The notes under the pieces were generated by a model. The model did not search any database. It worked only from the letters and a program-made list of their open reading frames with translations, and was not told the DNA's origin. A stretch of DNA of 41,632 nt from Bifidobacterium breve. Its GTDB lineage: Bacteria > Actinomycetota > Acidimicrobiia > Acidimicrobiales > Ilumatobacteraceae. The DNA is taken from positions 1-41,632 of the forward strand of contig CAMCZG010000009.1 of assembly GCA_945886445.1 (NCBI GenBank), in the 5' to 3' direction. Position numbers and translations under genes: made by a program. This document shows, piece after piece, positions 1 through 41,632 of this stretch. Every line of letters starts with the position of its first letter. Position 1 is the first letter of the stretch.

Positions 1-4
1 AGAG

Positions 5-661
5 GTGATACGTCGACTGAAGGCTCGGGCAAAAGATCGTCTGCGGCGTGCTGTGGCTACTGGCGGGCGCACAGATAACCCCGATGAAGTGTTGGCACAC
101 GTGGTCATTGCAGGCGGTACGCACAAGGAATGGGCTTCTTTTAGCGCGAGCAAGTGGTCGCGACGATTAGAAGAGATGGTGCAGGCCGTCGAGCCCGAAG
201 GAGTGCAGTGGCTCACCGTCGTGCCGGTCTCAAGCGGGTACGCAAGCCATGAGACCTGCAGTGACGCAGATCAAAAAGCTTTGGATGACGCCATTGCGCG
301 TGCCATTCGCCATGTTTCGGGTCGTGTCGATGTTGTTGTGCGCAGCGAGCCCGATGGCCAAAAGCGATTTGTCGAGGTGGTCAACCATCTGCGGAGCAAC
401 AGTGACGACGTGTCGAGTCGTGCGACCTTGTCTGAGGTGCGTTTAGCAAAGGCACTCTTGGCTCCTGCCGATGTTGAGCCCGACCTTGTTCTCGTGCTCG
501 GACCTCCCACTCAATTGCCCACATCGCTCGTTTGGGAAATGGCGTACAGCGAACTTGTTTTCCTCGATATCGGTTGGAATGATTTAAGTGAAGAGCATCT
601 TTTGATGGCAGTAGACGATTACCGTCGCCGCAATAGGAGATTCGGAGGAATTGACGCGTGA
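5..661 (+). CDS. Degenerate UppS-like (cis-prenyltransferase fold) protein, probably non-catalytic
   Basis: 218 aa if the GTG at position 5 is the start; a start beyond the window edge cannot be excluded. The fold is that of undecaprenyl diphosphate synthase: a basic N-terminus, then HVVIAGGTHKEWA (residues 32-44) where active enzymes have HVAIxMDGNGRWA. The C-terminus 'WEMAYSELVFLDIGWNDL' followed by RRRNRRFGG matches the UppS dimer region closely. The catalytic Asp of MDGNGRW is Gly, and the RTxGExR pyrophosphate-binding motif is replaced by VLGPPTQ, so the Arg and Glu are lost. It overlaps recO by 4 nt (GTGA), the place where a normal uppS often lies in actinobacteria. It may be a regulatory or heterodimer partner of an active UppS, or a protein with a new role. 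The family call is solid; the function is unknown. Confidence 0.7.
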   Translation: MIRRLKARAKDRLRRAVATGGRTDNPDEVLAHVVIAGGTHKEWASFSASKWSRRLEEMVQAVEPEGVQWLTVVPVSSGYASHETCSDADQKALDDAIARAIRHVSGRVDVVVRSEPDGQKRFVEVVNHLRSNSDDVSSRATLSEVRLAKALLAPADVEPDLVLVLGPPTQLPTSLVWEMAYSELVFLDIGWNDLSEEHLLMAVDDYRRRNRRFGGIDA

Positions 662-1404
662 GTACCCGCCCAGAGCGCGTGTACAGCGATAAAGGCGTGG
701 TTTTACGTACGTACAAGCTCGGAGAGTCTGACCGTATTGTGGTGTTGCTCACAGAAGCGAACGGCAAAGTGAGGGCAGTTGCCAAAGGCGTGCGCAAAAC
801 AAAATCCCGCTTTGGTTCGAGGCTTGAACCACTTAGCCATGTCTCTGTCTTGTTGTATCGAGGTCGCGAGCTAGACGTTGTGAACCAGGTGGAGCCACTT
901 GAACCGGCTGGCCCGCTGCGTAACAACCTCGACAAGATGACCCAAGGCATTGCAATGTTGGAAGCAGTAGACCAATTGACTCTCGATCGGGAACCAGTGC
1001 CGCATGTTTATGCAATGTTGGTGGGTGCGTTGCGAGAGCTCGCCCGTAGCGGGTCGTCGCTCGTGGTTGCGGCGTTTTACTGGAAGCTTCTCGCGTCGGA
1101 GGGCCTTGCCCCCGAACTTTTTATGTGTGTGTCGTGTGGCTCGGAACTTGAAGAACAGCAAACTCACTACTCATTTGATATTGAGCAAGGTGGCGTACAG
1201 TGCCGCACCTGCCGCTCGGGCAGAGCCTGTAGCGCAGAGGCGCTGTATCTGCTGCGCCTCATTCTTGGGGGTCGGTTAGGGGAGGCACTTGCCCTAGATG
1301 AGTCGCCAGCTGGTCATGAAGTAGGGCATCTGGCCACGCAAGCCGTGGAAAGTCACATAGAACGACGGCTGCGAGCAGTGGGGATGTTCGAACGACACGA
1401 CTAG
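658..1404 (+). CDS. recO: DNA repair protein RecO
   Basis: 248 aa, the usual length. RecO loads RecA onto SSB-coated single-stranded DNA together with RecR in the RecFOR recombination pathway. The N-terminal OB fold is visible as 'DKGVVLRTYKLGESDRIV' and 'GKVRAVAKGVRKTKSRFG', typical of the family. A four-cysteine zinc-finger-like segment (CVSC then CRTC, about residues 155-190) follows a helical domain. The GTG start overlaps the stop of the upstream UppS-like gene (GTGA), which indicates translational coupling, and glyQS follows after 14 nt. Confidence 0.95.
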   Translation: MSTRPERVYSDKGVVLRTYKLGESDRIVVLLTEANGKVRAVAKGVRKTKSRFGSRLEPLSHVSVLLYRGRELDVVNQVEPLEPAGPLRNNLDKMTQGIAMLEAVDQLTLDREPVPHVYAMLVGALRELARSGSSLVVAAFYWKLLASEGLAPELFMCVSCGSELEEQQTHYSFDIEQGGVQCRTCRSGRACSAEALYLLRLILGGRLGEALALDESPAGHEVGHLATQAVESHIERRLRAVGMFERHD

Positions 1405-1418
1405 CCTTTGCTACTTCT

Positions 1419-2726
1419 ATGGCAGCTAAAGATCTCGACCAAATTGTCAACCTATGTAAGCGTCGTGGGTTCGTGTACCCGAGCGCTGAAATCTATGGAG
1501 GGTTCCGCTCTTCATACGATTACGGGCCATTGGGTTCGGTGATGTTACGCAATGTGAAAGACGCGTGGTTGCGCTCCATGGTGCAAATGCGAGACGACGT
1601 GGTACTCATAGACGCAGCCATTTTGGGCCCTCCTCAAATGTATGAAGCAAGTGGTCATCTCGCAAACTTCAGTGACCCTCTCATCGATTGCACTGTGTGT
1701 AAACGTCGCTTCCGAGAAGATCATTTAGAAACCCGCGATTGCCCGCAAAGTATGAAGGGCTGCGAGTTCACAGAACCACGTGCGTTTAACTTGATGTTCA
1801 AAACTCATGCCGGACCCATTGAGGGCTCGGGTGCCGATGTTTACATGCGCCCCGAAACTGCTCAGGGAATGTTTGTGAACTTCATGAATGTTCTGCAGAC
1901 CAGTCGCAAGAAGCCACCATTTGGTATTGCGCAAGTGGGCAAGAGTTTCAGAAATGAAATCACTCCCGGAAACTTTATTTTCCGTACGCGTGAATTTGAA
2001 CAAATGGAACTTGAGTTTTTTGTACCACCCGAAGAAGGACCAAAGTGGTACAAGTACTGGTGCGAAGAGCGCTTGAACTGGTACGTCAACTTGGGTATAC
2101 CTGCCGAAATGTTGCGCATGCGCCCTCATGAGTCAGATGAACTTTCTCACTATTCTGCCGGCACGAGCGACGTTGAATTTCTCTTCCCATGGGGTTGGGG
2201 TGAGCTAGAAGGCATTGCCCAACGCACCAACTTCGACCTCACTCAGCATGCGCAATTCTCTGGCCAAAAACTGGACTACTTCGACCAGGCAACAAACGAG
2301 CGGTATGTTCCCTTCGTTATAGAGCCTGCCGCGGGTGCTAACCGTACGATGGCCGCTTTTTTGCTGGCTGCCTACGACGAAGACATCATTAATGATGAGC
2401 CACGCACGGTATTGCGTTTGCACCCACGTTTGGCGCCGTACAAAGTTGCAATTTTACCGCTGTCAAAAAAGGACACGTTGACACCATTGGCAAAGGAAAT
2501 TTTCGCCACATTGTCGGCTTACTACATGGTTGATTACGACGAAACTCAAGCAATTGGGCGCCGTTATCGCCGCCAAGACGAAATTGGAACTCCCTATTGC
2601 GTCACGGTCGACTTCGACTCACTTGAAGACGGCGCGGTCACTATTCGCGAGCGCGATACCACCGAGCAAATTCGAGTCCCAATTGCAGATCTACTGTCGG
2701 AATTGCAGCGCAGACTGAAGTTCTAG
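1419..2726 (+). CDS. glyQS: Glycyl-tRNA synthetase, single-chain class II type
   Basis: 435 aa; charges tRNA-Gly with glycine in the cytoplasm. It opens with 'VNLCKRRGFVYPSAEIYGG' and 'YDYGPLGSVMLRN', diagnostic of the eukaryote/actinobacteria-type dimeric GlyRS rather than the alpha2beta2 enzyme. Class II motif 2 is FRTREFEQMELEFF and motif 3 is GANRTMAAFL. The insertion with CTVCKRRFREDH and CPQSMKGC keeps four cysteines as in zinc-binding members. The anticodon-binding domain is at the C-terminus (LAPYKVAILPL onward). The start ATG lies 14 nt after recO without a clear ribosome binding site. Confidence 0.96.
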   Translation: MAAKDLDQIVNLCKRRGFVYPSAEIYGGFRSSYDYGPLGSVMLRNVKDAWLRSMVQMRDDVVLIDAAILGPPQMYEASGHLANFSDPLIDCTVCKRRFREDHLETRDCPQSMKGCEFTEPRAFNLMFKTHAGPIEGSGADVYMRPETAQGMFVNFMNVLQTSRKKPPFGIAQVGKSFRNEITPGNFIFRTREFEQMELEFFVPPEEGPKWYKYWCEERLNWYVNLGIPAEMLRMRPHESDELSHYSAGTSDVEFLFPWGWGELEGIAQRTNFDLTQHAQFSGQKLDYFDQATNERYVPFVIEPAAGANRTMAAFLLAAYDEDIINDEPRTVLRLHPRLAPYKVAILPLSKKDTLTPLAKEIFATLSAYYMVDYDETQAIGRRYRRQDEIGTPYCVTVDFDSLEDGAVTIRERDTTEQIRVPIADLLSELQRRLKF

Positions 2727-2767
2727 TCGTAGTACACTTCTCACGTCGTCATCAATAAGGGGTAAAT

Positions 2768-3079
2768 ATGAGTGCTGGAAAAGTTGCAGTAATAGCAAAA
2801 ATTACATCGTTGCCTGGAAAGCGCGACGAACTAGCAAAGGCGCTCGATATCGCCTTTGACAACGTCAAGACTGAAGCAGGCACTCTGTATTACATTTTGC
2901 ACGCTGACAATGCAGACGAAACAGTGTTGTGGATGTACGAGTTGTACACCGGCCAAGAAGCTCTTGAGTCACATATGGGTTCGCAGTGGTTCAAAGAATG
3001 GGGTCCATCACTTGCTCCATTTTTGGGTGGACGTCCCGAACTTATTTTCATCACACCGCTTGCAGGTAAAGGGCTCTAA
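2768..3079 (+). CDS. Antibiotic biosynthesis monooxygenase (ABM) fold protein
   Basis: 103 aa. The pattern 'VAVIAKITSLPGKRDELAKAL', a central 'AGTLYYILHADNADETVLW', then YELYTGQEALESHMGSQWF and a closing beta strand is that of the ABM/YgiN-like dimeric alpha-beta barrel family. Members include quinol monooxygenases, heme-degrading enzymes and many small proteins of unknown substrate, so no reaction is assigned. An AAGGGG ribosome binding site stands 6 nt before the ATG, and a TACACT -10-like hexamer lies at 2733-2738. trpC begins 15 nt downstream, so it may be co-transcribed with the trp genes, but nothing in the sequence ties it to tryptophan synthesis. Confidence 0.8.
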   Translation: MSAGKVAVIAKITSLPGKRDELAKALDIAFDNVKTEAGTLYYILHADNADETVLWMYELYTGQEALESHMGSQWFKEWGPSLAPFLGGRPELIFITPLAGKGL

Positions 3080-3094
3080 AGCCTCTCTTCTCAA

Positions 3095-3877
3095 GTGAAA
3101 ACATATCTCGACGCCATCTTGGCTTTTCATCGCCAGCGCGCTCTTGACGATACCAGATCATTTCAAAAGTTGTTCAACTTGGCATCTGTAGCTATTCCAT
3201 GTCGAGGCTTTGCTCAAGCCATAGCCGTTGAATCGCAGTCACGTCTTGCTGTTATTGCCGAAATTAAAAGACGCTCGCCATCAAAAGGCAATCTCAATAT
3301 TGACGTCGACCCTGCGGTGCTAGCACAGCAGTACGAACTAGGTGGCGCTTCGTGTTTGTCGGTATTGACAGACGTAGAGCATTTTTCTGGTTCGCCGCAA
3401 GATCTACAGGTTGCCCATGGCACTGTAGGGCTTCCGGTGTTGCGTAAAGATTTCACGGTGGACGCACGAGATATTTGCGATGCGCGACTAATGGGCGCTG
3501 ACGCTGTGCTTCTTATTGCGGCGGCCCTCACTGCTGGCGAAATGGCGAGCTTTCATGAAATTGCTACCAGCCTTGGGCTCGACGTACTTGTTGAGGTGCA
3601 CGACGAACGCGAACTTGAAGTAGCGCTCGCAGCGCAAGCAACCATGATTGGCGTGAACCAGCGTAATTTGGTGACCTTCGAAGTAGACCACGAGCGCGCG
3701 GTGCGCATGGGCGGCGTCATCCCCCCCGGAGTAGTGCGTGTGGCCGAATCGGGGGTACGAGGTCCAGACGATGCCCAAAGCCTGCGAAATGCTGGGTATG
3801 ACGCCGTGCTTGTGGGTGAGACATTGATGACGGCGAGCGACCCAGCAGAATCACTGCGTTCACTGCGCTGCGCGTAG
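3095..3877 (+). CDS. trpC: Indole-3-glycerol phosphate synthase
   Basis: 260 aa TIM barrel that closes the pyrrole ring to give indole-3-glycerol phosphate, the fourth step from chorismate to tryptophan. Motifs: IAEIKRRSPSKG (phosphate and catalytic Lys loop), LTDVEHFSGS, VLRKDFTVD with the second catalytic Lys, GVNQRNLVTFEVD, and VAESGVRGPDDA near the C-terminal phosphate-binding end. The GTG at 3095 is chosen because MKTYLDAILAFHRQRA aligns with the usual N-terminus; there is no obvious ribosome binding site. trpF, trpB and trpA follow, while trpE, trpG and trpD are not in the window. Confidence 0.95.
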   Translation: MKTYLDAILAFHRQRALDDTRSFQKLFNLASVAIPCRGFAQAIAVESQSRLAVIAEIKRRSPSKGNLNIDVDPAVLAQQYELGGASCLSVLTDVEHFSGSPQDLQVAHGTVGLPVLRKDFTVDARDICDARLMGADAVLLIAAALTAGEMASFHEIATSLGLDVLVEVHDERELEVALAAQATMIGVNQRNLVTFEVDHERAVRMGGVIPPGVVRVAESGVRGPDDAQSLRNAGYDAVLVGETLMTASDPAESLRSLRCA

Positions 3878-3883
3878 TACCTT
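3878..3883 (+). promoter_or_regulatory. Candidate -10 box of a leaderless trpF transcript
   Basis: TACCTT fits the TANNNT actinobacterial -10 pattern and ends exactly 7 nt before the trpF ATG, with no Shine-Dalgarno sequence between. Transcription would begin at or within a base of the start codon. The same arrangement precedes bcp, uvrA, fabD and the gene at 12074. No convincing -35 box was found. Confidence 0.4.
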
Positions 3884-3890
3884 CACATAC

Positions 3891-4547
3891 ATGTTCATCA
3901 AGATCTGTGGCATCACCAACGAGGACGATGCGCTGCTGTCCGTCGCGCTCGGAGCCGATGCTTTGGGTTTTATTTTTGCGCCATCTCCACGACAGGTCAC
4001 CATGCAAAAGGTGTACGACATCACCCGTCGCCTCCCACCAGGAATTTTGACCGTCGGAGTATTCCGAGATGAGCATCCCCGCCGTGTTGTGGAAATGGTG
4101 CATGAAGCCGGTTTGAAGGGTGCCCAATTACATGGGCATGAGACGCCTGATGACGTTGTTGCCGTGTCACGCTCGGTGCGCTGGGTCATTAAGGCAGTTG
4201 CCGCGGGTTCGGTAGATGCGCGCAATGCAAACCAATTTGCAACCGACATTGTTTTGCTCGACGCACCTCACCCCGGTTCAGGAAAAGTATTCGATTGGTC
4301 ACTTGCTGGTGAGCTTGCTGCTGGGCCACGTGTTTTACTTGCTGGGGGCCTCACTCCAGAAAACGTGTCAGACGCAATATTCCAAGTGCACCCATGGGGT
4401 GTCGATGTGTCTACGGGCGTCGAGAGTGAACCTGGCAAAAAGGATGCACGTCTCTTACGGGCCTTCATTGCCGCTGCACGTGAGGCGACCCCAGAGCAGT
4501 TCCGCGGATCCGATGAAATGCCTTATGACTGGGAAGATGATGAATAA
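3891..4547 (+). CDS. trpF: Phosphoribosylanthranilate isomerase
   Basis: 218 aa TIM barrel catalysing the Amadori rearrangement of N-(5'-phosphoribosyl)anthranilate, the step before TrpC. The catalytic Cys is in the N-terminal FIKICGITNEDDA; GADALGFIFAPSPRQV follows; the catalytic Asp is in GVDVSTGVESEPGKKD near the end. The C-terminal tail (MPYDWEDDE) is acidic and goes beyond the barrel. It begins 13 nt after trpC, possibly with its own leaderless promoter. The organism therefore has separate trpC and trpF genes, neither a fused TrpCF nor a PriA-only system. Confidence 0.93.
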   Translation: MFIKICGITNEDDALLSVALGADALGFIFAPSPRQVTMQKVYDITRRLPPGILTVGVFRDEHPRRVVEMVHEAGLKGAQLHGHETPDDVVAVSRSVRWVIKAVAAGSVDARNANQFATDIVLLDAPHPGSGKVFDWSLAGELAAGPRVLLAGGLTPENVSDAIFQVHPWGVDVSTGVESEPGKKDARLLRAFIAAAREATPEQFRGSDEMPYDWEDDE

Positions 4548-4561
4548 CAGTTAGGCGCTCG

Positions 4562-4580
4562 TTCTCGTTACCTGCGAGAA
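4562..4580 (+). repeat. Small inverted repeat between trpF and trpB
   Basis: TTCTCG (4562-4567) and CGAGAA (4575-4580) are exact reverse complements with a 7-nt loop, ending 7 nt before the trpB ATG in the only gap of this cluster without coding. It could be an operator or a short RNA hairpin near the trpB start. The stem is too short, and there is no T tract, for a terminator. Confidence 0.3.
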
Positions 4581-4587
4581 TATACGC

Positions 4588-5754
4588 ATGAGTGTGATGC
4601 AAACCCCAGGGGCAGATGGCCGTTTCGGTCAATTCGGCGGTCAATTTGTGCCGGAAACCTTAGTTCCTGCTTGTCAGGAACTAGAGAGAGCTTTTACTGA
4701 GGCATGGAACGACGCCTTGTTTCGTGAAGAGCTGAATCATCTGTTGAAGACCTATGCCGGGCGGCCATCAATTTTGACTGAATGTCATAACTTGGGTCGC
4801 GAACTTGGTATTCGCTTGTTCCTGAAGCGTGAAGACTTGAACCATACTGGCTCACACAAAATCAACAACGTTCTTGGCCAAGCACTGCTTGCGAAGCGCA
4901 TGGGCAAAAAGCGCATCGTCGCCGAAACTGGTGCAGGTCAACATGGTGTGGCAGCAGCAACCGCTGCAGCACTTCTTGGTTTGGAGTGCAAGGTGTTCAT
5001 GGGCGCTGTCGACATAGAACGACAAGAACTCAATGTATTTCGTATGCGCCTATTAGGAGCAGAAGTGGTACCTGCACAGTCGGGTAGTCGCACATTAAAA
5101 GATGCCGTGAATGAGGCGATGCGCGACTGGGTGGCAACAGTTGAGTCCACTCACTATTGCCTCGGTTCGGTCATGGGTCCACATCCGTATCCGTACATGG
5201 TGCGTCAGTTCCATCGCGTTATTGGTGATGAAGCACGTGAACAGTGTCGTGAGGTTCTTGGTGGAGATGACCCCGACGTCGTTGTTGCGTGCGTAGGTGG
5301 TGGCAGTAACGCCATAGGAATCTTCTCAGGCTTTATTGATACGCATGCCAGGCTGATAGGCGTAGAGCCCGCAGGTGGAGCAGCAGTGGGTCGCGGAGTG
5401 CCAGGAGTCGTGCACGGCATGAAGAGCTATCTCATGCAAGATGAAGAGGGTCAGGTACAAGAGGCTCATTCCATTAGCGCCGGGCTTGACTACCCAGGCG
5501 TAGGCCCTGAGCATTCTTATTTGTCTGAAATTGGTCGCGCCGAATACCCAAGTGTTACTGACACAGAAGTAATTGATGGCTTTACTTTGTTGGCACGCAC
5601 AGAAGGAATTATTCCTGCTTTGGAGTGCGCACATGCCTTGGCCTGGATCAAACGAGCCGCTCCGGAAATGCAAGGACAAGTAGTGCTTATGAACCTCTCT
5701 GGTCGTGGAGACAAAGACGTTGCACAAATGATGGACATTCTGGGAAAGAAGTAA
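4588..5754 (+). CDS. trpB: Tryptophan synthase beta chain
   Basis: 388 aa pyridoxal-phosphate enzyme that condenses indole with serine. The PLP lysine is K91 in HTGSHKINN, and the phosphate-binding loop is GGGSNAIG. The N-terminus [15 protein letters not shown] and the segment [20 protein letters not shown] identify the standard TrpB1 type. The stop overlaps the trpA start by 1 nt (TAATG), consistent with stoichiometric alpha-beta complex formation. No ribosome binding site precedes the ATG; a GAGAAT hexamer six bases upstream could be a leaderless -10. Confidence 0.98.
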
Positions 5755-6527
5755 TGCCGATACATTTAGAAACGCATTTACGGGCTCAGCGTTCGGCTGG
5801 TAGAAAACTTCTCGTTCCTTATGTAACGGGTGGACTTCTGAATTGGAAAGAGGCAATTCGCGCAGCAGCTGCAAATGGCGCTGATGCCATTGAAGTAGGC
5901 ATTCCTTTTTCGGACCCCGTCATGGATGGACCGGTTATTCAAGAAGCATCGTTGCGTGCATTGAAAGATGGTGCAACTCCGTTTGGCATCATTCAAGAGA
6001 TCTCAACGCTCGATATCGATATTCCTATTGCGGTCATGCTGTATTACAACACTTTGTTTCGTGCTGGTCATGAACGTTTTGCTACTTCATTAGTGAAGAA
6101 TGGTGTGAGTGCCGCAATTGTTCCCGACCTTCCTTTGGAAGAAGCAGGTGAATGGTGTCGCGATGCCGATGCTGCAGGTGTTGAAACCGTCATGTTGGCG
6201 GCACCAACGGCGCCCGATAGTCGTCTCCCTCTCGTTGTAGAGAGAGCTCGTGGTTTTGTATATGCGGTGGGCCTGTTAGGAATCACCGGAGAACGCGATT
6301 CATTGGCGGCGACCGCAACAGCACTCGCCACTCGTTTGAAAAAGATCACTGATAAACCTGTACTCATCGGAGTCGGGGTGTCGAATGCGGCGCAGGCGTA
6401 TGAGGCCTGCAAAGTTGCAGATGGTGTCATCCAGGGCGCCTCTGTGGTGCGTCGTCTCATGGAGTCGGGTCCCGATGCTGTGGGCGAGTACATCGCTGAA
6501 GTGCGCGCCGCCATAGATGCCCACTAA
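5754..6527 (+). CDS. trpA: Tryptophan synthase alpha chain
   Basis: 257 aa from the ATG that overlaps the trpB stop; the open frame extends further upstream, but only inside trpB. It cleaves indole-3-glycerol phosphate to indole, which is channelled to TrpB. Catalytic residues by alignment are E47 in AIEVGIPFSDP and D58 in VMDGP. Later motifs AAPTAPDSRLPLVVERA and GVGVSNAAQA match the phosphate-binding face of the barrel. It ends the visible trp cluster; bcp starts 25 nt on with its own probable promoter. Confidence 0.97.
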   Translation: MPIHLETHLRAQRSAGRKLLVPYVTGGLLNWKEAIRAAAANGADAIEVGIPFSDPVMDGPVIQEASLRALKDGATPFGIIQEISTLDIDIPIAVMLYYNTLFRAGHERFATSLVKNGVSAAIVPDLPLEEAGEWCRDADAAGVETVMLAAPTAPDSRLPLVVERARGFVYAVGLLGITGERDSLAATATALATRLKKITDKPVLIGVGVSNAAQAYEACKVADGVIQGASVVRRLMESGPDAVGEYIAEVRAAIDAH

Positions 6528-6540
6528 GTGATTCCACGGC

Positions 6541-6546
6541 TAATCT
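6541..6546 (+). promoter_or_regulatory. Candidate -10 box of a leaderless bcp transcript
   Basis: TAATCT, followed by exactly 6 nt and the ATG of bcp. The trpA-bcp gap has no purine-rich ribosome binding site. An identical hexamer stands 7 nt before uvrA. The spacing is what a -10 box needs if the mRNA begins at the start codon. Confidence 0.5.
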
Positions 6547-6552
6547 CTCACT

Positions 6553-7005
6553 ATGTTGAAAGTTGGAGATCAAGCCCCTGCCATTGAATTGCTCGACCAA
6601 AACGGCAAAGCAGTTTCGCTAGCAAAATTGGGCAAGAAGAAAGTGTTGATCTACTTCTACCCCAAGGCCGATACTCCAGGTTGCACGACGCAATCGTGTG
6701 GGTTGCGTGACATTAAGGGCGATGTAGGTCGCACCGCCATTATTGGCATTAGCCCCGACAAACCAGAAAAATTGAAAAAGTTTGACGAGAAGTATGAACT
6801 TGGTTTTACGTTACTTTCAGACATTGAGCACGTAGTGTCGCTGGCCTACAAAGTGTGGAAAAAGAAGAGCATGTATGGACGTGAATACATGGGCATTGAG
6901 CGGTCAGCTTTTCTTATTGACGCCAACGGAGTTATTCAAGAGGCGTGGTACAAAATTTCTCCGAAAGATACTCCATTGAATTTGTTAAAGGCACTTGGCA
7001 AATGA
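6553..7005 (+). CDS. bcp: Thioredoxin-dependent peroxiredoxin of the Bcp/PrxQ type
   Basis: 150 aa cytoplasmic peroxidase that reduces hydrogen peroxide and organic hydroperoxides. The peroxidatic cysteine C44 lies in PKADTPGCTTQSC and the resolving cysteine C49 five residues later, the atypical 2-Cys PrxQ pattern. The remaining thioredoxin fold is complete (GISPDKPEKLKKFDEKYELG; RSAFLIDANGVI). Its stop overlaps the fabZ start (ATGA), so the two are translated from one message. The start lies at a probable leaderless promoter. Confidence 0.95.
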   Translation: MLKVGDQAPAIELLDQNGKAVSLAKLGKKKVLIYFYPKADTPGCTTQSCGLRDIKGDVGRTAIIGISPDKPEKLKKFDEKYELGFTLLSDIEHVVSLAYKVWKKKSMYGREYMGIERSAFLIDANGVIQEAWYKISPKDTPLNLLKALGK

Positions 7006-7427
7006 GTCTCCCTCGTCCCGATGAAGTTCTTCCTCATCGTCCGCCATTTTTATTCATTGATGAAGTGATTGAACTCGTCGATGGCGAATCTGCAGTTGGT
7101 GTTTGGAACCTCAGCGGCAATGAATGGTTCTTCCCTGGGCATTTCCCTGGTCGGCCAACCCTGCCTGGTGTTCTCATGTGTGAAGCAATTGCGCAACTCG
7201 GTGCGTATGTAGTTCTGAGCAACCAAAAATACGTAGGGAAATTACCTTTGTTTGGCGGGCTCGACTCCGCTCGATTCCGTAAGCAAGTTGGTCCTGGCGA
7301 TCAGTTGCGTCTTGAAGTTTCATTAGGAAAGATGTCTGCACGCGCAGGAAAAGGTTCGGGTCGTGCTCTCTTAAGCGGCGAAGTTGCATGCGAGTGCGAA
7401 CTCTTCTTTGTGTTGGTAGACGCGTAG
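7002..7427 (+). CDS. fabZ: 3-hydroxyacyl-ACP dehydratase FabZ
   Basis: 141 aa hotdog-fold enzyme that dehydrates 3-hydroxyacyl-ACP in the fatty acid elongation cycle. The start is the ATG in the ATGA overlap with bcp, giving MSLPRPDEVLPHRPPFLFID, the usual FabZ N-terminus; a longer open frame exists only inside bcp. The catalytic pair is H47 in FFPGHFPGRP and E61 in LMCEAIAQLG, with the 14-residue spacing of the family. It runs convergently into fabF, 10 bp away, so the dehydratase sits next to, but on the opposite strand from, the rest of the fatty acid synthesis genes. Confidence 0.93.
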   Translation: MSLPRPDEVLPHRPPFLFIDEVIELVDGESAVGVWNLSGNEWFFPGHFPGRPTLPGVLMCEAIAQLGAYVVLSNQKYVGKLPLFGGLDSARFRKQVGPGDQLRLEVSLGKMSARAGKGSGRALLSGEVACECELFFVLVDA

Positions 7428-7437
7428 ACCCTGCTAG

Positions 7438-8637
7438 TTAACGCGGTGGGGCAATAATGACTGAACCGTTATGACCACCGAAGCCGAAGTTGTTCGACAT
7501 TGTTGGGCCTGGGGTCCATGGTCGGGGTGTGCCGAGAACGAGATCAATATTAAGTGCGGGGTCCAGCTCTGTTGTTCCAGCAGTTGGTGGTATCAGTTTC
7601 TTATCGAACGCAAGAAGCACTGCGGCTGCTTCAAGAGCACCAGCTGCTCCAAGAGCATGACCAGTTACGCCTTTAATGGATGTGACAATAGGACGTGAAG
7701 AGCCAAACACCTCTGCCATGGCAAGACCTTCAGCAGCATCGTTGAGTGGTGTTGAAGTTCCGTGAGCATTGATGTGTGCAATGTCTTCGGGTCCTAATTC
7801 TGCGTCGAGAAGAGCAGCGCGCATGCATGCTTGTGCGCCGGCACCACCAGGCGCTGGAGCCGTAATGTGGTGTGCGTCGGCATTGCTCGCTGCACCGAGA
7901 ATTTCTCCCAAAATAATGGCGCCGCGCTTTTCGGCCAGGTCGTAACGTTCCAAAATGAAAACTGCTGCACCTTCACCCATCACAAAACCGTCTCGAGTGG
8001 TGTCGAATGGTTTGCTGGTGCCCGATGAAGACAACGCAGTCATATTTCCAAAACCAGCCATTGAGGTTGGGGTTGCCGCCGCTTCAGAACCACCAGTAGC
8101 AACTGCATCACATGTGCCGTAAGCAATGAGGCGAGCGGCATAACCAATGGAGTGGCTCGATGCCGCACAGGCCGTGCTAATTGTTTCGTTGGGGCCTTGC
8201 AGGCCGTAGCGCATCGAAATGGCTGCTCCAGAGGCATTTGCCATCATCATGGGAACAAGAAACGGTGAAACGCGACGCGGACCCTTTTCTAAAAGAATCG
8301 TTATTTGTTCTTCAAGGGTTTTGATTCCACCAATGCCGGTGGCAAAGATGGTGCCAAAGCGACTTTTCTCGACAGTGATGTTTCCTGCCTGAGCAAATGC
8401 TTCTGCCGCTGCAGCAAGAGCAAATTGTTCAACACGATCGGCGCGGCGAGCATCTTTAGGGTTGTCGAAGTAGGGAAGCGGATCCCACTCGGGAACATTT
8501 ACTTGTTTTGAGTTGGTGATTCCTGGGCCTATGAGACCAGACCAAAAATCTTGCTTACCTAAACCACAGGGCGCAACAACGCCGTAACCAGTGATGGCAA
8601 CGCGATGTGGCCCGCCCGTCGTGAATGGGTTACGCAT
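7438..8637 (-). CDS. fabF: 3-oxoacyl-ACP synthase II (KAS II)
   Basis: 399 aa condensing enzyme that extends acyl-ACP with malonyl-ACP. The Cys-His-His triad is visible: Cys in STACAASSHS, His in NAHGTSTPLND and His in KGVTGHALGAAG; the C-terminus SNNFGFGGHNGSVI is the standard ending. The start overlaps the acpP stop by 1 nt (TAATG). It is the last gene of the minus-strand operon and meets fabZ tail to tail with a 10-bp gap, leaving no room for a separate terminator hairpin. Confidence 0.97.
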   Translation of the reverse strand: MRNPFTTGGPHRVAITGYGVVAPCGLGKQDFWSGLIGPGITNSKQVNVPEWDPLPYFDNPKDARRADRVEQFALAAAAEAFAQAGNITVEKSRFGTIFATGIGGIKTLEEQITILLEKGPRRVSPFLVPMMMANASGAAISMRYGLQGPNETISTACAASSHSIGYAARLIAYGTCDAVATGGSEAAATPTSMAGFGNMTALSSSGTSKPFDTTRDGFVMGEGAAVFILERYDLAEKRGAIILGEILGAASNADAHHITAPAPGGAGAQACMRAALLDAELGPEDIAHINAHGTSTPLNDAAEGLAMAEVFGSSRPIVTSIKGVTGHALGAAGALEAAAVLLAFDKKLIPPTAGTTELDPALNIDLVLGTPRPWTPGPTMSNNFGFGGHNGSVIIAPPR

Positions 8638-8873
8638 TAGAGCTTGGAGACCACCAGGTCATAAGCCTGACCAATGGTTTCAATTCCGTCGAGATCTTCT
8701 TCGGGTACTTCCACGCCGAATTCTTCCTCAAGAGCCATGACGAGTTCGACGAGGTCGAGGCTGTCGGCATCGAGGTCATCACCGAAACGTGCCTCTTTGG
8801 TTATTTTTGCTGCATCGACTGACAAGACACTGACAGCACACTTTGTGAAACGGGCAAAAAGATCGTCGCTCAT
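8637..8873 (-). CDS. acpP: Acyl carrier protein
   Basis: 78 aa, strongly acidic helical protein that carries the growing acyl chain on phosphopantetheine. The attachment serine is S38 in the DADSLDLVELV motif; EEFGVEVPEEDLDGIETIGQA follows as in canonical ACPs. It is preceded by a near-perfect ribosome binding site, the best in the operon, as expected for the most abundant protein of the pathway. A 103-bp gap separates it from fabG, the largest gap in this operon. Confidence 0.98.
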   Translation of the reverse strand: MSDDLFARFTKCAVSVLSVDAAKITKEARFGDDLDADSLDLVELVMALEEEFGVEVPEEDLDGIETIGQAYDLVVSKL

Positions 8874-8877
8874 AATT

Positions 8878-8883
8878 TCCTCC
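8878..8883 (-). promoter_or_regulatory. Strong ribosome binding site of acpP
   Basis: On the minus strand GGAGGA stands about 5 nt before the acpP ATG, an almost complete match to the anti-Shine-Dalgarno sequence. Most other starts in the window have weak or no such site. Confidence 0.8.
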
Positions 8884-8931
8884 GGTTAATGAGAGCACAT
8901 CGTACTCATCTCTATTCTTACAATTTTTCAC

Positions 8932-8956
8932 CCCCTCATGAGGTATTACTGAGGGG
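8932..8956 (-). other. Hairpin in the fabG-acpP gap
   Basis: CCCCTCA (8932-8938) pairs with TGAGGGG (8950-8956) around an 11-nt loop. No T tract follows on the minus strand, so it is not a simple terminator. It could be an mRNA processing or stabilising element that uncouples acpP abundance from the upstream genes. The structure is seen; the role is a guess. Confidence 0.3.
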
Positions 8957-8976
8957 TACTTGCAGTGTTCGTTGAC

Positions 8977-9696
8977 TCAGTGACCCATTCCTAAACCACC
9001 ATCAACAGGAATGACGGCTCCAGTGATGTAAGCGGCGTCCTTCGACGTGAGAAATGTCACTACGCCTGCAATTTCATCGGGCGTTGCCATGCGTTGAAGT
9101 GGGACCGCGGCTGTGAGTTCACTGAGACGCTTTTCCCCGAGCGCTGCTGTCATATCGGTTTCAACGGGCCCTGGCGCAACGACATTGACGGTGATGCTGC
9201 GTGAACCGAGTTCGCGAGCAAGCGAACGAGCAAATCCGACGAGGCCAGCTTTAGAAGCTGCGTAGTTGGACTGACCTGCTGAACCCAACAGACCCACGAC
9301 TGACGAGATGAGCACAATGCGTCCACTGCGCGCACGCAGCATATTTTGAGACGCACGTTTCGACACCCGATACGCGGCGGTCAAATTTGCATCAATCACG
9401 CTGGTGAAGTTCTCTTCGCTCATACGCAAGAGCAGCCCGTCCTGCGTGATGCCTGCATTCGATACGAGAATTTCAATATTGCCTAGTTGCGACTCAACTT
9501 CGGTAAAAGCTGCATCAACTGAAGTTGTTGAAGTGACATCACATTGCACTGCAACAACGCCGAGATCGGTGAGTTCCTTGGGAACAGGTGATGAGTTGTA
9601 TGTAACGGCAACTTTGTCTCCTTCGGCAATGAAACGACGCGCACACGCAGCGCCAATTCCTTTGGACCCACCCGTAATAAAAACTACTCGCGACAT
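8977..9696 (-). CDS. fabG: 3-oxoacyl-ACP reductase
   Basis: 239 aa short-chain dehydrogenase that reduces 3-oxoacyl-ACP with NADPH. The cofactor loop is TGGSKGIGAACARR, followed by NAGIT. The catalytic residues are S132, Y145 and K149 (SNYAASK). The start MSRVVFITGG is preferred over upstream in-frame starts because it overlaps the fabH stop by 1 nt (TGATG) and begins directly at the first beta strand, with GGTGGGG as ribosome binding site. It ends PVDGGLGMGH, typical of FabG. Confidence 0.95.
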   Translation of the reverse strand: MSRVVFITGGSKGIGAACARRFIAEGDKVAVTYNSSPVPKELTDLGVVAVQCDVTSTTSVDAAFTEVESQLGNIEILVSNAGITQDGLLLRMSEENFTSVIDANLTAAYRVSKRASQNMLRARSGRIVLISSVVGLLGSAGQSNYAASKAGLVGFARSLARELGSRSITVNVVAPGPVETDMTAALGEKRLSELTAAVPLQRMATPDEIAGVVTFLTSKDAAYITGAVIPVDGGLGMGH

Positions 9697-10643
9697 CAGT
9701 TGCCCCACCTGATGACACAACTTGCGACGGTCATGCCAGCACCAAAACCGACGAGTAAAACAAGATCGCCATCTTTGAGGCGACCATTATCTGCGGCATC
9801 GAAAAGAGCCAGGGGAATAGATGCCGATGAGGTGTTTCCTGTTTCGTGTAAAACAGTGATGCACTTTTCAGGAGGAAAGCCAAGCTTTTCGCATGCAGAA
9901 TTAATGATTCTTATATTCGCTTGATGCGGAACCACGAGAGCGATGTCGTTTGCGGTGATACCTGCGGCATTAAGAGATTTTTGACCAGAATCGACCATGA
10001 TGCGCACTGCACGACGAAAAACTTCTTTCCCGTCCATGTGTATTTTGCCGCCCACTTCGCAGTACAAAATATTTTCAGCGGAACCGTCGGCATCTATATC
10101 CCAAGACAAAAGGTTGTTTGGCCCGTCATGAGCTTCAACAACTGCGGCTCCTGAGCCATCGGCAAAAAGAATTGCGGTGTTGCGGTCGGTCCAGTCGGTA
10201 ATGCGCGACAAAGTGTCGGTGCCTATCACAAGAACCTTTTCCGCCCCCATTGCTATGAGTCCGTATGCATTGACTAGTGCATAGACGAATCCGCTGCATG
10301 CTGCATTGACATCAAATGCCCCACAAGAGAGCCCGAGCGCATTTTGAACATTCGCCGAAGTGGCAGGAACTGTTCTGTCGGGAGTAGTAGTGGCGAGAAT
10401 TAATGCATCAATGCTGCTGGGGTCAACACCAGCCATTGCAAGTGCCTTGGATCCACTTTCAATAGACAAAGAAGCGGTACTTCCTCCAATATGGCGGCTC
10501 ACAATTCCTGTTCGCTCACGAACCCATTCATCGTTGGTGTCGAGTGATTTCTCAAGATCGACATTGGTGACAACATTGTCGGGAAGAGCGCGGCCCCAAC
10601 CAGTAATGCTGGCGCCTCTCACATGTGCAGGTGTACGTGGCAT
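9696..10643 (-). CDS. fabH: 3-oxoacyl-ACP synthase III (KAS III)
   Basis: 315 aa enzyme that starts fatty acid synthesis by condensing acyl-CoA with malonyl-ACP. The catalytic Cys is C116 in DVNAACSGFVYAL, the His is in VVPHQANIRI and the Asn in HETGNTSSASIPLAL. The N-terminal arginine motif NDEWVRERTGIVSRHI for CoA binding is present. It begins 6 bp after the fabD stop and overlaps fabG by 1 nt. The preferred primer (acetyl or branched) cannot be read from the sequence. Confidence 0.97.
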   Translation of the reverse strand: MPRTPAHVRGASITGWGRALPDNVVTNVDLEKSLDTNDEWVRERTGIVSRHIGGSTASLSIESGSKALAMAGVDPSSIDALILATTTPDRTVPATSANVQNALGLSCGAFDVNAACSGFVYALVNAYGLIAMGAEKVLVIGTDTLSRITDWTDRNTAILFADGSGAAVVEAHDGPNNLLSWDIDADGSAENILYCEVGGKIHMDGKEVFRRAVRIMVDSGQKSLNAAGITANDIALVVPHQANIRIINSACEKLGFPPEKCITVLHETGNTSSASIPLALFDAADNGRLKDGDLVLLVGFGAGMTVASCVIRWGN

Positions 10644-10649
10644 TGCGGT

Positions 10650-11825
10650 CTAGTTGCTCCGTAGCCAGGCAATGGGTTGACGATGAGTAACTCGTTCACC
10701 TTCCACGGCGATAAAGCTTTGCAAAATTCCTGCGAACGGGCTACGTACTTCTTGATCGGCAACAGTGCCAAGAATTTCGCCAACAGCGATGACCGTTCCT
10801 GCTGGGTGCGCGGTATCGACGCTAAATACGCCTGCGCATGGGCTCACAATAAGACGCTCAACAGCAAAGAGGTGCTCGCCTTCAAGAGGTGCTGGTGCTG
10901 TGGAGAGACTCTTATTTACCCAGTCAATGAGTTTGTCGAGTTCATCAGGAGTGGAAACGCTCATCGTGCGAGCGTTGTCAACAGTGCGCTTGGCCATGCC
11001 TGTGAGAACTCCACCTGGACCTAGTTCAACGAATCCAGTGACACCAAGTTCGGCCATGGTGAGAAGTGAATGCTTCCAGCGCACGGGGCTAGATAGCTGC
11101 GCCGAGAGCAAAGAGGCCCATTCTTCTCCCGAACTGTGGGCGAGAGCATCAACATTAGAAATGACGGCGACTTCGGTGTCGCGCGGCTGAGCTGATGCAA
11201 TGGCGAGGCGCAAGCGGTCGCGTGCTGCTGTCATGAAGGGAGTGTGAAAAGCCCCCGAGACCTGCAAAGGCATCACTTTTTTTGCACCGAGTTCTTTCGC
11301 GTGAATTGTTGCCGCAGCAACGCCACTGGGTGACCCGGCTATTACTACTTGTCCGGGGGCATTGAAGTTTGCTACCCATACGTCGCTGTCGGCCCGGCGG
11401 CAAGCAATTTCCACATCTTCATCATCGAGACCAAGAACCGCGGCCATAGTGCCAGGGTTTTCGTTCCCTGCGTCGTGCATTGCGGCGGCTCGTTCCACAA
11501 CTAAGGCAATGCCATCTTCAAAGCCGAGGGCACCAGTCGCGGTTAATGCGGTGTATTCGCCGAGGCTGTGACCTGCGCAGAAGCTTGGTTCAATGCCGAG
11601 TCGTTCAACGGCGTCAAGAACCATGAGGCTGGAAACATAAGTGGTGAGCTGAGCATTTCTGGTGTCTTTGAGTTCTTCAGCATCGGCATCGAGGAGGAGG
11701 CGCGCAACGTTCTTGCCTGATAGCGACGAGGCTTCTTCAACGAGTTCCCAGCTGTCGTGATCGACCCAAGGGCGGCCCATACCGGGGCGCTGAGAGCCTT
11801 GGCCGGGGAATGTAAAAGCGAGCAT
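10650..11825 (-). CDS. fabD: Malonyl-CoA:ACP transacylase fused to a C-terminal biotinyl/lipoyl-like domain
   Basis: 391 aa, about 75 longer than a normal FabD. Residues 1 to about 300 are the acyltransferase: FPGQGSQRPGMG, the nucleophile S87 in AGHSLGEYTAL, and the active-site His in GAFHTPFM; it moves malonyl groups from CoA to ACP. Residues 319-391 form a second module reading LIVSPCAGVF, then VGEILGTVADQEVRSPFAGIL and IAVEGERVTHRQPIAWL, the hammerhead pattern of AccB/lipoyl domains. The EAMKM hairpin with the modifiable lysine is missing (GTVADQEV stands there). The ATG at 11825 is chosen because the protein starts directly at the conserved first strand; the longer open frame runs back through the tRNA gene. 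First gene of the operon. Confidence 0.9.
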   Translation of the reverse strand: MLAFTFPGQGSQRPGMGRPWVDHDSWELVEEASSLSGKNVARLLLDADAEELKDTRNAQLTTYVSSLMVLDAVERLGIEPSFCAGHSLGEYTALTATGALGFEDGIALVVERAAAMHDAGNENPGTMAAVLGLDDEDVEIACRRADSDVWVANFNAPGQVVIAGSPSGVAAATIHAKELGAKKVMPLQVSGAFHTPFMTAARDRLRLAIASAQPRDTEVAVISNVDALAHSSGEEWASLLSAQLSSPVRWKHSLLTMAELGVTGFVELGPGGVLTGMAKRTVDNARTMSVSTPDELDKLIDWVNKSLSTAPAPLEGEHLFAVERLIVSPCAGVFSVDTAHPAGTVIAVGEILGTVADQEVRSPFAGILQSFIAVEGERVTHRQPIAWLRSN

Positions 11826-11832
11826 TAGGGAG

Positions 11833-11838
11833 AGGTTA
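11833..11838 (-). promoter_or_regulatory. Candidate -10 box of a leaderless fab operon transcript
   Basis: On the minus strand TAACCT ends 7 nt before the fabD ATG. The leader (CTCCCTA) has no ribosome binding site; it is pyrimidine-rich. The arrangement matches the other leaderless candidates in the window. The divergent tRNA-Leu gene begins about 70 bp away. Confidence 0.4.
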
Positions 11839-11908
11839 GACGTTCGGGAGGCAGTCGGCAGGATTCCCCGTATCGCCTTGTACGATGCAGGCTCGTAATT
11901 GGTTACTT

Positions 11909-11991
11909 GCCCGAGTGGCGGAATGGCAGACGCGGCGGACTCAAAATCCGTTGTTCGAAAGGACGTGTGGGTTCGACTCCCACCTCGGGCA
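11909..11991 (+). tRNA. tRNA-Leu (anticodon CAA)
   Basis: The 83-nt class II cloverleaf has acceptor GCCCGAG paired with CTCGGGC, discriminator A, a D arm with GGCAGA, anticodon stem GCGGA/TCCGT with loop CTCAAAA (anticodon CAA), a long variable arm and a T arm with GGTTCGACTCCC. It decodes UUG. CCA is not encoded. It lies between the divergent fabD and the coiled-coil gene at 12074. Confidence 0.95.
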
Positions 11992-12061
11992 CGTTGTAGC
12001 GCAAGTATCCCATTTTGGGTGCCTGACGCATCTCTTGGGGCGATGAGGGTCGCGCAATCTC

Positions 12062-12067
12062 TACACT
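12062..12067 (+). promoter_or_regulatory. Candidate -10 box of a leaderless transcript for the gene at 12074
   Basis: TACACT, followed by exactly 6 nt and the GTG start at 12074. There is no Shine-Dalgarno sequence. It would serve the small coiled-coil gene and probably the response regulator and polA behind it. Confidence 0.45.
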
Positions 12068-12073
12068 CTTGTT

Positions 12074-12367
12074 GTGGCTTCATTTTTTCTTGAACGGCGT
12101 CTAGCGCAATTGGGAAATCGATTGCGTGTCGCCCGCGAGAAACTGCTCGTGGCGCAAGAACAATGTTCTGCAATGGAAGAAGAAACGAACGATCAGGAAT
12201 TGCGTTCTTTGGTTGCGGAAACTCCAGATGCTTCATATGAATACCGTCAAGCAAAGGCCCACAGCGACGCATTAGGCCGGTACTGCGAAGAACTACGGGG
12301 CAGTATTCAGGAATTGCAAGTGCGTCAAGATGAACTGCTCGACAAACTCTCAAAGAATCATCGGTAG
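12074..12367 (+). CDS. Small coiled-coil protein of unknown function
   Basis: 97 aa, not recognised. It is almost entirely helical and charged, with heptad-like leucines (RRLAQLGNRLRVAREKLLVA; GSIQELQVRQDELLDKLSKN), and has no signal peptide or membrane segment. The GTG start is supported by a -10 hexamer six bases upstream. The response regulator begins 10 nt downstream, suggesting co-transcription. It could be a scaffold or a partner of that regulator, but only position suggests this. Confidence 0.7.
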   Translation: MASFFLERRLAQLGNRLRVAREKLLVAQEQCSAMEEETNDQELRSLVAETPDASYEYRQAKAHSDALGRYCEELRGSIQELQVRQDELLDKLSKNHR

Positions 12368-12377
12368 GGCTGAGATT

Positions 12378-12953
12378 ATGACAATTCGGATTGTTATTGC
12401 TGAAGACGAAGCCATTATTCGTCTTGACCTACGTGAAACCTTGATTGAAGAAGGGTATGAAGTTGTTGGCGAGGCGGCTAATGGCGATGATGCGATTGCT
12501 CTCATTAGAGAATTGCAGCCAGATCTAGCAATTCTTGATATCAAAATGCCAGGTCGTGACGGGGTGGAGGCAACCAAAATAATCAGTGCCGAAAAACTGT
12601 GTCCTGTTATTTTGGTGACAGCATTTAGTCAGAGAGAAATTATTGAGAGTGCGCGTGATGCAGGGGCGTTGGCATACATTGTGAAACCCTTTCAAAGAAC
12701 AGATCTGGTCCCCGCAATTGAAGTGGCTCTCGGTAGATTTCGTGAATTACAACTGCTCAACGCAGAAGTTGGAGCTTTAGAAGAACAGCTTGAAACGCGC
12801 AAGGTGCTCGACAAAGCCAAAGGTGTATTGGTGTCGCAATGGAAGATGACCGAAAATGATGCATACCTTTATTTGCAAAGAACTGCCATGAGCACCAGGT
12901 GTAAAATGCGTGATGTCGCCGAGCGTGTCTTGGCTGGCGAAGTAGCGTTGTAG
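12378..12953 (+). CDS. pdtaR: ANTAR-domain response regulator, PdtaR type
   Basis: 191 aa. Residues 1-120 form a receiver domain: acidic pair E9/D10, phosphoacceptor D54 in LAILDIKMPGRDG, and the conserved Lys in YIVKPF. Residues about 130-190 form an ANTAR RNA-binding domain (RKVLDKAKGVLVSQWKMTEN, then AYLYLQRTAMSTRCKMRDVA), which in this family binds paired hairpins in mRNA leaders to prevent termination. A mycobacterial homologue, PdtaR (Rv1626), also lies just before polA and works with the kinase PdtaS; no kinase is in this window. The start is the ATG 10 nt after the coiled-coil gene. Confidence 0.9.
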   Translation: MTIRIVIAEDEAIIRLDLRETLIEEGYEVVGEAANGDDAIALIRELQPDLAILDIKMPGRDGVEATKIISAEKLCPVILVTAFSQREIIESARDAGALAYIVKPFQRTDLVPAIEVALGRFRELQLLNAEVGALEEQLETRKVLDKAKGVLVSQWKMTENDAYLYLQRTAMSTRCKMRDVAERVLAGEVAL

Positions 12954-12965
12954 AAAGACACACGC

Positions 12966-15659
12966 ATGAAACTCATGACCTTGGATGGCAACTCATTGGC
13001 TTATCGTGCTTTTTTTGCACTTCCCACTGACATGGCCACAGCGAGCGGACAAGTAACTAATGCAGTCTTCGGGTTTGCGTCAATGTTGTCGAACTTGTTG
13101 AAAGAACATCGCCCCGACGGCATCGTTGTTGTTTTCGATCGGCCCGAACCCACATTTCGGCATTTGGCAGTTCCTGAATATAAGGCTCAACGAGAAGCTG
13201 CTCCCGACATTTTGCGCCAACAGTTAGGTGTCATTCGCGAACTTCTCGATGCCCTCGGGGTTCACACAATCGATATGTCTGGCTTTGAAGGAGATGACCT
13301 CATTGCCACCATTGCGCGGCGCGGCAAAGAAGCAGGAAATGATGTGCTCATCGTTACTGGCGACCGCGATAGTTATCAATTGGTATGTGACCCACACGTC
13401 AGGGTTTTGTATAACAAACGCGGCGTGAGTGATTATGCAATTTATGATGAGGCCGGCATTTTGGAACGCACTGGCGTCCATCCCAATCGATATGTGGAAT
13501 ATGCGGCCTTGCGTGGCGACCCTAGCGACAACCTCGAAGGCACACCAGGAGTAGGAGAAAAGACTGCGGCCAAGTTGGTGAACTCACACGTGTCGCTCGT
13601 AGACATTTTCGATAATGCGAGTAAGCAAACGCCAAAGCTTCGTTCCTCACTGGAAGAAAGCCGCGATCGTGTACTGCGCAATGCCTCCATCATGGTGTTG
13701 AAAGATGATCTCGACATCACTCTTTCCGATACCGATGTCATTCCGACCCCACATGTTGACCAGCTCGATCGATTACTTGATTTTTTGGAAATGCGAACAA
13801 TGAAAAAGAGACTGCTCGAAGCATTCTCGCCCTGGGTTACTTCGAAATCATCTGCTGGTGAATCAACAAAGGCCCTGCAAACTTCCGCGAGTGATGCTGC
13901 CCTTTCTTGCGCGTCAACGGTTGTATTGAAAGACATGCTCAGCGATTCGTTCATTGCTCTTGGGCAAGAGAATCTTCTAGGTATTTCGGCGGTGTGGAGG
14001 GACCTTAAAAGGCAGACAGACCTCATAGGAATTGTTGTTGCCACTGGGAGCATGTCCTGGCAGTACGACAACGCATCGTTGGCGCAACTAGCAAAGCAGT
14101 TGCATGGTTGCGTGGAAAATGGCGCATCAATAATTGCCTATGATGCAAAGCCGCTACTACGAGCCCTGCTTGAGAAAGATATAGATCTTCAAGCAATTAC
14201 TTTTGACGTAGCCATTGCTGGCTATCTCATCGACCCGGTCGAGGGCGCACATACTTTGAGCGGACTTTTGGAGCGCTACACGGAGCATGCGTTGCCGCAG
14301 GTGTCGTCGGTTGTCGATTCCGGGCAACTCGATTTTGGAGGCTCCGATGACTCGCCAGATGCTTCTGCATCAGTCGGGGAGTCTCAGGCGTGTCGTGTGT
14401 TATTCGAACAATTGCGTTCTGCGCTGCACGCGTCAGGAATGTTGGCGCTGTATGAAGACATAGAACACCCTCTCATTCGTGTACTAGCAAAAATGGAAAC
14501 GCTAGGTATTGGGGTAGACGTCGTCGCCCTGAGAAATATCAATAATGATCTCATCGGTCGGGCCAGCGTGCTCAGTGAAACCTTGCTTGCAGTGGTGGGG
14601 CGGCCTATCAACTTCAATTCACCTACGCAGTTACAAGAGGTGTTGTACAAAGATCGACAGTTGACTCCAGGTAAGAAAATAAAAACGGGATTCAGCACTG
14701 ATGCCGCAACTTTGGAGAAGCTCCGTGGGGAATGGCCAGAATTCATTAATCCACTTTTGGAATATCGCGAAGTAGAGAAATTACGAGGCACGTACGGGCA
14801 AGGACTGCTTGATGCCGTGCAAAAAGATGAACGTATACATGCGACCTTTCAACAGGCCGTGGCGCGTACCGGGCGTTTGAGTAGCGAGAATCCGAATTTG
14901 CACAATATTCCGGTGCGTTCTGAATCGGGACGTGTCTTTCGCACAGCATTTGTTGCACGAGCTGGTTGTGAGTTAATGGTGGCCGACTACAACCAAATTG
15001 AGTTACGTTGCATCGCGCATCTCGCAAACGACCCAGGTCTCATTCAGTCTTTTATCGATGGAATAGACATCCATAACGCCACCGCTGCACGCGTGTTTAG
15101 TGTTGAGTCGCAGAAAGTCACGCACGATCAGCGCTCGCAAGCAAAAATGGTGTCGTATGGTCTTGCCTATGGCATGGAGGCCTACGGTTTGTCACAGCGC
15201 CTTGCTATCGGGGTTGAAGAAGCAACGGGAATACTCAATGCTTATTTCGATGCGTTCCCGGCGGTGCGCCAATACATGGACGACACGGTTGTTGAGGCGC
15301 GCAAAAATGAAGGCACGGTCACCCTTTTCGGTCGTCGTCGACCCATTCCCGAATTGCGAAGCGATAACTTTCGCGTACGACAAGCCGGAGAACGTCAGGC
15401 AATGAACGCCGGTATTCAAGGACTCGCCGCCGATATTTTCAAAGTTGCTTTGGTGAGAATTGATGAAGCCTTGGAAAAGGGAAATTTTGTGAGCCGGCTT
15501 GTTCTCCAGGTGCATGATGAAGTGATAGTGGAAGCACCCAGCGCAGAAAAAGAAGCAGTGAACGAACTCGTGCTCAACATCATGTGTCATGCCACTGAAT
15601 TGAAGGTTCCTCTTGAGGTGAATTCAGCATGGGGTCATACGTGGTCTGAGGCAAAATAG
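12966..15659 (+). CDS. polA: DNA polymerase I
   Basis: 897 aa, used in nick translation, Okazaki fragment maturation and excision repair. The N-terminal 5' nuclease is complete (DGNSLAYRAFFALP; VTGDRDSYQLV; LRGDPSDNLEGTPGVGEKTA). The middle 3'-5' exonuclease domain lacks the DxE of exo I and the YxxxD of exo III, so proofreading should be absent, as in other actinobacteria and Taq. In the polymerase domain motif A is ADYNQIELR, motif B RSQAKMVSYGLAYGM and motif C QVHDEV. Tyr occupies the position of E. coli Phe762, a state known to weaken discrimination against dideoxynucleotides. The next gene starts with no gap. Confidence 0.98.
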   Translation: MKLMTLDGNSLAYRAFFALPTDMATASGQVTNAVFGFASMLSNLLKEHRPDGIVVVFDRPEPTFRHLAVPEYKAQREAAPDILRQQLGVIRELLDALGVHTIDMSGFEGDDLIATIARRGKEAGNDVLIVTGDRDSYQLVCDPHVRVLYNKRGVSDYAIYDEAGILERTGVHPNRYVEYAALRGDPSDNLEGTPGVGEKTAAKLVNSHVSLVDIFDNASKQTPKLRSSLEESRDRVLRNASIMVLKDDLDITLSDTDVIPTPHVDQLDRLLDFLEMRTMKKRLLEAFSPWVTSKSSAGESTKALQTSASDAALSCASTVVLKDMLSDSFIALGQENLLGISAVWRDLKRQTDLIGIVVATGSMSWQYDNASLAQLAKQLHGCVENGASIIAYDAKPLLRALLEKDIDLQAITFDVAIAGYLIDPVEGAHTLSGLLERYTEHALPQVSSVVDSGQLDFGGSDDSPDASASVGESQACRVLFEQLRSALHASGMLALYEDIEHPLIRVLAKMETLGIGVDVVALRNINNDLIGRASVLSETLLAVVGRPINFNSPTQLQEVLYKDRQLTPGKKIKTGFSTDAATLEKLRGEWPEFINPLLEYREVEKLRGTYGQGLLDAVQKDERIHATFQQAVARTGRLSSENPNLHNIPVRSESGRVFRTAFVARAGCELMVADYNQIELRCIAHLANDPGLIQSFIDGIDIHNATAARVFSVESQKVTHDQRSQAKMVSYGLAYGMEAYGLSQRLAIGVEEATGILNAYFDAFPAVRQYMDDTVVEARKNEGTVTLFGRRRPIPELRSDNFRVRQAGERQAMNAGIQGLAADIFKVALVRIDEALEKGNFVSRLVLQVHDEVIVEAPSAEKEAVNELVLNIMCHATELKVPLEVNSAWGHTWSEAK

Positions 15660-16391
15660 ATGACCGAGCATTGGTTTGAGCCCATTGCAGATCACTTGGG
15701 TTCTGCCTATTTAAGGTATTCCTTCACCAAGGGAACGCGCCAAGAAATTGATTTCATCGTGTCTGAACTACATCTCGCTCCCGGAATGCGGGTACTCGAC
15801 GTGGGCTGCGGGCCTGGTCGTCATGCCCTAGAGCTGGCGCGGCGGGGTATTGAAGTGGTGGGAATTGATATCTCACAGACATTTATTGATCTCGCCGCAC
15901 AGGCTGCAGACAGTGAGGGGTTGGCTGCTCTGGCATCATTCCATCGACACGACGCCCGTCAGATTCCTCAACTTGAGGGAACTCGTGAGGCCTTCGACGC
16001 AGTGATATGCCTGTGCCAAGGTGCATTTGGGCTCATGCGTCAAAACAGTGAAGATGAGCTGGTGTTGAAGGGCATGGCGAGTTCTCTGAAAACGAATGGA
16101 ACCCTTGTATTATCTGCCTTTAATGCCTATTTTGCGGTGAAATACCACTCGGCGGCCGAGTTTGATGCCGATAGTGGCGTGTCGTCAGAAATGACAGAAA
16201 TTCGTAATCCACAAGGTGAAACCAAGGAAGTTTCCCTGCATACCGGGTGCTACACGCCTCGTGAATTGCGACTGCTGTGTCGAGAGGCCGGGTTAGACCA
16301 AATTCGGGTTTTTGCCGCCGAACCAGGGGACTACGGGCACGCACCTCCCAGCACTGAAACTGCGGAGTTTCTTGTTTTTGCTTCTCGGTGA
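15660..16391 (+). CDS. SAM-dependent class I methyltransferase
   Basis: 243 aa. Motif I is RVLDVGCGPGRHALELARRG, followed by the acidic residue in VVGIDIS, and motif II-IV is AFDAVICLCQGAFG. The C-terminal half has beta strands of a small-molecule type methyltransferase (YTPRELRLLCREAGL). The ATG abuts the polA stop (TAGATG), so it is translationally coupled to polA. The substrate is unknown; nothing in the sequence links it to DNA repair except position. Confidence 0.85.
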   Translation: MTEHWFEPIADHLGSAYLRYSFTKGTRQEIDFIVSELHLAPGMRVLDVGCGPGRHALELARRGIEVVGIDISQTFIDLAAQAADSEGLAALASFHRHDARQIPQLEGTREAFDAVICLCQGAFGLMRQNSEDELVLKGMASSLKTNGTLVLSAFNAYFAVKYHSAAEFDADSGVSSEMTEIRNPQGETKEVSLHTGCYTPRELRLLCREAGLDQIRVFAAEPGDYGHAPPSTETAEFLVFASR

Positions 16392-16446
16392 TAGGTTTTC
16401 AAGGTCCTATCCACGATCACCGTCCCTTTTGAAAGCGAATTCCCCG

Positions 16447-17784
16447 TTGTCCGACACCACTATCTCTTCTGCTCCCTTTGGCACCTACGACGCAGAAGGT
16501 AACTACACCCCACGCCAAATCACTTCAAGCGACACATCCTTCGCCGATGCCATTGCAGGCACAATGGTGGAACTCAAAGATGGCCAGCTCGTTTCCGGAA
16601 CGGTTGTCAAAATTGACCGCGATGAAGTGCTGTTGGAAATTGGGTACAAAACCGAAGGCGTTATTCCTTCGCGTGAACTCTCTATCCGCAACGATGTCGA
16701 CCCAAGTGAAATTGTTTCCCTTGGTGAGCGCATTGAAGCATTGGTATTAACCCTCGAAGACAAAGAGGGTCGTCTCTTGTTGTCGAAGAAGCGTGCTCAG
16801 TACGAGCGTGCCTGGGGCGATATTGAAAAAGTTAAAGAAGTCGATGGCATGGTTGAAGGTCTCGTTATTGAAGTCGTCAAGGGCGGCCTCATTGTCGACA
16901 TCGGACTTCGCGGTTTCTTGCCAGCGTCACTTGTTGAACTTCGTCGCGTCCGCGACCTTCAGCCGTACATGGGCAAGGTCTTGCAAGCAAAAATCATTGA
17001 ACTCGACCGCAACCGCAACAATGTTGTGTTGTCGCGTCGTGGTTTCCTTGAAGAAACACAAAAAGAGCAGCGCGACGACTTCCTCGTGCATCTCAAGCCA
17101 GGCGAAATCCGTACCGGAATCGTGTCGAGCGTCGTTGCATTCGGTGCATTCGTCGACTTGGGTGGCATGGACGGACTCATCCACGTTTCAGAGCTTTCAT
17201 GGAAGCACGTCGATCACCCAGGTTCAGTTGTTGCAATTGGCGACGAAGTAACTGTTCAGGTTCTCGATGTAGACATGAGCCGCGAGCGCATTAGCTTGTC
17301 ATTGAAGGCCACGCAGCAAGATCCATGGCAAGAATTCGCCAGCTCACATGAAGTGGGTCAGCTTGTTTATGGTCGCGTCACAAAACTCGTTCCATTCGGT
17401 GGTTTCGTTCAAGTTGGCGATGGCATCGAAGGTCTTGTTCACATCTCGGAAATGTCGGCTCACCATGTCGATTCACCAGAGCAAGTGGTTACCCCCGGTG
17501 AAGAGTTGTGGGTCAAAATTATCGACCTCGATCTTGCGCGTCGACGCATCAGCATTTCTATCAAGCAAGCTGCCGAAGGCGGAGAGCTTGCCGAAGAGTA
17601 CCGCAGCCACTTTGAAGTTGATGAACAAGGCAACTGGGTTGGTGGCGACGATGCAGAGCGCGAAGCAGCATGGGCCGACTACTACAAAGAGTACGGCGAG
17701 GGTGAAGCGCCACCTGCAGCAGCAGAAGCAGTAGCTGAAGTTGCCGCTGTGGTTGAAGAAGTACCCGCCGCACCTGCTGAGTAA
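16447..17784 (+). CDS. rpsA: 30S ribosomal protein S1
   Basis: 445 aa from a TTG at 16447; the open frame reaches upstream into the methyltransferase gene, which is unlikely to be translated here. There are four S1/OB repeats, starting near DGQLVSGTVVKIDRDEVLL, DGMVEGLVIEVVKGGLIVD, GEIRTGIVSSVVAFGAFVD and GQLVYGRVTKLVPFGGFVQ. The protein binds mRNA on the small subunit. The C-terminal tail from about residue 395 is acidic then Ala/Glu/Pro-rich, variable in the family. Only a weak purine run precedes the TTG, so the exact start is the least certain part. coaE follows 12 nt later. Confidence 0.93.
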   Translation: MSDTTISSAPFGTYDAEGNYTPRQITSSDTSFADAIAGTMVELKDGQLVSGTVVKIDRDEVLLEIGYKTEGVIPSRELSIRNDVDPSEIVSLGERIEALVLTLEDKEGRLLLSKKRAQYERAWGDIEKVKEVDGMVEGLVIEVVKGGLIVDIGLRGFLPASLVELRRVRDLQPYMGKVLQAKIIELDRNRNNVVLSRRGFLEETQKEQRDDFLVHLKPGEIRTGIVSSVVAFGAFVDLGGMDGLIHVSELSWKHVDHPGSVVAIGDEVTVQVLDVDMSRERISLSLKATQQDPWQEFASSHEVGQLVYGRVTKLVPFGGFVQVGDGIEGLVHISEMSAHHVDSPEQVVTPGEELWVKIIDLDLARRRISISIKQAAEGGELAEEYRSHFEVDEQGNWVGGDDAEREAAWADYYKEYGEGEAPPAAAEAVAEVAAVVEEVPAAPAE

Positions 17785-17796
17785 TTTTTCAACAAC

Positions 17797-18438
17797 ATGA
17801 TACTTGTGGGTCTGACCGGGGGAATTGGCTCCGGTAAGTCCACGGTGTCGCAGATGTTGTCTGATCGCGGAGCCATCATCGTCGACGCAGATGCGGTCGC
17901 CCGAGAATTGCAGCAACCAGGTACCGCCGTACTGCAATTGATGGTAGATGCTTTTGGTTCTGAAATTTGCAACGATGACGGTTCATTAAACCGACAGGCC
18001 GTTGCCGACAAGGTCTTTGGAAACGCTGAAGCTTTGAAAACTCTTAACGGGATCGTTCATCCTGCCATTGGTAAAGAAATGAACAGGCGCATTGAAGAGC
18101 AAAGAAGTACAAATAACGTTGTTGTACTCGATATCCCGTTGCTCTTTGAGAACCCGCGCGAAGGTTTGTGCGGGGTCATTGTTATTGATGTGCCTGTTGA
18201 AACAGCCGTCAATCGATTGGTGAGTGCGCGAGGAATGGCAGTTGCAGACGCCGAGGCGCGTGTCTCGCGTCAGGCATCGCGAGAAGACCGTCGGGCAATT
18301 GCTGACAAAGTCATAGACAACTCGAAAGATGTTGAGTTTCTTCGTCAGCAAGTCGATGAAGTATGGATTTGGATGCAACAACTTCCTGCAGCTGCACCAG
18401 ACGCGGGCAAGCAAATACGTCCTAATGTGAAGAAATGA
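17797..18438 (+). CDS. coaE: Dephospho-CoA kinase
   Basis: 213 aa P-loop kinase for the last step of coenzyme A synthesis. Walker A is [12 protein letters not shown] at the N-terminus; [14 protein letters not shown], the lid segment with RQASREDR, and ADKVIDNS near the end are family signatures. It lacks the extra C-terminal GrpB/UPF0157 domain that mycobacterial CoaE carries. The rpsA-coaE pairing is an actinobacterial habit. Its stop overlaps the uvrB start (ATGA). Confidence 0.95.
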
Positions 18439-20465
18439 CAGAGGCTCGGCACTCCTTCCAGGTCGTGTCTGATTATTCGCCTGCGGGCGATCAGCCTCGG
18501 GCGATTGCGGAACTCTCTGCGGGTATTGAACGTGGAGAGAAGTTTCAAACTCTTTTAGGTATTACGGGTTCGGGTAAGTCGGCCACTATTGCCTGGACCA
18601 TTGAAAAAGTTCAGCGCCCAACACTTATTCTTGCACCCAATAAGAGTTTGGCAGCGCAGCTCACACAAGAAATGCGAGAGTTTTTTCCGCATAACCGTGT
18701 TGAATATTTTGTTAGCTATTACGACTACTACCAGCCCGAGGCATACATAGCGTCGAGCGATACTTTCATAGAAAAAGACTCATCGGTCAACGACGAAATT
18801 GACCGCTTGAGGCACTCGGCAACAGCCGCACTCCTCACACGACGCGACACTATTGTGGTGGCGAGCGTGAGTTGCATTTACGGAATGGGTGACCCTGAGG
18901 AATATCGCGGACAATTGCTTGAATTGCATACAGGCGTCGATTACGACCAGCGCAGCATTTTGAAGCGCCTTGTTGAACTGCAATACGACAGAAACGACAT
19001 TGCTCTGGGTCGAGGTAAATTTCGTGTGCGTGGCGACACCATTGAAGTACATGCTGCTTACGACGAAAATGTATTGCGTATAGAAATGTTTGGCGACACC
19101 GTTGATCGCATTACCACTATCGACCCACTGACAGGTGAAAACCTCAATGAATTGACAGAAGTCATTGTGTTCCCGGCAACTCATTACGTAGCAGGTGATG
19201 AACGAATGCGGCGCGCAGTTGTTGGTATTGAAAAAGAATTACAAGAACGACTTACGGTATTTGAGTCGCAAGGCAAGCTGTTGGAAGCGCAACGTTTACG
19301 CATGAGAACTCAATACGACCTTGAGATGATGCAAGAAATGGGCTACTGCAACGGTATTGAGAATTACTCAATGCACATTGATGGTCGTGAGCCAGGGGAG
19401 CCGCCTTTTACCTTGCTCGACTATTTCCCAAAAGACTATTTATTGGTTATTGACGAGAGCCACGTAGCAATTCCACAGTTGCACGGGCAATTTGCTGGAG
19501 ACCTCAGTCGAAAATCGAATCTCGTAGAACACGGCTTCCGACTACCATCGGCAATCAACAACCGCCCACTGCGATTCGAAGAGGTAATGGAACGGATGCA
19601 TCAGGGTGTTTTCATGTCGGCAACGCCTGGAAAATTTGAGTTAGCTGAATCGCAGAGCATCGTAGAACAAATTGTTCGGCCAACAGGGTTGGTTGACCCA
19701 GAAGTTATTGTCAAACCCACTAAGGGCCAAATTGATGATCTAGTGGAGCTTGTGAATGACCGCATTGAGCGCGGTGACAGAATTCTTGTGACGACACTGA
19801 CGAAGAAGATGGCGGAAGACCTCAGTGAATATTTGCTTGAACAAGGTTTGCGGGTGCGCTATTTGCACTCGAATATCGACACTATTCAGCGAATTGAAAT
19901 TCTGCGTGCCCTTCGGCTCGGTGAATTTGATGTACTTGTAGGAATAAACCTGTTGCGAGAAGGTCTCGACCTCCCAGAAGTATCTCTTGTGTGCATATTA
20001 GATGCCGATAAAGAAGGCTTCTTACGCAGTGAAACATCACTCATTCAGATGATTGGGCGCGCGGCTCGAAATGTGGACGGTCAAGTAGTGATGTATGCCG
20101 ACAAGATGACCAAGGCCATGACAGCAGCTATCGGTGAAACTCAACGGCGCCGTGAGCGACAAATTGCGTACAACCTTGCCAACGGCATTAACCCTCAGAC
20201 CATTCGCAAAGCAGTGGGTGACATTCTGCATTTGTTGCGGCCAGACTCTGGAGCGCCTGTTCCAGGTAAGGGTCAGCGCAAAGACCGCGAACGCGACAAG
20301 GTGAAACGTGAGTTGAGGTCGTTGCCCGAGCAGGAAATGTTGCGGCTCATTCAAACCCTTGAAGACGAGATGAACGAGGCCGCCGGAGACCTGCGGTTTG
20401 AATATGCCGCGCGGCTACGTGACGAAGTCAACGAATTGAAGCGGGAATTACGCGACGCGGGTTAG
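18435..20465 (+). CDS. uvrB: Excinuclease ABC subunit B
   Basis: 676 aa helicase-like damage verifier of nucleotide excision repair. Walker A is [15 protein letters not shown], the DNA-clamping beta hairpin is [11 protein letters not shown], Walker B is VIDESH, and motif VI is [14 protein letters not shown]. The C-terminal UVR motif that contacts UvrC is [19 protein letters not shown]. The ATG overlaps coaE by 4 nt. No GAAC-N4-GTTC type LexA site was noticed upstream. Confidence 0.98.
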
Positions 20466-20485
20466 CACATCGCCCTATATGTAAG

Positions 20486-20491
20486 TAATCT
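20486..20491 (+). promoter_or_regulatory. Candidate -10 box of a leaderless uvrA transcript
   Basis: TAATCT ends 7 nt before the uvrA ATG in the 33-bp uvrB-uvrA gap, and there is no Shine-Dalgarno sequence. The same hexamer precedes bcp at 6 nt. It would give uvrA-uvrC a promoter separate from uvrB. Confidence 0.45.
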
Positions 20492-20498
20492 CGCATAA

Positions 20499-23405
20499 AT
20501 GGTTGACAAAATTATCGTGCGAGGTGCTCGTGAGCACAATCTGAAAAATGTCAACGTTGAACTACCCCGCGACAAGCTCATCGTCTTCACTGGTTTATCG
20601 GGTTCGGGCAAATCGAGTTTGGCCTTCGACACCATCTATGCAGAAGGCCAGCGCAGGTATGTAGAAAGCCTCAGCGCCTATGCCAGGCAATTCCTAGGGC
20701 AGATGGACAAGCCCGATGTCGACCACATTGAAGGTTTGTCTCCTGCTATTTCCATCGATCAGAAATCAGCGTCGCGTAATCCGCGTTCTACCGTTGGAAC
20801 CATTACAGAGGTCTACGACTATTTACGGCTGTTGTATGCCCGCATTGGGGTTCAGCATTGCCCGAAAGATGGCACTGCCCTGAAAAGGCAAACGCCGCAG
20901 CAAATTGTCGACCGTGTTCTACAACTTCCAGATGGAACGCGTTTCCAAGTTCTTGCGCCCGTTGTGCGCGGACGTAAAGGCGAGTACGACACATTATTGG
21001 GCGAACTTGCTGGTCAGGGTTATGTGCGTGCGCGGGTCGACGGGGAGCTCGTTGATATCGCAGATTTTTTAAAACAGGAAAAGCGCTTAGCTCGCTATGA
21101 GCAACATTCCATTGAAGTTGTCATAGACCGTTTGGTGAAAAAAGCGAATATCTCTCGTCGACTGACAGACAGTTTAGAAACGGCTCTTCGACTTGCTGAG
21201 GGCGTTGCAGAAATCGAATTGATGGGAGCAAATGGAGACGAGAGTGAAATATTAACTTTCAGTCAGCACTTGGCGTGTCCGAAGTGTGGAGACAGTTTCG
21301 ATGAACCTGCGCCACGTAACTTCTCCTTTAACTCTCCTTATGGAGCATGTGAGAATTGTGACGGTCTAGGAACAAAGTTTGAAGTTGATGCCGATCTCGT
21401 CATTCCCAATACTGATCTTGCAATTACCGAAAGTGCTATTGCTCCTTGGCGTTCTGCGCATACCCAGTATTTCAATCGCATGCTCGAATCGGTTGCCGAA
21501 AAGTACAAGATTCCACTCACGAAACCCTTTGCCAAACTCAATGAAAAGCAGAAGCACATTGTGTTGAATGGTGTTGAAGAGGGCTTAGTAGTCAAGTACA
21601 AAAATCGTTACGGTCGTGTGCGTACCTTTAATACCCATTATGAAGGTGTGATTCCATGGATTAAACGACGTCATGAAGCTGCAGAAAGCGATTGGTCACG
21701 TGAGCAGTACGAGACCTATATGCGTGAAGTGCCATGCACTGCCTGTAAGGGTGCACGACTAAAGCCTTCATCTTTGGCAGTCACCATTAATGACAAAAGC
21801 ATCTCTGAGGTCTGTGAGATGCCCATTGCCGATTCTGCGCAGTTCCTTGAAAAATTGGTGCTCAGCGATCGAGACAAGATGATTGCAGAGCGTGTTACCA
21901 AGGAAATTAATGCACGACTTGGGTTCTTGCTCGACGTGGGGTTGAACTACCTCACACTCATGCGCAATGCCGGAACTTTGGCTGGTGGTGAAGCGCAAAG
22001 AATTCGACTCGCAAGCCAAATTGGCTCGGGGTTGGTCGGCACCTTGTATGTGCTCGATGAGCCATCTATTGGTCTTCACCAAAGAGACAACAAGCGCCTC
22101 ATTGAAACGCTTGTTCGATTGCGCGACTTAGGGAACACGGTGCTTGTGGTTGAACACGATGAAGACACCATTCGTGAGAGTGATTGGATTGTTGACATTG
22201 GCCCCGGCGCTGGAGAGCATGGCGGGGAAGTGGTGTACAGCGGTCAGGTGTCTGGCATTGGAAAGGTTGCCGAATCTATTACCGGCCAATACCTATCTGG
22301 GAAGCGTTGCATCCCGGTTCCTGAAATACGACGCCAACCGAACAAGGAACACATTGTGGTGAGGGGTGCTCGTGAACACAACTTGCAGAACATCGATGTG
22401 AAGTTTCCACTTGGTTGTTTGGTTGCAGTAACAGGTGTGTCGGGAAGCGGCAAGAGCACCTTGGTACGTGACATTTTATTGCCTGCATTGATGCAAAAGA
22501 TCTACAAATCAAAAGATGCGATTGGGCGACATAAATCAGTCGATGGCATTGAGCATCTCGACAAGGTCATCGATATGGACCAATCCCCAATTGGACGTAC
22601 GCCCAGGTCGAATGCCGCCACATACACAGGCGTCTTCGACAACATCCGCAAATTGTTTGCTGCAACTCCTGAATCAAAGGTCCGTGGCTATCAACCTGGG
22701 CGATTCAGCTTCAACGTTGCTGGTGGGCGCTGTGATGCGTGCTCCGGCGACGGCACTATAAAAATTGAAATGCATTTTTTGCCAGACGTTTATGTGCCTT
22801 GTGAGGTGTGTAAAGGGGCGCGTTACAACCGCGACACTCTTGAAATTCAATTTAAGGGAAAGAGCATTGCCGATGTGCTGCACATGCCCATTTCCGAAGC
22901 AGTCAATTTTTTTGATAACCAACCTGTCATTAGTCGGCACATGAAGACATTGGTAGACGTAGGTCTCGGTTATGTGCGTCTTGGTCAGTCGGCGCCAACA
23001 TTGTCTGGTGGCGAGGCGCAGCGGGTGAAATTGGCAGGGGAACTGGCAAAGCGCAGTACCGGACACACCATTTACCTTCTCGATGAACCAACTACCGGTT
23101 TACACTTCGAAGACGTGCGACGCCTGCTCACTGTGTTGTCGCGACTTGTCGACCAGGGAAACACCGTTTTGGTTATTGAACATAATCTCGATGTCATTAA
23201 GACTGCAGACTGGCTCATTGACCTCGGGCCAGAAGGCGGCTCTGGAGGCGGCTTAGTGATCGCAGAAGGAACGCCTGAAGACGTGGCGAACACCCCTGGC
23301 AGTTATACGGGGCACTTCCTACGCCCATTGCTCGGGCTTGAAGGCGATGTGCCAAAACCTGCGAAGGTTGCTGCCGTGAAGAAGAAAGTTGTACGAAAGA
23401 AGTAA
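20499..23405 (+). CDS. uvrA: Excinuclease ABC subunit A
   Basis: 968 aa DNA damage sensor with two ABC ATPase modules. The first Walker A is [15 protein letters not shown] with signature [16 protein letters not shown]; the second is [14 protein letters not shown] with signature [16 protein letters not shown]. Two zinc modules are visible: CPKCGDSF with CENCDGLG, and CDACSGDG with [10 protein letters not shown]. It ends in a short Lys/Val-rich tail. uvrC starts 3 nt later. Confidence 0.99.
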
Positions 23406-23408
23406 TGC

Positions 23409-25289
23409 GTGGTTACTAAACCACCTACCGGCTCCATTCCTGAAACGCCGGGGTCATATCAATTTCGTGACGAAAACGGCAAAGTCATTTACGTTGGTAA
23501 AGCTAAAAACCTCAGGCAACGGTTGTCGAACTATTTCCAAGACCCCCGAATTCTACATACGCGTACCGCGTCCATGGTGGCTGCTGCTGCCACAGTGGAA
23601 TGGATTGAGGTGCGCAATGAAATAGAAGCTTTGATGTTGGAGTTCAACCTCATCAAAGAGCATCGACCGCGTTTCAATGTTCGCCTGCGTGACGACAAAA
23701 GCTATCCATTTTTAGCATTGACCCTCGATGAGCAATGGCCACGAGCGGTGGTGATGCGCGGGCGCAAGCGTAAGGGAACAAAGTATTTCGGCCCATACCC
23801 GCATGCATACGCAATTCGCGAGACTCTCGATTTATTGTTGCGCACTTTTCCTGTGCGCACGTGTGCTCCTTCTAAGTTCAAGGAGCATGAGCGTTTGGGT
23901 CGTCCGTGTCTCTTGTTTCACATTGAGAAGTGTTCGGGTCCATGCGTCAACGAAGTGTCGTCAGATGAGTATCAAGTATTTGTGCGTGGTCTCACAGATG
24001 TGTTGAACGGAGATGCTGATGGGATCCTCAAAGATCTAGAAGTTGCGATGCGTGAAGCTTCGAGTGCTCTAGATTTCGAAAAGGCTGCACGTTTACGTGA
24101 TCGTCTTGCTGCAGTAAAGCGAGCAACGGAAAAGCAGCAGGTTGTTGGCGACAATAACGACAGCGTCGACGTGATTGGACTCTTTGACGATGACTTAGAA
24201 GCATCTGTGCAGGTCTTCTACGTGCGCCACGGTCGCGTGGTTGGGCGCCGTGGTTTCATGGTCGACAAAGTTGAAGATCTCACCCCTGGTGAGTTTCTTA
24301 ACAGAATTTTGGAAAATCTCTACGGAGACGAGCCCGCAATGGGCTATCCGAAATCGGTATTGGTTCCTTTCTTGCCAGATGATATGGACACCTACACCGA
24401 ATGGTTGTGTGGCATGCGCGGTAGTGCGGTCGACATTCGTATTCCGCAGCGTGGAGACAAGCGATCACTGCACGAAACCGTGACCATGAATGCGCGCGAA
24501 GAGTTCACACGTCAACGCATGAAGCGCGCCAGTGACCACAACGCTCGCAGCAAGGCGTTAAGCGAAATTCAAGATCTCTTGCGCCTGCCAGAAGCCCCTT
24601 TACGTATCGAATGCTACGACATGGCTCACTTACACGGCACCGATTATGTGGGGTCTATGGTGGTGTTGGAAGACGGGTTGCCTGCCAAGCGCGAATACCG
24701 CCGATTCAAAATTAAAACCGTAGAAGGCAACGATGACTACGCAGCCATGAGGGAAGTACTGACCCGTCGCTTAAGTGCTTACATTGCTGAGCGTGATGAA
24801 CCAACCGGGGATAAACCAGGACGCTTTGCATACCCTCCTCAACTACTTCTCGTTGACGGCGGGAAGGGGCAACTATCGGTTGCGATTGAAGTGGTGAAAG
24901 AGCTGGGTCTTGAAGACGAGATACCTGTTGCTTCGTTGGCAAAGAAATTTGAAGAGGTGTTCATACCGGGGCAGTTGCACCCTGTAAATGTTCCGCGCGG
25001 TAGCGAAGCGCTGTATATGTTGCAACGCATTAGAGATGAAGCTCACCGGTTTGCCAACTCTTTCCACAGAGAACTTCGTGACAAGCGAATGAAAGAAAGC
25101 GTTCTCGACGGAATTGCCGGTTTAGGTGAATCGCGTCGCACACGGCTCGTGAAAGAGCTCGGCACATTGAAAGCAGTGAAGGAAACGCCACTTGACCAAT
25201 TGCAGGCATTACCGTGGTTGCCTGACGCTGTTGCCTTGGCAATATTCCAAAAGATTCACGGAGACAGCAGCGATACCCCTACAGAGTGA
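23409..25289 (+). CDS. uvrC: Excinuclease ABC subunit C
   Basis: 626 aa nuclease that makes both incisions during nucleotide excision repair. The N-terminal GIY-YIG domain (PETPGSYQFRDENGKVIYVG, KAKNLRQRLSNYF) is followed by a UVR motif for UvrB (LDFEKAARLRDRLAAVKRA). The RNase H-like domain has IECYDMAHLHGTDYVGSMVV. A tandem helix-hairpin-helix ends the protein. The GTG is required because the ATG four bases earlier is in another frame and stops after four codons. Confidence 0.98.
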   Translation: MVTKPPTGSIPETPGSYQFRDENGKVIYVGKAKNLRQRLSNYFQDPRILHTRTASMVAAAATVEWIEVRNEIEALMLEFNLIKEHRPRFNVRLRDDKSYPFLALTLDEQWPRAVVMRGRKRKGTKYFGPYPHAYAIRETLDLLLRTFPVRTCAPSKFKEHERLGRPCLLFHIEKCSGPCVNEVSSDEYQVFVRGLTDVLNGDADGILKDLEVAMREASSALDFEKAARLRDRLAAVKRATEKQQVVGDNNDSVDVIGLFDDDLEASVQVFYVRHGRVVGRRGFMVDKVEDLTPGEFLNRILENLYGDEPAMGYPKSVLVPFLPDDMDTYTEWLCGMRGSAVDIRIPQRGDKRSLHETVTMNAREEFTRQRMKRASDHNARSKALSEIQDLLRLPEAPLRIECYDMAHLHGTDYVGSMVVLEDGLPAKREYRRFKIKTVEGNDDYAAMREVLTRRLSAYIAERDEPTGDKPGRFAYPPQLLLVDGGKGQLSVAIEVVKELGLEDEIPVASLAKKFEEVFIPGQLHPVNVPRGSEALYMLQRIRDEAHRFANSFHRELRDKRMKESVLDGIAGLGESRRTRLVKELGTLKAVKETPLDQLQALPWLPDAVALAIFQKIHGDSSDTPTE

Positions 25290-25301
25290 GATGAGCAACT
25301 G

Positions 25302-26063
25302 TTGAACCAACCTGCACAATATTCATGGGAAGATCATGCGCAATGGTGGATTGATGGTTTTACGGGTGGTGTTGACCCGGAGTATGTAGAGCAGATCATT
25401 CCAATGGCGCTACGCGAACTAGATGGCTACGCGCGCGTACTCGATGTGGGCTGCGGCGAAGGCCAAATTGCCCGAGTGTTGCAAAGCCGTTCAGGCGTGC
25501 AGTCATTCGTTGTGGGTGTAGACCCAACGCAGGGTCAAGTAGACGTCGCTGTTGAAAGATCTGTTGGCGAACAATATTTGCGCTCAGGTGCAGATGCCCT
25601 GCCTTTCCCTGACGGAAGTTTCGATGCAGTTTTAGCGTGTTTAGTTTTTGAGCACATTGATGCACTTGATGAAGCCATTAGTGAGGTGGCCCGCATTCTG
25701 AGGCCAGGTGGTCGCTTCTCGTTTTTCCTCAACCATCCTTTGTTGCAAACGCCAAATAGTGGCTGGATCGATGATCAGATGATTGATCCCCCAGAGCAGT
25801 ACTGGCGAATTGGTTCTTATTTAGATGAAGCCATCACCTTTGAAGAAGTTGAGCCAGGGGTGAGGGTGAGGTTTTTGCACCGTCCGTTAAGCAGGTATGT
25901 GAACACCTTGGCAGAGCATGGTCTGTTCCTCGAGGCGATGTTCGAACCAGCGCCGCCTCCAGGATTCCTCGCTCGAAGTGCCGATTACGCGTTTGCAGCT
26001 TCTATTCCGCGGCTGTTGTGTTTGCGATTGTGCAAATTCGGCGCGCCTCTTTCGTTAGTCTGA
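25302..26063 (+). CDS. SAM-dependent class I methyltransferase
   Basis: 253 aa from a TTG start; an ATG 11 nt earlier is in a different frame and stops after four codons. Motif I is ARVLDVGCGEGQIARVLQ, the acidic loop is VVGVDPTQGQ, then DALPFPDGSFDAVLACLVFE and LRPGGRFSFFLNHPLL, the UbiE/Methyltransf_11 layout. It lies between uvrC and rapZ with short gaps. The substrate is unknown. It does not look like a paralogue of the methyltransferase at 15660 beyond the shared fold. Confidence 0.85.
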   Translation: MNQPAQYSWEDHAQWWIDGFTGGVDPEYVEQIIPMALRELDGYARVLDVGCGEGQIARVLQSRSGVQSFVVGVDPTQGQVDVAVERSVGEQYLRSGADALPFPDGSFDAVLACLVFEHIDALDEAISEVARILRPGGRFSFFLNHPLLQTPNSGWIDDQMIDPPEQYWRIGSYLDEAITFEEVEPGVRVRFLHRPLSRYVNTLAEHGLFLEAMFEPAPPPGFLARSADYAFAASIPRLLCLRLCKFGAPLSLV

Positions 26064-26067
26064 CAAT

Positions 26068-26949
26068 GTGACAGACGTTCTCGTAATAGCCGGGTTATCG
26101 GGGGCAGGGCGTTCTCAAGCTGCTGATGATATTGAAGACCTCGGCTGGTTCGTCATCGACAATCTGCCCACTTCGTTGGTAGAGAAAGTAGTGGAGTTAG
26201 CAAGTTCACCGCTCGACCCGCATTCGCAATTGTGTTTAGTAGTAGGCAACGTGAGCCAGCAAAGCGACATGCTCGAGGTGTTGCGTAATCTTCGTTCCAA
26301 CGGACATCGGGTAACAGTATTATTCCTCGATTCGTCAACAAGCGAGCTAGTGAAACGCTACGGGGCCTCGCGTCGTCGGCATCCGTTAGACAAAGAAAAT
26401 GCATCGCCGGATTCAGTGCAAAGTGTGGGCATTGCGGCACTCATTGAAAAAGAGCGAGCATTGTTGGAACCCGTTAAAGCAGTAGCCGATTTGGTCATCG
26501 ATACCTCGGCACTTACCGTGCACCAGCTAAAAGCCAAATTGGTTGAGATTTTCAGCGACAAAGGTTCAACCGATGCCATACAGGTGGGTTTGGTTTCCTT
26601 CGGTTTCAAGCAAGGCCTGCCGCTCGATGTTGATTTGGTTTTTGATGTCAGATTTTTGCCGAATCCGTATTGGGATGAAACCCTGCGGCCTCTCACAGGA
26701 ATCGATGCATCAGTGAGTACCTACGTGCTGGGAAACCCCATCGCTGAGCAGTTTTTATCTCACCTAGAAGGCATGCTCGAGTTACTCTTGCCGGCCTACG
26801 TGGCAGAGGGGAAAAGCTACCTCTCCATTGCCATTGGCTGTACCGGTGGGCAGCACAGGTCGGTGGCGATGGTGGAACACCTCTCCCACTGGTTCATGGA
26901 AAGGTCGATGCACCCACGGGTTACCCATCGAGACATGCCCCGCCACTAA
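26068..26949 (+). CDS. rapZ: RapZ/YvcJ family nucleotide-binding protein
   Basis: 293 aa. The N-terminal P-loop is GLSGAGRSQAADDIEDLGW, with Arg in the place of the usual Walker Lys, a variant I recall as common in actinobacterial members; FVIDNLP follows. The C-terminal domain has SFGFKQGLP, DLVFDVRFLPNPYW and the signature GCTGGQHRSVAMVEHL. In enterobacteria RapZ is an RNA adaptor for glucosamine-6-phosphate synthase control; in actinobacteria its role is less defined. Neighbouring yvcK and whiA, usual partners in this position, are absent; gap follows instead. Confidence 0.93.
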   Translation: MTDVLVIAGLSGAGRSQAADDIEDLGWFVIDNLPTSLVEKVVELASSPLDPHSQLCLVVGNVSQQSDMLEVLRNLRSNGHRVTVLFLDSSTSELVKRYGASRRRHPLDKENASPDSVQSVGIAALIEKERALLEPVKAVADLVIDTSALTVHQLKAKLVEIFSDKGSTDAIQVGLVSFGFKQGLPLDVDLVFDVRFLPNPYWDETLRPLTGIDASVSTYVLGNPIAEQFLSHLEGMLELLLPAYVAEGKSYLSIAIGCTGGQHRSVAMVEHLSHWFMERSMHPRVTHRDMPRH

Positions 26950-26996
26950 GGTTCTAGAGGCACCGTTTTGGGTGCGGAATGCGAAAGGGCAAATAC

Positions 26997-28007
26997 ATGA
27001 CCATCAAGGTAGGAATCAACGGGTTCGGGCGCATTGGTAGAAACTTCTTCCGCGCTGTTCAGGCATCACAGGCCGATATTGAAATAGTCGCAGTGAACGA
27101 CTTGGGCTCCATCAAGACCATGGCCCACCTGTTGAAGTACGACTCGGTCCTCGGTGTGCTTCCCAACAAAATTACAGCCCTCGAAGACGGCATCAGTGTT
27201 GATGGCAAGGTGCTCAAGGTTCTTCAAGTACGCGACCCGAAAGAGCTGCCTTGGAAGGCGCTTGGTGTAGATCTCGTTATTGAATCAACTGGTATTTTTA
27301 CCGACCGCGACAAAGCAGCAATGCATCTCGATGCTGGCGCTCCACTCGTCATTGTGTCAGCCCCATCCAATGGAGCCGATGCCACCATCGTGTACGGCGT
27401 TAACCACAACGATTTCCAAGCAGGTGTTCACAAGGTCATTTCGAATGCTTCTTGCACCACAAACTGTTTCGTACCGTTAGTGAAGGTTCTCGACGACGCT
27501 TTTGGTGTTGAAGGTGGCCTCATGACCACAATCCACGCCTACACAGGCGACCAAGCCTTAGTAGACGGCCCACACAGCGACTTACGCCGTGCTCGCGGTG
27601 CAGCAATCAACATCATTCCTACAAGCACTGGTGCAGCCCGTGCCACAAGCCTGGTCATGGAGTCAATGAAAGGCAAGCTCGACGGCACATCGTTGCGCGT
27701 TCCGATTCCCACCGGTTCTATTACAGACTTTGTTGCAAACTTGAAGAAACCAGCAACGGTTGAAGAAATCAATGCTGCCTACAAAAAAGCTGCTGAAGGT
27801 GAGCTCAAAGGTATTTTGGAATACACCGATGAGCCAATTGTTTCTAGCGACGTTGTCACCAACCCACACTCATGTGTATTCGACAGTGGTCTCACCATGA
27901 GCATGGGAACCATGGTGAAGGTTCTTGGTTGGTACGACAACGAATGGGGCTACTCAAATCGTCTGGTTGACCTCACGCTGCACGTAGGCAAGAAACTCAA
28001 AGGTTAA
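26997..28007 (+). CDS. gap: Glyceraldehyde-3-phosphate dehydrogenase, type I
   Basis: 336 aa glycolytic enzyme. The NAD loop is GINGFGRIGRNFFRA, with NDLGSIKTMAHLLKYDS after it; the catalytic cysteine C153 is in SNASCTTNCF, and the later WYDNEWGYSNRLVDL closes the fold. The ATG at 26997 is preferred over one 18 nt upstream because it begins exactly at the first beta strand and has an AAAGGG ribosome binding site. pgk begins 2 nt after the stop, followed by tpiA. Confidence 0.98.
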   Translation: MTIKVGINGFGRIGRNFFRAVQASQADIEIVAVNDLGSIKTMAHLLKYDSVLGVLPNKITALEDGISVDGKVLKVLQVRDPKELPWKALGVDLVIESTGIFTDRDKAAMHLDAGAPLVIVSAPSNGADATIVYGVNHNDFQAGVHKVISNASCTTNCFVPLVKVLDDAFGVEGGLMTTIHAYTGDQALVDGPHSDLRRARGAAINIIPTSTGAARATSLVMESMKGKLDGTSLRVPIPTGSITDFVANLKKPATVEEINAAYKKAAEGELKGILEYTDEPIVSSDVVTNPHSCVFDSGLTMSMGTMVKVLGWYDNEWGYSNRLVDLTLHVGKKLKG

Positions 28008-28009
28008 AC

Positions 28010-29125
28010 ATGGCGCGTTTGCCTCTATTAGAAGATCTGGGTGACGTTACGGGTAAGCGCATTTTGTTGCGTACCGATTTCAATGTTCCGATGGAAGGGC
28101 CTGACAATGCTCGAGTTATTACCGATGACTTCCGCATTCGCGCTGCATTGCCAACCATCAACTGGCTCACGTCGCGCGGAGCAACGGTGGTCTGTGCAAG
28201 TCACCTTGGTCGCCCTAAAGGTCAAACAGTAGAGAAGTACTCCATGGCTCCCATTCGTGCGAGGTTGCAAGAATTGGCTCCCGGAGTTGAACTCATGGAG
28301 AACCTTCGCTTCAATGCAGGCGAGGAAGCAAACAGCGAAGCCTTTGTTGCGCAACTAGTGCAAGGTTTCGACATGTATGTCAACGATGCTTTCGGCGCAG
28401 CACATCGTTCGCATGCGTCGGTGTCTGGGCCTCCTCAGACCTTGCCGTCAGCTGCGGGTCGTCTTTTGCAAAAAGAAGTCGAAGTACTGGGTGAGATGCG
28501 TAACCACCCAAAGCGTCCTTTCATCGCCGTTCTCGGTGGAGCAAAGGTCAGCGACAAGTTAGGTGTTATTGAAGCATTGTTGTCAACGGTCGATGCGTTG
28601 GTTATTGGCGGGGGAATGTGCTTCACCTTTCTTGCCGCCAAAGGCATGCCAGTGGGAAATTCCATCTGCGAACTCGATCAGGTAGCTGTTTGTAAGCGTC
28701 TACTTGATGGTCCAAAACCAATTCATTTGCCAGAAGACATCGTGGGTCTCAACGCCGATGGCAACTACGCAACATTTGGCATACGTTTGCCTGAAGGCGC
28801 AAAGGGTCTCGACATTGGCCCGGGTACAGCTGCAGCATTCACCGACGTCATCATGGACGCTCGTACAGTTTTTTGGAATGGGCCAATGGGTATGTTCGAA
28901 GACCCACGCTTCGCTGCTGGCACAAAGACAGTTGCCCAGGCTGTTGCCGATACAAAAGCATTTACTGTTGTTGGTGGTGGCGATAGCGCCGCGGCACTTG
29001 CACAGTTTGGTTTAGACGATGAAGTAGATCACGTGTCTACTGGGGGCGGGGCGTCATTGGAATTTTTAGAACTTGGCGACCTGCCAGGCCTAGCTGCACT
29101 AAGAGGAGCACCAAATGTCCGTTAA
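28010..29125 (+). CDS. pgk: Phosphoglycerate kinase with a shortened N-terminal domain
   Basis: 371 aa; usual bacterial PGKs have about 390-415. Substrate motifs RTDFNVPM and ASHLGRPKG, the hinge region GGAKVSDKLGVIEALL, and the nucleotide motifs FWNGPMGMFED and VVGGGDSAAAL are all intact, so it should be active. Compared with the M. tuberculosis protein as I recall it, roughly 24 residues are missing between RLQEL and the ENLRF strand (here ELAPGVELMENLRF). The stop overlaps the tpiA start by 11 nt. Confidence 0.96.
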   Translation: MARLPLLEDLGDVTGKRILLRTDFNVPMEGPDNARVITDDFRIRAALPTINWLTSRGATVVCASHLGRPKGQTVEKYSMAPIRARLQELAPGVELMENLRFNAGEEANSEAFVAQLVQGFDMYVNDAFGAAHRSHASVSGPPQTLPSAAGRLLQKEVEVLGEMRNHPKRPFIAVLGGAKVSDKLGVIEALLSTVDALVIGGGMCFTFLAAKGMPVGNSICELDQVAVCKRLLDGPKPIHLPEDIVGLNADGNYATFGIRLPEGAKGLDIGPGTAAAFTDVIMDARTVFWNGPMGMFEDPRFAAGTKTVAQAVADTKAFTVVGGGDSAAALAQFGLDDEVDHVSTGGGASLEFLELGDLPGLAALRGAPNVR

Positions 29126-29900
29126 CTCTCGGCGTCCACTCATTAGTGGCAACTGGAAGATGAACCACAACCACTTTGATGCAATTCAATTTGTGCAAAA
29201 GCTTGCGTACCTTGTTACCAAAGAAGATTTCGAAGTGGTAGATGTTTCATTGAACGTGCCCTTCACAGACATTCGTAGCGTGCAAACCCTCATCGATGCC
29301 GACGAATTGCGTTTTCAACTTGGTGCACAGCATTGTCACTTTGAAGATAACGGTGCATTTACTGGCGAGGTGTCGGCAGCAATGCTGTCGAAGCTTGGAG
29401 TAAAGACAGTCATTGTGGGGCATAGCGAGCGTCGCGAGATCTTTGGTGAATCAGACGAAATGATTTTCAAGAAGATTTCCGCGATTGTGAAGTACAACAT
29501 GACTCCCATCATTTGCATTGGCGAAACACAAGCGGAACGCGAATCTGGTGCAACCGAAGAAAAAGTACTTGGTCAATTGCGCTCCGCACTCGCTCAGCGT
29601 TCCCCAGAACAAGTGGGCAAGTTCGTTATTGCTTATGAACCCATATGGGCCATTGGCACAGGGCTCACGGCCACAGCTCTAGATGCGCAAAGTGTTATCT
29701 CAGCTATTCGCAATGAAGTGCTCGTGTTGGCCGGTGCAGAAGCCGCACAGAGCGTTCGCCTGCAGTACGGCGGTTCTGTGAAGTCGAGCAATATTGCAGA
29801 AATCATGGAACAACCCGATATCGATGGGGTATTGGTGGGTGGGGCAAGCCTCGACCCCGATGAGTTCGCACGAATTGTGCGCTACCGTTTACTTGCATGA
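29115..29900 (+). CDS. tpiA: Triosephosphate isomerase
   Basis: 261 aa TIM barrel interconverting dihydroxyacetone phosphate and glyceraldehyde-3-phosphate. Catalytic residues are N13/K15 in SGNWKMNHN, H103 in GHSERREIFGE and E175 in AYEPIWAIGTG; the phosphate loop is LQYGGSVKSSN. It overlaps pgk by 11 nt and the following permease gene by 4 nt (ATGA), so the transporter gene is translationally coupled to glycolysis genes. Confidence 0.98.
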   Translation: MSVNSRRPLISGNWKMNHNHFDAIQFVQKLAYLVTKEDFEVVDVSLNVPFTDIRSVQTLIDADELRFQLGAQHCHFEDNGAFTGEVSAAMLSKLGVKTVIVGHSERREIFGESDEMIFKKISAIVKYNMTPIICIGETQAERESGATEEKVLGQLRSALAQRSPEQVGKFVIAYEPIWAIGTGLTATALDAQSVISAIRNEVLVLAGAEAAQSVRLQYGGSVKSSNIAEIMEQPDIDGVLVGGASLDPDEFARIVRYRLLA

Positions 29901-30883
29901 GCACAACTGAATCGGCCGTGGGCGAACTCGCTGAGTACGTACTCATCGAGAGTAAGTCTCCTGGTCGCCTGGCATGGGAGCGTTTTCGGCGTGACCGTGT
30001 TGCTGTAACCGCGTCTTTCGTTGTTCTCTTCTTTGTGGGCATTGCCCTGTTTGCGCCCCTCGTGTGCAAAGCGCTCGGCATTAATCCACTCACACTCGAT
30101 CGTAAAGCTCTCAACGACTTTGGTCTACCTAATGGTCCATTCGGGGCGATGTCGCGCAAACACTTGCTCGGGGTAGAGCCAGGAACTGGGCGTGATATTT
30201 TGGCTCGCTTGATTTATGGAGCAAGAATTTCGTTGTTAGTGGGTTTTGTCTCCACTCTTTTGACCACGGTCATTGGTGTCGTTCTTGGAATAGTCGCCGG
30301 ATATCGCCGAGGAAAAATTGATGCAATCATCAGCAGGTTCACCGACCTCACCTTGGCCTTCCCATCGCTGTTACTCATCATCGCCCTGACGCGCCCTTTT
30401 ACGCAGCGGTTGGAGTCGTTGGGAGTGCCAGAGGGAAACCCAGCTCGACTCACATACATCGTTCTGGTGCTATCACTCTTTGGGTGGGTGTACGTGGCGC
30501 GTATTGTTCGTGGTCAAACGCTTGCACTGCGTGAACGTGAGTTTGTAGAGGCAGCTCGCGCGAGTGGAGCTGGTCATTGGCATATGGTGTTTAAAGAGTT
30601 ACTGCCCAACATTTGGGCACCCATCATCGTGATTGTGTCGTTGAGTCTGCCTGGTTATGTAGCGGTCGAATCAACACTCTCGTTCCTTGGTGTAGGGCTC
30701 CTTCCGCCCGATGCCTCGTGGGGCGTGATGTTGGGTGACTCTGTGAGGTACTACCGTGCCGACCCCGCCTACCTATTCGTGCCTGGGGTTGCTCTTATTG
30801 TGCTGGTGCTCGCTTTTAACGTGATGGGCGATGGCATCCGAGATGCTCTCGACCCCAAGTCTGATCGCCAGCAACTGGGGTAG
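29897..30883 (+). CDS. oppC: Peptide/nickel-type ABC transporter permease, DppC/OppC family
   Basis: 328 aa inner-membrane protein. The cytoplasmic N-terminus contains SPGRLAWERFRRDRVAVTAS, the OppC N-terminal segment, followed by the first helix. About six transmembrane helices are expected, and the EAA loop that contacts the ATPases is EREFVEAARASGAGHWHMVF. The start ATG overlaps the tpiA stop. It is the first gene of a complete importer; the binding protein, second permease and two ATPases follow. The substrate is unknown. Confidence 0.93.
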   Translation: MSTTESAVGELAEYVLIESKSPGRLAWERFRRDRVAVTASFVVLFFVGIALFAPLVCKALGINPLTLDRKALNDFGLPNGPFGAMSRKHLLGVEPGTGRDILARLIYGARISLLVGFVSTLLTTVIGVVLGIVAGYRRGKIDAIISRFTDLTLAFPSLLLIIALTRPFTQRLESLGVPEGNPARLTYIVLVLSLFGWVYVARIVRGQTLALREREFVEAARASGAGHWHMVFKELLPNIWAPIIVIVSLSLPGYVAVESTLSFLGVGLLPPDASWGVMLGDSVRYYRADPAYLFVPGVALIVLVLAFNVMGDGIRDALDPKSDRQQLG

Positions 30884-30895
30884 GGGTTCGAAGCG

Positions 30896-30924
30896 TTCAA
30901 CTGGTGTTCACTTAGGTATAGGGT
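30896..30924 (+). promoter_or_regulatory. Candidate promoter of the oppA gene
   Basis: TTCAAC at 30896-30901 and TAGGGT at 30919-30924 are separated by 17 bp in the 77-bp gap before oppA. Both hexamers are only partial matches to consensus. A separate promoter would fit the need for excess binding protein. Confidence 0.3.
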
Positions 30925-30960
30925 TATTTACAAGTAGATATCTACATCATGGGGGAAACA

Positions 30961-32769
30961 ATGAAACGTCGAATCATTGGCTTTTTGGGATTAGCTTTGT
31001 CGGCTTCTCTCATCGCTAGCGCTTGTGGAAGTGATTCCAGTAGTAGGGGCCGGAACGCTGTATCAACTGACACGTTTGCATCAACTGACACGTTGGCAAT
31101 ACCGGGAACCGATTCAGGTACACCAACTACAGGTGGAACCATTCATATTTTGAGTCAGCTTGAGCAAGTTACTCACCTCGACCCACAACGTAACTACACC
31201 GGATCCGACTTGGCATTCGCGGGCTCAACTATGCAGCGCACGCTCGTCTCGTATGCGTTCGCGCCCGGTTCTGATGGCTCGCAACTTGTAGCCGACTTAG
31301 CCACCGATATCGGTACGCCAACCGAGGGTGGAAAAGTGTGGTCGTTCACCTTGCGCGACGGCGCCACCTATGAAGATGGCTCTGCAGTGACCTGTGCAGA
31401 TATTGCGTACGGTACATCTCGCGTTTTTGCAACCGACATCATTGTTGATGGCCCAACTTATGCAATCTCGTATCTCGATATTCCACAAGACGCCGATGGC
31501 AATAGCAAATATCCAGGCCCGTACACCGCAAAAGCCGATCAGCAGGCATTATTCGACAAAGCTGTTGCGTGTTCAGAAGATGGCAAGACAATTACCTTTA
31601 CTCTGAGCCGCGTCGTTGCCGACTTTAACTACACAGTGACATTGCTCGCTTTTAGTCCGGTGCCAAAAGCAAAAGACACTGGTGAAAAATACGATATGAC
31701 TCCTGTTTCATCTGGACCATACAAAATCGAATCGTATGAACCCGGCAAGTCGTTGGTACTGGTACGCAATGAAAACTGGTCGAAAGCTTCGGACCCTATC
31801 CGTAACGCATACGCCGATTCCTTTGTATATGAATTTGCATTGGATCCAGCAGTCATCGACGAGCGTCTCATCGCTGATGCTGGAGACGACCAATATGCAG
31901 TAGGAGATGGCGGGTTACAGCCAGAGAATCTGCAGACCGTGTTCACCGATGATCGATTCAAAGATCGTCGCCAAGATGACTACGACCCATATGTATCGTT
32001 CACTGCGTTCAACGTGAAGACAGTTTCATGTGTTGAAGTGCGTCGTGCAGTGTATTTGGGTCTCGACCGCGAGGCGCTACGTACGGCTGGTGGCGGACCT
32101 TACACGGGCGATTTCGCTGACGGTTATATCAAGCCTGCTCTCGCCGATGACTACGCGCCAAGTAAATTGCCCGAAGGTCTCAACACCGACGGAACTCCTA
32201 ACGTAGAAGCAGCTAAAGCTTCCCTTGAGGAGGCGAAGACCAAGTGTCCCGATGTCTATGCCAAGGCAACAGTTGAGGGCTTGAAGTTCTTTCACCCAGA
32301 TACTCCAATATGGCAGAAACTCGTCTCTATCTGGATCGAGTCTTTGAAGGCTGCAGGAATTGTCATTAAGCCAACAGCGGTAGAACCAAGTAAGTACTAC
32401 CCAACAGTTCAAAACGAAGAGACCGATTACGACATCTCCCGCGGAACTTGGGGTCCAGACTGGCCAAATGCGTCAACGATGATTCCTGAATTGTTCTTAA
32501 CAACAGGTGGTTTCAACCTCACTCGTAACGGAGATGATCCGGCCTACAAGCAATTTGAGACCGACACCAAAGCAGCACTAGATGAACTTGATCGTAAGGC
32601 CCAGGGTAAGAAGTGGCAGGCCCTTAACCAGTTCCTCGTTGATCAACTGTGGTCAATTCCTGGAACTTTCACCAAGGCCCAAGATCTATGGGGTTCCAAG
32701 GTGGGCAACGCTTATCGCTGGTCCTCTACCGGATCTTTCCTCTTCGGTGAACTTTACGTAAAGCAGTAA
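30961..32769 (+). CDS. oppA: Extracellular solute-binding lipoprotein, family 5 (peptide/nickel type)
   Basis: 602 aa. The signal peptide MKRRIIGFLGLALSASLIAS ends at a lipobox with C22 as the lipidated residue, so it should be anchored outside the membrane. A Ser/Thr-rich linker follows, including a short tandem repeat. The SBP_bac_5 fold is recognisable from TGGTIHILSQLEQVTHLDP and TPVSSGPYKIESYEPGKSLV to the C-terminal region YDISRGTWGPDWPNA. The ATG at 30961 has a GGGGGA ribosome binding site at 30951-30956; an ATG 12 nt earlier is possible. A strong terminator follows. Confidence 0.93.
   Translation: MKRRIIGFLGLALSASLIASACGSDSSSRGRNAVSTDTFASTDTLAIPGTDSGTPTTGGTIHILSQLEQVTHLDPQRNYTGSDLAFAGSTMQRTLVSYAFAPGSDGSQLVADLATDIGTPTEGGKVWSFTLRDGATYEDGSAVTCADIAYGTSRVFATDIIVDGPTYAISYLDIPQDADGNSKYPGPYTAKADQQALFDKAVACSEDGKTITFTLSRVVADFNYTVTLLAFSPVPKAKDTGEKYDMTPVSSGPYKIESYEPGKSLVLVRNENWSKASDPIRNAYADSFVYEFALDPAVIDERLIADAGDDQYAVGDGGLQPENLQTVFTDDRFKDRRQDDYDPYVSFTAFNVKTVSCVEVRRAVYLGLDREALRTAGGGPYTGDFADGYIKPALADDYAPSKLPEGLNTDGTPNVEAAKASLEEAKTKCPDVYAKATVEGLKFFHPDTPIWQKLVSIWIESLKAAGIVIKPTAVEPSKYYPTVQNEETDYDISRGTWGPDWPNASTMIPELFLTTGGFNLTRNGDDPAYKQFETDTKAALDELDRKAQGKKWQALNQFLVDQLWSIPGTFTKAQDLWGSKVGNAYRWSSTGSFLFGELYVKQ
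31063..31098 (+). repeat. 18-bp tandem duplication in the lipoprotein linker
   Basis: Two adjacent 18-nt units, TCAACTGACACGTTTGCA and TCAACTGACACGTTGGCA, differ at one base. They encode STDTFA and STDTLA in the flexible linker just after the lipidated cysteine. Such in-frame duplications change only the linker length. Confidence 0.85.
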
Positions 32770-32776
32770 ATCTCTC

Positions 32777-32816
32777 AAAGGGGGGTGTCGGCGAAAGTTG
32801 ACACCCCCCTTTTTTA
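32777..32816 (+). terminator. Rho-independent terminator between oppA and oppB
   Basis: A perfect 13-bp stem, AAAGGGGGGTGTC (32777-32789) and GACACCCCCCTTT (32800-32812), with a 10-nt loop, runs into a T tract. It follows the oppA stop by 7 nt and precedes the oppB start, so it probably lets oppA be made in excess over the downstream membrane genes through partial read-through. Confidence 0.93.
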
Positions 32817-32844
32817 TTCCCCGTTGTCGTACCTGAGGATCGCA

Positions 32845-33834
32845 TTGACCACTTTTATTGCTCGTCGCCTTTTATTTGCGCTTGTGCTTCTGGCTGCCGT
32901 TTCGCTGTTCACTTATTTACTTTTCGCGCTTCTACCTACCGACCCTGCTGCTTTAACTTGCGGGAAAAATTGCAAACCTGAACTTATTGAAGCGAATAGG
33001 GTGCGCCTTGGATATGACAAACCCATTTACGAACAGTATGTCCAGTTCGTGAAAGGTATCTTTGCCGGTCGTACGTACGGCACAGGCGATGTTGCATTTA
33101 CTTGCCCTGCGCCGTCATTGGGTTATTCCTTCAATCAACACGAATGTGTGTCGACGTTAATTGGCAAGACCTTCCCTGTCACCGCTTTTCTTTCGTTAGG
33201 AGCATTTATCTTGTGGATGCTGCTCGGTGTTGGCACAGGCACGCTCGCAGCATTGCATCGAGGAAAGTGGCAAGACAGGTTGACATCTGTCGTCACCTCT
33301 ATCGGGGTCAGTCTTCCTACTTTTTATGTCGGCTTACTGGTGTTGTTCTCTGTCGTTATCTGGCTGCAGTGGCTGCCGTTTCCTCACTATGCATCGCCCA
33401 CAGACAACCTGCACGATTTCTTAACCGCAATGATTCTTCCGTGGATCACGTTGGCGGTACTTTCAGCAGCCTCATACACGCGCATTACTCGTAACGGGGT
33501 TTTAGAAGCGATGAATGAAGACTTCGTACGCTTTGGTGTGGCAAAGGGCTTAAAGAACAGAACCGTCATTCGAAAATATGTACTCAGAGCTGCGCTCATT
33601 CCAATTGTCACGATTGCAGGCTTAGATTTTGCAGCGCTACTTGGAGGCGCCATTGTTACTGAGAGCGTGTTTTCATTGCCTGGCATGGGGCGCCTTGCTA
33701 TTCGGTCGGTAACCGATTCCGATTTGCCAGTGCTGGTGGGCACAACGCTCGTTGCGGCCGTATTCATTGTGATGGCAAACACCATTGTTGACATTATTTA
33801 TGGAATTCTCGACCCGCGCGTCAGGTTGAAGTGA
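32845..33834 (+). CDS. oppB: Peptide/nickel-type ABC transporter permease, DppB/OppB family
   Basis: 329 aa from the TTG at 32845. The open frame extends back to a GTG at 32785, but that lies inside the terminator hairpin. The TTG has a GAGG ribosome binding site 6 nt upstream and gives MTTFIARRLLFALVLLAAVS, the usual OppB start with its first membrane helix. The periplasmic loop has cysteines (CGKNC, CPAP, HEC), helices follow, and the EAA loop is NEDFVRFGVAKGLKNRTVIR. It abuts oppD. Confidence 0.92.
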   Translation: MTTFIARRLLFALVLLAAVSLFTYLLFALLPTDPAALTCGKNCKPELIEANRVRLGYDKPIYEQYVQFVKGIFAGRTYGTGDVAFTCPAPSLGYSFNQHECVSTLIGKTFPVTAFLSLGAFILWMLLGVGTGTLAALHRGKWQDRLTSVVTSIGVSLPTFYVGLLVLFSVVIWLQWLPFPHYASPTDNLHDFLTAMILPWITLAVLSAASYTRITRNGVLEAMNEDFVRFGVAKGLKNRTVIRKYVLRAALIPIVTIAGLDFAALLGGAIVTESVFSLPGMGRLAIRSVTDSDLPVLVGTTLVAAVFIVMANTIVDIIYGILDPRVRLK

Positions 33835-34857
33835 ATGAGTAACGTTCCTTTACTTTCAGTAGAGAATCTCAACGTTGAGTTCTCGACATCAGATGGCGTC
33901 GTTCACGCTGTTAACGATGTCTCGTTTTCTATTCAATCGGGAAAAACGTTAGGCATAGTGGGCGAGAGTGGTTCCGGCAAGTCTGTTACGGCTAGCTCAA
34001 TTCTGAAATTAAATACAGGAATTACCGCTTCAACGAGTGGTTCCATCTTGTTCAATGGAAAAGATATTTTAGGTGCCGACGACAAGTCAATTCGCGCCAT
34101 ACGAGGTTCCGAGATTGCGATGATCTTTCAGGATCCTTTGTCTGCGCTGAACCCGTATTACTCAATAGGTAATCAAATTATTGAGGCATACAAAGTTCAC
34201 CACAAAAAAGTGAAGAAGACAGAAGCACGAAAAATTGCTTTAGAAATGTTGCACCGCGTAGGCATTTCTAACCCTGAAGCGCGTATTGATGAATATCCGC
34301 ACCAATTTTCTGGCGGTATGCGTCAGCGAATTGTTATTGCGACAGCACTCATCAACTCACCTCAATTGCTCATAGCGGATGAGCCAACTACGGCTCTTGA
34401 TGTCACTGTGCAGGCGCAAATTTTGGAACTCATGAAAGACATTCAAAAAGAAAATGGCATGGCCATTATTCTCATCACGCACGACCTGGGTGTGGTATCT
34501 GAAACATGTGACGACGTAGCAGTGATGTACGGCGGGCGCATTGTAGAAAAGGCATCCGTTCAAGAGTTATTCAATACGCCCACGCACCCATACTCATTCG
34601 GACTACTTGGGGCCGTACGCAGTCTCGATAACAGCGCAAGGGGAGAACTTCAGACTATTGCAGGGTCGCCGCCATCGCTGCTGAATCTGCCCAGTGGCTG
34701 TTCTTTCTTGCCTCGCTGCAATTATGCCGATGCAACACGGCAGCAGTGCGTCTCTTCGGTTCCGGCATTGCAGAATGTCCTCCCAACAAGTTCATCTTCT
34801 GCGTGCCACTTGCGCGCAGAATCTCTTAATGTTCTGAAGATTAAAGAGCCCTCATGA
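33835..34857 (+). CDS. oppD: Peptide transporter ATP-binding protein, OppD/DppD family
   Basis: 340 aa cytoplasmic ATPase. Walker A is GESGSGKSVTAS, the Q loop IFQDPLSALNPY, the signature SGGMRQRIVIATAL, Walker B LLIADEPTTALD, and the switch His is in LITHDLGVV. The C-terminal oligopeptide/dipeptide region has GSPPSLLNLPSGCSFLPRC. It begins directly after the oppB stop and overlaps oppF (ATGA). Confidence 0.95.
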   Translation: MSNVPLLSVENLNVEFSTSDGVVHAVNDVSFSIQSGKTLGIVGESGSGKSVTASSILKLNTGITASTSGSILFNGKDILGADDKSIRAIRGSEIAMIFQDPLSALNPYYSIGNQIIEAYKVHHKKVKKTEARKIALEMLHRVGISNPEARIDEYPHQFSGGMRQRIVIATALINSPQLLIADEPTTALDVTVQAQILELMKDIQKENGMAIILITHDLGVVSETCDDVAVMYGGRIVEKASVQELFNTPTHPYSFGLLGAVRSLDNSARGELQTIAGSPPSLLNLPSGCSFLPRCNYADATRQQCVSSVPALQNVLPTSSSSACHLRAESLNVLKIKEPS

Positions 34858-35858
34858 GTTCTGAAGTCTTACTCGAGGGAAAAGATGTTGTTAAGTATTT
34901 TCCGCATGGTTCCAAAGGTATTTTTGGTAAGCCAGATGGTTTCGTGCAGGCAGTAGATGGCGTCGACCTCGTGCTGCGCAAAGGTCAAACGCTCGGAATC
35001 GTTGGCGAATCTGGTTGCGGAAAGTCAACGCTGGCCAGAGTCTTAACACGTCTCATTGACCCCACATCAGGGAGTATCTTCCTCGATGGTCGAGACATCA
35101 CGAAAGTAAGCGGCAAAGAACTTCAGGTGTTGCGCCGTGACATTCAGATGATTTTCCAAGACCCTTATTCAAGCTTGAATCCTCGACACAGCGTGGGCGA
35201 AATTATTGCCACTCCGATGCGTATCCAGAAAATTGTTCCCAAGGGGAGTGAGAAGTTGCGCGTTCAGGAACTGATGGAGTTAGTTGGTCTTAACCCCGAG
35301 CACTACAACCGCTACCCACATGAATTCTCTGGTGGTCAGCGTCAGCGCATAGGCATTGCTCGTGCTCTCGCACTGAATCCAAAGGTCATTGTTGCCGATG
35401 AACCAGTGTCTGCTCTCGACGTTTCAATTCAGGCGCAAATTCTGAATTTGCTTGAACAGTTGCAGCACGATTTGGGTTTGTCATACGTGTTTATCGCTCA
35501 CGACTTGTCTGTTGTGCGACATATTGCCGACGAAGTGGCTGTGATGTACCTCGGCAAAGTAGTGGAGCTCGCGCGGCCAGACGCTCTATACAGCGCACCC
35601 AAGCATCCGTACTCCAAGGCCCTCTTATCGGCTGTTCCGTCAGCCACACCGCGATCGTCTCATATGCACAGTCGCATTGTGCTCCAGGGCGACGTTCCTT
35701 CGCCCATTAACCCTCCTAGTGGCTGTCGCTTCGCCGCTCGGTGCTGGAAGGCAGAGGAGATCTGCGTTACTGAAGAACCATTCCTGAAGCACCATGATTC
35801 GATTCCGGGCGAAATAGCCGGCCTAGCAGCCTGTCATTTCCCCGAAAACAGCAACTAG
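34854..35858 (+). CDS. oppF: Peptide transporter ATP-binding protein, OppF/DppF family
   Basis: 334 aa, the second ATPase of the importer. Walker A is [14 protein letters not shown], the Q loop [16 protein letters not shown], the signature [14 protein letters not shown], Walker [13 protein letters not shown], and the switch His is in [11 protein letters not shown]. The C-terminal domain has [19 protein letters not shown]. OppD and OppF pair as a heterodimer beneath OppB and OppC. secG follows 11 nt later. Confidence 0.96.
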
Positions 35859-35869
35859 GATCTACTACC

Positions 35870-36109
35870 GTGCGTGACATCATCACTATCCTCACCGTCA
35901 TTATCAACGTAGTGGCAATGTTCTCCCTCATCGCAGGGGTTCTGTTGCATAGCGGTCAAGGTGGCGGTCTTTCCGACATGTTTGGTGGCGGAAGTGGTGC
36001 TGGGCTCGGTTCGGCCGCTGCAGAGCGCAACCTCAACCGCATCACCACCGTTATTGCGTTGGTGTGGTTGCTGACGGTTATTGCACTCGCACTTCTTCTA
36101 TCCAAATAA
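35870..36109 (+). CDS. secG: Preprotein translocase subunit SecG
   Basis: 79 aa with two hydrophobic helices (about residues 5-27 and 57-77) around the conserved loop VLLHSGQGGGLSDMFGGG; it assists SecYE export. The GTG start has AGGA about 9 nt upstream, or a TAGGAT -10-like hexamer for a near-leaderless message. In many actinobacteria secG directly follows tpiA; here the five-gene importer lies between them. Confidence 0.93.
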   Translation: MRDIITILTVIINVVAMFSLIAGVLLHSGQGGGLSDMFGGGSGAGLGSAAAERNLNRITTVIALVWLLTVIALALLLSK

Positions 36110-36139
36110 AGAAGGTTTTAAGAGTTATTGGTGCCTTAG

Positions 36140-36168
36140 TTGGTGCTGAAAGCGCATCAATGTAAGAT
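36140..36168 (+). promoter_or_regulatory. Promoter of tRNA-Leu
   Basis: TTGGTG (36140-36145), 17 bp, then TAAGAT (36163-36168), placing the transcription start a few bases before the mature 5' end at 36179. Four of six bases match consensus in each box and the spacing is ideal. Confidence 0.6.
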
Positions 36169-36178
36169 GCAAATCCAC

Positions 36179-36262
36179 GTCGAAGTGGCGAAATAGGCAG
36201 ACGCACCAGCTTAAGGGGCTGGCGCTCGTAAGAGCGTGGGGGTTCAAGTCCCCCCTTCGACA
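36179..36262 (+). tRNA. tRNA-Leu (anticodon read as AAG)
   Basis: The 84-nt class II tRNA has acceptor GTCGAAG paired with CTTCGAC, discriminator A, D stem GCG/CGC, anticodon stem CCAGC/GCTGG with loop TTAAGGG, variable arm CGCTCGTAAGAGCGT, and T arm GGGGG-TTCAAGT-CCCCC. With the perfect 5-bp stem the anticodon (36213-36215) is AAG, which would need A-to-inosine change to read CUU and CUC; bacteria normally use GAG here. CCA is not encoded. Its 3' end is one copy of the direct repeat flanking the cassette downstream. Confidence 0.88.
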
Positions 36263-36275
36263 CTCTGAATTGGGC
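36248..36275 (+). repeat. Direct repeat copy 1 (putative attL) at the tRNA-Leu 3' end
   Basis: 28 bp, comprising the last 15 nt of tRNA-Leu (from the T loop/stem through the discriminator) plus the next 13 nt, CTCTGAATTGGGC. It is identical to 37432-37459 in the same orientation. The bases just outside differ, although imperfect similarity seems to continue about 17 bp to the right (GAATTGG again at 36286). Confidence 0.9.
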
Positions 36276-36354
36276 GGATTCCCAGGAATTGGAAACGTGC
36301 TCCCCTGTTTTAGACCATGGTTATGAGGCAGCACAAAGTGTTCTAGGGTGCCCA

Positions 36355-37272
36355 ATGAACCCATTTGCAAAGTCCAGGTCTTATTCGCGTAAATCTGTAG
36401 GTGTGATGCTTCTTGTTGGTGTTTTAGTTGGCATCACAGTTGGTGGAGGAGTGGGAGTGTTCGCTTCTGCTGTAACAAAATCTGTGACGGTGTGTGCCAA
36501 CAAGAAAACGAGCGTGTTGCGCTACGCCAAGAGCGGCAAGTGTTCAAAGTCTGAAACGAGAGTTGTCTTGAACCAGACGGGCGCTTCTGGTGCTGATGGT
36601 ATTGGGGCTTCTGGACCTGCTGGAGCTACAGGCCCCGCTGGACCCGCAGGAGTGGCTGGTGTGAACGCAACGAGCGCAATCACGCAACAATCGGTGTGTG
36701 ATGGATCTGATGTTGACACTGTTGCTAACGAGTTGTGCAAGATCGGCATGACCGGTCCTGGTGGCGGAATTATTTTCTATGTTGATTACAACGATCAGTA
36801 TGCGGGTTTGAATTATTTGGAAGCCGCCCCTGTCGGTTGGGGTAACGGTATTGCAGTTGACGTGGCTAGCGGTGAAGTCACTGGTAGCGCAACCGTTGAC
36901 CCAGCATTGCTGTGGTGCTCTAATACTTCTTCGTTGCTGGCTGGTAAAACATGGGCTAATGCGGCAGTCGGCGCTGGAGCAACCAATACGTCAACTGCAG
37001 ATGCAACGTGTACCAGCGGCGCTATACATGCTGCATCTGATTACGCAGGTGGAGGTAAGACCGATTGGTTTGTGCCATCTTTGTCCGAGTTGGCGCTGAT
37101 CTACGCCAATCTGCGTCAGATAGGTACCAACGGTTTTTCTAATGGCGGTTATTGGAGTTCTACTGAGTACGGCGAGGCAAACGCATGGAGTCGAAATTTC
37201 AACGTTGGGGAAGATCTCTTTGGCAGCGCAAAAGTTGATGGTAACTTTGTGCGTCCAGTGCGCTCATTCTGA
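36355..37272 (+). CDS. Membrane-anchored collagen-like/DUF1566-type surface protein
   Basis: 305 aa from the ATG at 36355, with AGGGTG upstream. Residues about 14-38 form a hydrophobic signal anchor (VGVMLLVGVLVGITVGGGVG). A short segment with two Cys (VTVCANKKTSVLRY, GKCSKSETR) precedes about ten Gly-X-Y-like triplets (GASGPAGATGPAGPAG). The rest resembles the DUF1566/Lcl domain: GPGGGIIFYVDY, YLEAAPVGWG, DWFVPSLSELALIY, YWSSTEYGEANAWSRNF and VRPVRSF. It probably sits outside the membrane and may bind a ligand or surface; no function is established. It is the only intact gene between the 28-bp repeats. Confidence 0.8.
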   Translation: MNPFAKSRSYSRKSVGVMLLVGVLVGITVGGGVGVFASAVTKSVTVCANKKTSVLRYAKSGKCSKSETRVVLNQTGASGADGIGASGPAGATGPAGPAGVAGVNATSAITQQSVCDGSDVDTVANELCKIGMTGPGGGIIFYVDYNDQYAGLNYLEAAPVGWGNGIAVDVASGEVTGSATVDPALLWCSNTSSLLAGKTWANAAVGAGATNTSTADATCTSGAIHAASDYAGGGKTDWFVPSLSELALIYANLRQIGTNGFSNGGYWSSTEYGEANAWSRNFNVGEDLFGSAKVDGNFVRPVRSF

Positions 37273-37385
37273 ATCAATATCGAGTGTTGACGCTCCAGCA
37301 CTACGCAGGCGTTAACCGCCCCAACACCCGCGTGTTATCTTCGTCAAAGCGGTGAGGTGCCGTTAACGCGAACAAGGAGAAACCC

Positions 37386-37487
37386 ATGTCCGATAAGGAT
37401 CGTGGGATTCTGCCCGATGCGAGTGTGGAGGGTCCCCCCTTCGACACTCTGAATTGGGCATATACCCTGAATTTGGTCAAGGGGTGA
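37386..37487 (+). CDS. Short frame crossing the second repeat; probable truncated or chimeric gene
   Basis: 33 codons starting MSDKDRGILPDASVEG and ending at a TGA at 37485. It has one of the best ribosome binding sites in the window, AAGGAG at 37374-37379, 6 nt before the ATG. The first 15-16 codons lie in the cassette; the next nine or so are encoded by the 28-bp repeat, and the last ones by the chromosomal flank. It may be the 5' end of a cassette gene cut by recombination at the repeat, or a genuine small peptide. No homology is recognised. Confidence 0.35.
   Translation: MSDKDRGILPDASVEGPPFDTLNWAYTLNLVKG
37432..37459 (+). repeat. Direct repeat copy 2 (putative attR)
   Basis: 28 bp identical to 36248-36275: 15 nt of tRNA-Leu 3' sequence plus CTCTGAATTGGGC, offset by 1184 bp. 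No tRNA 5' part precedes it. A degenerate GAATTTGG follows at 37469, mirroring GAATTGG beyond copy 1, so weak similarity continues to the right. Confidence 0.9.
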
Positions 37488-37615
37488 AAAGATAGCCCTA
37501 TGCAAGGCAACCTTGGCCCAGTGGCACTATGGGAACATCGCGAGCGCCGGGTGATGATCGCGAAACTTGCGCTACAAGAGTAGGAGCGGGGCATTTATTT
37601 ATCCTAAATTTAAGT

Positions 37616-39148
37616 ATGCGTTCAAATATTGGCTCTGTACTCAGTAAGCGTGCTCTCCTAAATCCCGACAACGAAGCATTGTTCGACGTGTCGGCCGGTC
37701 GTCGATTCACATTTAGGGAATTGAATGACCGATCGAACCAGGTGGTGAACGCCATAACACCCCAGGTGAAAAAGGGTGATCGCGTTGCGCTGCTCATGAT
37801 GAACTCTCATGAATACATGACTGCGTTCTTTGCTATCGCGAAAATTGGTGCGGTAGTTGTTCCGCTGAACTGGCGGCTAGTGCCAGATGAGCTGGAATTT
37901 ATTCTTAAAGATTCTGGTTGCACGGTGTTGTTCTATGGCGAAGAGTTCACGCCAACTGTTGGAGAGTTGCATCCACGCGGCAATAAGACCGATATTTCTT
38001 TTTGGATTCACTCCGGTAGTGCAGATAACACGCCGGCGTTTGCGCGGAACTTCAATGCAATTGTTGACCCTGCGCCAACAACCGAGCCGGTGATCACTGC
38101 ATTTGATGATGACTTGCTCTACATCATGTACACATCGGGTACTACTGGTCTTCCAAAGGGCGTCATGCACACGCATACAACGCAGATGGAAGCATTGCTC
38201 ACAGTTAACGCCTCTGGCGATTACTGCACTGGCGATAGGTATCTGAACCCGATGCCACTCTTCCATGTAGGCGCGCTGACTCCGGCAATCGTGGTGACGT
38301 ACCGAGGTCTTGCACATATTCTGATGCGCTCATTTGACCCTGTAAAAGTATGGGAACTTGTGCGTGACGAAAAGATCACAAACGCGCTTTTGGTGCCTGC
38401 GATGCTCGGGGCCTGTCGCATGGTGTACGACCCGAAATCTCACGAGCACAAAAATTTGCGATGGTTCCTCAGTGGTGCTGCGCCGGTGCCAAAAACACTC
38501 ATTGAGGCATATGCGGAAATGGGCATCGATATTCATCAGGTTTATGGGCTCACTGAAACCTGCGGTCCAGCATGTTTGACAGCCCCAGAAGATGCACTCA
38601 GGAAAGCTGGTTCAACAGGCAAGGCGTTCTTCCATACCGATGTGAAGTTGGTGCGCCCAGACGGTTCAGAATGCGCAGACGACGAGCCAGGCGAAGTTCT
38701 CATTCGTGGTGGACACATCATGACTGGTTATTGGAATCGCCCGGAGGCCACTGCAGAAGTAATTCAAGACGGATGGTTCTATAGCGGTGACATTGCCACT
38801 CGTGACTCAGAGGGATTCATCTGGATTCAAGATCGGTTGAAGGACATGATCATCTCGGGCGGGGAGAACATTTATCCTGCCGAAATTGAGAATGTCATTC
38901 TGGGGCACGCTGGTGTCGCTGACGTAGCAGTCATTGGGGTTCCTTCGGAGAAGTGGGGAGAAGTTCCTCTTGCAATAGTTGTGAGAAAAGATCCTGCGCT
39001 CGAAGACTCAGCAGTGCTTGCTCACTGCGAAGGAAAACTGGCACGATTCAAAATGCCGAATGCTGTTCGCTTCGTTGACGTGATTCCACGTAATGCATCA
39101 GGTAAGGCGTTGAAGCGTGAATTGCGGCTACAGTTCCCCAGCCTCTAA
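37616..39148 (+). CDS. Acyl-CoA synthetase (AMP-binding, long-chain fatty acid-CoA ligase like)
   Basis: 510 aa. It activates a carboxylic acid with ATP and joins it to CoA. Motifs: P-loop YTSGTTGLPKGVMHTH, A5 YGLTETCGP, A7-A8 GWFYSGDIATRDSEGFIWIQ and DRLKDMIISGGENIYPAEIE, and the C-terminal catalytic Lys in PRNASGKALKRELR. The ATG at 37616 is preferred because it begins the conserved N-terminus (MRSNIGSVLSKRALLNPDNE); the longer frame overlaps unsupported sequence. Upstream is AT-rich (TATCCTAAATT) with no ribosome binding site, so the message may be nearly leaderless. The exact substrate is unknown. Confidence 0.88.
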   Translation: MRSNIGSVLSKRALLNPDNEALFDVSAGRRFTFRELNDRSNQVVNAITPQVKKGDRVALLMMNSHEYMTAFFAIAKIGAVVVPLNWRLVPDELEFILKDSGCTVLFYGEEFTPTVGELHPRGNKTDISFWIHSGSADNTPAFARNFNAIVDPAPTTEPVITAFDDDLLYIMYTSGTTGLPKGVMHTHTTQMEALLTVNASGDYCTGDRYLNPMPLFHVGALTPAIVVTYRGLAHILMRSFDPVKVWELVRDEKITNALLVPAMLGACRMVYDPKSHEHKNLRWFLSGAAPVPKTLIEAYAEMGIDIHQVYGLTETCGPACLTAPEDALRKAGSTGKAFFHTDVKLVRPDGSECADDEPGEVLIRGGHIMTGYWNRPEATAEVIQDGWFYSGDIATRDSEGFIWIQDRLKDMIISGGENIYPAEIENVILGHAGVADVAVIGVPSEKWGEVPLAIVVRKDPALEDSAVLAHCEGKLARFKMPNAVRFVDVIPRNASGKALKRELRLQFPSL

Positions 39149-39190
39149 GAGGTAGTGTGCCTTCTGCGAGATCGCGTAATAGGGGGCTAT

Positions 39191-40078
39191 ATGAGCGTTT
39201 TGGTGCGAAACCTGTGGAGGGTTACTGAGCCTTTTCATCAGTTGGCTTATCGCTCTCCGGAGGCTGTAGGGGCCTATCAAGCAATTGGTCTGCAATCGCC
39301 GCCGCATCAGTATTTTGCCAGTCGTCTTGCCGCCGCTGGGGAAGTGTCCCACGGGGTAGCGGTTTCACTGTTATTTGGGTTTGCTCCTTCCTATGTTGCC
39401 CAGGCGGTTCCAGAAATATGGGGAATCGTCGATGCCAGAACTGTCGTCGACGCACGAACGCTTGGAGCAGACGCCACTTTTCGACGCATCCTTGGTGATT
39501 CTTGGAACAGCACAGAAATAGTACGCGCCAACGCGATTGCCCAAGATATGACTACTGGTCTTTCCTTCGCTGGGAAACCTATGGCAGCGGCACAAAATGA
39601 TGTTCCACAACCCAGTTCGCCGGGTCTTCAGCTGTGGCGTGCATGCACCATTTTGCGTGAGTTCCGCGGCGATGCACATTGGGCTGCAACTGCTGCTGCT
39701 GGTATCGATGCAGTGGAGTGTCATATTTTGCATGCAGCAGACGGTGCGATGCCGGAAGACTTACTGCAACGGGTAACGGGATGGGATGACTCCGAGTGGG
39801 AAGCCGCAAAAGCAAGATTACGTTCGCGTGGCCTCATGAAAAATGGTGGAGCAGAGCTTGAACTGACGGCAGATGGGGCAGAGGTGAAGTTGCTCATTGA
39901 GCGCGCCACCGACAGCGGGTCAGCTGCACCTGTTTCTGAAGTTGGCGAAAAGCGAACCGCTGAACTCATACAACTGATGAAGCCATGGGTCTCGGCCATT
40001 ATGGATGCAGACGTTATTGGAGCATGGAAAATGCGAGAGCAGTTATGGCGTGATCTTCCAGCTGAGACGAATGTTTAA
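39191..40078 (+). CDS. SCO6745-family protein
   Basis: 295 aa. The pattern LWRVTEPFHQLAYRSPEA, then FGFAPSYVAQAVPEIW, LWRACTILREFRGDAHWA and GWDDSEWEAAKARLRSRGL fits the conserved actinobacterial SCO6745 family, whose function is not established. The second half resembles a winged helix (EDLLQRVTGWDDSEWEAAKA; GAELELTADGAEVKLLIERA). The ATG at 39191 has an AGGGGG ribosome binding site 4 nt upstream. The stop overlaps the next gene by 8 nt. Confidence 0.7.
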   Translation: MSVLVRNLWRVTEPFHQLAYRSPEAVGAYQAIGLQSPPHQYFASRLAAAGEVSHGVAVSLLFGFAPSYVAQAVPEIWGIVDARTVVDARTLGADATFRRILGDSWNSTEIVRANAIAQDMTTGLSFAGKPMAAAQNDVPQPSSPGLQLWRACTILREFRGDAHWAATAAAGIDAVECHILHAADGAMPEDLLQRVTGWDDSEWEAAKARLRSRGLMKNGGAELELTADGAEVKLLIERATDSGSAAPVSEVGEKRTAELIQLMKPWVSAIMDADVIGAWKMREQLWRDLPAETNV

Positions 40079-40913
40079 AGCCCTCTCTGCTGTTCAAGAT
40101 GTATTGCGCTGTCCGCATTGTTTTGAATCGATTGAAATTGAAGATGGCATCGCAAAGTGTGATGCAGGACATAGTTTTGACATTGCTCGCCAGGGGTATG
40201 TCAATTTCTTAACGAACCAAACCTTCATTAAGAATGCCGATACAGCGGCAATGGTAGACGCGCGGCTAAAGATGCACACGCGTCCATTTTTTCAAGATCT
40301 TGCACTACAGCTAGCAGATATTTGTGATGGCTTGTGTCGAGGTGTTTCGCAACCAATCATTGTGGAACCTGGTGGAGGAACAGGTTTCTATGCTCATGTG
40401 GTTTCTCAGACAGTCAGTAACGCTCTGGCTGTGAGTTTTGATATCAGTGTTCAAGCGGCGAAAGTTTGTGCACGGCAATCTGATCGTGTCGCCGCTGTGG
40501 TTGCCGATGTGTGGCAGCAGTGGCCCATTGCTGACGACAGTGCCGATGTTGTTTTGTCTGTATTCAGTCCGCGAAACTTCGTTGAGACTGAGCGTGTGTT
40601 GAAAGCAGATGCTGTTCTCATAGTGGTGACGCCGGAAGAGAACCACCTAGTAGAGCTGAGAAATCGGTTTAACGCCTTGAGTATTCAGCGCGATAAAAGT
40701 GAATCAATTTCATCAGCATTGGGAAACTTCACGAAGATTGAGCAAATGAGCCATCAATCAATAGAGTTACTCGATGGCTTGGCTATGTATGACACATTGC
40801 TGTCGGGGCCAAATGGACACCATATTGAGGCAAAAGATGTGCAAGTGTTTACTCATGCGGAGCCTATTGAAGTGACGCATAGTGTAAATATTTCGGTGTG
40901 GAAAGTAGTGTGA
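40071..40913 (+). CDS. rlmA: 23S rRNA (guanine-N1) methyltransferase, RlmA family
   Basis: 280 aa. The N-terminal zinc ribbon has C14, C17, C30 and H34 (CPHC, AKCDAGH), followed by ARQGYVNFL, the diagnostic RlmA layout. The SAM motif is IVEPGGGTGFYAHV, and SVFSPRNFVETERVLK aligns with the later Rossmann strand. RlmA(I) enzymes methylate G745, and RlmA(II) G748, the latter giving tylosin resistance; the subtype cannot be decided here. It overlaps the preceding gene by 8 nt, and an MFS transporter gene follows 9 nt later. Confidence 0.85.
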   Translation: MFKALSAVQDVLRCPHCFESIEIEDGIAKCDAGHSFDIARQGYVNFLTNQTFIKNADTAAMVDARLKMHTRPFFQDLALQLADICDGLCRGVSQPIIVEPGGGTGFYAHVVSQTVSNALAVSFDISVQAAKVCARQSDRVAAVVADVWQQWPIADDSADVVLSVFSPRNFVETERVLKADAVLIVVTPEENHLVELRNRFNALSIQRDKSESISSALGNFTKIEQMSHQSIELLDGLAMYDTLLSGPNGHHIEAKDVQVFTHAEPIEVTHSVNISVWKVV

Positions 40914-40922
40914 AGTTCTCTG

Positions 40923-41632
40923 ATGTATACCCCTGAAGATATTGCGCTCATTCAAAAAAAGACTCTCCGAACTTTGGTTTCGGGTCAAGTCATTGCTGCA
41001 GCATCGCTAGCGTCTGCGGTAACAGTTGGCGCATACGTTATTCAGAACATTTTGGGTGCCGATACTGCATGGAGCGGCATTGCTAGCGCAACGGTAACTA
41101 TAGGTACGGCATTCATGGCTCAAATTCTGAGTCTGGTGATGATGAGAAAAGGTCGTCGTATTGGTCTTCAAAGTGGTTATCTTGTTGCCTTCGTGGGTGG
41201 GGTCATTGCCGGTGTCGGCGCAGAGAAATCACAGTTAGCTATTTTCTTAGTTGGCCTGTTCCTCTTTGGAAATGGTCAAGCAGCCAACTTGCTGTCGCGA
41301 TATGCCGCGACCGACCTAGCCGATGTAAAAACGCGAGCATCTGCAATGAGCACTATTCTTTTTGCCTCAACATTTGGTGCAGTGTTTGGGCCCATTCTCG
41401 TAGTACCTGCTGAACGCATAGGTGAATCGGTTTTTGGCTGGCATAAATCCACGGGGCCTTGGATCTTCTCTGCGTGTTTCTTTATATTTGCCGCACTTAA
41501 TGTGATGATTCGGTTGAGGCCGGACCCACTTGAAGTGAGCGGTGGTCTTAAATCACAAAACGCAGCAGGTGTTCAGCCACCTAAATTTCGCATTGCATTG
41601 AACACTGTTGCTGAATCCTCGGCCGCAAAGAT
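40923..41632 (+). CDS. Major facilitator superfamily transporter, N-terminal part (cut by window end)
   Basis: At least 236 codons, open to the window edge. It begins MYTPEDIALIQKKTLRTLVS and shows about six hydrophobic helices (VIAAASLASAVTVGAYVIQN; YLVAFVGGVIAGVG; LAIFLVGLFLFGNGQAANL; ILFASTFGAVFGPILVV; PWIFSACFFIFAALNVMIRL). The loop MRKGRRIGLQSGY resembles the cytoplasmic MFS motif A between helices 2 and 3. The helices end in a hydrophilic segment that would be the central loop. The substrate is unknown; the rlmA neighbour makes a drug exporter thinkable but unproven. Confidence 0.8.
   Translation, partial: MYTPEDIALIQKKTLRTLVSGQVIAAASLASAVTVGAYVIQNILGADTAWSGIASATVTIGTAFMAQILSLVMMRKGRRIGLQSGYLVAFVGGVIAGVGAEKSQLAIFLVGLFLFGNGQAANLLSRYAATDLADVKTRASAMSTILFASTFGAVFGPILVVPAERIGESVFGWHKSTGPWIFSACFFIFAALNVMIRLRPDPLEVSGGLKSQNAAGVQPPKFRIALNTVAESSAAK

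Follow-up and report, generated by a model that had tools for sequence, protein, structure and literature searches.

Results

A tRNA-Leu gene, two direct repeats and a single cargo gene

The window, meaning the whole stretch of 41,632 nucleotides analysed here, is contig C9 of the draft genome G000 (2.14 Mb, 93% complete). On its forward strand, an intact tRNA-Leu(AAG) gene (36179..36263, assigned by ARAGORN and Rfam RF00005), the putative integration target, is followed by a single cargo gene (36355..37272, + strand) and, outside the cassette, by an acyl-CoA synthetase gene (37616..39148, + strand; AMP-binding, PF00501); an ABC transporter, secG and an HTH_67 gene complete the neighbourhood. 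The cargo gene is bracketed by two copies of the direct repeat GTCCCCCCTTCGACACTCTGAATTGGGC, identical at 28 of 28 positions and spaced 1184 bp from start to start, the left copy (36248..36275, + strand) representing the attL core and the right copy (37432..37459, + strand) the attR core. An exact 28-bp repeat at this spacing had been reported in a preliminary description of the sequence and is confirmed; the division into 15 nt of tRNA and 13 nt of flank given there is corrected to 16 and 12 nt, because ARAGORN places the tRNA end at 36263. A below-threshold Rfam match to CRISPR-DR58 over the tRNA end was rejected.

The repeat is well above chance expectation, the longest match in 1000 shuffles of the downstream DNA being 14 nt as compared to the 28 nt observed. 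A scan of the 2.14-Mb genome that tolerated up to 3 mismatches found the 26-nt core of the repeat motif at two places alone, so that the recommended search for further copies returned none beyond those already seen. Among the 39 tRNAs of G000, tRNA-Leu(AAG) alone has a downstream repeat of its 3' end; the remaining 38 show no such repeat of at least 14 nt in up to 14 kb of downstream sequence, as far as the contig reaches. An insertion behind a tRNA gene that is closed by a second copy of the tRNA 3' end characterises cassettes of additive islands and is seen here as well.

The cargo gene encodes a secreted collagen-like protein of 305 aa, with a signal-peptide-like N-terminus, a collagen-like Gly-rich stretch and an Lcl_C domain (formerly DUF1566; PF07603, E=2.8e-9). 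As noted early on, it is the sole intact gene between the repeats, and no integrase lies in the interval (36248-37459). Numerous relatives of the protein exist throughout the genus and form a diverse family. Among the cassette cargoes of this study, only that of the window was matched in PHROGs, mainly to a family of unknown function and weakly to a tail fibre, and in PADLOC five cassette proteins matched no defence family.

To the right of the cassette, a sensor-kinase island is represented by a remnant of its left end (37460..37559, + strand; 82.8% identity to G006 over 37432-37559), overlapping with a 3' remnant of a prsW-like gene (37541..37583, + strand), of which longer versions are present at the same locus in G005, G008 and G011. 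The interval 37460-37583 is a patchwork in which the start of a kinase gene is fused to the end of a prsW gene at a short common motif, a deletion scar. With the acyl-CoA synthetase as query, no close relatives of the locus were found among the genome contigs.

Cassette-free sites and unrelated cargoes in related genomes

The locus was searched in twelve genomes of the same genus and the junctions were read. In G006, the tRNA-Leu is followed by one copy of the 28-nt repeat and then directly by the right-flank sequence of the window, and the cassette is therefore absent there; the site is not bare, in that it holds another island with histidine kinase-like and response-regulator-like genes. The single-copy site anticipated in the preliminary description is thus present in G006, and alternative cargo, likewise anticipated between two repeat copies, is found in G009 between copies of the 16-nt core. 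The G009 insert comprises 1.6 kb and one gene, encoding an FG-GAP/fn3 protein that carries an LPXTG-like anchor, and is closed by the second core. The corresponding uninterrupted site exists in G012, where the right flank of the G009 core (CACGTAATAGGGGGCTATATGG...) sits directly on the tRNA-Leu: the filled junction of G009 reads GGAGG followed by GTCCCCCCTTCGACACCACGTAATAGGGGGC and the empty junction of G012 TTCAA followed by GTCCCCCCTTCGACACCACGTAATAGGGGGC, the next 1598 bp being 94% identical. A third, unrelated cargo precedes the core in G008, with the same right end and with a prsW-like gene thereafter; the assembled part of this cargo is the C-terminal 82 aa, and the left junction falls outside the assembly.

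The cargo DNA of G000, G008 and G009 shows no nucleotide similarity in mutual comparison, and the three cassettes have three different right flanks. Gene content at tRNA-Leu therefore varies among close relatives, with three unrelated cargoes and cassette-free sites. The pattern named beforehand as speaking against mobility, the same gene with both repeats in all relatives at ordinary vertical divergence, is not the one seen in G006, G008, G009 and G012.

A conserved right end shared by unrelated cargoes

In all three tRNA-Leu cassettes (G000, G008, G009), the stretch of about 125 bp that precedes the right core is homologous. This R module (37306..37431 in the window, + strand) shows 84-92% pairwise identity, and its last 34 nt, GATCGTGGGATTCTGCCCGATGCGAGTGTGGAGG (37398..37431, + strand), are invariant in the three-way alignment, abut the tRNA core and constitute a candidate recombinase recognition half-site. 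Together with the 16-nt core they are identical in the three genomes, whose host DNA at the locus differs by up to 18%. Among 221 genomes of the family, the R module is confined to the three tRNA-Leu cassettes, and, in a sample of 397 genomes of the order, its most conserved 29 nt are absent from the other 396. A match in G156 lies inside a leuD-like gene and was judged to be chance. Of the viral-contig matches, one to the R peptide (L164) does not align to the module, and another, to the 16-nt core, reflects a phage gene that encodes 'PPFDT' by chance; a 20-nt core pattern was not found in the viral contigs, and a search of phage records gave merely three short unrelated matches.

A short open reading frame with a good ribosome binding site, MSDKDRGILPDASVEGPPFDTLNWAYTLNLVKG (37386..37487, + strand), runs across the right repeat and is, from its pattern of conservation, probably not a functional gene. 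The R module was likewise rejected as protein coding: the reading frame (MSDKDRGILPDASVEGPPFDT...) terminates differently in each genome and the conservation is at the level of DNA, for which reason the module reads as a recognition site. Across the junction of R module and core (37421..37449), an imperfect inverted repeat, GAGTGTGGAGGG-TCCC-CCCTTCGACACTC, is present in the site of the cassette and not in the plain tRNA. Randomising its left arm 5000 times gave just 12 sequences that fold equally well. The arrangement is as expected for two core-type recombinase binding sites and offers candidates for them, though it was noticed after the fact. Divergence of the R end (8-16%) is close to that of the host, and an older presence in the genus is therefore possible. 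The R end of G008 is closer to that of G009 than to that of G000, against the order of the hosts, in a sequence too short to be decisive.

Mosaic flanks and the role of homologous recombination

Downstream of the tRNA-Leu, G009 and G012 are 94% identical (over 1.6 kb) and G000 and G008 75%; upstream, the values are 79.5% for G009 and G012 and 95.6% for G000 and G008. At two unlinked loci, G009 and G012 share 84% identity. The sequence behind the tRNA-Leu is accordingly a recombination mosaic, and homologous recombination subsequent to insertion may have exchanged some of the right flanks. The segment L113:7346-8957 of G009, compared to L114 of G012, represents a recent exchange bounded by the tRNA-Leu.

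Such a mosaic junction, together with a likeness between the two repeat copies that stretches to 45 nt at 87%, would also suit an origin without any site-specific enzyme, by duplication of a tRNA-end segment or by exchange of cargo through homology of tRNA and flank. We regard this origin as very improbable. The same 16-nt tRNA core is the breakpoint in two species pairs, other tRNA ends take that role in other species, 16 nt are very short for an exchange of this kind, and at cassette-free sites the R end never forms part of the host sequence.

Similar cassettes at other tRNA genes

Scanning of 116 tRNA occurrences in the retrieved loci (some of which overlap), with repeats that represent other tRNA genes left out, gave 3'-end repeats for the tRNA-Leu of the window and of G009, for a tRNA-Val in G011 and a tRNA-Thr in G012, and, in two other genera, for the tRNA-Leu of G034 and G013. 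The tRNA-Val cassette of G011 (L265:9235-10067, minus strand) comprises 757 bp, with an exact repeat of 44-48 nt and one gene for a 233-aa protein resembling mycothiol maleylpyruvate isomerase (MDMPI_N-like, just under the Pfam cut-off). The stop codon of that gene touches the right repeat. The tRNA-Thr cassette of G012 (L255:177-585) comprises 335 bp, with a 27-nt repeat containing one mismatch and one gene for a 78-aa membrane protein. At the same tRNA-Thr, G009 has the 78-aa gene without the right repeat, G006 has a copy interrupted by inserted DNA, G007 lacks the gene and has the right flank of G009 directly behind the tRNA, and G002 has another secreted-protein gene, the 78-aa gene being absent. 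The repeat of G034 belongs to a 5.2-kb element at tRNA-Leu. That of G013 (L125, reverse strand, 6-153) is a tandem 61-bp duplication with the 3' half of the tRNA-Leu, situated directly downstream of the tRNA gene, in another genus of the same family.

The start of the core differs by tRNA, lying at the T-loop end in Leu, in the T-arm in Thr and in the anticodon arm in Val, which suggests that cassettes at different tRNAs use different recombinases. Several contigs end 9-28 bp past a tRNA 3' end (G000:C33:13-85 and C44:16-86; also C21 of G009 and C20 of G011). Contig ends behind tRNAs are seemingly commoner than contig density predicts, and this suggests strain-level variation at other tRNA ends.

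Recombinases of the carrier genomes and the origin of the cassettes

The tyrosine recombinase search proposed at the outset gave two Phage_integrase proteins in each of G000, G008 and G009, both of Xer-like types that recur across the genus and, by their conservation, are presumably XerC and XerD; serine recombinases of the Resolvase family were found in none of the three. Additional integrases are limited to other genomes, several of them adjoining other tRNAs. No integrase of its own stands beside the attachment site of the cassette, as would be the case for an autonomous element or prophage. A full element with matching ends that could serve as helper was found neither in the genome nor in the incomplete genomes of the genus, and the searches gave no circular form, recombinase or autonomous relative with the R end. 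All genomes are incomplete drafts (G000 at 93%, G008 and G009 at about 80%), and an integrase could therefore be missing.

That the two conserved Xer-like proteins are the sole tyrosine recombinases found in the carrier genomes raises the idea that the cassette depends for its movement on host XerC/XerD, like IMEX-type elements. We give this idea hardly any credence: on inspection, the core is G+C-rich tRNA sequence with no evident dif-like A+T-rich arm, and the different cores of cassettes at other tRNAs are hard to fit to one Xer specificity.

At a tRNA-Val of G012 (G012:C7; L215, reverse strand, 7056-11501), a 4.4-kb element encodes a 256-aa tyrosine integrase and a secreted surface protein of 1005 aa with RCC1 repeats. 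The tRNA has its 5' part duplicated by the element, one copy having lost the native 3' end, and the element is possibly an autonomous counterpart of the cassettes. Autonomous tRNA elements are thus present in the genus, and decayed pieces (the kinase-gene start and the prsW end) lie in the right flank of the window; both are in keeping with the alternative, raised already in the preliminary description, of a decayed island, in which larger integrase-bearing elements in tRNA-Leu have shed all but one useful gene and the two ends. We consider such decay unlikely, and less likely than a cassette, in that it would have to be repeated and convergent to yield five integrase-free cases of 0.3-1.6 kb and, besides, unrelated cargoes with one common R end. 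Four of the five cases are assembled at both ends and have exactly one complete gene and no integrase remnant, and no intact element with the R end was found among the 221 family genomes or in the 397-genome order sample.

Discussion

Based on the collective evidence, the element of the window is probably non-autonomous: a single-gene cassette, inserted into the chromosome behind tRNA-Leu(AAG) by site-specific recombination at the tRNA 3' end and mobilised in trans. This understanding as a minimal mobile cassette derives from the relatives, which carry other genes behind the same ~125-bp end or no cassette at all. In a circular form of the cassette, the attachment site would be composed of the R end, the 16-nt tRNA core (GTCCCCCCTTCGACAC) and the L end. 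A tyrosine recombinase acting in trans, supplied by a phage, a plasmid or a larger integrative element now absent from the genome, would join the core of the circle to the tRNA end, with the effect that the tRNA is restored and that the cargo gene follows it, closed on the right by another copy of the core. The cargo would be exchangeable, and the R end would be the conserved cis-acting part. The original proposal of a cargo-only cassette mobilised in trans is borne out in its cassette part by G006, G009, G008 and the recombinase search; for the remainder we infer the circular intermediate, the trans-acting tyrosine recombinase and mobility at the present day.

The left end of the cassette (L), TCTGAATTGGGCGGATTCCCA (36264..36284, + strand), has similar sequences in the left end of G009, in G006 and in the right flank of the window, with 16-18 of 21 nt in common with G006. 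An L-like sequence right of the core (CTCTGNATNGGGC, then CCC) is present on the left and the right in G000, in G006 and in G009, and not in G012, G011, G001 and G010. Given this distribution, the 28-nt identity may consist of the 16-nt tRNA core and a 12-nt portion of an L end that successive insertions have in common. A tentative extension, which we hold to be possible though not probable, is an integron-like economy without integrons in this genus, where single-gene cassettes of the form L-gene-R would be built around a tRNA-3'-end core, stack at tRNA genes and be moved solely by visiting recombinases; at tRNA-Leu, the window would then contain a stack of two, made up of cassette A and what remains of a kinase unit starting with the same L end.

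Integron gene cassettes and CALINs likewise combine one gene with one conserved recombination end and are mobilised in trans. Unlike here, they involve IntI and the attC consensus: the genome has no intI integrase, the two Phage_integrase proteins of types found across the genus being the only ones, and inspection of the R/core sequence revealed no attC boxes (GTTRRRY/RYYYAAC), the site here being a tRNA 3' end. Tycheposons of Prochlorococcus also occur in a cargo-only form, with cargo lacking or set apart from a recombinase, and share with the cassette of the window the tRNA at the border. As full elements, they are described in PMC10872708 as 4-200 kb in size with a tyrosine recombinase, in contrast to the 0.3-1.6 kb of the cassettes here, for which no helper was seen, and to the 1.18-kb cassette of the window with no recombinase inside.

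The kind of element is already known, since tRNA-targeted cassettes have been described in 'Ca. Actinomarinales' (PMC7771536) and in additive islands (PMC10872708). In 'Ca. Actinomarinales', which are Acidimicrobiia, gene cassettes targeted to tRNAs make up additive flexible genomic islands, and their anatomy matches that of the cassette in the window; the word "integrase" is absent from the main text of PMC7771536. Those cassettes belong to one envelope-polysaccharide island with several tRNAs, whereas here there is one gene each at scattered tRNAs, the cassette of the window lies in no conserved order-wide island of that type, and the tRNA-Leu cassettes have a conserved R end common to unrelated cargoes. 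The additive island fGI-2 of the Methylophilaceae (PMC10872708) has as its borders repeated copies of the terminal 20 bp of a tRNA-Lys and is variable in content (330 bp-42 kb, 1-63 genes), so that tRNA-end repeats are used as here and one gene suffices; these are Betaproteobacteria, and a shared end module comparable to the R end does not figure in the passages on this island. New in the present study are single-gene, integrase-free units at several tRNAs, the comparison of their sites across species, and a defined right end common to unrelated cargoes.

Lastly, the conserved R end would help in deciding whether a tRNA-flanked cargo is a genuine minimal mobile unit or belongs to a decayed island, a question that usually goes unanswered. 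Being short, it provides a sequence handle, GATCGTGGGATTCTGCCCGATGCGAGTGTGGAGGGTCCCCCCTTCGACAC, for the search of metagenomes for genes flanked by R end and core, hence for a catalogue of the cassette pool and for discovery of the recombinase. For the host, the use of the cassettes is likely to be turnover of secreted or surface proteins. The cassettes described here suggest small-genome aquatic bacteria that exchange single genes, in the present cases often for secreted proteins, with little machinery visible.
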